Shown here in pieces: positions 1 to 46,137 of a stretch of DNA of 46,137 bases; position 1 is the first letter of the stretch, and the number at the start of each line of letters is the position of its first letter. The translations under genes were made by a program, and so were the position numbers. The notes beneath the pieces are model-generated. The model had not been told where the DNA came from. It made no database searches and was given only the letters and a program-made list of their open reading frames with translations. The DNA comes from a bacterium D16-56 (lineage in GTDB: Bacteria; Bacillota; Clostridia; Lachnospirales; Lachnospiraceae): positions 1 through 46,137 of the forward strand of contig RAYY01000037.1 of assembly GCA_003611875.1 (NCBI GenBank). The letters are read 5' to 3'.

Positions 1-154
1 AAAACAGTTTTAATGGGTTGGGCAGGACAGGATAAATATTCTCTGTGTACAACTATCCCGTGAATAGTAACTCTTTTTTCTATATTTGGGGATGAAAACA
101 ATATGGTACTGGCATTTCCATGTAGTATGTGATAAACTTTTCTTGTCCATGTGG

Positions 155-218
155 ACGCCTCCTGTTCTTTGAGTTTGGCTTGCGACACCTTACTCATTGT
201 ATCACAGGAGGCTTTTTA
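155..218 (+). terminator. possible long-loop terminator hairpin
   Basis: GCCTCCTGT at about 155-163 is complementary to ACAGGAGGC about 40 nt downstream, which is followed directly by TTTTT. The loop is long, so this could equally be a remnant of the mobile element end next to it. The remainder of 1-244 shows no convincing gene. Confidence 0.3.
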
Positions 219-244
219 TGCTGTCCTCACCGCTTCCGCTTACT

Positions 245-688
245 CTATTCTCCCCATATATCCCTGGGAAGCTTTAAATCCTGTTGGTTTAATATGGCTG
301 TAAATGCATTATTAACCTTCAAAACAAATCGGAGATAATGTTTTTCCTCTGGTGTGAAATTATCATTAGCGCCTATAAGCTGCCGAACCTTTGATTTGGT
401 CTGAATCCACTGACCCTTAATATCCCCCAAGGCATCAAAAATCGCCAGATAAAAGTAGACACTGGGCAATCTCAATGCTTTCCTCAGGTTCGCAGCTGTC
501 ATCTCATTTTGAACCGTATAGCCTGGGTATAGCTTGGAAAGGCTCCCAATCCCTCCAAAACGGTCATAGACATAATTCTTCACTCTGCTGTAATCATCCG
601 CAATCTCCTGTAATTTGGCCATATCCTCTGGGGGAATCGGCTCTCTATTATACTGTCGAACAGTCTTGCACACCTTATCGTTCTGCAT
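245..688 (-). pseudogene. TnpB-related transposase-like protein, N-terminal fragment
   Basis: This frame encodes about 148 residues, starting at the ATG at 688 behind an AAGGAAAATCA spacer/RBS region, and ends abruptly at a TAG after LPRDIWGE. The sequence (VCKTVRQYNREPIP near the start, GYTVQNEM and SVYFYLAIFDALGDIK in the middle) resembles, from memory, the N-terminal part of TnpB-related (RuvC-type) transposase-like proteins common in Lachnospiraceae, which are normally around 400 residues or more. None of the RuvC or zinc-finger part is present, so I read it as a decayed insertion whose 3' part is lost. It is isolated from the catabolic operon by the terminator at 834-867. Family assignment is by recall of the N-terminal motif only and could be wrong. 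Confidence 0.45.
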
Positions 689-833
689 TGATTTTCCTTG
701 TGGTTGACACACATTTTGGAAATGGGGATTGCTGATTTATGTATTCAAACCATGTCCTTCAAGCATCCACATTCCATTACCACATTACCGGATCTGCGTC
801 AGCCCCTTTCTCTGCACTGCCAAAGACCACATA

Positions 834-867
834 AAACCCGGAAAACCATTATCCGTTTTCCGGGTTT
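834..867. terminator. bidirectional intrinsic terminator
   Basis: A perfect 13-bp stem (AAACCCGGAAAAC at 834-846, GTTTTCCGGGTTT at 855-867) with an 8-nt loop is followed by T residues in both directions. It sits just beyond the aldolase stop codon at 925 and most probably ends the leftward catabolic operon. Confidence 0.85.
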
Positions 868-924
868 TTCTGTATGCAAAAACTCTCTGCCCCCATCTAA
901 TCAAAAAGAAATTTTCTGACTCCT

Positions 925-1557
925 TTAACCGACGGATTCTGCTCTCAGACCATCCGTCAATTTCCTTACATGCCCTTCTATCTTTCCCCACTGTTCTTTT
1001 TGTATGTACTCTGCCGGAACCAGGCTGCTACCGATTCCCACACCAATATACCCTGCCTTTAGATAGCTTCCTGCATTCTGTGCTGAAACCCCTCCTACTG
1101 CCACATACTCGGTTTCCTCAAAGGGACCCTTCAAACTCTTAATATAGTTTTCCGGAAATGCACCTGCCGGAAACAGCTTCATCATCTTATAATCATATTC
1201 CAGACAGGTTAATACATCCGAAGGAGTCAGAACTCCCGGAAGCAGCGGAATCTGATTTTTCCTGCAAAAATCCATTGTGATTCTGCATACAGAGGGCGTC
1301 AGAAAAAACTGTGCCCCTGCTTCCTTGGCAGCCAGGCAGCGCTCCTTTGTTGTCACAGTGCCTGCCCCTATAAGAGCATTTCCGCCGAATTTATGAACCA
1401 GAAGCCGGATCTGATCCCCTGCATTCTGCGTATTAAACGCCACCTCAAATACCCGGATTCCGCCGTTGTAGAGAGCTTCAGCATATTCAGTCAGATGTTC
1501 AGGGGAAATATTTCGTAAAATGGCGCAAACCTTGTGCTGTGCAAATATCTGTTTCAT
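925..1557 (-). CDS. KDPG/KHG-type aldolase (Eda/DgaF family)
   Basis: A 210-residue class I aldolase of the 2-keto-3-deoxy-6-phosphogluconate / 4-hydroxy-2-oxoglutarate family. Family enzymes split a 2-keto-3-deoxy or 4-hydroxy-2-oxo acid (usually the 6-phosphate) into pyruvate plus an aldehyde through a lysine Schiff base. Visible landmarks are GIRVFEVAFNT (glutamate region), GAGTVTT, the FFLTPSV strand, LLPGVLTPSDV, and MMKLFPAGAF, which carries the Schiff-base lysine, then AVGGVS and GVGIGSSL for phosphate or carboxylate binding. The start is set at the ATG at 1557, preceded by TTTAGGAGAC; a longer in-frame reading from 1590 lacks a site. It is the last gene of the leftward operon, 8 nt after the M20 gene. 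With the SelA-like lyase at 13904 it recalls the DgaE/DgaF pair of D-glucosaminate catabolism. Real substrate unknown. Confidence 0.85.
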   Translation of the reverse strand: MKQIFAQHKVCAILRNISPEHLTEYAEALYNGGIRVFEVAFNTQNAGDQIRLLVHKFGGNALIGAGTVTTKERCLAAKEAGAQFFLTPSVCRITMDFCRKNQIPLLPGVLTPSDVLTCLEYDYKMMKLFPAGAFPENYIKSLKGPFEETEYVAVGGVSAQNAGSYLKAGYIGVGIGSSLVPAEYIQKEQWGKIEGHVRKLTDGLRAESVG

Positions 1558-1565
1558 TGTGTCTC

Positions 1566-2747
1566 CTAAATTTCGTGAAGGAACCTCCACGCTGTTTGTT
1601 CGTAAATTGCAATCGCTTTTTTGTACTGTTCCAAATCAATCCATTCTTTTGGTGAATGGGCACAGGCAATATCACCGGGACCGAATACCACTGTGGGAAT
1701 CCTGCCTTCATTGGTCATAATCGACGCATCACACCAAAAGGGGACCATCCCCACATCCGGATCTTCACCGGTTACAGACTTTGCTGCATCCGAAAGCGCC
1801 CTGACAATCTTTGCCTCGGATCCCACCTCCATAGGAAGCCGCCTTTTTCCAGGACGCTTCTGAATCCTGCTTTCCGATGCCTTGACCTGACACGTCTCAT
1901 CAATTACTGTCTTTGCCACGTCTTCTATTTCTTCCATCACCTGTTCTAAATCTTCTCCCGGCATGTCGCGCCGCAGCAGGGTCACACAGCAATGCTTTGC
2001 AGCCACATTGGGTTTTTCCCCGCCCTGAATCAGTCCCACATTAAAAATAGGCGTTCCCAATACTGGATGCTCCCTTTTCCGATACCGGTCTGTAAGCTCT
2101 CCCTCTAAAGCTTCCAATACGCGCCCCATCTGCACGATTGCATTTCCCTTGTGATTCTCTCCCGAAGTATGCTTGGGATATCCTGTGACAGTAAGGTCAA
2201 TATGGGTAACGCCCCGCATGGAGCTTCCGATCTTAAGCTTGGTAGGCTCCCCTACAATGCCTCCGTCTGCCTGGATTCCCATTTCCTCCAAAATCTGAAC
2301 CATGCCGGAGGTGCCGCGGCTTAAAAGTTCTTCATCTGGCACAGCCGCCAAAACCAAAACCCCCTTCCGGATCCCTCCTCGAGATATAATCCGCCTCACA
2401 CTGCAGACCATAGCCGCCACTCCGCCCTTCATGTCTACGGATCCTCTGCCAAACAGCTTTCCGTCCGCTATTTCCGCCAAGTAAGGATTCCCCTGGTAAT
2501 TCTCCACAGGATGAGTATCCATATGTCCGTTTAAAACCAAAACCGGCCCCTTTTCCTCTCCTCGCAGAATCCCAAGAACAACCGGCTGATTCTCCCCTGC
2601 TGTCCCCAAAACCACCTCCATCCCCATTTTTCTCATCTCGTCTTCCAGAAACTCTGCAATCCTTTTTTCATTTCCTGTCACACTGGGAATCCCAACCAAA
2701 TGCCGCAAAAATGAAATTTCTGAATTTGTACTCTCGTTCTCTATCAT
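1566..2747 (-). CDS. M20/ArgE-DapE family metallohydrolase
   Basis: A 393-residue zinc-dependent amidohydrolase/peptidase of the M20 family, which includes ArgE, DapE and several carboxypeptidases acting on N-acyl amino acids or small peptides. Metal and catalytic motifs are present in order: GHMDTH (residues about 74-79), GRGSVDMKGG, PDEELLSRGT with the catalytic glutamate pair, VGEPT, and the late CAHSPKEW histidine. The dimerisation insert lies between about residues 190 and 310. The start at 2747 is preceded by AAGGAGCAGGGATCC. A second, clearly related M20 gene sits on the other arm of the cluster at 11591. Cytosolic: no signal peptide. The exact substrate cannot be told from the motifs. 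Confidence 0.85.
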   Translation of the reverse strand: MIENESTNSEISFLRHLVGIPSVTGNEKRIAEFLEDEMRKMGMEVVLGTAGENQPVVLGILRGEEKGPVLVLNGHMDTHPVENYQGNPYLAEIADGKLFGRGSVDMKGGVAAMVCSVRRIISRGGIRKGVLVLAAVPDEELLSRGTSGMVQILEEMGIQADGGIVGEPTKLKIGSSMRGVTHIDLTVTGYPKHTSGENHKGNAIVQMGRVLEALEGELTDRYRKREHPVLGTPIFNVGLIQGGEKPNVAAKHCCVTLLRRDMPGEDLEQVMEEIEDVAKTVIDETCQVKASESRIQKRPGKRRLPMEVGSEAKIVRALSDAAKSVTGEDPDVGMVPFWCDASIMTNEGRIPTVVFGPGDIACAHSPKEWIDLEQYKKAIAIYEQTAWRFLHEI

Positions 2748-2779
2748 GGATCCCTGCTCCTTATAATCCTATATCTTCT

Positions 2780-4045
2780 CTATACATCCGGCGATTCCTC
2801 GATTTGAAAACACCTTAGGATCTCATTGGCCGCATCCAGCGCTGACGGCGCACATCCTCGGATAAAACGCCTTCCTTCTGCCCTGGCCTGGGCACAATTT
2901 CCCATAAAAAACCCATTCCTCCAGGAGCCGTCCTTCGGAATCCTTGTTCCAATGACAATCTCCACCCTTCTCTCTGGATCCTCCGCAAAAAATCCCATAT
3001 CCTCCAGCCTGCTGATGGTAATGGCCGCACACCCGATGCAGCCGCTGCAGGCTCCAAAATTATGGATTTTGGCCTGTCCTTTATCCGGTATGGAAGGAAC
3101 CGCCCTCTGAAAGCTTCGGCTTACTTTCTCAATGGAATCTCCCAGAATCTCCACTTCCCCTATACCGGAAGGCCCGATTCCGTCCTCCATGGCCATTCTG
3201 ATATGTTCGATTTTTTCTGGTTCAAATCCCATTATTGACGCTGCCGCCATATCCACAGCCAGAACATTTTCCCCTGCCAGAATCACCCCCATTCCCACAG
3301 GCTTTCCCTCCTTTGGTCCCAGTCCCTCTGATCCGATAATTCCGTCAACTACAGTCAAAGAAGTCTGAAATACCCGGTTTAAATCCGCCACTGCCTGATT
3401 CACCCCGATATCATGAAACCTTCTTTTTTCAACAGGAGGAATACACCCCTTTAAATTTTTCATCCCCAGACTTACCTCTGTGATAAAATGAGTTTTTAAT
3501 ACAGGAATATTGATTACCACATCATATTCCAGGCAGGCCCGGTTTACCTTTACACTCTCCAAAATTCTCCCATTCTCTACTTTTAAAAGCTCCATGGGTC
3601 CTACATTTAAGTCCAACAGCTCTGCCCCCAGCCTCCTTGCCTTGTCGGCAATTTTGCACCGCTCCATCACTTTCCTTGTGCCGATATGGATGGAACCGGT
3701 TCCGTCCCCCACATCCACCTTAGCGGCTCCTGCCTCCAGAGCCAGCTCAATAAGCGCCTCCAAAAGAGCCGGATTGGTGGTCACACCCTTTTCCCAGGCG
3801 GCAGGACCTGTCAGGTTCGGTTTCATGAGAACACGCTGTCCTGGCTTCACGAACCGTCCCATACCGCCCAGAAGCTCCATAACCTGCCTGACCTGGCTGC
3901 GGATATTTCTATCAAATGCTCCTGAAGCCTCCTGTGCGCTGACCTTTTCAGGCGCTTCCGCCTTGCCTGCTGAACTTGCCGATTCTTCTGGCTTTCCCTG
4001 CTGCAGAGCCTTATTCTGTACCACCGCCACCTGATACTTTCCCAT
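2780..4045 (-). CDS. DUF362 domain protein
   Basis: A 421-residue protein of the DUF362 family. The core runs from FVKPGQRVLMKPNLTG through VDVGDGTGSIHIGT, VINIPVLKTH, SLGMKNLKGCIPP, VVDGIIGSEGLGP and VDMAAASIMGFEP, all typical of this domain. Near the C-terminus (about residues 330-340) a GACSGCIGCAA cysteine cluster could bind a metal or an iron-sulfur centre. Biochemical function of the family is not established. An alanine/glutamate-rich stretch at residues 15-45 looks like a linker and is unusual. The gene starts one base after the stop of the PLP enzyme upstream, so it is almost certainly co-translated within the catabolic operon. Confidence 0.8.
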   Translation of the reverse strand: MGKYQVAVVQNKALQQGKPEESASSAGKAEAPEKVSAQEASGAFDRNIRSQVRQVMELLGGMGRFVKPGQRVLMKPNLTGPAAWEKGVTTNPALLEALIELALEAGAAKVDVGDGTGSIHIGTRKVMERCKIADKARRLGAELLDLNVGPMELLKVENGRILESVKVNRACLEYDVVINIPVLKTHFITEVSLGMKNLKGCIPPVEKRRFHDIGVNQAVADLNRVFQTSLTVVDGIIGSEGLGPKEGKPVGMGVILAGENVLAVDMAAASIMGFEPEKIEHIRMAMEDGIGPSGIGEVEILGDSIEKVSRSFQRAVPSIPDKGQAKIHNFGACSGCIGCAAITISRLEDMGFFAEDPERRVEIVIGTRIPKDGSWRNGFFMGNCAQARAEGRRFIRGCAPSALDAANEILRCFQIEESPDV

Positions 4046-4046
4046 A

Positions 4047-5267
4047 TTATTCCTCGATCACTTTCTTCAAAAAGGCTGCCAGCCGGTCAATGTCCTGCTC
4101 CCGTATAAACCAGTTTAATGAAATTCGCAGTCCTTCCTCCTTTGTTTTCAAATCCACGGTTCTCCACTGGATGATCATCCGTTCCTCCTCCCACGCCCTT
4201 CTCACTATTTCCCTGTGATCCCTTCCCGGAATCCGCAGAGCAAATATGGCTGTCCACAGCCGCTCATCCTCAGGCGAAAGAATTTCCACAGAAGAACCCA
4301 ATTTTTCCATACATCTTCTGCAATAGCCATGAAGATGCCGGGTCCTGTTTGTAATATGCTCCATGCCAATGGCATCCGCCAGCCGGATACATTCCCTGAA
4401 AGCAGCATACATCGGAATATGGCGTCCCCCATATTCAAACCGCCTGGCATCCGGCATATAGGAAATCCTGTGGCTCTCCACATCAAAATCCGTCTGCATC
4501 CCCACTCCGCCAAAGGGAACCTTCACATTAGGAATCAGATCCTTCCGGATATACACTGCCCCGATTCCCTCCGGGCCGCAAAGCCACTTATGGCAGGACA
4601 GAAGATAAAAGTCACAGCCCAGCTCCTTTACGTCAATCGGCACATTTCCTGCTGCCTGTGCTCCGTCCAGCACGGTGATCACATTTTTTTCTGCTGCCTG
4701 ACGGCACATACAGGCTGCCGGAATCACAGTCCCATTAGTGTGAAACACATGGCTGACCACCGCCATTTTCGTCTTGGACGTCAATTTTTCCGAAAACTGC
4801 TCCACAATCTGTTCCTGATTCCCAATTCCGGAAAACATATCCGTATGAAGCTTTAAAATGGGTTCCGCAGCATAAAAAGGAAGAATGGAAGCCGGGTTTT
4901 CCTGGTCGCTGATCAGCACTCTCTCCTCCGGCTCCCAGTCAAACATCCGCACAATGGTATTTAATCCCTCTGCAATACAGCGGACAAAAAAGATTTCCTC
5001 CGGCTCTGCATGAATAAAATCCGCAACCGATTTTCTCACTTCCTCAAGAAGCTCCTTCAGCCAGCCATGGATTTCCACATTGACCTGTCCCTCACTGACC
5101 ATCCGCTCAAACACATCCTCCATGGATTTCCATACCGGCACAGGCATTGGCCCGCAGCCTCCAGAGTTCATATAGATATATTTTTCTGCAGCAGGCATCT
5201 GCTTTCTGCACCATTCAAACCGCTCCTCAGGAGACAGGCTCTCCATCTCCTCTTTGATCAAAGACAA
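4047..5267 (-). CDS. class V aminotransferase-fold PLP enzyme
   Basis: About 406 residues with the fold-type I, class V layout shared by cysteine desulfurases, isopenicillin N epimerases and related lyases or epimerases. Landmarks: YMNSGGCGPMP near the N-terminus, MAVVSHVFHTNGT, VLDGAQAAGNVPIDV with the PLP-binding aspartate, and DFYLLSCHKWLCGPEGIGAVYI containing the PLP lysine at about residue 226. The reading begins with TTG at 5267 behind an AGAGGTGA site and overlaps the amidohydrolase stop by 10 bases; an internal ATG at 5246 is an alternative start. The tight overlap means coupling to the amidohydrolase. Reaction unknown; the cluster context suggests removal or shuffling of an amino group. 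Confidence 0.8.
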   Translation of the reverse strand: MSLIKEEMESLSPEERFEWCRKQMPAAEKYIYMNSGGCGPMPVPVWKSMEDVFERMVSEGQVNVEIHGWLKELLEEVRKSVADFIHAEPEEIFFVRCIAEGLNTIVRMFDWEPEERVLISDQENPASILPFYAAEPILKLHTDMFSGIGNQEQIVEQFSEKLTSKTKMAVVSHVFHTNGTVIPAACMCRQAAEKNVITVLDGAQAAGNVPIDVKELGCDFYLLSCHKWLCGPEGIGAVYIRKDLIPNVKVPFGGVGMQTDFDVESHRISYMPDARRFEYGGRHIPMYAAFRECIRLADAIGMEHITNRTRHLHGYCRRCMEKLGSSVEILSPEDERLWTAIFALRIPGRDHREIVRRAWEEERMIIQWRTVDLKTKEEGLRISLNWFIREQDIDRLAAFLKKVIEE

Positions 5268-6484
5268 ACCCGCTCACCTCTCTTCATCACAAATACTGCC
5301 TGTCCAAGATTTCTCATGGAATCAAGAGGATTATCCTTCACCGCCAGAATATCAGCCTGTTTGCCTGGCTCCAAAGATCCGATCCGGGAATCCATACCCA
5401 GAATCCTGGCTGCCTGCCAGGTAGCAGAAGCAAGCACATCCTCCTTTTTCATCCTAATCTTCTCACACATCAAATCCATAGTCAGAAAAAATTCATCAAA
5501 ATGGGTATTTTTGCACCCGGCATCCGTGCCTGCCATAATCGGAACCCCGGACTGATACATCCGTCTGGTTGTTCCAAAACGGCTCTGCTGAAATTCTCCC
5601 CACATCGCCACCTTGTCCGGCAAAGGAGCAGCCTCCTCGGGAGAAAGAATATAAGCCTTCCCCACAGCCGGATTGACAGCGATTCGTTTCTCTGCCATCT
5701 CATCCACCAGCTCCTGCCTGTAATCTTCCCCGCCTTCTGCCTTAAAGCTGCAGTGATCCAGCACATCAAACCCGGCCTTCACGGCACGCGAAATGCTCCT
5801 TGTGCTGTGAACATGGCCCGACACCATTTTCCCTCTGGCGTGAGCCTCTGCCACAATCGCTTGTAAAGTCTCCTCCGGATATTGATCAATCAAGGAATCA
5901 CTTCCTGGTGTCATGTTCCCGCCAGACACCATCACCTTAATATAATCCACCCCCTGCTTGCACAGCCACCGGACTGCTTTCACGGCCTCTGACACGGTGT
6001 CACATTCCAGACCACAGAAATTACAATGGCCTCCTGTGATGGTTAACGGCATTCCTGCACTGACAATATCCGGCCCCTGCATTTCCTTTCTGCCAATAAA
6101 ATCCCTTAGCTTGAGAATCGCCATTCCCCTTGCTCCACAGTCCCGCACCGTGGTCACTCCGCTTCTCAGCTCCATCTGAGCAGCTTGGACCATCCTAAGA
6201 AGACAGGTCTCCTCATCATCCCCATAAAGCTCTGTCAAGGGCTGGCTGCTGGCACTGAAAGAAAGGTGAACATGCCCGTCAATCAATCCAGGCAATACAT
6301 AATGCCCCCGCATATCCCAAATCTTCATTTTTCCTTCCAGCAGCACAGAAGAAAAGAAATCCATATCTTCAATCCTCTCAATCTTCTCCCCTGAAACCAG
6401 GATTCCTTTCTCCCCCTGCTCTACCCTTACATCTTCTCCTGCACACGAGATCAAATGATCTGTTATAATCAGCTTTTCTTTCAT
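5258..6484 (-). CDS. metal-dependent amidohydrolase (imidazolonepropionase-like)
   Basis: A 408-residue TIM-barrel amidohydrolase. The metal ligands and catalytic residues can be read off: GLIDGHVHLSF (HxH), the lysine of VDYIKVMVSGGN, GKMVSGHVHS and DVLDHCSF (single histidines), and MAGTDAGCKNTHFDEF (catalytic aspartate). The closing LEPGKQADILAVKDNPL is the usual beta-sandwich return of this superfamily, whose nearest named members are imidazolonepropionase-like and prolidase-like amidohydrolases. The start is the ATG at 6484 after AAAGGAATG; a longer reading from 6529 has no convincing site. Likely cleaves a C-N bond in a cyclic or linear amide early in the pathway. Cytosolic. Confidence 0.85.
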   Translation of the reverse strand: MKEKLIITDHLISCAGEDVRVEQGEKGILVSGEKIERIEDMDFFSSVLLEGKMKIWDMRGHYVLPGLIDGHVHLSFSASSQPLTELYGDDEETCLLRMVQAAQMELRSGVTTVRDCGARGMAILKLRDFIGRKEMQGPDIVSAGMPLTITGGHCNFCGLECDTVSEAVKAVRWLCKQGVDYIKVMVSGGNMTPGSDSLIDQYPEETLQAIVAEAHARGKMVSGHVHSTRSISRAVKAGFDVLDHCSFKAEGGEDYRQELVDEMAEKRIAVNPAVGKAYILSPEEAAPLPDKVAMWGEFQQSRFGTTRRMYQSGVPIMAGTDAGCKNTHFDEFFLTMDLMCEKIRMKKEDVLASATWQAARILGMDSRIGSLEPGKQADILAVKDNPLDSMRNLGQAVFVMKRGERVCL

Positions 6485-6565
6485 TTTTTCGTCATTCCTT
6501 TCGCTTCGCCTAAAGCACAAGCAAGCCATGAAAATGCCACAATTCGTATTAAATTCCCCATCCGC

Positions 6566-7312
6566 CTACATCATCGGCGGCAGCGACGAATACCCTACCA
6601 GCTCAATCGCCCTGTCTACATGCTCCTGCCCTTTGGTCAAGGTCATCCGATAATGAGAAGGAATCAATGCATCGATCCTCCTTCCCGCCAATTTGTGAAT
6701 ATTCCTCCGATACCCCTCCATGGTAGACCCATAACAATTAATCAGGCTCAATGTTCCATTCAAATAAACACTATCTCCGGAAAATAAGATTCTCCGCTTG
6801 TTTTTTTCAAACAGATAACACACCGACTCTACACTATGACCCGGCAGAAAAATAGCCGTAATCCTTCCGTCAGCCGCCAAAAAGTCCTGCTCATCCTCCA
6901 AAACCAGATCCACCGAACAGTGCGGATACACATAATCCGCCGGATAAGCCCCCTTCTTTTTTGCCGCCACAAGCCCCAGCTCCTCCTCACTGCCTTCCTC
7001 CAAAAGCCGTTTCTCCCCCAAAGAAGCGGCCACCTTGATCCACGGCATCAGCGCCTTCAGGCCTTTCACGCCGCCTCCATGGTCTCCATGGGCATGGGTC
7101 AAAAAAAGATATCGGATTTTCTCCGGCTTACAACCGGTCTCGAAAATGTTGTCCAAAATCAACTGATTATCCAGACCGCTTCCGCCGTCAATGAGAAACG
7201 CATCCTGCTCCCCCTCTGCCAGATACACATTGCAGTCCTTGTAATTGGAGATTCCCGGACCCCCGGATCCTCCTCCTACCATATAAAGCCCCTGCTCCAG
7301 ACGAATATACAT
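6566..7312 (-). CDS. MBL-fold metallo-hydrolase
   Basis: A 248-residue metallo-beta-lactamase-fold hydrolase. The signature THAHGDHGGGV (HxHxDH) is at about residues 92-102; further ligands are FLPGHSVESVCYLF and LFSGDSVY, and the final ALIPSHYRMT histidine. Family members hydrolyse thioesters, lactones, glyoxalase-type substrates and others, so the sequence does not define a substrate. It begins at the last base of the ridA stop codon (TAATG overlap), so the two are translationally linked. The 81-base gap to the amidohydrolase shows no terminator. Confidence 0.8.
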   Translation of the reverse strand: MYIRLEQGLYMVGGGSGGPGISNYKDCNVYLAEGEQDAFLIDGGSGLDNQLILDNIFETGCKPEKIRYLFLTHAHGDHGGGVKGLKALMPWIKVAASLGEKRLLEEGSEEELGLVAAKKKGAYPADYVYPHCSVDLVLEDEQDFLAADGRITAIFLPGHSVESVCYLFEKNKRRILFSGDSVYLNGTLSLINCYGSTMEGYRRNIHKLAGRRIDALIPSHYRMTLTKGQEHVDRAIELVGYSSLPPMM

Positions 7313-7797
7313 TATGCTCCCTCATTTCCTTCCTTCTTCAATTCCACAATCATCTCAATCTCCACCGGCGTTCCAAAGGGAAGTTCATTGGTTCCCAGAG
7401 CAGCCCTTGCATGCTTCCCATTTTCCCCAAACGCTGCAATCAAGAGCTCAGAAGCCCCGTCTATCACAAAGGGCTGCTCCCCAAACCCTGGTGCGCTGGC
7501 AACAAATCCCAGAACCTTCACGATCCGTTTCACCCGGTCTAAATCACCAACAGTATATTTCAGCGCTGCCAGACAATTGCACATGGACTGTCTGGCACAT
7601 GCCTTTCCCTGCTCCACCGTAAGAGGATCTCCCAGCTTTCCCTCATGCAAAAGCTCGCCGTCCTTTCTGCAGTCCTGACCTGACACATACACCAGATTTT
7701 CCCCAAACCTTACCGACGGCAGATATGCTGCCACCGGCTTTGGCGGCTCCGGAAGCACGACCCCCAATTCCTCCAGCTTTTTCTCTATGATTGCCAT
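7312..7797 (-). CDS. RidA family protein (YjgF/YER057c/UK114)
   Basis: A 161-residue RidA-family protein. It is of the longer subfamily that opens with IEKKLEELGVVLPEPPKPVAAYLPSV and continues LVYVSGQ, QSMCNCLAALK and a C-terminal FGTPVEIEMIVEL. Family members hydrolyse reactive enamine/imine intermediates such as 2-aminoacrylate made by PLP lyases and release ammonia; this particular subfamily often lacks the canonical arginine, so its activity is not certain. In a cluster with two PLP enzymes such a role is plausible. Start at 7797 follows AAAGAGGATAAGAAAAT. Confidence 0.85.
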   Translation of the reverse strand: MAIIEKKLEELGVVLPEPPKPVAAYLPSVRFGENLVYVSGQDCRKDGELLHEGKLGDPLTVEQGKACARQSMCNCLAALKYTVGDLDRVKRIVKVLGFVASAPGFGEQPFVIDGASELLIAAFGENGKHARAALGTNELPFGTPVEIEMIVELKKEGNEGA

Positions 7798-7916
7798 ATT
7801 TTCTTATCCTCTTTTCTATAAAATATAATAAAATCCTTGTTGCCTTGATTCTTTTTTATCGATCCCCCCCAATGCTGCTCCACAAGCAAAAAAATGGATT
7901 ATTCCCTCCTCATCCC

Positions 7917-9200
7917 CTATATTATTCCCAAAAGCCTGGGCAGTCCCAGCACCACATCCGGCACATAGGTAGCCAAAATCAGCACCAATATCTCCACAAC
8001 ACAGAAGGGCAGCACCGCCTTCATGGTCCGGGAAAGGGGAATCTTGGCAATGCTGCTGCCGATAAACAGACAAACACCATAAGGCGGCGTGGCCAGACCA
8101 ATGGTAATGTTCAGCACAAACAACACGGCAAAATGAATCGGATGTACCCCTAAAGACACTGCTAACGGAGCCAAAATCGGCGCAAAGATCAGCAGACTCA
8201 CATTGGCGTCAATGCCGCATCCCAAAATCAGCAGGAAAATATTAATCAAAAACAGCACTACATATCGGTTGGTTGTAAGGGAGGTAATAAACTCTGCCAA
8301 AAGAACCGGCACCTGGCCCATAGCCACCAGCCAGCCTACAGGACATGCCACTGCTGCAATCAGCAGAACCGCTCCGGACTGGATCATAGCCGCCACCATA
8401 CACTCCAGCAGGATCTTCCCGTTTAAGCTGTGATAGTAAAACACTCCCACCAAGACAGAATATAAAATGGCAATGGAAGCCGCCTCTGTAGGCGAACATA
8501 CCCCGGTCATGATTCCTCCCAGAATAATAACCGGCATCAGCAAGGCCGGAACCGCCCGCAGTATGGCGTGCAAAATCTGTCCCATGGAATATTTCTCTGT
8601 GTTTCTTGGATATTTCCTCTTAATGCTCAAATAGGTGGCCGGAATCATCAGTCCCACCCCCAGCATTACCCCTGGCAGCACGCCTCCCATAAACATGGCA
8701 GAGATGGACGTGCCAAGGGTAGCCCCATACAGCACCATGCCGATACTGGGAGGAATAATCGGTCCAATCACCGAGGAGCTGGCTGTAACCGCCACAGAAA
8801 AATCATCATCATACCCTTCCTTCACCATAGCAGGAATCAGCGCCCCGCCTATGGCAGAGGTATCCGCCACAGCTGACCCTGACACTCCGGCAAAGAACAT
8901 CGACGCCACAATATTGGCATTGGCCAGGCTTCCCGGCACCCAGCCGACCAAAACCCGGCACAAAAGCAAAATATCATCAATAATTCCTACCCTGGCCATC
9001 AGCTCCCCTGCCAGAATAAACATGGGAACCGCAATAAAGGTAAAGCTGTTCACCCCTTGAAAAATCTGCTGAAACAACATACTGAAGGAAATTCCTCCCC
9101 AGCACCAAATGGTCGCCACCAGCCCCATGGCCATGGCAAACGCAATCGGAATCCCCAATGACATAAAAAAGAACAAAAACAAGAACAGATAGACGCCCAC
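7917..9200 (-). CDS. dctM: TRAP transporter large permease (DctM)
   Basis: A 427-residue, very hydrophobic DctM-type TRAP permease, the usual length for the family (about 425-430). The typical start VGVYLFLFLFFFMSLGIPIAFAM, the GSAVADTSAIG and IIPPSIGMVLYG loops and the final GLATPPYGVCLFIGSSI segment are all seen. About 11-12 membrane spans. The start is GTG at 9200, sharing its G with the dctQ TAG stop, behind GGGAGG inside the end of dctQ; longer readings to 9311 lie within dctQ in another frame. It carries the solute in symport with sodium or protons together with DctQ and DctP. Confidence 0.92.
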   Translation of the reverse strand: MGVYLFLFLFFFMSLGIPIAFAMAMGLVATIWCWGGISFSMLFQQIFQGVNSFTFIAVPMFILAGELMARVGIIDDILLLCRVLVGWVPGSLANANIVASMFFAGVSGSAVADTSAIGGALIPAMVKEGYDDDFSVAVTASSSVIGPIIPPSIGMVLYGATLGTSISAMFMGGVLPGVMLGVGLMIPATYLSIKRKYPRNTEKYSMGQILHAILRAVPALLMPVIILGGIMTGVCSPTEAASIAILYSVLVGVFYYHSLNGKILLECMVAAMIQSGAVLLIAAVACPVGWLVAMGQVPVLLAEFITSLTTNRYVVLFLINIFLLILGCGIDANVSLLIFAPILAPLAVSLGVHPIHFAVLFVLNITIGLATPPYGVCLFIGSSIAKIPLSRTMKAVLPFCVVEILVLILATYVPDVVLGLPRLLGII

Positions 9201-9745
9201 TAAGCATTCCCTCCCTTCATCACCTGATTCCAATTCTTCACATGTATTACAAGAAACCGGACTGTATGGACTGCCATCAAAACAAATCCGATATACAATC
9301 CCAGCGCCCACCAGAAGTAAGAAATCCTGGTAGCCGCTGCTCTTACCTTCATCTTTAAGAGCAGCATTTCATATCCATACTTTAAAAGGACTCCCAGCAC
9401 TGCTGCAATGCAAAGATAACTGAACAATTCCAGCACATAGCGAACCTTCGCGGAAAACAGATCCACCAAAAGATTAAACTTCACCAAATCCGACCGCTTA
9501 TATGCCACGCTGGCTCCATTGGCTGTCAGCCACAGCATGCACATCCTGGCAATTTCTTCCGACCAGATGGCAGAAGTCATAAATGGCAGCCACCTGGTGG
9601 CCACTCCCACCAAAAGTGCAAACAACATAATAAACCCAGACCCGGTTGCCAGCACAATTCCAATCCGCTCTGCCCACCCGCTGCCTTGATCTATCACCCA
9701 CATAAGCTGTGACCCCTTTGCCCTATCCGTCTTTTCCGTCAACAT
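9200..9745 (-). CDS. dctQ: TRAP transporter small permease (DctQ)
   Basis: About 181 residues with four membrane spans, typical of the DctQ small subunit. The segment FMTSAIWSEEIARMCMLWLTANGASVAYKR is the conserved DctQ region with the SEE(I)AR motif. I take the ATG at 9745 as start because GGAAGGGG lies 7 nt before it; an upstream GTG at 9772 with an AGGA site is possible and would add nine residues. The gene overlaps dctM at its stop, and is separated from dctP by a 477-base repeat-containing gap. Confidence 0.88.
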   Translation of the reverse strand: MLTEKTDRAKGSQLMWVIDQGSGWAERIGIVLATGSGFIMLFALLVGVATRWLPFMTSAIWSEEIARMCMLWLTANGASVAYKRSDLVKFNLLVDLFSAKVRYVLELFSYLCIAAVLGVLLKYGYEMLLLKMKVRAAATRISYFWWALGLYIGFVLMAVHTVRFLVIHVKNWNQVMKGGNA

Positions 9746-10222
9746 CTTCACCCCTTCCATCCAAAAATCCACAAAATCCTGCCCATCGCAGGCTATGCAG
9801 CTGATTTTTGAGCTGCGCTCTCCAGGAACAAGACAACAATATCATACATTATTCGGAAGCAGCTCCTGCACAACAAAGCAAAGCTTTGATTCCAAATTGT
9901 CCTGGTTAGAGAAAAAACGGCAGTCATACAGCCTTGCTGTTACAGCGGCTGTGACTGACACAGCCGCACAGCACAATCCAGATGTAACTGCCGTCTTGAT
10001 CCTTTACTTTAAAACTCCCGCCGCCGATTAGGCGGCATGAATTCAGGTATACCAAATGCGTCCGCCGGACTTTCATGGGACGGTAGTGCGTCCGCTGGCC
10101 GGGCGCATAAAGGTTTACTTTGAAAGTCCCATCGCCGGAGGCGATTCTAATCAGGTATTCCAAGTGCGCCCGCCGGACTTTCATGGGACGGTAGTGCGTC
10201 CGCTGGCCGGGCGCATAAAGGT
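9746..10222. other. dctP-dctQ intergenic region with repeats
   Basis: No gene is convincing here. It contains a small hairpin (GCAGCT 9797-9802 with AGCTGC 9811-9816), GC-rich short palindromes and the tandem repeat described separately. Being inside an operon, it may process or attenuate the message so that DctP is made in excess of the membrane subunits, as is usual for binding proteins (inference). Confidence 0.5.
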
Positions 10223-10225
10223 TTA
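10003..10225. repeat. two-copy tandem repeat of about 108-111 bp
   Basis: Two adjacent units begin with TTTACTTT at 10003 and 10114. Within them a 56-bp block is identical at 10062-10117 and 10170-10225 (offset 108). The second block runs exactly into the stop codon of dctP (10223-10225). The units also share a short GCCG...CGGC-type hairpin and a TCAGGTAT box (10043 and 10151) but differ in between. Confidence 0.85.
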
Positions 10226-11350
10226 TTTTCCAATTGCCTGTACCTGGTCATACAATTCCTTGGAAATCGTCTTTCCATCCCCAATAAATGTGGGAACAAT
10301 TTCTCCTGCTGCTTCCAGCCACTTTTCCTGCTCCTCTGCAGTAGGCTCATACACAGCAACTCCCTGCTCTCTCATCTTATCCGCCACTCCGGCTACATCC
10401 TTCTCATTCAGCTCCCTCTTGATCTGCTCAGACTCACGGGACGCCTTAATCACAGCCTGGAAAAGCTCTCCGTCCACGCCGCCTAACGCATCCACAGCCC
10501 CTGAGCTTATCACCCGCACCGAAGGTCCAAAGGACAGTGTCATAACTGTTGCATACTTGGCCACCTCAGTAAAGTTATTGGTAAAGGCCGGCACCGGACC
10601 GGCATACACGCCATCCACGGTTCCCTGCTCCAGTCCTGTATACAGCTCCTGCCATGCCATGGGAGTAGCCCCGATGCCGCAAGCCTGATAAAGCGCCATC
10701 TCAATCTCAGATCCTGTAGTACGAACCTTCAGATTAAAAGCATCCTCCGGAACCTTCACCTCTCTCTTAGTATTAAACAGCCATCTGGCCGCTCCTCCGT
10801 CTACATCAAAAGTTACCGGATAGCATCCGATTTCCTCATATACCTGAGCCGCAAGCTCATCCCTCAGATCCGAGGCAAGCACCTGATACACATGGTCCGT
10901 GTCCCGGAACATTCCCGGAAAATCACAAAAATCCAGTACATGACAGAACTCAGAAAGATTGGCTGTAGAGCATTTGGCCATCTCAAGTGTATTGGCCATA
11001 CATGCCTGCACCACATCTCCGTCAGACCCAAGCTGTCCGGCGGGATAATACTCAATCTTCACCCTGCCGTCAGTGTAAGTCTCCACCAGCTCAATAAACT
11101 TCTGATTAGCCTCATATTCGGCCGTGCCGTCCACTGCCGCATCTCCCCACTTGAGCACAATAACATCCTTGGGTTGGTCTTCCTTTGCCGTCTGCTCCTT
11201 TGAATCGCCGCCTGCCTGCTCTGCATTTCCTGCCTCTGTGCCGGAATCGGCAGCTCCTGAGGTCTGTGCCTTTCCAGAATTTGAACCACATCCTGTAAGT
11301 CCCGTCAATACCATAGCTGCCGTCAGCAACAATGCGATCTGTTTCTTCAT
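10223..11350 (-). CDS. dctP: TRAP transporter solute-binding lipoprotein (DctP)
   Basis: A 375-residue DctP-family binding protein. The N-terminus is a lipoprotein signal: MKKQIALLL, a hydrophobic core and the lipobox LTGC at about residue 21, followed by a Gly/Ser/Glu-rich linker to about residue 60. The mature part has VLKWGDAAVDGT, VKIEYYPAGQLG, the LKVRTTGSEIE arginine region that in this family grips the substrate carboxylate, and MAWQELYTGLEQGTVDGVYAG. It is anchored outside the membrane and hands a carboxylate-bearing solute to DctQM. First gene of the leftward operon; start at 11350 behind GGAGTAAAG, promoter at 11405-11433. Confidence 0.93.
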   Translation of the reverse strand: MKKQIALLLTAAMVLTGLTGCGSNSGKAQTSGAADSGTEAGNAEQAGGDSKEQTAKEDQPKDVIVLKWGDAAVDGTAEYEANQKFIELVETYTDGRVKIEYYPAGQLGSDGDVVQACMANTLEMAKCSTANLSEFCHVLDFCDFPGMFRDTDHVYQVLASDLRDELAAQVYEEIGCYPVTFDVDGGAARWLFNTKREVKVPEDAFNLKVRTTGSEIEMALYQACGIGATPMAWQELYTGLEQGTVDGVYAGPVPAFTNNFTEVAKYATVMTLSFGPSVRVISSGAVDALGGVDGELFQAVIKASRESEQIKRELNEKDVAGVADKMREQGVAVYEPTAEEQEKWLEAAGEIVPTFIGDGKTISKELYDQVQAIGK

Positions 11351-11404
11351 CTTTACTCCTCCTTGAATGTGAAATGAAAACTATTGTTTATGTTTCCTGA
11401 TTTA

Positions 11405-11433
11405 AGGATAATCCAAACATAACTTTTTGTCAA
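11405..11433 (-). promoter_or_regulatory. promoter of the leftward (dctP) operon
   Basis: On the minus strand TTGACA (11428-11433) and TATCCT (11405-11410) are 17 bases apart. The -35 overlaps the first of two TTTTATGTTGA copies, so the site is probably controlled. Confidence 0.65.
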
Positions 11434-11519
11434 CATAAAACTAACAAAAAATCTTAATATTCTTTCTCTTTTCAACAAATTTTTGATTTTTCTTCTGGAT
11501 TTTTTTACTTTTATGTTGA
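11430..11519. promoter_or_regulatory. paired TTTTATGTTGA motif in the divergent promoter region
   Basis: The 11-mer TTTTATGTTGA occurs on the minus strand at 11430-11440 and on the plus strand at 11509-11519, each covering the -35 element of the promoter pointing that way. Such symmetry suggests one regulator controlling both arms, perhaps the YheO-like protein at 15987 (inference). Confidence 0.5.
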
Positions 11520-11544
11520 TTTTTCTGGATGGTTCTATTATAAT
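11516..11544 (+). promoter_or_regulatory. promoter of the rightward (M20) operon
   Basis: TTGATT (11516-11521) and TATAAT (11539-11544) are separated by 17 bases, about 45 bases before the M20 start codon. Confidence 0.7.
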
Positions 11545-11590
11545 CTTTTTAAAAGACAAAATAATTTGTCAGATTCGAAAGGAGATTCTG

Positions 11591-12805
11591 ATGCACCTTA
11601 CACAAGAATACAAAAAAATGTTAGCTCCGGAGGAAACCATCCGCTTTTTACAAGAATTGGTTCAAATTCCCAGTATCAATGGCCAGGAGGAAGCCATTGG
11701 CCTTTATCTTCATGATTTTTTTCAAAAACATGGTTGGGAAAGTACTGTCTATGAAGTAGAGCCGCACAGACCTGCTGTTGTAGCTCTTCTTCATGGAAAG
11801 CATCCCGGAAAGACGGTTATGTTTACCACCCACTATGATACCCATGTGGTTGATAATATGGAAATTCCGCCCTTCACTCCCGACATACGAGATTTTCTTC
11901 TATACGGCAGAGGAAGCTGTGACGCCAAAGGTTCCATTGCCGCCATGATCATGAGCGCTTTGCTGTTATGGCGTTCCGGAGAAGATTTTTCCGGCACCCT
12001 GATGCTGGCCTTTGTCCCAGACGAGGAATATCTCAACAAAGGCACCACCTGGCTCATGGAGCATGGGATCACGGCAGATCTGGCAGTTGTGGGCGAGCCT
12101 ACCAGAATGGATGTGGGCTTCGGCCACCGGGGCTGCACCCATCTGGACGTGATCACCAAAGGCAAAGCCTACCACAGCGCCTACCCGGAGCGGGGAGTTA
12201 ATGCCATTGAGAAAATGGCCTCGGTCATAACCCATTTAAGAAATGACTTTTTTCCTCACTATGAGAACAGGACCCATCCCTTCTTGGGCCACCCGGTCAT
12301 AAATCTGGGGATCATCACCGGAGGAACCAGAATCCACACAGTGGCAGATTCCTGTACTGCTTCCTTTTTAAGACGGGATCTTCCCGGAGAAACTACAAAA
12401 CAGATTCTGGCTGAAATTCAGGAATACATCGATTCCCTGAAAACCGAAGATCCTGGACTTCAGGCAGAGGTTAAGCTGAGCACCATCCAGCAGAGAATCC
12501 GCCTGCCCTACTTTATTGCCCCTGATCACCCTCTTGTACAGGCCATGGCAGAAAGCTTCCGTCATGTCACTGGAAAAGAAGGAAGAAAATCCGTTATGAA
12601 TTATTACTGTGATGCCAGCATTCTCTGTACAGAGCATGGCATTCCCACCATTATTTTCGGACCTGGAGACATCCATGTGGCTCATTCCTCTTTAGAATAT
12701 ATTGACATCCGGGAACTGTGTGACGCTGCTTACATTTATGCAGATTTTGCCCTTTCACAGCTGATAAGCAGCGCTGCACCAGAAGAAAAGGAAAAAACCT
12801 TATGA
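11591..12805 (+). CDS. M20/ArgE-DapE family metallohydrolase, second copy
   Basis: A 404-residue M20 enzyme, first gene of the rightward arm. Motifs parallel those of the copy at 1566: TTHYDTH, GRGSCDAKGS, PDEEYLNKGT, VGEPT, and VAHSSLEY near the end. In place of the WCDASIM of the first copy it has YYCDASIL, supporting a common origin and perhaps related substrates. The start is the ATG at 11591 after GAAAGGAGATTCTG; the frame is open further upstream into the promoter but without a site. It overlaps the M24 gene by four bases (ATGA), so the two are coupled. Cytosolic. Confidence 0.87.
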   Translation: MHLTQEYKKMLAPEETIRFLQELVQIPSINGQEEAIGLYLHDFFQKHGWESTVYEVEPHRPAVVALLHGKHPGKTVMFTTHYDTHVVDNMEIPPFTPDIRDFLLYGRGSCDAKGSIAAMIMSALLLWRSGEDFSGTLMLAFVPDEEYLNKGTTWLMEHGITADLAVVGEPTRMDVGFGHRGCTHLDVITKGKAYHSAYPERGVNAIEKMASVITHLRNDFFPHYENRTHPFLGHPVINLGIITGGTRIHTVADSCTASFLRRDLPGETTKQILAEIQEYIDSLKTEDPGLQAEVKLSTIQQRIRLPYFIAPDHPLVQAMAESFRHVTGKEGRKSVMNYYCDASILCTEHGIPTIIFGPGDIHVAHSSLEYIDIRELCDAAYIYADFALSQLISSAAPEEKEKTL

Positions 12806-13917
12806 CAGAAAACCGTTTAAAAAAAGCAGCTCTTTTTATGGCTGCCTGCAAAATCCACACCCTGATCGCCTGTCACCCAAAGCATGTATTCTATCTGTCA
12901 GGCTTTTCCACCACAGCCCGGCCCTACTGGCAGATCGGACAGACCTGCTGCCTGATCTCTCAAAACGGTCTTAGGGCCTTGATCCTGCCCAAGCCATGGG
13001 GAAAGGAGTTCTCTCCGGTGTCCGGATTTCAGGTCATCGAATACTCCAAAGGCCCAGAAGGCTGTGCCCAGGTCATCGCCTCTCTGCTTCCCAAGCATTC
13101 TGAGGTAAAGGTGGGAGCAGACCTTACCTGGATGAGCACCCTTTTGTACCGCGCTCTGTCAAAGGAAGCTCCTCATATTTCCCTCCTGGATGAGCATCCG
13201 GTGCTGGCCTGGTGCCGCATGGACAAGGAGCCGTCTGAAATCCAAGCCTTATATCAGGCATGCCATATCAGCGATCATGCCCTGCAAAAGGCACGGCACC
13301 TTATTAAAGAAGGAAGCCAGGAGATACAGATCCAGTCAGCCCTAGACAGCCTGATGATACAGGAAGGCTCTCTGGGAGGAGGATTTACTACCAAGGTAAT
13401 CACCGGATCCAACGGAAGCCTTCCCCACCACGTAGCAGGAAACAGCCTGATCTTATCAGGAAGCTCCACCATCGTGGATTTAAGCGCCTCTGTGGGGCTT
13501 TACGAATCAGACAGCGCCAGAACCTACCTGACAGAAAATTCGGCACAAAATACCGGCTCCGAGCTTTCCTGTCTTCATCAGGGAATCTGTGAAATCCTAA
13601 CGCAGCTCCCTGAAAAGCTGCGCCCCGGCGTCCCGGTATGTGACATTGACCGCTTTGTCCGCAAAGAACTGTCCCGCCTCCGTCCGGATGCCCTTCAGGC
13701 CGGCACCATTGGACACGGAGTAGGACTGCAGGCCCACGAATATCCTGACATTACCCCGGACAGCGCAGAGCTTCTCCAGGAAAATATGGTTCTGGCCATA
13801 GAGCCAGCCCTCTATCTTCCCGGCCATTGGGGAATCCGAATCGAAAATATGTTTCACATTTGCAGCTCATCCACTCATATTATGAACCAATTGGAGGCAT
13901 CCTATGGGAATCTATGA
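12802..13917 (+). CDS. M24 family (Xaa-Pro dipeptidase/aminopeptidase-like) protein
   Basis: A 371-residue pita-bread-fold protein. The N-terminal creatinase-like domain (about residues 1-140, with HVFYLSGFSTTARPY) is followed by the catalytic domain: STIVDLSASVGLYESDSARTY (metal aspartates), TIGHGVGLQAHEYP (metal histidine), VLAIEPALYLPG (glutamate) and GIRIENMF. M24 enzymes include Xaa-Pro peptidases, creatinase and some non-hydrolytic relatives. Here it most likely trims a small peptide or amide. Overlaps both neighbours (4 bases with M20, 14 bases with the PLP gene). Confidence 0.82.
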   Translation: MTENRLKKAALFMAACKIHTLIACHPKHVFYLSGFSTTARPYWQIGQTCCLISQNGLRALILPKPWGKEFSPVSGFQVIEYSKGPEGCAQVIASLLPKHSEVKVGADLTWMSTLLYRALSKEAPHISLLDEHPVLAWCRMDKEPSEIQALYQACHISDHALQKARHLIKEGSQEIQIQSALDSLMIQEGSLGGGFTTKVITGSNGSLPHHVAGNSLILSGSSTIVDLSASVGLYESDSARTYLTENSAQNTGSELSCLHQGICEILTQLPEKLRPGVPVCDIDRFVRKELSRLRPDALQAGTIGHGVGLQAHEYPDITPDSAELLQENMVLAIEPALYLPGHWGIRIENMFHICSSSTHIMNQLEASYGNL

Positions 13918-15025
13918 AGAATTAGGCGTTCCCCGCATCATCAACGCCATGGGGACCTACACCATTTACGGCGGCTCCAAAATGAGCAGCCAGACCCTAC
14001 AGGACATGGAGGACGCTGCCTCCTCCTTTATAGACTTAAATCTGCTTCAAAAACAAGCCGGAGAAGCCATTGCCGGGCTGACCCACAACGAGGCTGCTTA
14101 TGTCTGCAATGGAGCTGCCGCCGGCGTTTACTTAGGACTTTTGGCAGCCGTTGCCGCCCATCGCGGAAAAAAAATACGATATCTGACCAGACAGGACTTT
14201 CAGGAAAGCGAGATCCTAGTCTTCCGCTCCCACCGAAGCCCCTATGACATTGTAATGGAGCAATTAGGCGTATCCATCACAGAGCTGGCATACTCCAACC
14301 ACAGCCTTCCCTGTCCCAAAGAAGACATGGACGCTGCCATCTCCCACCGGACCGCTGCTATCTATTACCTGGAATCCGGCTGGGTAGCCCCCGGAGCCCC
14401 ATCTCTGACCGAAACCATCGACACCGCAAAAAGGCACCGTCTTCCCATTATCATGGATGCAGCCGCCATGCTTCCCCCTACCGCCAATCTGTGGAATTAC
14501 ACAAAGGCAGGTGTGGATCTTGTAGTTTTCAGCGGAGGAAAAGACTTAAAAGGCCCCCAGGCCAGCGGACTCATCGTAGGACGAAAAACCCTGATTGACC
14601 TGTTGCTAGAATCCGCCTTCCCCAAACACGGCTACGGCAGATTTCTAAAAGTAGGAAAAGAAGAAATCATCGGACTCTACTCTGCCATAAAGCAATACCT
14701 GACCCTAGACCAGGAAGCCCAAATACAAAACGCAGAAGACCAAGTAAAGCTTGCCTGCCAAATGCTGAACACCCATCCAGGCTACCATGCCCTCCGAAGC
14801 TACCCCAACGAGGCAGGCCAACCCATCCCCAGAGTCCTGATAAACCTTCTGGACCAAACAACAGACGCAAAAACAATACTCCAATACTTATCCCACTGCA
14901 CCCCGCCGATCATCGCCTCCCCCGCCGGCCACCACAGCCTTTACCTTAACCCCATGACCCTAACCCAAAAAGAAATGGTATGGATCTGCAAACAACTTTT
15001 ACAATACCGCCCTCCCACCACCTAA
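13904..15025 (+). CDS. SelA/DgaE-type PLP-dependent lyase
   Basis: A 373-residue PLP enzyme of the SelA-like superfamily (PF03841 type), close in layout to DgaE, the D-glucosaminate-6-phosphate ammonia lyase. Seen: GVPRIINAMGTYTIYGGS at the start, CNGAAAGVYLGLLAA, IIMDAAAMLPP with the PLP aspartate, and DLVVFSGGKDLKGPQASGLI with the PLP lysine at about residue 213. This matches a fold-type I enzyme, not true SelA (which is longer). The start at 13904 follows TTGGAGGCATCCT inside the M24 gene. Expected chemistry is removal of ammonia to give a 2-keto-3-deoxy acid, which would feed the aldolase at 925; no sugar kinase is present in the window, so the substrate may be unphosphorylated. Confidence 0.78.
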   Translation: MGIYEELGVPRIINAMGTYTIYGGSKMSSQTLQDMEDAASSFIDLNLLQKQAGEAIAGLTHNEAAYVCNGAAAGVYLGLLAAVAAHRGKKIRYLTRQDFQESEILVFRSHRSPYDIVMEQLGVSITELAYSNHSLPCPKEDMDAAISHRTAAIYYLESGWVAPGAPSLTETIDTAKRHRLPIIMDAAAMLPPTANLWNYTKAGVDLVVFSGGKDLKGPQASGLIVGRKTLIDLLLESAFPKHGYGRFLKVGKEEIIGLYSAIKQYLTLDQEAQIQNAEDQVKLACQMLNTHPGYHALRSYPNEAGQPIPRVLINLLDQTTDAKTILQYLSHCTPPIIASPAGHHSLYLNPMTLTQKEMVWICKQLLQYRPPTT

Positions 15026-15112
15026 CACCCCACTCCCCAAGGCTGCGTACCCCACGAAACCCATTAACCAAACCACACTACATTAAATAAAATACCAGGA
15101 GGAACCCAATCC

Positions 15113-15952
15113 ATGTACAAAATCGGATGTATCGGCCACGCCGGCCGCCACGGTGAATTTTTCTCACGCATCTTCAACCAACACCCACTTTTCGAAAACT
15201 ACCGCTTCTCCTACGTATTCGGAGAAGACGAACCCTTATCCCTAGAAGAAAAAAACCAACGCTTCTACCACATAGACGCCTACTGCAGCACAGTAGAAGA
15301 ACTTATCAAACGTTCAGACGCTGTCATGATCCTTACCATTGCCGGAGAAACCCACCTTCCCTACGCCTTAAAAGTCATCGAAGCCAAAAAACCCGTCTTC
15401 GTAGACAAGCCCTTTGCCACCACCTATGAAGATGCCAAAGCCATCACCGACGCCGCACGCCTCCACCACGTCCCTATCTTCGGAGGCTCCACCCTGCGTC
15501 ACCTAAAAAAACTGGACGAAATCCGCCAGCTCATAAAAGAGGATACCTTTCCCTTCATCTCCATCTCCTACCGGGCAGATCCAGAAAGCCCCCTGGGACT
15601 GTATCCCTACTACGCCAGCCACATTGCCGAGATCTGCATGTCCCTGTGCGGTCCCGATTATCACGACGTAACCGTCAGCCGCAATCAAAAAAACGTCTGC
15701 TCCGTAGTAAAATACGCACACTGCAGCGCCGTCCTCATGACCACCCTGGACACAGAGCTGGTAAACATCCATCTTACAGGTAAAAAGTCATATTCCTTTG
15801 ACTTAAACCAGGATGAATGTTATATTGATGGTGCCGCCAGATTTATCCAGATGCTCGAAACTGGTCAGCCTCCCGTACCCTATGAGGAGTATTGCAGTTC
15901 CGTAAAACTTCTTGAAGACATTACCCGCAAAATGAACGCTCTGGCCTGGTAG
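15113..15952 (+). CDS. Gfo/Idh/MocA-like oxidoreductase
   Basis: A 279-residue NAD(P)-dependent oxidoreductase, shorter than the usual 330-390 residues. The Rossmann part reads YKIGCIGHAGRHGEFF (the glycine motif is replaced by GHAGRHG), then the EAKKPVFVDKPFATTYEDAK motif with the EKP-like signature turned to DKP. The C-terminal alpha/beta domain is reduced. Because the glycine loop is atypical, cofactor use and activity are uncertain. RBS AGGAGGAACCCAATCC; an 87-base gap to the PLP gene has no clear terminator. Confidence 0.75.
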   Translation: MYKIGCIGHAGRHGEFFSRIFNQHPLFENYRFSYVFGEDEPLSLEEKNQRFYHIDAYCSTVEELIKRSDAVMILTIAGETHLPYALKVIEAKKPVFVDKPFATTYEDAKAITDAARLHHVPIFGGSTLRHLKKLDEIRQLIKEDTFPFISISYRADPESPLGLYPYYASHIAEICMSLCGPDYHDVTVSRNQKNVCSVVKYAHCSAVLMTTLDTELVNIHLTGKKSYSFDLNQDECYIDGAARFIQMLETGQPPVPYEEYCSSVKLLEDITRKMNALAW

Positions 15953-15986
15953 GTAAAATACAATGCGAAAAAAAGAGGAGGATCCC

Positions 15987-16739
15987 ATGAACCAGATCTA
16001 TGACAACTGGAGTCTTTGGCAAAAACTGCTTACCATGCTGGAAAACCAATTTGGAACCAAAAGTGAATTTATTCTTCATGATCTGACCAAGGATTATAAC
16101 CATACGATTGTAGACATCCGAAACGGCTATATCACCAACCGGAAAATCGGAGACTGCGGTTCCAATTTAGGGTTAGAGGTGCTGCGCGGCACAGTAAAGG
16201 ACGGAGACCGGTACAACTACATTGTCAATACCAGGGATGGCAAGCTGCTTCGTTCTTCCACCATGTTTATCTATGACGAGCAAGGAAAAGCCATTGGCAG
16301 CCTGTGCATCAATACGGACATTACAGAAACCGTCCACTTTGAAGAATACCTGCGCCAGTATAACCAATACAATCTTCCTGCCGCCGCTCCGCCCCTTCCA
16401 GCCGTCACCTCTCCAGAAACACCCAGGGAAAGGGAAGTCTCCGGCTCTCAGACAGAGCCTGAGATTTTCGCCAACGATGTGTCCCAGATCCTGGACTTTC
16501 TGATTGCAGAGGCCGGAAAGCTGGTGGGAAAGCCGGTAAGCAAAATGAATCGGGAGGATAAGATCCGATTTGTCCGTTATCTGGACCAGAAAGGAGCTTT
16601 CCTGATCACAAAATCATCGGAAAGAGTCTATGAATATTTGAATATTTCACGATACACCTTATACAATTATCTGGATTTGATCCACAAGGAGGCAAACGGC
16701 GCCGCACCGCCGCCGGAAGATGAAGCCTCCAAGTCCTGA
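15987..16739 (+). CDS. YheO/DauR-type PAS and helix-turn-helix regulator
   Basis: About 250 residues. Residues 1-115 match the YheO-like PAS domain (WQKLLTMLENQFGTKSEFILHDL, then GSLCINTDIT), residues 125-165 are a proline/glutamate-rich linker, and residues 175-235 are the C-terminal DauR-type helix-turn-helix (DKIRFVRYLDQKGAF, VYEYLNISRYTLYNYLDLI). Known DauR controls D-amino acid use in Pseudomonas, where the PAS-like part is thought to sense a small molecule. The start at 15987 is behind AGAGGAGGATCCC; an upstream ATG at 15963 is less good. As the only regulator in the cluster it probably acts on the divergent promoters at 11.4-11.55 kb. Confidence 0.83.
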   Translation: MNQIYDNWSLWQKLLTMLENQFGTKSEFILHDLTKDYNHTIVDIRNGYITNRKIGDCGSNLGLEVLRGTVKDGDRYNYIVNTRDGKLLRSSTMFIYDEQGKAIGSLCINTDITETVHFEEYLRQYNQYNLPAAAPPLPAVTSPETPREREVSGSQTEPEIFANDVSQILDFLIAEAGKLVGKPVSKMNREDKIRFVRYLDQKGAFLITKSSERVYEYLNISRYTLYNYLDLIHKEANGAAPPPEDEASKS

Positions 16740-16901
16740 AAGCTTAAATAAATTTGACAAGAAAAGCAAACAGACTATCAGAAACCTAGACAAACCAAAG
16801 GAGCGCCTCTGATAAAGCACTCCTGACACAAACAAGGCAGAGGGAAAACGTTTCACCCATACCTGCCTGCACCTTAAAGCGTATACAGAATGGAGGAAAT
16901 C

Positions 16902-17714
16902 ATGAACACATCCTATATTGAAAAATACTTTTCCCTGGACGGGCGCAAAGCCGTAGTCACCGGCGCCAGCTCTGGAATCGGACGCGCCATTGCCATTGCC
17001 CTGGCCAACTTCGGCGCAGAGGCAGCGCTTCTGGGCCGCTCCAAGGAAGGACTTTCCATTACCCACCAGGAAATCATACAAAGCGGCGGCATCTGTGAAG
17101 ATTACATCGTTGACATTTCAGATACAGACGCCCAAAAGGCTTTTTTTCAGGATTACATGAAAAAGCATGACCGAATGGATATCTTCATTGCCAATGCAGG
17201 CATTAACCGCAGGGCCGAACTGCAGGATGCCTCCTTGGAGGATATCGAAGCGCTTCTGAAAACCAATTACGTGGGAACCCTTTTCGGTATGATCCAGGCA
17301 TCCAACATCATGAAAGAACAGCGCTCCGGCAGCATTGTGGTCATCACATCCATCAACGGCTTAAGCCCCCTGATCAACCAGGCAGTCTACTCCAGCATTA
17401 AGTTCGGCTTGGAAGGCGCCATGCGGGCCTTAGCAGGCAGCATGGCCCAGTACGGGGTCCGGGTCAATAGCTGTGCTCCTGGCTGTGTCCACTCTGCCGG
17501 CAACCAGCATATCTTCTCCATTGATGAATTTCGCAAATCAAAGGAAGCCAGTATTCCCCTGGGGAAAATCGGCAATCCGGAGGAAATCGGCAATGTGGTC
17601 GCCTCCATGGTCAGCGATGCCTACAGCTTTATGACTGGATCTACGATTCTGGTGGACGGAGGAGAGCTTCTTCGCCCGAAGCAAAAACAGCCTCAGACGG
17701 ACGCGATAAAATAG
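16902..17714 (+). CDS. SDR family oxidoreductase
   Basis: A 270-residue classical short-chain dehydrogenase/reductase. Motifs: VTGASSGIGRAIAIAL (cofactor glycine motif, residues about 18-33), IANAGIN, IVVITSINGLSPLINQAVYSSIKFGLEG giving the Ser-Tyr-Lys active site (YSSIK), and the C-terminal MTGSTILVDGGE. Likely oxidises or reduces a sugar acid or hydroxy acid with NAD(P)H. Start at 16902 (GGAGGAAATC before ATG) is preferred over an ATG four codons upstream, which lies in the ribosome binding site. The 162-base gap after the regulator has no gene. Confidence 0.88.
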   Translation: MNTSYIEKYFSLDGRKAVVTGASSGIGRAIAIALANFGAEAALLGRSKEGLSITHQEIIQSGGICEDYIVDISDTDAQKAFFQDYMKKHDRMDIFIANAGINRRAELQDASLEDIEALLKTNYVGTLFGMIQASNIMKEQRSGSIVVITSINGLSPLINQAVYSSIKFGLEGAMRALAGSMAQYGVRVNSCAPGCVHSAGNQHIFSIDEFRKSKEASIPLGKIGNPEEIGNVVASMVSDAYSFMTGSTILVDGGELLRPKQKQPQTDAIK

Positions 17715-18069
17715 ATTCCATTTATTATCATAATTTTGTGAGAATCATCAGAGATTTTCCTTTGACAAGAACATCCGAATACTCTTTGGAAGGAACCTGG
17801 CCTCCCGGATATCTCGGTATGGCCGCCTCGGATTTCCTTTTAAGTTATTTGAAATAGTATGTAAGCGGATGCTTCTTCTAAATTGTAATGATTCTCAGCA
17901 TACAGAGAAGCCTTTATTCCTGAGAGAGATAATACGGACTGTACTTTTAGCCTCTCTTGTGGATTCACCTTCGCTGAATGATCGATTGCCAAATGCCCCA
18001 TTGGGTCCAAAATCCGACTGCTTAGAAGTCGGATTTTGGGCCGGATAAAGCACAAATACCTCTAAACAG
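17715..18069. other. intergenic region between convergent transcription units
   Basis: No gene is supported. It lies between the SDR gene (rightward) and the metallophosphoesterase (leftward) and contains the hairpin at 18007-18039. Short open frames here have neither ribosome binding sites nor recognisable content. Confidence 0.6.
18007..18039. terminator. 13-bp perfect hairpin between convergent genes
   Basis: CCAAAATCCGACT (18007-18019) and AGTCGGATTTTGG (18027-18039) pair perfectly around a 7-nt loop. There is no clean T run on either side, but position between two facing units argues for a shared terminator or transcript-end stabiliser. Confidence 0.6.
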
Positions 18070-18672
18070 TCATCCCTCCGGAAACTCAAGGATATAGTGG
18101 TCATACGCATTGACCACCATGGTCTCCCCCACCTGGTCCACTCTTTGAAACCCGGTCCCGTAATTGGCATGGACATGCCCATGGACAAACAGCTTTGGCT
18201 GATAAGTCTCAATCAATTCACAAAAGCAGGCAAATCCCCTGTGAGGCAGATCCTCCAGGTCATGGATTCCAGCCGCCGGCGCGTGGGAAACTAAAATATC
18301 AAACCCTTTATTCCGCTTCAGCTTCCACCGCAGCCGTCCGATGCGCCGGCGCATCTCTTTTTCCGTGTACTGATTCGCTGCATCCGGATGATAGCGCATC
18401 GAGCCGCCCAGACCCAAAATCCGAATCCCCCGGAAAGTCCGGATCTGATCCTCAATACAGATACATCCATTGTAAGTCTCTGCATCATAGGGCTTATCGT
18501 GATTCCCCATGACAAACATCACCGGAGCTTTGCTTACGCTGGCAAAAAAGTCAAGATAACTGGGTTTTAAATCTCCGCATGCCAGTATCAGCTCCACCCC
18601 TGCAAGCTTTTCCGGTCTGAAATATTCGTATAATGACTTGGACTCACAGTCTGCCAGCACCAGAATCTTCAC
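18070..18672 (-). CDS. calcineurin-like metallophosphoesterase
   Basis: A 200-residue phosphoesterase. Metal-binding motifs in order: LVLADCES (where DxH has become DCE), LILACGDLKP, MFVMGNHDKPY, ILVSHAP, and FVHGHVHANYG. The first histidine is replaced, as in several YfcE-unlike bacterial members. It starts with GTG at 18672, overlapping the BMP-domain gene stop by four bases, so the two proteins are made together. Substrate unknown; small nucleotides or phosphodiesters are typical. Confidence 0.82.
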   Translation of the reverse strand: MKILVLADCESKSLYEYFRPEKLAGVELILACGDLKPSYLDFFASVSKAPVMFVMGNHDKPYDAETYNGCICIEDQIRTFRGIRILGLGGSMRYHPDAANQYTEKEMRRRIGRLRWKLKRNKGFDILVSHAPAAGIHDLEDLPHRGFACFCELIETYQPKLFVHGHVHANYGTGFQRVDQVGETMVVNAYDHYILEFPEG

Positions 18673-20621
18673 CTTTTTTCTCCTTTTGTACCAGTTTCTT
18701 CTGCCTTGACTCCATTAAAACGGATCATCGCCTGAGCTTCCGGCTTAAAAAGCTCTGTGTCCGGTATCTGTCCCACCACATTGTCACACAGCCAGCCCAT
18801 ACGGATGATCTCCTCCGGGGTCAAACAACGTCCCTCATCCCCTACAATCAAACCATTCTGAGCATAAATCTTTCCTTCAAAGGTTCGGAAGGAGCCACAG
18901 CAAATGGACCATTTCAAAAAGTCAATCAGCTTCTGTGTGCTGGAAGGAAGATCCTTAGAGCAGATTACGTCGATCACATCTGCAGACATTCCCCACCAGT
19001 AATTAATGGCCTTTTTCCCTTTTAAGCTCTTATCCTCCTGCTCTCCCCGGCAGATCTGGTTGACGATCTGCTCATAAAATTTTCCCCAGTTAGTCAGAGA
19101 CGTGGCAAGATTTTCCACCATGCCGTCAGGGGCCTTGCAGTACAGCCCGTATTCACGGGACGCCTTTATAGGAGCAATCAGATCCTCGCCGGAAATGTGG
19201 GTGATTCCCTCCTGCTCCAGCTCCTGACGGCAGTGGTGCTCCTTTAAGCCTGACCATTTGAGATAAATTTTAGCCCTGGGATTGATCATCTTGGCCCCCA
19301 TGGCAAAGGCATTGATGTTGGACATCATGCCGTAAATAGGATAATCTGCAATATACCCCAGCTTTTCCCGCTCGCTCATGGCTGCTGCCAAAGCCCCCAT
19401 CAGGAACTTTGACTCATACATCCGGGCATAATAGGTGCGGATAGAAGAATAGGACATGTTCACCGAACAATTAAAAATTCTCAGCTTCGGATATTTGATG
19501 GCCGCCTTGACGCTGGTAGACGCCATTTGAGGAGCTACGGTAAAGATCACATTACAGCCTTCCTCCACCGCCTGATCTACTGCCCGCAAAACATCTTCCT
19601 CTGTACCCACATCCTCAAAGGCCCGTGTATGCATCTTCCCATGAAAACGCTGCTCCAGATACATCCGCCCCAGCTCATGGGCGTAGACCCAGCTTGACAC
19701 TTCCTTTCCTTTGGGATAAAGAAAAGCAGGCTTCAGCATCTCCGGCTCAATGGCAGTTCCGGGAAGCAGCCAGTTTAAAAGCTTAGGAGAGGCGCTCTCC
19801 TTTACCTCCGGCTTTTCCACCAGCGCAATCTCACTTCCCCGTGAGGTCAAAAGCAGCTCATCCCAGATACGGGTCAGATCCCTTTTCATCTGATCCCCGG
19901 TTCTGTCCCTGGCCACCTCATAGCTGAAAAACTCCACATATTTCAAGAAAGCATCCGAAGCCGTCAGCTCCATCTCCTCTGTTCTCAGATTATAAAACAC
20001 CTTGGAAAACCGGTCATAAGCAGCCTTAAAATACTGCCTATCATCCTCCGTCCAAATCTCCTGAGGTCCTTTTCCCATAGCCTCCAAAAGCCGCTTATAG
20101 CTGCCCGTCCTGCTGAACCACACATCGCAGTTAAAGGAAACCTGGTAAAAATCAAGAAATTCATAATACAGCTTCGTATCGTAATTGTCGCTCCTCTTGG
20201 GAATCAGACGAATCACAGATGCGGAAATACTGTAGGCATGAAGATATTTCAGCACACTGACCCGCTTATTTCCCTCCTGCACATAATAACGGTTCATAAA
20301 CTCATAGGCAATGATGGGATCATGGATACCCTCCTCAATCTGATGGTCATACAGATATCCCCACTTGGCCCCAAATTCCGACCGTTCCCCCAAAAGAGGC
20401 ATAAAATTGCTGGCAAATGCCTGCGTTCTTCCCTGGGTCTTTGTCCCTACCACCCGATCCAGCGGAATGTCAATGATCCCTAAGTTTACCTCTGACACAA
20501 TCTCCGTATTCGATAAAATATCATCCAGCACCGGCAGATAAGGATACTGCCCCTTGGAAATCGCCTCCTGATACCGCTTCCGCCCCTGCCGAAGCGCACC
20601 GCTGTAATCATATAATGCCAT
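18669..20621 (-). CDS. cytosolic BMP-domain protein with ParB-like N-terminus
   Basis: A 650-residue protein with an unusual build. The C-terminal half (about residues 300-600: CNVIFTVAPQMAS, IRTYYARMYESKFLMGALAA, KLGYIADYPIYGM) is a BMP/Med-type periplasmic-binding-protein domain like those of nucleoside-binding lipoproteins. The N-terminal part (about residues 45-130) reads LGIIDIPLDRVVG, AFASNFMPLL, then YYVQEGNKRVSVLKYLHA, which looks like a ParB/sulfiredoxin-type core where YVxDGxxR becomes YVQEGNKR. There is no signal peptide or lipobox and no permease nearby, so it is expected in the cytosol as a sensor or enzyme. Start at 20621 (AAAGGAG, 7-nt spacer) instead of TTG two codons earlier. 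It is coupled to the phosphoesterase. Confidence 0.72.
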   Translation of the reverse strand: MALYDYSGALRQGRKRYQEAISKGQYPYLPVLDDILSNTEIVSEVNLGIIDIPLDRVVGTKTQGRTQAFASNFMPLLGERSEFGAKWGYLYDHQIEEGIHDPIIAYEFMNRYYVQEGNKRVSVLKYLHAYSISASVIRLIPKRSDNYDTKLYYEFLDFYQVSFNCDVWFSRTGSYKRLLEAMGKGPQEIWTEDDRQYFKAAYDRFSKVFYNLRTEEMELTASDAFLKYVEFFSYEVARDRTGDQMKRDLTRIWDELLLTSRGSEIALVEKPEVKESASPKLLNWLLPGTAIEPEMLKPAFLYPKGKEVSSWVYAHELGRMYLEQRFHGKMHTRAFEDVGTEEDVLRAVDQAVEEGCNVIFTVAPQMASTSVKAAIKYPKLRIFNCSVNMSYSSIRTYYARMYESKFLMGALAAAMSEREKLGYIADYPIYGMMSNINAFAMGAKMINPRAKIYLKWSGLKEHHCRQELEQEGITHISGEDLIAPIKASREYGLYCKAPDGMVENLATSLTNWGKFYEQIVNQICRGEQEDKSLKGKKAINYWWGMSADVIDVICSKDLPSSTQKLIDFLKWSICCGSFRTFEGKIYAQNGLIVGDEGRCLTPEEIIRMGWLCDNVVGQIPDTELFKPEAQAMIRFNGVKAEETGTKGEKR

Positions 20622-20717
20622 CGCCAAACTCCTTTCTCCATCTCTCCCGTCTCACACAAGCAGCAGATTTTTGCCGCCCATGCTGACTACCTGAACGGCT
20701 GCGGCTCTCCGGCAAGC

Positions 20718-22646
20718 CTACATCCTCTCCGGCGCCTCGAACCCCAGCACATGGATCCCCGCAGAAAGCACATCCCGCGTCAGCGTAATCAGACGGATCC
20801 AGCCCTTCTGTCTCCCTTGATTTTCCTCTGTCAAAATCTTATTATCCCGATAAAAACCGTTAAATGCGTTGGCCAGACCATAGACGTACTGGCAGACCTT
20901 ATGAGGCGCCAGCTCCGCAAAAGCATTCTCCATTACATCATTGTACCGGGTCAGCTCCAGCATCAGCCCCCGCTCCGCTTCTCCGGCATCCGGAAGAATC
21001 AAAGCATCCTCCGCTCCTTCTGCCGTTTCCTGATAATTTTTCAAAATTGACTTTATCCGCACAATGGTATACAAAATATATGGTCCCGTATTTCCGGTAA
21101 AGGAGGTAAAACGCTCCATATCAAACACATAATCCTTTGCAGCCTGGTTTGAAAGATCTCCATATTTTAATGCTGCCAGCCCGATCATCTTGGCAGTCTT
21201 TCTTGCTTCCTCCTCCGACATTTCCATACCTGCCTTTAAAGCATCCTCTATGTCAGCCGCTGCTTCTGTCCCGGAATTTTTCCCTTCTGTCAGGACATCT
21301 GCCGCCGGCTCCCCGGGATTCTTTCCTCCTGTCAGAGTATCCGCCTCGGTGCCTTCTGCCTTCTGCACTCCTCGGTTCTCCCGGATCCGGTCATAGACCG
21401 CTGCCTCAATATCCGCGATCAGATGCTCCAGCCGCATCACGCCTCCGTCCCTAGTCTTAAACGGCTTCCCGTCCTTCCCGTTCATGGTTCCGAAGCCAAT
21501 ATACACCATAGGCGTATCCTCTTTCACATACCCGGCCTTTTTGGCCACCCGGAACACCTGGGTATAATGAAGCTCCTGCCGCTTATCCGCTATATAAATA
21601 TACTGATCCGGCTGATACAATTTCTCCCTCTCCAGAATCGTCCCCAGATCCGTGGTGGCATAAAGAGCCGCCCCATCCGATTTCTGTACAATGCAGGGCG
21701 GAAGCTCCTTAGAGTCTGTATCCCGGGCAATATCTACCACCAGCGCTCCCTGACTTTCCCTGGCCAGCCCCTTCTTCTGCAGATCCTCAATCAGCCATGG
21801 AATATAAGGTCCCGCATCACTCTCCCCTTTCCACAAATCAAAATGCACATCCAGATTCCCATAATTCTTTTTCAAATCCTCCAGGGAAATCCTCATAATG
21901 TGCTTCCAGATGGCAGCATACGGAGCATATCCGCTCTGCAGCCGCAAAGTGGCCGCCTGAGCCCGCTCCTTAAAAGTATCGTCCTTTTTGGACCGGGCGC
22001 TGGCACAGGGATAAATATCCTCCAGCTCCTCAATGGTAAACGGCGCCTCGAAAGGATATTCCCCCTCATATGCTTCCTGAAAATACACCAGTTCCGGCTT
22101 CCGCTCCCGCAGCTCCTCGATAATCAGGCCCATCTGCAGGCCCCAATCCCCCAGATGCACATCCCCGATCACATGATAGCCCAAAAAGGCTGCCATCCGC
22201 CGAATGCTTTCCCCGATAACCGCAGAGCGCAAATGTCCCACATGCAGCGGCTTTGCCACATTGGCGCCGCCGTAATCCACGATCACCGTCTCCCCATGCC
22301 CCGGATCTTCCAGCCCCAGCTTCTCCTCCCTCTGCATGGTATTTAAATAATCTGCCAGAAATCCTCCGTCCAGACATAGATTGATAAATCCCGGCATCAC
22401 TGCGCTGATCTGCGAAAACATAGCAGGCTCTGCCCCGCCAGAGCCGGTCAGATAAGCCGTCACCTGGTTTGCAATGTCAATAGGTTTTTTTTTGTATGCC
22501 TTTGCCGCTGCCATTGCCCCGTTGCACTGATATTCACATAAGTCCGGACGATTGGAAAGCACGGCTTTTCCAAAATGCTTTTCATAGCCACAGGCTTCAA
22601 AAGCCTGTTCCATCTGGGCAGAAATCATATCCAGTATTTTTTTCAC
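20718..22646 (-). CDS. argS: arginine--tRNA ligase
   Basis: A 642-residue class Ia aminoacyl-tRNA synthetase charging tRNA-Arg. The N-terminal Add-1 region is followed by YGGANVAKPLHVGHLRSAVIGES (HIGH motif HVGH), the AAALYATTDLGT region, GFGTMNGKDGKPFKTRDGG (KMSKS-equivalent) and the DALR-type anticodon-binding domain ending in VLGFEAPERM. The enzyme carries an extra low-complexity stretch of some 30-40 residues at about 430-462 that contains two 14-residue near-repeats. Start is GTG at 22646 behind AAGGAGATTAACAAC. Essential translation gene. Confidence 0.95.
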   Translation of the reverse strand: MKKILDMISAQMEQAFEACGYEKHFGKAVLSNRPDLCEYQCNGAMAAAKAYKKKPIDIANQVTAYLTGSGGAEPAMFSQISAVMPGFINLCLDGGFLADYLNTMQREEKLGLEDPGHGETVIVDYGGANVAKPLHVGHLRSAVIGESIRRMAAFLGYHVIGDVHLGDWGLQMGLIIEELRERKPELVYFQEAYEGEYPFEAPFTIEELEDIYPCASARSKKDDTFKERAQAATLRLQSGYAPYAAIWKHIMRISLEDLKKNYGNLDVHFDLWKGESDAGPYIPWLIEDLQKKGLARESQGALVVDIARDTDSKELPPCIVQKSDGAALYATTDLGTILEREKLYQPDQYIYIADKRQELHYTQVFRVAKKAGYVKEDTPMVYIGFGTMNGKDGKPFKTRDGGVMRLEHLIADIEAAVYDRIRENRGVQKAEGTEADTLTGGKNPGEPAADVLTEGKNSGTEAAADIEDALKAGMEMSEEEARKTAKMIGLAALKYGDLSNQAAKDYVFDMERFTSFTGNTGPYILYTIVRIKSILKNYQETAEGAEDALILPDAGEAERGLMLELTRYNDVMENAFAELAPHKVCQYVYGLANAFNGFYRDNKILTEENQGRQKGWIRLITLTRDVLSAGIHVLGFEAPERM

Positions 22647-22756
22647 GTTGTTAATCTCCTTTTTTGAATCTCTTTACTGCGATTCGCTGTTTTCTGTCAT
22701 TTTCTTAATCCTTGCAAGGAGCAGACATTCCAAAAATCCCTGCTCCGTTCTCTTTC

Positions 22757-23302
22757 TCATGTTTCTTTCTCACGGACCATTCCGTTCAGCTTCTGCACGA
22801 TCTCCTCACAGATTTCCTCCACCCTTTTTCCATCCGTAGAAACCATCCAGTCTGCCGCCGCCTCATACGCAGTACGCCGCTTTTCCATTAATTCTGCAAT
22901 ATACTCCACATTCATATGGCCATTCAAAATCGGACGGCTGTCCGAATGCCTTACCCGATTTAAAATGGTCTCCGGCTCTGCTGCCAAAAGCACGATCCGG
23001 CTGCTCTTTTTTAAATTTTCCACATTTTCCCTTCGCATTACTGCTCCGCCTCCGCAGGAAATAACCGTCCTGCGGCAGTCCAGAAGCTTTAAGATCGCCC
23101 TGGCCTCACAGTCACGAAAGTAAGGCTCTCCATACTTTTCAAAAATATCCCGGATCGCCATATTCTCTGACTCCACAATCATAGCATCGGTCTCCACCTC
23201 ATCCATGGAATATTGATCCCGCAGATAATGAGACACGGTACTCTTCCCAACCCCCATAAATCCAATCAGTGCAATATTATCCTGAAACAAAAGCTCTGTC
23301 AT
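22757..23302 (-). CDS. aroK: shikimate kinase
   Basis: A 181-residue P-loop kinase phosphorylating shikimate at O3 in chorismate biosynthesis. Motifs: IGFMGVGKST (Walker A), DEVETDAMIVE (shikimate-binding aspartate region), YFRDCEARAI (where the usual FR.E motif is FRDCE), SCGGGAVMR and the LID arginine stretch RVRHSDSRPIL. Normal length. It lies downstream of efp and separated from it by a terminator; the argS gene follows 110 bases later on the same strand. Confidence 0.88.
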   Translation of the reverse strand: MTELLFQDNIALIGFMGVGKSTVSHYLRDQYSMDEVETDAMIVESENMAIRDIFEKYGEPYFRDCEARAILKLLDCRRTVISCGGGAVMRRENVENLKKSSRIVLLAAEPETILNRVRHSDSRPILNGHMNVEYIAELMEKRRTAYEAAADWMVSTDGKRVEEICEEIVQKLNGMVREKET

Positions 23303-23342
23303 ATTCTGCTGTTCCTTTCCGCCTCTGTTATCTCAACAGCAA

Positions 23343-23369
23343 AAGCCAGACTTTTAAGAGGTCTGGCTT
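23343..23369 (-). terminator. intrinsic terminator downstream of efp
   Basis: AAGCCAGAC (43-51) and GTCTGGCTT (61-69) form a 9-bp stem with a 9-nt loop; on the minus strand it continues into TTTTG. Placed between efp and aroK. Confidence 0.75.
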
Positions 23370-23552
23370 CGCTTTCATCTTAAAGGGAATGGCCTTTGGA
23401 ACTGTCCCCCAAAACAACTTACCATATTCCTTGTCTTTTCTCCGGAAGCGCTGCTCAAAATCCGTTACATAGCCCACTATGCGCCCGATTTTTGAGCGGC
23501 GCCTCGAAGAAAAATCATGCACACGATCCGTAAGCTATTTCAAGACAGTTCC

Positions 23553-24110
23553 TTATGCTCTGGACAGGTATTCTCCGGAACGGGTATCGATCTTGATCTT
23601 GTCCCCATTGTCCACAAACAGCGGCACATATACGGTAGCTCCGGTTTCCACCGTAGCAGGCTTGGTAGCTCCCTGAGCCGTATCACCCTTAAATCCCGGC
23701 TCTGTGTTGGTGATCTCCAGCTCCACAAACAGAGGCGGCTCCACAGAAAACACCTTGCCGTTGTAAGAGCACACTTTTACCGTCTCATTCTCCTTCACAA
23801 ACTTCAAAGCATCTCCGATCACATCCGGAGCCAGAGCCATCTGCTCATAATTCTCCATATTCATAAAGTTGAACAGATCGCCGTCTGCATACAGGTACTG
23901 CATGTCCACACGGTCAATCCTGGCTGCAGGGAACTTCTCTGTGGGACGGAAGGTCCGCTCTACTACTGAACCGGTCATCACGTTCTTAATCTTTGTTCTG
24001 ACAAAAGCCGCGCCCTTGCCTGGCTTTACATGCTGAAACTCAACAATCTGATATACGGAACCGTCAATCTCCAGAGTAATGCCATTTCTAAAATCACCTG
24101 CTGAAATCAT
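23553..24110 (-). CDS. efp: elongation factor P
   Basis: A 185-residue EF-P, standard length, three beta-barrel domains. It enters the ribosomal E/P region to relieve stalling at consecutive prolines. The tip loop [13 protein letters not shown] has lysine at residue 32, the site modified in many bacteria; SGEYLSRA is the family's C-terminal form. Start at 24110 behind AAGGAGGACTATCCC. No modification enzyme (epmA, ymfI) is seen nearby. Confidence 0.95.
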
Positions 24111-24318
24111 GGGATAGTCCTCCTTGCATTTACATACTCACTCGTAATCTTTTATATTCTATAATAAACCTTCCTTTTTTTCAACCATTTTTTTCTATTA
24201 TGAGAAACCTGCTGCAAGAAAGCGGTAACTGTTCAGATTTCTCTTGGAATTGTGACGGCATCCGGCCATTGAAAATCCCTGCTGCCATAGGTCAAATGCC
24301 CGCAGCATTTTCTCTCGG

Positions 24319-24873
24319 TCAATGCGGGGAATCCACAGACCTGTCCGAATTTCCGCAGAAGTCTTTCTTCCTTCGCTTCAGGCTTCTCTTATAAAAATAC
24401 AGCACCACAGCCTCCAGATACCGCTTTACTACGATCTGAATCTCCTCCTTGGGATTCATGGGCTTTACCAAAATCCCATAGATTCCGGCCCGGTTTGCCC
24501 CATATACATCCGTAAAAAGCTGATCCCCCACAAACAGGGTATCCTGAATGCCTGTCCCCATCTTCTCCATTGCTTTCTTATAGCTTCTCACCGCCGGCTT
24601 GCCTGATTTATAAATATACGGCGAATCCACCTCTCTGGCAAAGGCCGCCACCCTTGGCTCCTTGTTGTTGGAGAGAAGATAGGTATGGATTCCCAGACTG
24701 TGCAGACGGGCAAACAGTTCCCTTGCCCGGTCATCTGCCGGAGCGTCATGGCAGACCAGCGTATTATCAATATCAAAAATAACACCCCGAATCCCCTTAT
24801 CCCTCCAAGCCTCAAAATCAATCTCATAGGTGCTTTCCACCCATTCCTTCGGATAAAACTGCTCTAATATCAT
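24319..24873 (-). CDS. YqeG family HAD IIIA phosphatase
   Basis: A 184-residue HAD-superfamily protein of subfamily IIIA. Motif I is GVIFDIDNTLVCHDAP, motif II LLSNNKEPRV, motif III the lysine of SGKPAVRSYKKAMEK, and motif IV FVGDQLFTDVYGANRAG. Bacillus YqeG neighbours the yqeH/aroE genes; mitochondrial relatives dephosphorylate phosphatidylglycerophosphate, but the bacterial role is uncertain. ATG overlaps the nrdR stop by four bases. Confidence 0.88.
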   Translation of the reverse strand: MILEQFYPKEWVESTYEIDFEAWRDKGIRGVIFDIDNTLVCHDAPADDRARELFARLHSLGIHTYLLSNNKEPRVAAFAREVDSPYIYKSGKPAVRSYKKAMEKMGTGIQDTLFVGDQLFTDVYGANRAGIYGILVKPMNPKEEIQIVVKRYLEAVVLYFYKRSLKRRKKDFCGNSDRSVDSPH

Positions 24874-25325
24874 TTGTTCTTCAACAGCTTTCCCAGCTCC
24901 TCCATAAAGGTATTCACATCCTTAAACTCCCGGTAAACCGAAGCAAAACGAACATAGGCCACCTCGTCTAAGCTTTTGAGTTTCCCCATCACCAGCTCTC
25001 CGATCACCGAGGTTTCCACCTCTTTTTCTTCCATGTTAAAAACACTGTTCTCAATCTCATCAATCATGGCATTGATTTGTTCTGTAGAAACCGGACGCTT
25101 ATGGCAGGAACGAATCACCCCGTCCTCAATCTTGGAACGATCATAGGTTTCCCTGGTTCGGTCCTTCTTAATCACCATAAGAGGCATGGTCTCCAGCTTT
25201 TCATAGGTAGTAAACCGCTTCTTACACTTTTCACACTGACGACGCCTTCGGATGGAACTGTTCTCATCTGCCGGCCTGGAATCAATCACTTTGGTATCTG
25301 ACGCACTGCAATACGGACACTTCAC
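24870..25325 (-). CDS. nrdR: transcriptional repressor NrdR
   Basis: About 151 residues. NrdR is a zinc-ribbon plus ATP-cone repressor that senses nucleotides and controls ribonucleotide reductase genes. Seen: KCPYCSASDTKVIDSRP and RRRRQCEKCKKRFTTYEK (four zinc cysteines) followed by the ATP cone from VIKKDRTRETYDRSKI to FMEELGKLL. Start choice: GTG at 25325 is 8 nt from AGGAGG and gives the canonical N-terminus (M)KCPYC; ATG at 25331 would be only 2 nt away. A longer reading to 25400 does not look protein-like. Confidence 0.92.
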   Translation of the reverse strand: MKCPYCSASDTKVIDSRPADENSSIRRRRQCEKCKKRFTTYEKLETMPLMVIKKDRTRETYDRSKIEDGVIRSCHKRPVSTEQINAMIDEIENSVFNMEEKEVETSVIGELVMGKLKSLDEVAYVRFASVYREFKDVNTFMEELGKLLKNK

Positions 25326-25469
25326 TGTCATTTCCTCCTGTTTTCGCACAATGCAGCAGTTCAGGCTCACTCCCTGCTGCACCAACCACATGCTTTCCAC
25401 TACCGCCTACTTCCTGATACAGCATTTCCTGAATTTCCACAATCTCACATCAGGCGATATCCTTTCGTC

Positions 25470-25497
25470 ATTGTATCACGTCTGAATGAATTGTTAA
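25470..25497 (-). promoter_or_regulatory. probable nrdR promoter
   Basis: TTAACA (25492-25497) and TACAAT (25470-25475), 16 bases apart, on the minus strand in the 288-base gap upstream of nrdR. Confidence 0.5.
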
Positions 25498-25613
25498 AAA
25501 ATTTATGAACTTTCTTTTATTTTACCTCACCCATTGACAATTTGCAACCTTTTTTACAAAAAGCGTACAAAATACTTGCATTTTTATAACGATTTCTTAA
25601 TACAAACCATGCT

Positions 25614-25879
25614 TCATCCGCATTTACATGCTTTTTCCGCATCCTTCAGTGTCCTGATTTCCACCAAAATAATATCATCCCCGATCTGTTTCACATCACA
25701 AAAAGGAATCACATATTCCCTCTCCCTGCCGAATATTCCGCAGAGACAGCCTGGCCCCGGCACAATCAAATGAGTGATGCATCCTGTCTTTTCATCAAAT
25801 TCCACATCCCCCACAAATCCCAGCCTTTTACAGTCACAAATATTTATGACCTCTTTTTTTTTAAATCAAAAATACGCAT
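25614..25879 (-). CDS. YlmC/YmxH-type PRC-barrel sporulation protein, frameshifted at an A9 run
   Basis: The downstream part reads VINICDCKRLGFVGDVEFDEKTG...GREREYVIPFCDVKQIGDDIILVEI, a PRC-barrel protein of the YlmC/YmxH family (normally about 85 residues, sporulation-linked in Bacillus). The natural start MRIFDLKKK is found at ATG 25879 but in a different frame: a run of 9 A on the coding strand (25854-25862) should be 10 to keep the frame open. As written, translation from 25879 stops after 9 codons, and the in-frame upstream region hits TGA with no normal start codon. Either a real frameshift, a sequencing error, or polymerase slippage that restores the frame. The start also sits in the arm of a 13-bp hairpin. 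Confidence 0.7.
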
Positions 25880-25914
25880 AGGATACACCCCTGTCTTCTT
25901 AGTGTATCCTATGC
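25876..25914 (-). terminator. 13-bp hairpin between metQ and ylmC, overlapping the ylmC start
   Basis: GCATAGGATACAC (25876-25888) and GTGTATCCTATGC (25902-25914) are perfectly complementary with a 13-nt loop. Read leftward it follows the metQ stop and continues into GTATTTTTG, so it can act as the metQ terminator. The ylmC ATG (25879-25877) lies in its second arm and a possible AGGGG ribosome site is at the loop edge, so it could also hide the start. Confidence 0.75.
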
Positions 25915-25948
25915 ATATTCTGTATGTCTGGTTCCGATTTTAGCTGGT

Positions 25949-26872
25949 TCAGAACAGCGGCACAACTGCCCCCTCATAAGTTTCCTCTATATATGCCTTC
26001 ACCTCATCACTGGTCAGCGCCTCTACAAGAGCCACAATGTTCTCATCCTTTTCATGGCCTTCCCGAACAGCAACCACATTTCCATAGGTAGTCGCTGCAA
26101 TGGACTCCGAATCCTCCACAGCCAAAGCCTCTGACACCTTAAAACCTGCCTCAATAGCATAATTGCCGTTGATAACCGCAATATCCACATCCTCCACCAC
26201 ACGCGGAATCTGTGCTGCCTCTACCTCATAAAGATTAAGATTTTTCGGATTCTCCACAATATCATTCTTGGTTACAGTCAAATCCGCGCCTTCCTTCAGC
26301 TTAATTAAGCCCTGGGCCTCCAAAAGAAGCAGCGCTCTGGCTTCATTGCTGGTGTCGTTGGGAACTGCTACCGTAGCGCCGTCTGCCAACTCCTCCAAAG
26401 AGGTGGTTTTGCCGGCATAAATTCCAAAGGGCTCATAGTGAATGGCTGCTGCTGATACCAGCTTTGTGCCATTTTCCGCATTAAAAGACTCTAGATAAGG
26501 CAAATGCTGAAAATAGTTGGCATCCAAATCTGATGATTCCAACGCCAGGTTGGGCTGAATATAATCCATATATTCCAGAATTTCCAGCTCATATCCCTTC
26601 TGTGCCAGCACTTCCTTTGCTGCCTTTAAGATTTCCGCATGAGGCGCCGGACTTGCTCCTACTATGATTTTTTTCAGCTCCCCTGCTGCAGCAGTGGTTT
26701 CTTCTGCTTCCTTTGCATCTTCACCCTCTGCCTCTGCTTTTGTCTCGCTGCCAGTGTCGGAAGCTGCCGCCGATGTGGAGGCTGTCGCAGCCTCCGTCCC
26801 ATTCCCGCCGCAGGCTGTCAGAACAGATGCTGCCAGTACCGCTGCCGTTAAAACACTGATTGATTTTTTCAT
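25949..26872 (-). CDS. metQ: MetQ/NlpA family methionine-binding lipoprotein
   Basis: A 307-residue substrate-binding lipoprotein. Signal MKKSISVLTAAVLAASVLTAC with lipobox LTAC at residue 21, followed by a long Ala/Thr/Glu-rich linker to about residue 70 (longer than usual). The mature domain has IIVGASPAPHAEIL, LEYMDYIQPNLALESSDLDANYFQHLPYLE and AIHYEPFGIY, all typical of MetQ. Delivers methionine to MetNI at the outer membrane face of the cell. Last gene of the metN-metI-metQ order, 315 bases after metI. Confidence 0.92.
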   Translation of the reverse strand: MKKSISVLTAAVLAASVLTACGGNGTEAATASTSAAASDTGSETKAEAEGEDAKEAEETTAAAGELKKIIVGASPAPHAEILKAAKEVLAQKGYELEILEYMDYIQPNLALESSDLDANYFQHLPYLESFNAENGTKLVSAAAIHYEPFGIYAGKTTSLEELADGATVAVPNDTSNEARALLLLEAQGLIKLKEGADLTVTKNDIVENPKNLNLYEVEAAQIPRVVEDVDIAVINGNYAIEAGFKVSEALAVEDSESIAATTYGNVVAVREGHEKDENIVALVEALTSDEVKAYIEETYEGAVVPLF

Positions 26873-27187
26873 AATTCATTCCTCCTACTTGTTTTAAGAT
26901 CCTGCCTCTTCACATACATTTGGCGGCAGGTTGTGAGAAGGCTCTCTGAAAACGCTTTTCGTCTGCCTTCCTCCCCGTGTTGTAAATGATTTATACGGCA
27001 TTTCGCCAACAGCCTAAAGACCTTTCAGCGCTTTTGGCTGCTAAATCCATTTGTAGTTTTATCAGATCTGCTTTTCTTATGGAATCTGCATATCCCATTT
27101 CAATCCATTTATCTTACTGAATCCCTTTTCCCCATTTTAGTTCATCTATCTTACCGAATCCCTTTTCCCCATTTTGACCCGTCTATC
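26873..27187. other. metI-metQ gap
   Basis: No gene supported. It holds the 37-bp tandem repeat next to metI, an AT-rich stretch, and the metQ ribosome site GTAGGAGG. No strong separate promoter for metQ was identified. Confidence 0.5.
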
Positions 27188-27198
27188 TTACCGAATCC
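27110..27198. repeat. 37-bp tandem repeat, about 2.4 copies, reaching into the metI stop
   Basis: TATCTTAC(T/C)GAATCC begins at 27110, 27147 and 27184, each 37 bases apart; the first two copies continue through CCTTTTCCCCATTTT. The third copy covers the last codons and TAA of metI, which suggests the array grew by duplication of the gene's 3' end. Confidence 0.85.
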
Positions 27199-27853
27199 GT
27201 TTGTCCCCCTTCTTGGACAGCTGTGTCCCAATCTCCTGAATGATCTGTACCATCACCACCAGCAAAATCACTGCAATCCACATCAGTCCCGGCTCATACC
27301 GGTAATAGCCATAGTTGATTGCCACAGCTCCCAGACCGCCTCCGCCAGTAAAGCCTGCCATGGCGGAATAGCTGAGAATCGTGGTCACGGCCAGGGCCGC
27401 ACCCAAAAGCAAGGACGGCCTAGACTCAGGCAGCAGCACCTTCCAGATAATCTGCCAGGTGGAAGCACCCATGGATTTTGCCGCCTCAATTACCCCGGCA
27501 TCAATCTCCCGGAAGGAAGATTCCACAACCCTGGCAATATAAGGCGCCGCTGCAATGGTCAGAGGAATCACAATCGCCGGAGAGCCGATCCTGGTGCCAA
27601 TCACAATTTTAGAAAGAGGCAGCACAATAAACAGCAGAATCAAAAAGGGAACGGAGCGCAGCAGGTTAATCACCAGCCCTAAAATCTTCTGAAGCCAGGG
27701 AATCGGATAAATCCCATCTGTATCCGTCACCACCAGCACAATCCCCAAAGGAAGCCCGATCACATAGGCAAACAGGGAAGAAAGGGCCACCATATAAAAG
27801 GTCTCCCAAATTGCGGTTTTCAGCATTGCAACCGTTACTGCATCAAATGTCAT
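27188..27853 (-). CDS. metI: methionine ABC transporter permease
   Basis: A 221-residue MetI permease with five predicted membrane spans (YMVALSSLFAYVIGLPLG, FLILLFIVLPL, IVIPLTIAAAPYIA and others). The EAA loop reads GVIEAAKSMGASTWQIIWKVLLPES, which docks on MetN. It overlaps the metN 3' end by 11 bases, so metN and metI are coupled. Confidence 0.93.
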   Translation of the reverse strand: MTFDAVTVAMLKTAIWETFYMVALSSLFAYVIGLPLGIVLVVTDTDGIYPIPWLQKILGLVINLLRSVPFLILLFIVLPLSKIVIGTRIGSPAIVIPLTIAAAPYIARVVESSFREIDAGVIEAAKSMGASTWQIIWKVLLPESRPSLLLGAALAVTTILSYSAMAGFTGGGGLGAVAINYGYYRYEPGLMWIAVILLVVMVQIIQEIGTQLSKKGDKRIR

Positions 27854-28862
27854 TTTTTGTCACCTCCTCAAACGGTACCTGAATCGATTTCAGATAATTA
27901 ATTATCCGGTTGGCATCTGTCTCATCCTCCGGAATCTGGATGATCATCTGCCCCATAGCCGTGCCGTTAATATCCTTTGTGGCTGCATACATAATGTTAA
28001 TAGGAACCTTGCAGGCCAGAACCAGATTGGAGATCACCGGCTCTGTGGACTCCCTTCCGTCAAAAATAATCCGAAGCTGCCTGGAATCACTGAACTTTAC
28101 CTGATTAACCGCATCTCCCAGAATCAATTGTCTGCCGATCCTGGATTTGGGCTCCGAAAAGATCTCTGACACAGTACCCAGCTCTGCAATATGGCTCTGA
28201 TCAATAATAGCCACCCTGTCACAGATCGCCTCAATCACTGCCATCTCATGAGTAATGACAATCACCGTCACCCCTATAGTCTGATTGATCTCCTTTAAAA
28301 GCGCCAAAATCGCCTTGGTAGTATTAGGATCCAAAGCGCTGGTAGCCTCATCGCACAAGATCACCTTGGGATTGGTAGCCAGAGCCCTGGCAATAGCCAC
28401 CCGCTGCTTCTGCCCGCCGGAGAGCTGCGCCGGATAGGCTCCCGCCCGGTCCGCTAAGCCCACCAGCTCCAAAAGCTCCATTGCCCGCTTTTTTCCCTCC
28501 TGCCTGGACACTCCTGCAATTTCCAGAGGAAAACATACGTTTTTTAAAATATTTCGCTGGGCCAGCAGGTTAAACTGCTGAAAAATCATCCCCATGGACC
28601 GTCTTGCCATTCTCTTCTGTCTGTCACTTTGCGCCGCCAAGTTCTCCCCCTCAAAAATCACCTGTCCGGAGGTAGGCGTCTCCAGCATGTTGATGCACCT
28701 TACTAAGGTACTCTTTCCTGCACCGGACAAACCGATGATTCCAAAGATTTCCCCTCGCTCAATATCCAGATTAATGTCCTCCAGCGCTACCACCGGACCG
28801 TTTGCCGTCTTAAATTCCTTTCCTACATTCCGCAGCCGGATAATAGGTTCTTCCAAAGCCAT
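27843..28862 (-). CDS. metN: methionine ABC transporter ATP-binding protein
   Basis: A 339-residue ATPase. Walker A GLSGAGKST, Q-loop MIFQQFNLL, signature LSGGQKQRVAIARAL, Walker B VILCDEATSALDP and the H-loop ITHEM are intact. The C-terminal ACT-like C2/NIL domain (from about residue 250, ending NYLKSIQVPFEEV) binds methionine for trans-inhibition in family members. Start is ATG at 28862 after GGAAGGGAACGGTT; the frame is open for 35 more codons upstream without a site. Upstream lies a terminator and a Met-rich small reading frame. Confidence 0.95.
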   Translation of the reverse strand: MALEEPIIRLRNVGKEFKTANGPVVALEDINLDIERGEIFGIIGLSGAGKSTLVRCINMLETPTSGQVIFEGENLAAQSDRQKRMARRSMGMIFQQFNLLAQRNILKNVCFPLEIAGVSRQEGKKRAMELLELVGLADRAGAYPAQLSGGQKQRVAIARALATNPKVILCDEATSALDPNTTKAILALLKEINQTIGVTVIVITHEMAVIEAICDRVAIIDQSHIAELGTVSEIFSEPKSRIGRQLILGDAVNQVKFSDSRQLRIIFDGRESTEPVISNLVLACKVPINIMYAATKDINGTAMGQMIIQIPEDETDANRIINYLKSIQVPFEEVTKNDI

Positions 28863-29004
28863 AACCGTTCCCTTCCTCTCGTGCAGCATTCTCCCGGCTT
28901 TTGCATGGCAGCCCGCCGGGGTATGAATCGTAACGAACCATAACCGTAAATTTGAACTCTCCAGCATCTTTGCCGCATTTCATAACTGCTGACAGTCAAA
29001 ACGC

Positions 29005-29033
29005 AAAAAAACGCAAACCTGAGCAGGTTTGCG
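29005..29033 (-). terminator. intrinsic terminator (possible attenuator) upstream of metN
   Basis: On the minus strand CGCAAACCTG and CAGGTTTGCG form a 10-bp stem with a 2-nt loop (29033-29012), followed by seven T (29011-29005). A near-ideal Rho-independent terminator, 58 bases after the stop of the Met-rich reading frame. Confidence 0.9.
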
Positions 29034-29091
29034 ATCTGATCTATCCGTCAAATGAACCGGAATATGTCCCTTCTTCTCACAATCCATGCAG

Positions 29092-29190
29092 CTATCTCAG
29101 GCTTTTTAAGCATACAAACATGCGGCACATGCACATCATCATGCCGCTCATCATAGCCATATCCATCTGCAGGTTTGTCCGGTTGTTCAT
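29092..29190 (-). CDS. putative methionine-rich leader peptide, 32 residues
   Basis: A 32-codon frame with 10 methionines and 3 cysteines, clustered as MAMMSGMMMCMCRM. The ATG at 29190 has GGAG 7 nt upstream, and the TAG stop is 58 bases before a strong terminator and then metN. This is the layout of a translated attenuator responding to charged methionyl-tRNA. However, another frame across the same DNA (29048-29371) is also open for 107 codons, and the ATG codons partly come from GAT-rich sequence read out of frame, so it may be coincidence. The ATG also overlaps the TGA of a third open frame. Confidence 0.4.
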   Translation of the reverse strand: MNNRTNLQMDMAMMSGMMMCMCRMFVCLKSLR

Positions 29191-29335
29191 ATCCATTCTC
29201 CATGTTCATGATCATTATGAAGCTGCAAAATATACGTGAGAGTATACTGATTAGCCAAATAAATGGAAGCTTTCCTGAAACAGCGGAAATACATTGGCAA
29301 ATCATTTGACTCACGGATATAAATTCCCCTGAAGT

Positions 29336-29358
29336 CTGTCTCTGTCTGGCAGAGACAG
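29336..29358 (-). other. 9-bp hairpin in the leader transcript
   Basis: CTGTCTCTG and CAGAGACAG pair perfectly around a 5-nt loop near the 5' end of the predicted transcript. Role unknown; could stabilise the message. Confidence 0.5.
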
Positions 29359-29386
29359 CTCCGCGGTTCATTTAGTCCATGGGCGT

Positions 29387-29415
29387 ATTTTACGCCATAG
29401 AAGAACATTTGTCAA
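29387..29415 (-). promoter_or_regulatory. strong promoter for the small transcription unit before metN
   Basis: TTGACA (29415-29410), 17-base spacer, TAAAAT (29392-29387) on the minus strand, directly after codY. A start near 29380 gives a leader of about 350 bases to the terminator at 29005. Confidence 0.75.
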
Positions 29416-29432
29416 GTTTTTATTCCAAATTT

Positions 29433-30209
29433 CTACTTGACCGCTTTGTTATTCTTTAATTCCTCAAACACCACATCATTGAGAACCTTAATGTAAGTAC
29501 CCTTCATGCCGGAGGACCTCGACTCAATCACTCCTGCGCTTTCAAACTTGCGCAGAGCATTCACAATCACGGAGCGGGTAATGCCCACCCGATCCGCAAT
29601 CTTACTTGCCACCAGGATGCCTTCATTGCCGTCCAGCTCCTCAAAAATATGCGTAATGGCTTCCAGCTCCGAAAAAGATAATGTGCTGATAGCCGACTTT
29701 ACGATCTGAATCTTTCGGGTCTCCTCCGCATTCTCCTCATTGACTGAGCGCATCATCTCCAGCCCTACTACGGTAGTTCCGTACTCGCTGAGAATGATAT
29801 CATCAATATCATACTGCTCGTCACACTTGTAAATAAAGAGAGTTCCGAGACGTTCTCCTGCTATATCGATGGGGGTGATGATGGCCTGATACTTCTTCAC
29901 ATTCTCCTCTGCAAAGCCAAGAGTAGCCAGATTCACATTCTCCTTGGTGGAAAGAATACTCAGCAGACGCTCATTCAGCATTCGATCCACAAAGCCTCCA
30001 ACCTGATCCTCAATCAACTCCTCGATCTCATCCACGCCAGAACAGAGACCGACTCCCAAGACTTTTCCTTTTTTGCTGATAACAAGAATATTAGATAATA
30101 AAATATCACTCAAGACCTTACAAATGTCATTAAATACCACCTTATGCGAGCTATTGTTATGCAATAATTTATTGATTTTTCTCGTCTTGTCTAGTAGCTG
30201 TACGCTCAT
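29433..30209 (-). CDS. codY: GTP-sensing transcriptional repressor CodY
   Basis: A 258-residue CodY, full length. The N-terminal GAF domain (MSVQLLDKTRKINKLL... GKVLGVG) senses branched-chain amino acids; the C-terminal winged helix (ASKIADRVGITRSVIVNALRKFESAGVIESRSSGMKGTYIKVLN) binds DNA and is nearly canonical. Global repressor of nutrient-limitation genes in Firmicutes. Start ATG at 30209, 9 nt after GAGGAGG; a TTG six codons earlier is inside the ribosome site. Confidence 0.96.
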   Translation of the reverse strand: MSVQLLDKTRKINKLLHNNSSHKVVFNDICKVLSDILLSNILVISKKGKVLGVGLCSGVDEIEELIEDQVGGFVDRMLNERLLSILSTKENVNLATLGFAEENVKKYQAIITPIDIAGERLGTLFIYKCDEQYDIDDIILSEYGTTVVGLEMMRSVNEENAEETRKIQIVKSAISTLSFSELEAITHIFEELDGNEGILVASKIADRVGITRSVIVNALRKFESAGVIESRSSGMKGTYIKVLNDVVFEELKNNKAVK

Positions 30210-30267
30210 ATCGAAAAACCTCCTCAACTTGTGGTTATTTTATTCCGAATCAAAGTGTGTTATATAA

Positions 30268-30296
30268 ATATTAACACGATTTTTCGGTAATAACAA
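30268..30296 (-). promoter_or_regulatory. probable codY promoter
   Basis: TTGTTA (30296-30291), 17-base spacer, TAATAT (30273-30268), about 60 bases before the start codon, so codY can be transcribed apart from topA. Confidence 0.5.
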
Positions 30297-30371
30297 TAGT
30301 TTTTCGAAACTTTTTACACTTTTGCAGGATTTATCCCAACAGTTCAAACAACATCCACGGTTATCCTATCT

Positions 30372-32450
30372 CTACTTTTCTTTTATACTCATACTGTACC
30401 CACATTGCTCTCCTGCACATACCAGCTTGCTTCCCCGCTCTACCATATAACCGCCGCACTGAGGACATTTTTCCTGAGACGGCTTCTGCCAGGACATAAA
30501 ATCACACTCCGGGTTATTCTCACATCCGAAGAATTTGCGTCCCTTCTTGGTTTTTTTGAGAATCACCTCACCGCCGCATTTCGGACAGGCGACTCCGATT
30601 TTCTCCAAATAGGGCTTGGTATTTTTACAGTCCGGAAAACCGGGACAGGCCAGAAATTTGCCATGAGGGCCATATTTGATCACCATATTCCGGCCGCACA
30701 CATCGCAGATCACATCCGATACCTCATCTGCAATCTTAATGGATTCTAAGGTTGTCTGGGCCGTCTTTACCGCCTCATCCAAATCCGGATAAAAATTCTC
30801 TACCACGGTTTTCCATTTGACGGAACCATCCCCTACTTTATCCAGCAGCATCTCCATGTTGGCTGTAAATCTGGTATCCACAATACTGGGAAAGCACTGC
30901 TTCATAATGCCGTTGACGGCTTCCCCCAACTCGGTCACATACAGATTCTTGTTTTCTTTTGTTATATAACGCCGCGCCAGAATCGTAGTAATGGTGGGAG
31001 CATAGGTACTCGGCCGGCCGATCCCCTGTTCCTCCAAAGCCTTCACCAACGATGCCTCTGTAAAATGCGCTGGCGGCTGGGTAAAATGCTGGCTGGGTAT
31101 CAGCTGAGACAGCTCCAGCACATCCCCCTGCTCCAGCTTGCCGAAAAGCTTATTGCTTTCTTCCTTCTCATCCTCCTGTACATAGACCGACATAAAACCG
31201 TCAAAGGCCAGCTTAGATGCCGACAAGGTGAACAGATACTGCCCTGCCTCTACCTTTACTGAGGTAGTCTCATAGACTGCGGGCTGCATACGGCTTGCCG
31301 TAAAACGCTTCCAGATCAATTGATACAGACGAAACAAATCCCGCTGAAGGGAATCCTTTATCTTTACCGGAGTCAGAGTGATATCCGTAGGGCGAATCGC
31401 CTCATGGGCATCCTGAATCTTACCACTGTTCTTTCCGGAATAATTGCTTTTTAATACATAGTCTGCTCCATAGGTTTCTTCCACATATTTCCTGGCCGCA
31501 GCGTCAGCCTCATCCGCTATCCTGGTAGAATCAGTACGCAGGTAGGTAATCAGTCCAATGGTTCCCTGACCCTTCACGTCCACTCCTTCATAAAGCTGCT
31601 GTGCTAAACGCATGGTCTTCTGTGTGGAAAAATTCAATGCCTTGGATGCCTCCTGCTGAAGGGTGCTGGTAGTAAAGGGAATCGGCGGTTTCTTAGTCCT
31701 CTCTCCCTTTTTCACTTCCTTTACCGTGTAACGCTGATTCTCCAGTCCTGACAGAATCTTCTCCAATTCCTCTTTGCTGTGAATGGGAAGCTTCTCCTGA
31801 ACCGTCCCATAAAACTTGGCCTTCATGGGCTTTTTACCGCCTGGCTGGAGCAGCTCTGCCTCCAGATTCCAATATTCCTCCGGAACAAATGCAGCGATCT
31901 CATCCTCTCGGTCACAGATCATACGAAGAGCCACAGACTGCACCCGTCCGGCGCTTAAGCCTCGCTTCACCTTTGCCCATAAAAGAGGGCTGATGCTGTA
32001 TCCCACCATCCGATCCAGCATTCTCCTTGCCTGCTGGGCATCCACCAAATCCATATCAAGCTTTCGAGGAGATTTTAGTGAATTTTTCACAGCCGTTTTG
32101 GTGATCTCATTGAAGCTGACCCGGTAAACCTTTTTATCCTCCAGTTCATCCAGCTTAAGAGCCTTCATCAAATGCCAGGAAATCGCCTCCCCTTCCCGGT
32201 CCGGGTCCGTTGCCAGATAAATGTTCTCTGCCTTTTTCACTTCCTTGCGAAGCTTTGACAGGATATCGCCCTTTCCCCGAATGGTGATATACTTTGGTTC
32301 ATAATCATGCTCCACATCAATCCCCAATGTGCTTTTAGGCAAGTCCCGTACATGCCCGTTGGAGGCATCTACGTCATAATTGGTGCCAAGGAATTTTCGG
32401 ATGGTCTTTACCTTTGCTGGTGACTCCACAATAACTAAATTCTTCGCCAT
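30372..32450 (-). CDS. topA: DNA topoisomerase I
   Basis: A 692-residue type IA topoisomerase relaxing negative supercoils. Toprim domain at the N-terminus (LVIVESPAKVKTIRKFLG ... ATDPDREGEAISWH), the active-site tyrosine in GLITYLRTDSTRIAD, and three C-terminal zinc ribbons (CDVCGR.., CPKCGGEV.., CPQCGGY..), the last with a changed spacing. Start at 32450 behind GTAGGAGCAATC, 8 bases after dprA. Confidence 0.96.
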   Translation of the reverse strand: MAKNLVIVESPAKVKTIRKFLGTNYDVDASNGHVRDLPKSTLGIDVEHDYEPKYITIRGKGDILSKLRKEVKKAENIYLATDPDREGEAISWHLMKALKLDELEDKKVYRVSFNEITKTAVKNSLKSPRKLDMDLVDAQQARRMLDRMVGYSISPLLWAKVKRGLSAGRVQSVALRMICDREDEIAAFVPEEYWNLEAELLQPGGKKPMKAKFYGTVQEKLPIHSKEELEKILSGLENQRYTVKEVKKGERTKKPPIPFTTSTLQQEASKALNFSTQKTMRLAQQLYEGVDVKGQGTIGLITYLRTDSTRIADEADAAARKYVEETYGADYVLKSNYSGKNSGKIQDAHEAIRPTDITLTPVKIKDSLQRDLFRLYQLIWKRFTASRMQPAVYETTSVKVEAGQYLFTLSASKLAFDGFMSVYVQEDEKEESNKLFGKLEQGDVLELSQLIPSQHFTQPPAHFTEASLVKALEEQGIGRPSTYAPTITTILARRYITKENKNLYVTELGEAVNGIMKQCFPSIVDTRFTANMEMLLDKVGDGSVKWKTVVENFYPDLDEAVKTAQTTLESIKIADEVSDVICDVCGRNMVIKYGPHGKFLACPGFPDCKNTKPYLEKIGVACPKCGGEVILKKTKKGRKFFGCENNPECDFMSWQKPSQEKCPQCGGYMVERGSKLVCAGEQCGYSMSIKEK

Positions 32451-32458
32451 GATTGCTC

Positions 32459-33565
32459 CTACATTTCACAGTTTTTTCCATAATAATGATTCGCCGAACG
32501 AAAGACGTACCCGCTCAGCTCCAGTTCCAGCAAAATACTCATACATTCGCTGATCCCCAACCCACAGCCTGCCAGGATATCGTCCAAGTGTTTCGGTTTA
32601 AAATCCAGGCAACTATACACCATTTTTTCTTTCTTTGCAAGACCATTTACGTTTTTTTCATGAAGAATTAATTCTTTCTGGCACTTTATTCCCAGATATT
32701 CCAGAATGTCCCTGGGCGAAATTGCCATATGGGCGCCTTGCTGAAGGAGAAGGTTGCAGCCCATATTCAGATGATCCGTGATCCGGCCAGGCACAGCAAA
32801 GATTTCCCTTCCCTGCTCCAACCCCAGCTCTGCTGTAATCAAGGATCCGCTTCTTTCCTTTGCCTCCACCACCAGCACTGCATCTGCCAAACCGCTGATA
32901 ATCCGATTTCTCATAGGAAAATGCATGGCTCTTGGCTTTGTCTTCAAAGGAAACTCGGAAAGAATCCCTCCCGTCTGTTCCATAGCCGTATACAAGGAAT
33001 AATGCTGTGCCGGATAACAGATATCCACTCCGCATCCCAGAACACCAAAGGTATTCCCTCCCCCCTTCAATGCTCCCCTATGAGCCGCTCCATCGATTCC
33101 CACTGCCAGTCCGCTGATGATCTGCACCTGGCTGTCTGCCAAGGCACGGCCAAACTCCTCTGCCAGCTTCTCTCCGTAATCAGAGCAGCCTCTGGCTCCT
33201 ACGACTGCCACAGAAGGCAAATTCTCTCTGGGAAGCATTCCCTTCACAAAAAGACCCATAGGATAATCATAAATCTCCAAAAGCCGTTTGGGATAATCCT
33301 GATCAAGAGGCGTAACAAACCGAACCTTTTCCTCCGCCAATTTCTGATAATCCTGCTGACATCTGCCAAACTGGCCATGCCACTCTGCCAAAGCCTTTTT
33401 CTGTGTTTTATTTAAAATACCTGTACGTTCCATCTCCTTTTCTTCTATATTATATATTACTTCAAAGCTATGAAAATGCTCATAAAGCCTTCGTATGGAC
33501 ACAGCTCCCAGATAAGAAAGACTGCACAGCCAATATAAATATTCCTTTTCCCTCTCTTTTGCCAT
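32459..33565 (-). CDS. dprA: DNA-processing protein DprA
   Basis: A 368-residue DprA/Smf protein which loads RecA onto incoming single-stranded DNA in competent cells. The Rossmann-like core has SVAVVGARGCSDYGEKLA, IISGLAVGIDGAAHRGAL, GGTFGVLG-type and GGILSEFPL motifs; a winged C-terminal DML1-like domain follows. Middle of the yifB-dprA-topA string; 7 bases after yifB. Confidence 0.93.
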   Translation of the reverse strand: MAKEREKEYLYWLCSLSYLGAVSIRRLYEHFHSFEVIYNIEEKEMERTGILNKTQKKALAEWHGQFGRCQQDYQKLAEEKVRFVTPLDQDYPKRLLEIYDYPMGLFVKGMLPRENLPSVAVVGARGCSDYGEKLAEEFGRALADSQVQIISGLAVGIDGAAHRGALKGGGNTFGVLGCGVDICYPAQHYSLYTAMEQTGGILSEFPLKTKPRAMHFPMRNRIISGLADAVLVVEAKERSGSLITAELGLEQGREIFAVPGRITDHLNMGCNLLLQQGAHMAISPRDILEYLGIKCQKELILHEKNVNGLAKKEKMVYSCLDFKPKHLDDILAGCGLGISECMSILLELELSGYVFRSANHYYGKNCEM

Positions 33566-33572
33566 CCTTTTC

Positions 33573-35114
33573 TTACACCCCTTTCCCCCAATATTTTTCT
33601 TCCAGATCCCGATAGCTTACCGCTTCACACAAATGCTCCTTTAAAATGTGGGCTGCACCATCCAAGTCCGCAATTGTCCGGGCCACCTTGAGAATCTTGT
33701 GACAGCTGCGGGCGCTGAGACGCTTTGCCTGATATGCCCGCTGCAAAAACTCCTCCTCCTGGCTTCCCAAAGCACAATACTGTCTTACCTGACGGCTTCC
33801 CATCTCACTGTTAAAAAATATGCTGCTGCCTTCAAAGCGCTTTCTCTGAATCTCTTTGGCCTGTTCTACCCGCTGCCGAATCCTGGCAGAAGATTCATTG
33901 CCTTCTTCCTTCCCGCGAATATCATGGAAAGAAACAGGAGATGTTTCCACACAAATATCAATCCGTTCCAGCAATGGACGGGAAATCTTTCCCAGATACC
34001 GGCGCACCTGCTGTTCATTGCAGGAGCAGCGGCTCCTGTCCGGATAAAATCCACAGGGGCAGGGATTCATCGCTGCGGCAAGCAGTACACCTGCCGGGAA
34101 AACACAGCTTCCGTGAACCCGAGAAACCGTAACCCTCCTCTCCTCCAAGGGCTGCCGCAGAATCTCCAAAGCCTCCCGCCGAAATTCCGGAAACTCGTCC
34201 AAAAATAATACACCTCTGGATGCCAGAGAAATCTCCCCTGGCTTTGGATACCTTCCTCCTCCAGCCATGGCCTGGGGGCTGATGGTATGATGTGGAGCGC
34301 GAAAGGGTCTTCTTCCCAACAAAGCCTTCCCTGGAGGCAGCATACCACATACACTGTATACCTTCGACACCTCAAGCTGCTCCTCCGGCGACATGGAAGA
34401 CAGAATCGTGGAGAGCCTTCGCGCCACCATACTCTTCCCGCTTCCCGGAGGTCCCAGATAAAGAATATTGTGCCGCCCGGCGGCAGCTACCTCTGTAGCC
34501 CTGCGAACCAACTTTTGACCGCTCACCTCTGAAAAATCCACCAATTCCTGTTCTGGCTCCTCCAAAAAGCTCCAGGAAGACGGATCCTCACTGGTAATCC
34601 TCTGAGGATTGTTCAAAAGCTCCATCATCTGCCTCATATTCTCTATCCCTACGATCTGAATCTGTCCCACTGCCATCCCCTCCGGCACATTTTCCTTTGG
34701 AAGAAAGCAGCGTTCCTTCCCTGCATCCCGCATTGCCGACACCAGAGACAGCACGCCGCGAACCGGTTTTACCTGGCCATCCAATCCCAGCTCTCCGATA
34801 AAGGCAGAATCCTCCAAGGCAAAAGCCCCTCCTGCCCCATATGCCGTCAGCACTGCCACTGCCACAGGAAGATCAAAGGCAGTCCCATCCTTACGAACAT
34901 CTGCCGGGGAAAGATTTACCGTCACCTTTTTCGGCAGCATGGAAAAACCGGAATTTTTTAAGGCGGTTTTCACCCTCTCCTCTGCTTCCCGGACCTCTGA
35001 TGCCAAATATCCCACCATGTGAAATCCCGGAAGCCCGTTTCCCACGTCTGCCTCTACCTGCACGGGATATCCGTCGATCCCCTGCAGACCTGCACTATAC
35101 ACTTTACTGAACAA
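33573..35114 (-). CDS. YifB/ComM-family Mg-chelatase-like AAA ATPase
   Basis: A 513-residue AAA+ protein. The N-terminal Lon-like domain (VNLSPADVRKDGTAFDLPVAVAVL) precedes Walker A YLGPPGSGKSM and Walker B GVLFLDEFPEF, with a C-terminal Mg-chelatase domain (SARSCHKILKVARTIADL). ComM helicases extend branch migration during natural transformation. Start is TTG at 35114 after AAAGGAGTGTCTG. Neighbour of dprA, consistent with a DNA uptake/recombination role. Confidence 0.93.
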   Translation of the reverse strand: MFSKVYSAGLQGIDGYPVQVEADVGNGLPGFHMVGYLASEVREAEERVKTALKNSGFSMLPKKVTVNLSPADVRKDGTAFDLPVAVAVLTAYGAGGAFALEDSAFIGELGLDGQVKPVRGVLSLVSAMRDAGKERCFLPKENVPEGMAVGQIQIVGIENMRQMMELLNNPQRITSEDPSSWSFLEEPEQELVDFSEVSGQKLVRRATEVAAAGRHNILYLGPPGSGKSMVARRLSTILSSMSPEEQLEVSKVYSVCGMLPPGKALLGRRPFRAPHHTISPQAMAGGGRYPKPGEISLASRGVLFLDEFPEFRREALEILRQPLEERRVTVSRVHGSCVFPAGVLLAAAMNPCPCGFYPDRSRCSCNEQQVRRYLGKISRPLLERIDICVETSPVSFHDIRGKEEGNESSARIRQRVEQAKEIQRKRFEGSSIFFNSEMGSRQVRQYCALGSQEEEFLQRAYQAKRLSARSCHKILKVARTIADLDGAAHILKEHLCEAVSYRDLEEKYWGKGV

Positions 35115-35229
35115 ACAGACACTCCTTTCCTGCCTTCATCACAACGGTTCAAGGCTTCCTGAAACCGCTGTCTGTCATACACACTCTTTTCATCCGGGAA
35201 CTTGGCATATAGCACGAAACGTACATCTG

Positions 35230-35244
35230 AATTTTCCGAAATCC
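35230..35244 (-). promoter_or_regulatory. weak CodY-box-like site upstream of yifB
   Basis: AATTTTCCGAAATCC matches 11 of 15 positions of the CodY consensus AATTTTCWGAAAATT, with a perfect left half. It is 120 bases before yifB, the first gene of the string ending in codY. Suggestive only. Confidence 0.3.
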
Positions 35245-35261
35245 TGTAGAAAAAAGAAATT

Positions 35262-35284
35262 TTATGATACTGCTGTTATCATAA
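35262..35284. promoter_or_regulatory. inverted repeat upstream of yifB
   Basis: TTATGATA (35262-35269) and TATCATAA (35277-35284), 7-base spacer. Could be an operator or the terminator foot of the TIGR03915-type gene upstream; there is no T run. Confidence 0.4.
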
Positions 35285-35315
35285 CGGATTATGAGAAAAA
35301 TAGCAAGAGGAAATG

Positions 35316-36068
35316 TTACAAAAATTCTGTCATATAGGGACGAAAACGCAGAGGAAGCATATTCTGCTGGCATTTCAGGTTCGTCCGCTGGGCAATGGCA
35401 ATCGATTGATGAAAGGTTTTCCACAGATCTTCATAGCATTCCTCGTCCGTCTTCTTATTCAGCCTCTCCTGCCACCAGGAAGAATCGGTGCGCACGATGG
35501 CCCAGCCCCTGTCTGCCTGGTGAACGGCTGCCTTTTCCCTTTTACAATCATACAAAATCCAGTTCTCACCGGAAAGGCGGTCCGAAAAGTGTAGGGAAAC
35601 CAAGGCCAGCAAATCATTCCTTGGCTCTATCCTCCCAAACAGTACTCCCTCCTCCATCTGAGAAAAACGGGTAAACTCGATTATGTGGGTATATTCCCTG
35701 CTCAGATAGCGCACCATCTGAAACACCTGAAAAACCGCCGGAATCTGCAGACAGTCCGCTACCTTAACCCCCATGGCAAAAGCATAAATAAGAAACCGGT
35801 AAAGCTTGTCTGCGCGATCCGGATCCTCTGATAATGCCGCACGATATGCCGTCTCATAAAGCTCCTCGGAAAGCTTTTGGCGAATACTGTCAATCACCTT
35901 CTGTGCCTTCTCCATATCTGTCACAACCTGCCTGTATTCACAAAACAGCTCCCGATCCCGTCCCTGGGGCTCCAGACGTACATTCTTATGGCCAAGACGG
36001 CTCATCCATGCATCATAGATCCCACACCAGATATCTTCCACTTCTTCTCCGCATACGAAAACTGTCAT
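35316..36068 (-). CDS. TIGR03915-family predicted DNA metabolism protein
   Basis: A 250-residue protein of the family described as probable DNA metabolism proteins that occur next to the radical SAM protein found upstream here. Recognised by FVCGEEVEDIWCGIYDAW at the start, the DKLYRFLIYAFAMG..V segment, and the C-terminal half with FTRFSQMEEGVLFGRIEPRNDLL and WILYDCKREKAAVH (DUF4130-like). Biochemical activity is not known. Start at 36068 after GAGGAGGG; an earlier ATG at 36095 has no site. Confidence 0.8.
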   Translation of the reverse strand: MTVFVCGEEVEDIWCGIYDAWMSRLGHKNVRLEPQGRDRELFCEYRQVVTDMEKAQKVIDSIRQKLSEELYETAYRAALSEDPDRADKLYRFLIYAFAMGVKVADCLQIPAVFQVFQMVRYLSREYTHIIEFTRFSQMEEGVLFGRIEPRNDLLALVSLHFSDRLSGENWILYDCKREKAAVHQADRGWAIVRTDSSWWQERLNKKTDEECYEDLWKTFHQSIAIAQRTNLKCQQNMLPLRFRPYMTEFL

Positions 36069-36184
36069 TTTCCCTCCTCGCTGCCCATGCTTCACGGCAC
36101 ATCGTACTCTGTGAGTATGGCATATCCCGCTTTATCCGGTACAAAATGATATGGATGAAATGCTTTTCTTTCACCCTTGTCCGC

Positions 36185-37657
36185 TCAAAGCACTCCTGTT
36201 ATCACAGATTCTCTGTCCTCTCCGCTTACAGGCGCCGAAATCTGATAATCGTCAAACAAGCTCATCTGCCGGTAGCTGTCATGATTCTCAATATCCCATG
36301 CCTTCCGTCGCTCTGCACTGATAATCTGACTGGCAATAAAATCCTCGTTCATACGAAATGGATACATGGTTCTGCCGGAGCAGGTAAGGAAATACACAGC
36401 CCGCTTCAGCACCACTCCCATCTTTTTTAAATCAGGAAAGTCCAATGCTCCTCTCCGTCTGGCCGCTATGATCCGCCTGGCAGACTTGACTCCCAGCCCC
36501 GGCACCCGCAGAAGCGTACCATAATCCGCCTTGTTTACCTCCACCGGAAACTGTTCCATATGGCGCAGGGCCCAATCACACTTGGGATCCATCAGCACAT
36601 TAAAATTAGGACGGTCCTCGGATAAAAGCTCCTCTGCCTGAAATCCATAAAACCGCAGCAGCCAGTCTGCCTGATACAGGCGGTGTTCTCTGAGAAGCGG
36701 AGGTCCGCCCGGAAGGGCCGGAAGCATACTATCCTCATTTACCCGTACAAATGCGGAATAAAATACCCGCTTCAGATCATAATTCTGATACAGTGCTTCT
36801 GCCACCCGAATCATATGATAATCACTCTCTGGCGTAGCTCCCACAATCATCTGGGTACTCTGCCCGGCAGGAACAAAAACTCTCCCTCCCATACCATGCC
36901 CTCGGTTCCACACATTCCTTCCTGGATGGCTGACCGAATCTGCCATGCCGATCTGACGTTCTCCCTTCCTGCTTCTGTCCTCAAGTCCAGGTATCCTGCT
37001 CCCGTAAAGTCCCCGTGAGCTCTCTAACGCCCGAAGATTCTGTGCTGCAATTCCTCTTTGCACCTGACGCATGGGAGCCAGAATCTTCTCCCTGGTCTTC
37101 CCGGGAGCCAGCCTGCGAAGCCCTTCCGCTGTGGGAAGCTCCAGATTCACACTCATCCTGTCTGCAAGAAAGCCTGCCTTCTCCACCAGCTCCGGCGATG
37201 TCCCCGGTATGGTCTTCACATGGATATATCCGTTAAAGTGGTATTCATTCCTTAGGCGATGGAGGGTCTGACAGATCAGCTCCATGGTATAATCCGGCGA
37301 ATACAAAATCCCTGAGCTTAAAAACAATCCTTCTATATAATTCCTTCTGTAAAACTCAATAGTCAAAATACACACCTCATCCGGCGTAAATGCCGTGCGC
37401 ACCACATCATTGGAACGCCGGTTCACACAATAACAGCAGTCGTAGATACACTGGTTGGTAAATAGAATCTTCAGTAGTGAGATACATCTGCCGTCTGCCG
37501 CGAAGCTGTGGCAGATACCTGCAGCTAATGTGTTCCCAATCGTCCCTTTCTTTCCCTTTCTGGCAACTCCGCTGCTGGAACAGGACACATCGTACTTAGC
37601 GGCATCCGACAAAATCCTTAGTTTCTCCTGTATATTCATCTCCTCCTGTATCAGCAT
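36185..37657 (-). CDS. TIGR03916-type radical SAM putative DNA modification/repair protein
   Basis: About 490 residues. The iron-sulfur cysteines are in LFTNQCIYDCCYCVNRR (C-x3-C-x2-C); the barrel includes LFLSSGI and HVKTIPGTSPEL. Near the C-terminus a helix-hairpin-helix, LLRVPGLGVKSARRIIAARR, points to DNA binding. A glycine/arginine-rich insert (about residues 215-265) before GRVFVPAGQSTQMIVG is not typical of the barrel. The start chosen is ATG at 37657, 10 nt after AGGAGG; ATG at 37639 is an alternative. Promoter with LexA-like boxes just upstream supports an SOS-linked repair role. Confidence 0.85.
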   Translation of the reverse strand: MLIQEEMNIQEKLRILSDAAKYDVSCSSSGVARKGKKGTIGNTLAAGICHSFAADGRCISLLKILFTNQCIYDCCYCVNRRSNDVVRTAFTPDEVCILTIEFYRRNYIEGLFLSSGILYSPDYTMELICQTLHRLRNEYHFNGYIHVKTIPGTSPELVEKAGFLADRMSVNLELPTAEGLRRLAPGKTREKILAPMRQVQRGIAAQNLRALESSRGLYGSRIPGLEDRSRKGERQIGMADSVSHPGRNVWNRGHGMGGRVFVPAGQSTQMIVGATPESDYHMIRVAEALYQNYDLKRVFYSAFVRVNEDSMLPALPGGPPLLREHRLYQADWLLRFYGFQAEELLSEDRPNFNVLMDPKCDWALRHMEQFPVEVNKADYGTLLRVPGLGVKSARRIIAARRRGALDFPDLKKMGVVLKRAVYFLTCSGRTMYPFRMNEDFIASQIISAERRKAWDIENHDSYRQMSLFDDYQISAPVSGEDRESVITGVL

Positions 37658-37703
37658 CCTGCTCTCACCTCCTGCTGTTCCCAATATCTATGCCAGGAAA
37701 CGG

Positions 37704-37774
37704 GAACGTGTGTTCTTTTATGATATTCTATCATACACAAAACAAATTTGCAAGCTTTTTCGAACATTTGTTTT
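37704..37774 (-). promoter_or_regulatory. LexA-like (SOS) promoter of the radical SAM / TIGR03915 pair
   Basis: On the minus strand TTGCAA (37753-37748), 17-base spacer, TAGAAT (37730-37725). Just after the expected start site is GAAC-ACAC-GTTC (37715-37704), an exact GAAC-N4-GTTC core. A weaker copy, CGAACATTTGTTTT (plus strand 37761-37774), lies upstream of the -35. Confidence 0.6.
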
Positions 37775-38016
37775 GCAGGAGAAAAGCGTCCGGAATATGC
37801 CCTGACATAAACCTTTTGCATGGTCAGTATCATCACATTGGCTCGTGAAAAAGTATTTTAATCATTTTTCTATAACTCCTTATATATCCTGTATTTCTTC
37901 TCAAATGCTTGATTTTGCTGGGTTTTCAGACTATTCCGAAATTCTATGTTTCCAAAGCATTTTCTCAAATCGTTTCATACTTTCTCATATTTGTCCCTGC
38001 AAAATTGGTAAATACG

Positions 38017-38041
38017 TTGGTAAAGTAAGCGGCTTTACCAA
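38017..38041. terminator. hairpin beyond the integrase stop
   Basis: TTGGTAAAG and CTTTACCAA pair over 9 bp with a 7-nt loop. The left flank repeats TTGGTAAA once more (38005). It may terminate the integrase message or be part of the integrase arm/core site region. Confidence 0.5.
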
Positions 38042-38050
38042 TGGGCTTTT

Positions 38051-39250
38051 TTAAGAGTTCGCCACTCGTTGCAGTTCTTCCTTCGCATCATCGAAATTCA
38101 CATGGGTGTAGGTGTTCAATGTTACACTGATATCCGCATGACCCATGATATACTGTAAGGTCTTCGGATTCATTCCCGACTTCGCCATATTGGAGCAAAA
38201 GGTATGTCTGCATACATGAGGGGTTACTTTTGGCATCTGAATGCGGTAAATCTTGTTATACTTTTCAATGATATGCTCCATATACTTCTCCCAGTGAAGG
38301 GCAACCTTTGGCATATCATTCTTATCCAGACACAGGAAACGAATATAACCATCTACCATAGGCTCAACTTTCGGTGCTTCCCGATTAGCAATGATTCTGC
38401 GAAAACACATCGCCACTTCTTCTGTCATAGGAACATAGCGGACACCGCTTTCTGTTTTCGGCTCCTGAATCACATATTCCATCTGTGATGTGCGCTGTAA
38501 CTGATGGTCTACCTTAATACGCATTTCCCCAAACTCAATATCAGGTATTGTCAGTCCGCAAAACTCCGAAATACGAAGTCCCGTATGAAAAAGAATGTAA
38601 ATTGCATCATAGTATTTGCTAAAATGAGTATCTTCCCTGATAAACTTGAGCAAATCCCGCTCCTGTTTCCGGGTGATCGCCTCTCTGGTAACAGAATCAT
38701 TGACAATCACCGATGCCAGTTCAAATCCAAATGGATTTTTACGAATCAGGTCATCATCTACAGCCATCTGAAATGCTGGTCTGAGAACACCACGGATAGA
38801 ATGAATGGAACTGTATCCTCTGCCATCCACCTGCTGAAGCTTAATGAGCCACGCCTTTGCATCTGATAAACGTACCTTGTCAATACGTTGCCTGCCAAAT
38901 GCTTCCTTTTTCAAGACGTTAATGACTGTCTTATATCCAGCAACCGTGTTGTGGCGGACTCCTGTTTTCAGAGATACATACTTCTCCACCAACTCCAGCA
39001 CCGTGTAATTGCCGCCATTGGTTACGATGTGGTCAAACAAATCCGCTTCAATCTGCTTTTCTTTCTCTCTCAATGAAAGTTCCCGTTTCTTACCTTTCGG
39101 CATTGGGTCATTCTTATCCAAACGCCAACTGTAAACATTTTTCTCTTTTCCGTCCTCGTCAATATAACGGAACCGATACCTCCCATCTGTGCGCTGATAC
39201 TCGCCCTCACGTAAAATACGATTACGGTTATATCTTCTTTTCTCACTCAT
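38051..39250 (-). CDS. site-specific tyrosine recombinase (Tn916-type integrase)
   Basis: A 399-residue phage-type integrase. The N-terminus RYNRNRILREGEYQRTDGRYRFRYIDEDGKEKNVYSWRL is the arm-binding domain of the Tn916 family; residues 75-160 are the core-binding domain; the catalytic set is ARG in ILFHTGLRISEFCGL, lysine in the hairpin, HVCRHTFCSN (HxxR) and YIMGHADISVTLNTYTHV (histidine and nucleophilic tyrosine). All catalytic residues are present, so it should be active. Start ATG 39250 after AAAGGAGAGGTTCG. Confidence 0.94.
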   Translation of the reverse strand: MSEKRRYNRNRILREGEYQRTDGRYRFRYIDEDGKEKNVYSWRLDKNDPMPKGKKRELSLREKEKQIEADLFDHIVTNGGNYTVLELVEKYVSLKTGVRHNTVAGYKTVINVLKKEAFGRQRIDKVRLSDAKAWLIKLQQVDGRGYSSIHSIRGVLRPAFQMAVDDDLIRKNPFGFELASVIVNDSVTREAITRKQERDLLKFIREDTHFSKYYDAIYILFHTGLRISEFCGLTIPDIEFGEMRIKVDHQLQRTSQMEYVIQEPKTESGVRYVPMTEEVAMCFRRIIANREAPKVEPMVDGYIRFLCLDKNDMPKVALHWEKYMEHIIEKYNKIYRIQMPKVTPHVCRHTFCSNMAKSGMNPKTLQYIMGHADISVTLNTYTHVNFDDAKEELQRVANS

Positions 39251-39371
39251 CGAACCTCTCCTTTCAAAAAAGGAGAGTCAGACTTGCAAAATTATCATAT
39301 CACAAATTTGACTCTCCGTACAGCTTTATCATGGGATACAGGCAATCTGCTGTTCTCTTTTTCAGATATTT

Positions 39372-39605
39372 TTATATAGCAGTTGCGTGATCCAGATACC
39401 GTTCAAATTTCTCACGCTTAATCAGAACCCTGTTTCCATTCATCACATAGAAATCTTCATTGGGATGTGTGTCAATGAGCATTCGCAGCTTTCCTTCCCC
39501 GATATGATAATATCCGGCTGCTTCTTCAATAGTCAGCGTATACCTGCGCCAGACCGGAATATCTGAATATCTTTTTTCATCAACATTTATTTTTTTATTC
39601 GCCAT
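39372..39605 (-). CDS. excisionase (Xis), Tn916 type
   Basis: A 77-residue winged-helix excisionase: YTLTIEEAAGYYHIGEGKLRMLIDTHP, then FYVMNGNRVLIKREKFERYLD. Binds near the ends and biases the integrase towards excision. Start after GGAGGATAACTGCCT, 121 bases upstream of int, the normal arrangement. Confidence 0.92.
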   Translation of the reverse strand: MANKKINVDEKRYSDIPVWRRYTLTIEEAAGYYHIGEGKLRMLIDTHPNEDFYVMNGNRVLIKREKFERYLDHATAI

Positions 39606-39845
39606 AGGCAGTTATCCTCCATACATGAAAACAGCCAGACAGGGAAGTCCGGCAACGGGCTTCAAAAAACCTTGGAACGAATCCTTGTTTGGCGGTTGGG
39701 TTATTTTATACTTTTTCTTTTATTTTTCTGTTGCTTTGGTTGTTAAAGGGGAGAAAAGCCCGCAGTTACGGGATTTTGCCCGGCAACCGGCCCGGCAACG
39801 GGATAGCAACGAAGTGTGCAACGGGCTGTCATTTGCCGGATTTTT

Positions 39846-41243
39846 TCAGAAGGGAAGCTCCATCTGCTCCGGCACTGGCGTAAATCCCTCCTGGGTTTTT
39901 CCTGCCCCGTTGCCGGTGTCCGTTGTCGGCTGCTCCCGTTCCCATCCTTTTTGTCTGCCGTACCCGGCAAACATCCGGGGATTGGAGAAATAATTCCAGC
40001 CAGTGACGCACTGGTTCATTATCTCGTTGATTTCCCGGATTTCCCATTGTTTTGGCTCGTCAAAGGCGTGGTTCAGGGCTTCTTTGTATAGCTGTTTGGA
40101 GCAGACGGTATCGCCGGGGTAGCTGTCAAGGAAAGCCTGTATCATCCCGGCCTTGGTGTCCTCCGGCATGAAGTCCCGCTGGCGTTCCTTTAGGTATCGC
40201 ACCATTTCCGGGCTGAACGTCAGCTTCCACCTGCCGCTTCTGTAAATCTCCATCGCTTCCGCCCATACTTGGCTGATATAGGCTCTGGAAGCGGGTTCGT
40301 CCTCTAAAATGTGTGTTTCCGCCTGCTCCGGGCATACCTGTATGGGGATGAAACGGCGGTTGCCGGAGCGGTCAAGGGGCAGGAAGTCAAGGGCATTGGA
40401 TGTGCCGCCGAACACGCACTGCCTTGGGCGGTCTGCCGGGTGGGTTTCATAGGGTATCTTGTAAACCTCCTTCTGGCGGCTCAAAAATGACTTGATTTCC
40501 TCTATGCTCTTGGTGTTTGCGGTGGCAATCATCTCTGACATTTCGATTATCCAGTGACCTTGCAGCTTCCGGTATACGTTGTCATCGTCCAGCTTCCGTA
40601 AATCATCGGAGAACCACTCGTCTTTGACCGCCAGCAGGCGGAAGAAGGTGGACTTCCCGGCTCCCTGCCCGCCTACCAGACAGAGCATGACCTCAAATTT
40701 ACAGCCGGGGGAAAATGCCCGGTGGATGGCTCCCAACAAGAACAGGCGCAGGGCTTCATAGGTGTACTGGTCTGTGTCTGCCCCTAAAAAATGCCGCAGA
40801 CAGAAGCGAACCCGCTCGGTTCCGTCCCATGTCAGGCTGTTCAAATACTCCCGGACAGGATGGTAGCTGTTCTGATGGGCGGCAAGGTCGGCGGCGTCCT
40901 GTATCTTCTTTTCGCTTGTCAGGCCGTAGGTTTCTTCCAGATACAGCCGGATATATTTCATGTCGGTGTCGGTCATGGGGCTGTCCGGGGTTCTTTTGTA
41001 GCCGATAGGTTTTAAAATGTCGGTGCGGTCGGTCAGCAGGTTGTAGGCAACCGCCCCGGAAAGGAGCGGGTCGCACTGGAACACGGTCAGGCAGTTGCGG
41101 ATGCTGTTTCGGAAGCCGCCTTTCTCGGTGGTTTCCAGCATGGCTTTGACTTCAGTGGCGTTCCGGGGCGGTTCGGTGCTTTCTGCCATGTTCTTTACTT
41201 CCTGCCGTATCTCTGGCGGTAAGTTCTGCCATTCGTCTTTCAA
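39846..41243 (-). CDS. VapE-family (virulence-associated E) P-loop protein
   Basis: A 465-residue protein with the VapE/DUF-type SF3-like ATPase: NSYHPVREYLNSLTWDGTERV, CLVGGQGAGKSTFFRLLA (Walker A), GHWIIEMSEM (Walker B-like), FGGTSNALDFLPLDRSGNRRFIPI (arginine region). In many elements the relatives are longer, with an N-terminal primase domain of some 250-300 residues; here that part is missing and the start is TTG at 41243, inside the relaxase 3' end. Probably a replication helicase of the element. The overlap with the truncated relaxase suggests a deletion junction. Confidence 0.8.
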   Translation of the reverse strand: MKDEWQNLPPEIRQEVKNMAESTEPPRNATEVKAMLETTEKGGFRNSIRNCLTVFQCDPLLSGAVAYNLLTDRTDILKPIGYKRTPDSPMTDTDMKYIRLYLEETYGLTSEKKIQDAADLAAHQNSYHPVREYLNSLTWDGTERVRFCLRHFLGADTDQYTYEALRLFLLGAIHRAFSPGCKFEVMLCLVGGQGAGKSTFFRLLAVKDEWFSDDLRKLDDDNVYRKLQGHWIIEMSEMIATANTKSIEEIKSFLSRQKEVYKIPYETHPADRPRQCVFGGTSNALDFLPLDRSGNRRFIPIQVCPEQAETHILEDEPASRAYISQVWAEAMEIYRSGRWKLTFSPEMVRYLKERQRDFMPEDTKAGMIQAFLDSYPGDTVCSKQLYKEALNHAFDEPKQWEIREINEIMNQCVTGWNYFSNPRMFAGYGRQKGWEREQPTTDTGNGAGKTQEGFTPVPEQMELPF

Positions 41244-42068
41244 GGTTTCTCACTTCCTTTCCGTGTCCTGTGATAAGGGCTGCCCGCTCTGAAAGTTCCC
41301 CCGATAGAAGTACGTCCATCAGGTATTCGATGTTGGTCTGGATTCCTTTCTTCTCCATCTGGCAGGCGGCTGGCCCCATGTGGACGGTGGGGATTTGCTC
41401 AATCCCTTGTCGGGCATAGGAGCGCAGGTCAAGCCGTTCCGGGCGGTCGTTTGCTTCCAGATAGCGGTTAGCCGTGTCCGCCCATCCCTGCCGCCAGATT
41501 TCAGCGTACTTCCGGTCGTTCCAGTCCACGGTGTTCTCCTTGTGGCTTTTCCACCTGCCGGACGGAAGCCGGATGCGTTCCCCGTTTTCGTCAAGGTCAT
41601 ACACTTTGCGGCTCTTGGGGAGCCATCTGCCTTTTCCGTCCATCGGCGCATGGTGAGCAGGATATGGGCGTGGGGGTTGCCGTCCCCTTTGTCGTGGATG
41701 GCAAAGTCGGCAATCATGCCTTTGGAAACAAAAAACTCCCGGCAGTAGTCACGGATAAGGCCGGCGTACTGTTCCGGCGGGATTTCCCTTGGAATAGCAA
41801 GCACGAATCTCCGGGCAAGCTGGGAGTTCCATTGTTTTTCCTGCGCTTCGGCAGAGTTCCATAAAGTATTGCGGTCGGCGTACTCCGGCGGTGCATGGGG
41901 CGGCAGCATGATTTCGGTGTGGACAATCTCGCTTTTGTGGGAGTAGTATTTCTGTTTCTGGTCGTACTCTGAAAAGAGCCGTTCCCCGCTCTGATAGGCG
42001 GCTGACGCAACGGCGGACTGACGGTTGCTGCGCTGGACGATTTTAATATCAAAATGCGGGCATGGCAA
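41152..42068 (-). pseudogene. MobA/MobL family relaxase, frameshifted and C-terminally shortened
   Basis: The first 145 residues (HFDIKIVQRSNRQSAVASAAYQSGERL ... IHDKGDGNPHAHILLTMR, with the relaxase histidine triad) are MobA/MobL. Then the frame is lost: the continuation MDGKGRWLPKSRKVYDLDENGERI ... is in the next frame from 41643. Between the two methionine codons only 5 bases are left where 6 are needed, so one base (probably a C in the run at 41644-41648) is missing. The second half ends at 41152 in an unrelated tail, far short of a full MobA. ATG at 42068. Confidence 0.85.
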
Positions 42069-42100
42069 AGGTGTCCTCCTTTCTCCCGGTTTCGGGCATG

Positions 42101-42134
42101 AAAAAAGCAGGGAACCTAAATTAGATTTCCTGCT
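42101..42134 (-). terminator. intrinsic terminator immediately upstream of the relaxase
   Basis: On the minus strand AGCAGGAAA and TTCCCTGCT pair (one G-U) around an 11-nt loop and run into six T. It sits between the upstream small gene and the relaxase ribosome site. Confidence 0.65.
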
Positions 42135-42330
42135 CGGCGGTGCCGCCGATGGGCGGCTGATATTCAGTTATAAATGGCTCCCAGATAATACAGTGGGGAG
42201 CGGTACAACAGGTACAGGGGAAATATCGCTTATGCGAATTTTATACCCGGAAAGCCTGATGGAATGGGGCTGTTTCGCCCCTAAACGTAACAGGGGAGCG
42301 GTAGGCGCTTCGGGTCAAGTTGACCCGAAG
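42135..42330. other. candidate origin of transfer region
   Basis: The 291-base gap before the relaxase has several stems: GGGGC/GCCCC (42266-42281) and an almost perfect palindrome, CTTCGGGTCAA (42308-42318) with TTGACCCGAAG (42320-42330). Stem-rich gaps next to MobA/MobL genes often are oriT; no nic consensus could be named. Confidence 0.35.
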
Positions 42331-42359
42331 ATGAGGCGGCTTGATAAATTGGAATTGTA

Positions 42360-42734
42360 TTAAAGCTCTCCGGCAGGAATTTTTTTATTTTTGTATGCCG
42401 TAATAAGTTTGTTAAGCCACTCGTCTTTATAGTTTAATACAAGACTATCATAAATCAGTCCAAAGTCATCAGAAACATATTCCGACAGTTCACCGTTGAT
42501 ATTTTCCTCAATTATCATGAACGCCTTTTCTCTTATTTCGCCTTGTTCTTCTTCATTTTTACCTGTATAACTTTGGGTATTTTTCAGCGCCTCTATTTCT
42601 TCATCAACTCGACACCATTCAGTATCAAACGGGGTACTATCCCTACTGTCAAGTAATTCATTTAAGTAATCTTCATCAAATATATCGTAGTCGATACTAT
42701 TAAGGCAATTCAAAAGTTCATTTATTAAGTCCAT
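42360..42734 (-). CDS. hypothetical acidic protein
   Basis: A 124-residue protein not recognised: MDLINELLNCLNSIDYDIFDEDYLNELL, many Asp/Glu/Asn, and a lysine-rich end. The gene is distinctly AT-richer than its neighbours, indicating separate origin. Good start: AAGGAGGATAAGAAT before ATG 42734 (an earlier in-frame ATG is at 42776). Size and acidity are like immunity proteins or phage anti-restriction proteins, but there is no partner gene seen, so this is only a remark. Confidence 0.6.
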   Translation of the reverse strand: MDLINELLNCLNSIDYDIFDEDYLNELLDSRDSTPFDTEWCRVDEEIEALKNTQSYTGKNEEEQGEIREKAFMIIEENINGELSEYVSDDFGLIYDSLVLNYKDEWLNKLITAYKNKKIPAGEL

Positions 42735-43385
42735 ATTCTTATCCTCCTTAAAATCCCGATTTGTCGTTGCCCTCATTATACAATGTCCTGCTACATTTGA
42801 GAAGAAAAAAATCCTGAATAAATTATTAACTTGTCGGCTGGGAACGGCTTGCAGCGCAAGACGTTTTCATACGGCAAGTCCACAAAAGGGTAGCTGGCGG
42901 CAGCCAGCGCAGGGGAAGTGTAGCGTCCCCTGTGATGATTGACAGCAGCCGGTACGTTGCGGGGAATCATCTGCTTTCCGCAGGAAGCCCCCGGCAGGGC
43001 GCAATGCACCGCCTTTAGGTGGTGTATAGTTGCGCCCTATCCAAGAACTCGGATAATTATTTATGAAAAGAGCAACTGCCATTTCAAAAATTATCAGAGG
43101 CAAAGGTGTGATTTACCCAATTATCTCGGATAATGCGCCCTCTTTCAGAGGGGGATTTTCCAGCTTGTCACTTTGGAAGCCAAATTTGCAAGCGGAATAT
43201 CCAGAAGTCAGGAATCAGCCGTACCGATTGTGCCATAGGCGGCATAAATCAGAACGCGCCCGGCTCGTTCTGATTTTTCCACACATGGAAAGCCGCCAAT
43301 GTGAGCGCGCCCGGCTCGTCCACGTTAAGACTTCCCGCAAAAATCAAGACGCGCCCAGCGCACTTTGATTCTGGGACAGGCTTTT
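42735..43385. other. gene-free region of the element with structured repeats
   Basis: No convincing gene in 650 bases: open frames lack ribosome sites. It carries GC-rich stems around 42830-43010, two CTCGGATAAT repeats (43049 and 43127 area) and the hairpin triplet at 43247-43370. Confidence 0.55.
43247..43370. repeat. three 29-nt hairpins with one shared loop sequence
   Basis: Units at 43247-43275, 43298-43326 and 43342-43370. Each is 9-nt arm, an 11-nt loop GCGCCC(G/A)GC(T/G)C, 9-nt complementary arm. The arms differ between units (AATCAGAAC, AATGTGAGC, AATCAAGAC) yet their partners differ with them (GTTCTGATT, GTCCACGTT, ACTTTGATT), keeping most pairs. The centre, not the stem, is conserved. 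Confidence 0.75.
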
Positions 43386-43901
43386 TTATCGTTCCTGCTG
43401 TCGGGGCTTCTTGTCAGGATAGAGCTTTCCGGCAACAACGGCGGCATGGCTCTTTATCTTGATTTCCCCCTCCTGCTCGCTGCATTTTGCGTTCCGGTAG
43501 CCTTCATCGGAGAGGAAGAAGCGGAACCGCTCCCCCTTAAAACCGACAAAGCACTGCTTCTGTACTTCCAGCGTAATCATGTGCCGGGTTTCCGGGTGGA
43601 ACCGTTCTTTTCCTGACAGGTCATGTCCCTGCATGATTGGCTCCTGTGCCTTTGCCGCCGCAAGCCGCTGGCGGATGGAATTATCACGCTCTGTCAGGAA
43701 CCGGGCTTTTGTTGCGGCAACAAACTGGCTGCACTCCGGCTCCGGTATCTTTTCCAGCTTTCGGATGGCGTTCTCCGCGATTGCCTTTGTCAGTAAGTCC
43801 TTTATCACCGGCACGATTTCTTTCATGCCCGCAAGGGTTTCCGCCTTGGTCGGTGCGGCATACTGATAGATAATGTCCAGCTCGCTTTTTGAAAATTTCA
43901 T
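43386..43901 (-). CDS. hypothetical element protein
   Basis: A 171-residue protein that I do not recognise functionally; proteins opening KFSKSELDIIYQYAAPTKAETL are frequent in Lachnospiraceae mobile elements. It has a helical, charged first half and a lysine-rich tail KLYPDKKPRQQER. Start ATG 43901 after AAGGAGGACGCAGA; it overlaps the DUF3847-like gene by four bases and is therefore in one operon with it. Confidence 0.7.
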   Translation of the reverse strand: MKFSKSELDIIYQYAAPTKAETLAGMKEIVPVIKDLLTKAIAENAIRKLEKIPEPECSQFVAATKARFLTERDNSIRQRLAAAKAQEPIMQGHDLSGKERFHPETRHMITLEVQKQCFVGFKGERFRFFLSDEGYRNAKCSEQEGEIKIKSHAAVVAGKLYPDKKPRQQER

Positions 43902-44191
43902 TCTGCGTCCTCCTTCTGATTTTCGGTTAGAACTTGTGCCACAAGACGCTTCGTGTCGCCCCGGTGGAACAATACTTTTAAAATGGTGCTGACCTGCTCG
44001 TCCGTCACGGATTCCGGGTGGGGGAGATGGCTTTCCAGCATTGCCCCTCTGGTGCAGAGCCGGTGCGTCCGTTCCTTCCGGTTCAGGGTCTTTATCTGGT
44101 GTTCCAGCATTTTTTCTTTATGCTGCGCCCGCCGCAGCCTTGCTTCGGTCTTTTCAATCTCCTGATTCAGTTTTTCCAGCTTCTCATTCAT
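43898..44191 (-). CDS. DUF3847-type small protein
   Basis: A 97-residue protein with a coiled-coil N-terminus (MNEKLEKLNQEIEKTEARLRRAQHKEKMLEHQIKTLNRKER) then RTHRLCTRGAMLESHLP and DTKRLVAQVL. This is the DUF3847 arrangement, common beside relaxase genes in Clostridia elements, role unknown. Start at 44191 (AAGGAGG, 9 nt); the longer frame from 44257 is inside the next gene. Confidence 0.75.
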   Translation of the reverse strand: MNEKLEKLNQEIEKTEARLRRAQHKEKMLEHQIKTLNRKERTHRLCTRGAMLESHLPHPESVTDEQVSTILKVLFHRGDTKRLVAQVLTENQKEDAE

Positions 44192-44522
44192 GGGCAGCGT
44201 CCTCCTTGGGAAGCAGGATATAGATGTGGCTGACCTCCCCGATTCCCTGACGGACACGCATTATCATCCCGGCCTGTTCCAGTTCGTTCAGGGAACGCTT
44301 GCAGGTCTGGGGGCTTCGGGAGAGTGCCGCCGCTATCTCCATGACGGGGAAGCGGATGAACAGAATCCCGTTGCTGTCCTCGGTTCCTTTTGTCAGGATT
44401 TCATCCAGCAGGCGGGCATACATGACCTTTGCCGTATTGCTGACCGGAAGCCGGAGCATTGCCTTTGGGAGCGGCATACAGGGCGGCAGGGGCGTACTGG
44501 CTATCATAAATTCACAATTCAT
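44184..44522 (-). CDS. helix-turn-helix protein of plasmid/element type
   Basis: A 112-residue winged-helix protein: ASTPLPPCMPLPKAMLRLPVSNTAKVMYARLLDEI, FPVMEIAAALSRSPQTCKRSLNELEQAGMI as the helix-turn-helix, then VSHIYILLPK. It resembles the DNA-binding domain of Firmicute RepA/RepL-like initiators. Short, so more probably a regulator or accessory replication protein than a full initiator. Overlaps both neighbours. Confidence 0.75.
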   Translation of the reverse strand: MNCEFMIASTPLPPCMPLPKAMLRLPVSNTAKVMYARLLDEILTKGTEDSNGILFIRFPVMEIAAALSRSPQTCKRSLNELEQAGMIMRVRQGIGEVSHIYILLPKEDAAHE

Positions 44523-44721
44523 TGGGTGGTGTCCTCCTTTTGGCTCGTTTGGATAGGTAGCGGGGGCAGTCGATCATGACAGCCCGGAAACTCTGCTTGC
44601 ACCCATGCTGGCATTTCCGGCAGAGTCCGTTGTAGCTTCTGCGCCCCCGGTCATAAACGGAAATAAATTTCCGTTGGAAGAAAGCAAGCTCTTTCTTCAA
44701 CTTTTTTGACATTCTCGGCAT
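44512..44721 (-). CDS. small cysteine-containing basic protein
   Basis: A 69-residue, arginine/lysine-rich protein with C-x2-C-x3-C ... C (YNGLCRKCQHGCKQSFRAVMIDCPRYL), suggestive of a zinc ribbon binding nucleic acid. No known name. First gene of the leftward small-gene operon; start behind GAAGGAGGCACT, directly downstream of the possible attenuator at 44741-44787. Confidence 0.6.
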   Translation of the reverse strand: MPRMSKKLKKELAFFQRKFISVYDRGRRSYNGLCRKCQHGCKQSFRAVMIDCPRYLSKRAKRRTPPNEL

Positions 44722-44740
44722 AGTGCCTCCTTCATAGAAA

Positions 44741-44788
44741 AACCGCCCGATTCAGCAGTAACAGCCGGAATGGTCGGGCAGTGGTTTT
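44741..44788 (-). terminator. terminator-like hairpin just before the small-gene operon
   Basis: On the minus strand AACCactGCCCGA and TCGGGCGGTT pair (3-nt bulge) with a 23-nt loop, then TTTTTC, then 14 bases later the AAGGAGG site of the gene ending at 44721. Position implies attenuation of that operon. Confidence 0.5.
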
Positions 44789-45175
44789 TTGTGTATCGTT
44801 TCGGGGCGATTTTCAGGGGAAATACAGCCGTAGAGCCTCCCCAAAATCCCCCTTGGTATTACGGGCAGGGCAGACTATGCCCTGTGAAATTGTTGTGTTT
44901 CGGTATCGTTTCGGTGTTCATTTTTGCCGGTTCTTTCTGCTGTCGTTCCTGCCCCCGTCTTTGGCGGCGTTTTGCTCTCCTTGGTACGCTCGTTGCGGTC
45001 AGGGTTCCTCCGTTTCCCTGCCGGAAGTCGTTGCGTTACATCGCCGGGGAGCATATCCCATACAGGCCGGTCATTCGATTGGAATAATCCATCGATGAAC
45101 TGCCTGTATCATAGAACATTTTTGAGCCTTGTGCCGTATGTCCATAAAAAAGGAATTAAGGGCAAATATCAGAAA

Positions 45176-45205
45176 TTTCCACGATTGTGGAAAGTATGGT
45201 ATAAT
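45176..45205 (+). promoter_or_regulatory. promoter and palindromic operator of the XRE regulator
   Basis: TTTCCAC (45176-45182) and GTGGAAA (45187-45193) form a perfect 7-bp inverted repeat spaced by 4, ending 6 bases before TATAAT (45200-45205). A -35 like TTCCAC at 45177-45182 has the right 17-base spacer, so a bound repressor would block the promoter. Confidence 0.7.
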
Positions 45206-45251
45206 CCAGTTAAGCGGCAGGGAAGCAGCCGCCAGAAAGGAGCGTGCGCCC

Positions 45252-46061
45252 ATGAAAGGAGCGACTACCATACAGGAACGCCTTTGGGATTTACGCAAGG
45301 AAAAAGGATTAAATCTGGAAGAACTGGCACAACTGACAAAGATTTCAAAATCTGCCCTTGCTAGCTATGAATCTAAGGACAATAAAGAAATCAATCATGG
45401 CAACCTTATTACGCTGGCAGATTTTTATGGAGTGTCCATTGATTATCTGTTATGCCGGACAGAAAACAGGGAGCAGGTCAACACGCCTTTAACAGAATTG
45501 CATTTGAATGACGAAATGGTTGCGCTTCTGAAAAGTGGCCGGATTAACAACCGTCTGCTGTGCGAACTTGCCACCCACAAGGACTTTATAAAGTTTTTGG
45601 CTGATATTGAGGTTTATGTGGATGGGATTGCTTCCATGCAGATTCAGAACCTCAACTCCCTTGTCGATACTGTCCGGCACGAAATTATAGAACGCTACCG
45701 CCCAGGAGAAGATGACCCGTACCTGCGGATTTTACAGGCTGCACACATTGAGGATGATGAATATTTCAGCCACATGATACAGGATGATATAAGCGCAGTC
45801 GTCCGGGATATTCGTGCCGCACACAAGTCTGACAGTGAGAGTGCGCCGTCAACTACCATTGCCGAAGAATTGAAACAGGATTTAGAGGATGTTGCAAATT
45901 TCAAGGGAAGCCCGCTTGAAAAACAGGCTGCGCTTTACTGCAAGCGGCTGGGTATCAATTATAACAAGCTGTCTGATGCGGAGTTCCGGCAGCTTGTACA
46001 TATCCTTGAAAAGTCCAAATTCTTCAAAAGCTATGTCGGCCAGAGGAAGAAACGGAAATAA
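45252..46061 (+). CDS. XRE-family transcriptional regulator
   Basis: A 269-residue protein with an N-terminal Cro/CI helix-turn-helix (residues about 5-70: ERLWDLRKEKGLNLEELAQLTKISKSALASYESKDNKEINHGNLITLADFYGVSIDYLL) and a long C-terminal part with no recognised domain, mostly helical and acidic, ending in basic GQRKKRK. Start ATG at 45252 after AGAAAGGAGCGTGCGCCC; upstream in-frame starts are in the promoter. It faces away from the element genes and likely represses their promoter and its own. Confidence 0.85.
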   Translation: MKGATTIQERLWDLRKEKGLNLEELAQLTKISKSALASYESKDNKEINHGNLITLADFYGVSIDYLLCRTENREQVNTPLTELHLNDEMVALLKSGRINNRLLCELATHKDFIKFLADIEVYVDGIASMQIQNLNSLVDTVRHEIIERYRPGEDDPYLRILQAAHIEDDEYFSHMIQDDISAVVRDIRAAHKSDSESAPSTTIAEELKQDLEDVANFKGSPLEKQAALYCKRLGINYNKLSDAEFRQLVHILEKSKFFKSYVGQRKKRK

Positions 46062-46098
46062 GAAAAGTAAACGGTAGATAGTGGGTACCTATACAAAA

Positions 46099-46137
46099 CT
46101 GGAGCAAACCTGTATGATAGAAACAGATTTGCTCCAG
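46099..46137 (+). terminator. terminator hairpin of the regulator gene (at window edge)
   Basis: CTGGAGCAAA (46099-46108) and TTTGCTCCAG (46128-46137) pair perfectly, with an inner CTGT/ACAG stem. The downstream T run, if any, is beyond the window. Confidence 0.65.

What the first reader, a model, noticed from the sequence alone, without database searches (positions are those of the whole stretch)
29005..29415. Methionine-rich leader reading frame with terminator in front of metNIQ
Seen: a -35/-10 promoter, a 32-codon frame with 10 Met and 3 Cys codons and a GGAG site at 7 nt, then after 58 bases a 10-bp stem with seven T, then metN. Established: methionine transporters in Firmicutes are usually controlled by SAM riboswitches, Met T-boxes or repressors, and I see no SAM-I or T-box hallmark here. 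Inference: a ribosome-mediated attenuator sensing methionyl-tRNA, unusual for this group. Weakness: no clear antiterminator. The only 8-base alternative pairing found is CAAACCTG in the frame's 5' part with the terminator's 3' arm, and GAT-rich DNA could give ATG runs by chance.
Basis: partly seen in the sequence, partly recalled or inferred. Interest (0 to 1): 0.7.

Follow-up and report, generated by a model that had tools for sequence, protein, structure and literature searches.

The report
Methionine-sensing leader peptide before metNIQ
In front of a bacterial methionine importer lies a short methionine-rich reading frame followed by alternative RNA hairpins, so that a ribosome running short of methionine would probably let the importer genes be read; the type of switch is classical, but no case for methionine turned up in the papers searched.

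Summary
On the minus strand, a promoter (29415-29387), a 32-codon frame (29190-29092; 10 Met, 3 Cys), an intrinsic terminator (29033-29005) and metNIQ follow each other. Frame and terminator are conserved before metN in 16 of 24 genomes of the genus. Related leaders occur in other Lachnospiraceae genera and in two contigs named Gemmiger and Oscillospiraceae.

It is probably the conserved block after the stop codon (region 2, 29090-29077), which can pair with the terminator's 5' arm (region 3) or with codons 5-8 (region 1), which imitate that arm: trp-type logic. In folding with a ribosome mask, the mean antiterminator probability over 27 leaders is 0.67 with stalls at Met codons 7-14, 0.15 at the stop codon and 0.29 without a ribosome.

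Met/Cys-rich frames followed by terminator-like hairpins precede 20 of 87 metN genes across the family, against 1 of 87 such frames on the antisense strand. Three other metN genes have a T-box with an AUG specifier (by eye). Nothing was tested at the bench. Reading: a new member of ribosome-mediated attenuation, sensing charged tRNA-Met and perhaps tRNA-Cys.

The parts
29387..29415 (-). promoter TTGACA / 17 / TAAAAT
   Evidence: 11 of 12 consensus matches; TTGACA with a -10-like site before the leader in the 16 genus members (by eye)
29382..29396 (-). palindrome GGCGTAAAATACGCC over the -10 box; possible operator, function unknown
   Evidence: 13-base core GCGTANAATACGC occurs once in the own genome; the core is in 9 of 16 genus leaders and in 4 of 10 leaders of other genera printed (by eye)
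29231..29323 (-). dispersed repeat in the 5' part of the leader; not part of the switch
   Evidence: 10 other matching places in the own genome at E < 0.01, many in G019 and G021; no such match listed at the homologous leaders of the other genus members
29198..29201 (-). ribosome-binding site GGAG
   Evidence: 7 nt before ATG; a purine-rich site precedes the start in the 16 genus leaders
29092..29190 (-). leader peptide frame, 32 codons plus stop, 10 Met, 3 Cys
29167..29178 (-). region 1 (ACAAACCTGCAG, codons 5-8): pairs with region 2, imitates region 3
29122..29147 (-). hairpin inside the frame (GCGGC / GCCGC)
   Evidence: 98.5% of cells paired, double changes at 3 of 5 pairs in 27 leaders
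29077..29090 (-). region 2 (TGCATGGATTGTGA), likely antiterminator arm just after the stop codon
   Evidence: pairs with region 3 (11 pairs in the window) or with region 1
29023..29034 (-). region 3, terminator 5' arm
29005..29020 (-). region 4, terminator 3' arm and T tract
   Evidence: 9-pair stem, seven T; terminator pairs covary in 27 leaders
27843..28862 (-). metN, ATPase with NIL domain
   Evidence: Pfam ABC_tran and NIL
27188..27853 (-). metI, permease
   Evidence: Pfam BPD_transp_1
25949..26872 (-). metQ, NlpA-type lipoprotein
   Evidence: Pfam Lipoprotein_9

Best explanation
It is a trp-type, ribosome-mediated transcription attenuator of metNIQ. A ribosome starts on the leader frame behind RNA polymerase. 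If charged tRNA-Met is scarce it stalls at the early Met codons (9, 11, 13, 14 in the window); region 1 is then covered, region 2 is free and pairs with region 3, the terminator cannot form, and metNIQ is transcribed. If Met is plentiful the ribosome reaches the stop codon and covers region 2, so 3:4 forms and transcription ends. If no ribosome loads, 1:2 forms and the terminator again wins in most leaders (antiterminator at or below 0.5 in 18 of 27 by the folding model). Conserved Cys codons may add sensing of charged tRNA-Cys. Shown here: the parts, their conservation, the mutually exclusive pairings, the folding logic. Inferred: translation, stalling, the signal, and regulation in the cell.
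For: Frame and terminator conserved before metN in 16 of 24 genus genomes; these 16 are among the 17 genomes whose MetN is at least 74% identical to the window's. In 27 leaders every alignment gap within the first 84 columns is 3 or 6 long. Hairpin, 1:2 and terminator together 89.9% paired against 33-46% when slid, 13 pairs with double changes, reached by 0 of 500 shuffles. 2:3 79.4% paired against 33-41% slid. The stop codon lies within -12 to +15 nt of the start of region 2 in 27 of 27. Mean antiterminator probability 0.67 (early Met stall), 0.15 (stop), 0.29 (no ribosome); early above stop in 26 of 27 and above no ribosome in 26 of 27, above both in 25 of 27; with region 2 shuffled 0.18, 0.09, 0.19. 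Met/Cys-rich frames precede 20 of 87 metN genes sense against 1 of 87 antisense, each of the 20 with a terminator-like hairpin 19-79 nt after the stop. About 9 of the 20 show no evident similarity to the window's peptide (by eye). T-boxes before three other metN genes carry AUG specifiers (by eye). The SAM riboswitch found in the own genome sits before metK.
Against: 2:3 taken alone does not covary beyond shuffles, perhaps because region 2 must fit two partners. Codon positions vary equally (0.25, 0.23, 0.25), so there is no synonymous excess. In the single-leader duplex test against shuffled sequence most leaders are not significant (mean z -0.65 for 2:3 and -0.39 for 1:2 over 37). In the divergent leaders tested there (the MFAA type, L067, L070, L072, L073, L079, L096) no convincing antiterminator appeared, and the other divergent ones were not tested for one. 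By the folding model the antiterminator exceeds 0.5 without any ribosome in 9 of 27 leaders and at the stop codon in 3 of 27; early stalls exceed 0.5 in only 20 of 27; stalls at non-Met codons 2-14 work as well (mean 0.73); stalls at later Met codons average 0.40 and stay below 0.5 in 17 of 27. The terminator scan also finds hairpins in some regions without a leader. Met shortage would also lower initiator tRNA. No expression data.
Confidence: 0.85

Rival explanations
1. The Met-rich nascent peptide itself is an arrest peptide that senses methionine, SAM, a metal or oxidation inside or near the ribosome, and the arrest (not lack of charged tRNA) sets the RNA fold.
For: Residues beside Met are also kept: Cys in 27 of 27 and Arg in 25 of 27 at the MCRM motif, and a second Cys in 26 of 27.
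Against: The kept Gly, Arg and first Cys codons lie in the covarying hairpin, so RNA pairing can explain them. About 9 of 20 Met/Cys-rich leaders before other metN genes look unrelated in sequence (by eye), which fits codon sensing.
Confidence: 0.07
2. A ligand-binding riboswitch with a terminator; the frame is a by-product of an ATG-rich conserved RNA.
For: Strong conservation at the nucleotide level, a covarying internal hairpin, no synonymous excess.
Against: Gaps in the first 84 columns come in threes, start codon and ribosome-binding site are kept, the stop codon tracks region 2, and leaders that look unrelated keep Met/Cys-rich frames. No Rfam match in the window or in 12 loci with related leaders, except a cobalamin riboswitch at L079 1417-1492.
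Confidence: 0.04
3. The frame encodes a small protein with a function of its own, and the hairpin is a partial terminator that only sets expression level.
For: Conserved peptide core around GMM..MCRMF in leaders of many genera.
Against: Several Met/Cys-rich peptides before other metN genes look unrelated (by eye); mutually exclusive pairings are conserved.
Confidence: 0.03

Closest known systems
trp-type ribosome-mediated transcription attenuators (trpL, hisL and the like; recalled)
   Same: Promoter, short frame rich in codons of the sensed amino acid, regions 1:2, 2:3 and 3:4 mutually exclusive, stop codon at region 2, intrinsic terminator before the operon.
   Different: Met instead of Trp, His and so on; the sensed amino acid is also the initiating one; operon encodes a transporter; host is a Lachnospiraceae; an extra conserved hairpin lies inside the frame.
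Histidine leader peptides of hisS/hisZ in bacilli (PMC2965389, passages) and the ilv leader of S. aureus (PMC5794164, title and start of abstract in a listing only)
   Same: Leader peptides in Firmicutes.
   Different: Other amino acids and genes.
T-box with AUG specifier before metN
   Same: Would read tRNA-Met charging at the same gene; T-boxes found here before 3 of 80 Lachnospiraceae metN loci scanned (specifier, by eye).
   Different: A T-box binds the tRNA directly and needs no translation (recalled); none in the window.
SAM riboswitch RF00162
   Same: Controls methionine genes in Firmicutes (recalled); 21 of 24 genus genomes have one.
   Different: In the own genome it sits before metK, not metNIQ.
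[quoted passage not shown]
   Same: Leader peptide rich in a sulphur amino acid.
   Different: That paper reports no conserved terminator hairpins there, and no conserved RNA structures before methionine operons in Actinobacteria.

Membership tests
ribosome-mediated transcription attenuator (trp type) | short translated frame with repeated codons of the pathway amino acid | tested here: met
   10 Met in 32 codons; 9-11 Met in the 16 genus leaders; that it is translated is inferred from start codon, ribosome-binding site and frame conservation
ribosome-mediated transcription attenuator (trp type) | intrinsic terminator between frame and operon | tested here: met
   29033-29005; covarying in 27 leaders
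ribosome-mediated transcription attenuator (trp type) | antiterminator 2:3 exclusive with 3:4, and 1:2 exclusive with 2:3 | tested here: met
   79.4% and 81.4% of cells paired in 27 leaders; 2:3 without covariation beyond shuffles; not shown for the divergent leaders
ribosome-mediated transcription attenuator (trp type) | ribosome at the stop codon covers region 2 | tested here: met
   distance -12 to +15 nt in 27 of 27; mask at the stop gives mean 2:3 of 0.15, but above 0.5 in 3 of 27
ribosome-mediated transcription attenuator (trp type) | readthrough rises when the cognate charged tRNA is scarce | not testable with these tools
   needs expression data
T-box leader RF00230 | match to the T-box covariance model | tested here: not met
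   no match in the window
SAM riboswitch RF00162 | match to the SAM covariance model | tested here: not met
   none in the window; one match in the own genome, before metK

The most novel reading that the evidence does not exclude
A three-state (band-pass) sulphur amino acid sensor: because Met is also the initiating amino acid, full supply ends transcription through the ribosome at the stop codon, moderate shortage of Met or Cys opens the operon, and shortage severe enough to stop initiation closes it again through 1:2. Lachnospiraceae lineages have swapped this leader and Met T-boxes as alternative readers of tRNA-Met charging at the same gene.
Probability: 0.3. Interest if true: 0.78.

Novelty: new member of a known kind. 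Interest (0 to 1): 0.6.

Why it matters
Firmicutes are thought to control methionine genes mainly by SAM riboswitches, T-boxes and repressors (recalled), and one study (PMC2965389, passages) said of a histidine leader in bacilli that, the ermC leader apart, its authors knew of no leader peptide system outside Proteobacteria and Actinobacteria. Here a leader type for methionine, without an Rfam 15 match in the sequences scanned, precedes the methionine importer in 11 of 334 Lachnospiraceae genera sampled, and other Met/Cys-rich leaders precede it in more. It makes testable how an attenuator can sense the amino acid that every ribosome needs to start.

Tried and rejected
The 107-codon frame 29371-29048 as a gene: no Pfam match, stops in 12 of 15 relatives in the stretch compared. 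The 10-base inverted match AAATGAACCG (near 29374-29365) with CGGTTCATTT (near 29058-29049), which closes the minimum-energy fold of the window leader: not seen in the related leaders printed (by eye), so not taken as part of the switch. SAM, T-box or another known RNA family: none in the window. A second frame starting in region 2 (ATGGATTGTGAG): not kept beyond the first codons in the relatives printed (by eye). Codon-position test: no synonymous excess; a first version of that table was read in the wrong phase and was replaced. Single-leader duplex z-scores were weak; I then used the alignment and ribosome-mask tests, and report both. The profile search over 391 genomes of the class found only the own genome and G343 of the same family (L102 not inspected). 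Paper searches for a methionine leader peptide attenuator listed none that I recognised as one; most listed papers were seen only as listings, and the library lacks most subscription journals.

Full report
Observation. The window carries, on the minus strand, metN (27843-28862), metI and metQ, preceded by codY (29433-30227). Between codY and metN lie a promoter-like site with 11 of 12 matches, a 32-codon frame with 10 Met and 3 Cys (29190-29092, GGAG 7 nt upstream) and an intrinsic terminator of 9 pairs with seven T. Rfam 15 gave no match in the window at gathering score; a lax scan around the leader gave six weak matches to unrelated families.

Conservation in the genus. A DNA search of 24 genus genomes found the frame and terminator region in 16 including the own genome. 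MetN at E up to 1e-80 was found in 20 of 24; 17 of these carry a close MetN (74% identity or more), and 16 of the 17 have the leader. The exception, G006, keeps the promoter and a terminator-like hairpin but has no Met frame. The 16 frames are intact, 28-32 codons, 9-11 Met and 2-3 Cys.

Insertion. Counted from 10 bases before the -35 box, the start codon lies at 235 in the window, at 244 in G021 (whose extra sequence is different), and at 67-155 in 13 others; G015 was anchored differently and is not comparable. Within the window's extra sequence, 29323-29231 match 10 other places of the own genome at E < 0.01 and many in G019 and G021. I take this dispersed repeat for a later guest.

Wider distribution. 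A DNA pattern from the core of the frame gave 24 loci in a collection of one genome for each of 84,980 species. Because the pattern was fixed, it finds only leaders with that core. One of these is titled Candidatus Ventrimonas merdavium, so the genus may be that one; this rests on the record title. The other 12 all hold a Met-rich frame. For 9 the next gene reads as metN and for 2 (Gemmiger, Oscillospiraceae) as metQ followed by metN; one contig ends at the leader (genes recognised by eye). A profile of 19 leader peptides matched 14 of 397 Lachnospiraceae genomes, drawn evenly (11 of 334 genera), with 16 matches; 15 of 16 lie before metN and one (L097) is false (downstream genes mostly by eye). 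A profile of 24 peptides matched 2 of 391 genomes of the class, both in the same family.

Survey by gene rather than by leader. In 160 Lachnospiraceae genomes, 77 have a MetN at E up to 1e-80, in 88 places; upstream regions of 87 were examined (the second metN of G020, already seen with a Met/Cys-rich leader, was left out). Clusters of 6 or more Met in 15 codons occur in 17 of 87 sense and 0 of 87 antisense. Counting Met and Cys, 20 of 87 sense and 1 of 87 antisense reach 6. Of the 20, 8 were matched by the peptide profile at that place and 12 were not; about 9 show no evident similarity to the window's peptide by eye. Each of the 20 has a terminator-like hairpin 19-79 nt after the stop, though the same scan also finds hairpins in several regions without a leader. 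Rfam scans of 80 of the 87 loci found no SAM riboswitch, and a T-box in 3, none of them with a Met cluster. The T-box alignments show AUG at the specifier place (read by eye). So the same gene appears to be put under tRNA-Met sensing by two unrelated devices in one family. The one SAM riboswitch match of the own genome lies before metK.

Anatomy. In the alignment of 27 homologous leaders (16 of the genus, 11 of other genera), four pairings recur. A hairpin inside the frame is 98.5% paired with double changes at 3 of 5 pairs. The terminator is 94.4% paired with double changes at 8 of 12. Region 1 with region 2 is 81.4% paired, with double changes at 2 of 16. The three helices together are 89.9% paired against 33-46% when slid. 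Region 2 with the terminator's 5' arm is 79.4% paired against 33-41% slid, but does not covary beyond shuffles, as one would expect if region 2 must fit both partners, though that is an interpretation. In L090 1:2 runs to 16 uninterrupted pairs. The stop codon lies within -12 to +15 nt of the start of region 2 in 27 of 27. Gaps in the first 84 columns are 3 or 6 long; further on, in the last codons, gaps of one and two occur.

Logic. I folded each leader from its start codon to the end of region 3 (before region 4 exists) with a ribosome mask from 18 nt before to 12 nt after the A-site codon start. The mean probability that the terminator's 5' arm is held by region 2 was 0.29 without a ribosome, 0.67 with stalls at Met codons 7-14 and 0.15 at the stop codon; early stalls exceed the stop in 26 of 27 and no ribosome in 26 of 27, both in 25 of 27. 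With region 2 shuffled (6 times each, 162 cases) the values were 0.19, 0.18 and 0.09 (rows are related, so its p value of 2e-10 overstates). Against the model: the antiterminator exceeds 0.5 without a ribosome in 9 of 27 and at the stop in 3 of 27; early stalls exceed 0.5 in 20 of 27; non-Met codons 2-14 give the same effect if stalled (mean 0.73); later Met codons average 0.40 and stay below 0.5 in 17 of 27. The structure was derived from these same leaders. In the divergent leaders tested I did not find a convincing antiterminator.

Interpretation. The best explanation is trp-type attenuation by Met codons, perhaps with Cys codons. Cys is kept in 27 of 27 and 26 of 27 at two places, but the first of these lies in the hairpin, so only the second, and the runs of Cys in some divergent leaders, speak for Cys sensing. 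Diversity of sequence with constancy of Met/Cys content speaks against a specific arrest peptide. Translation, stalling and regulation are inferred.

Novelty. Nine paper searches listed no methionine leader attenuator that I recognised. Passages of PMC2965389 describe a histidine leader in bacilli; passages of PMC1262725 report no conserved RNA structures before methionine operons in Actinobacteria. Other papers were seen only in listings. The kind is known, the member appears new.

Noticed in passing
29323-29231 (minus strand): Dispersed repeat of about 90 bases, seemingly an imperfect inverted repeat (by eye), with 10 other matching places in the own genome at E < 0.01, common in two genus relatives, lying between promoter and leader frame.
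   Followed up: partly
29396-29382 (minus strand): Palindrome GGCGTAAAATACGCC over the -10 box; its core is found once in the own genome, in 9 of 16 genus leaders and 4 of 10 printed from other genera; perhaps an operator of an unknown regulator.
   Followed up: partly
L073 and L079, between the leader terminator and metQ: A second small frame alike in both contigs, M[KN]YSPxCxQPGVRMC... (read by eye).
   Followed up: no
L053 (G006): Close metN with the promoter and a terminator-like hairpin but without the Met frame: possible loss of the sensor.
   Followed up: no
L057/L096 (G020, second metN, 46% identical): A different Met/Cys-rich leader frame before a paralogous metN, downstream of what looks like a cysteine synthase gene (by eye).
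   Followed up: no
L126, L142: Leaders before metN with runs of Cys codons (CCCC, CCAC), hinting at Cys as a second signal.
   Followed up: no
L079 1417-1492, L172 71-132, L121 655-822: AdoCbl-II riboswitch, RAGATH-18 RNA and Clostridiales-1 RNA matches in fetched loci.
   Followed up: no
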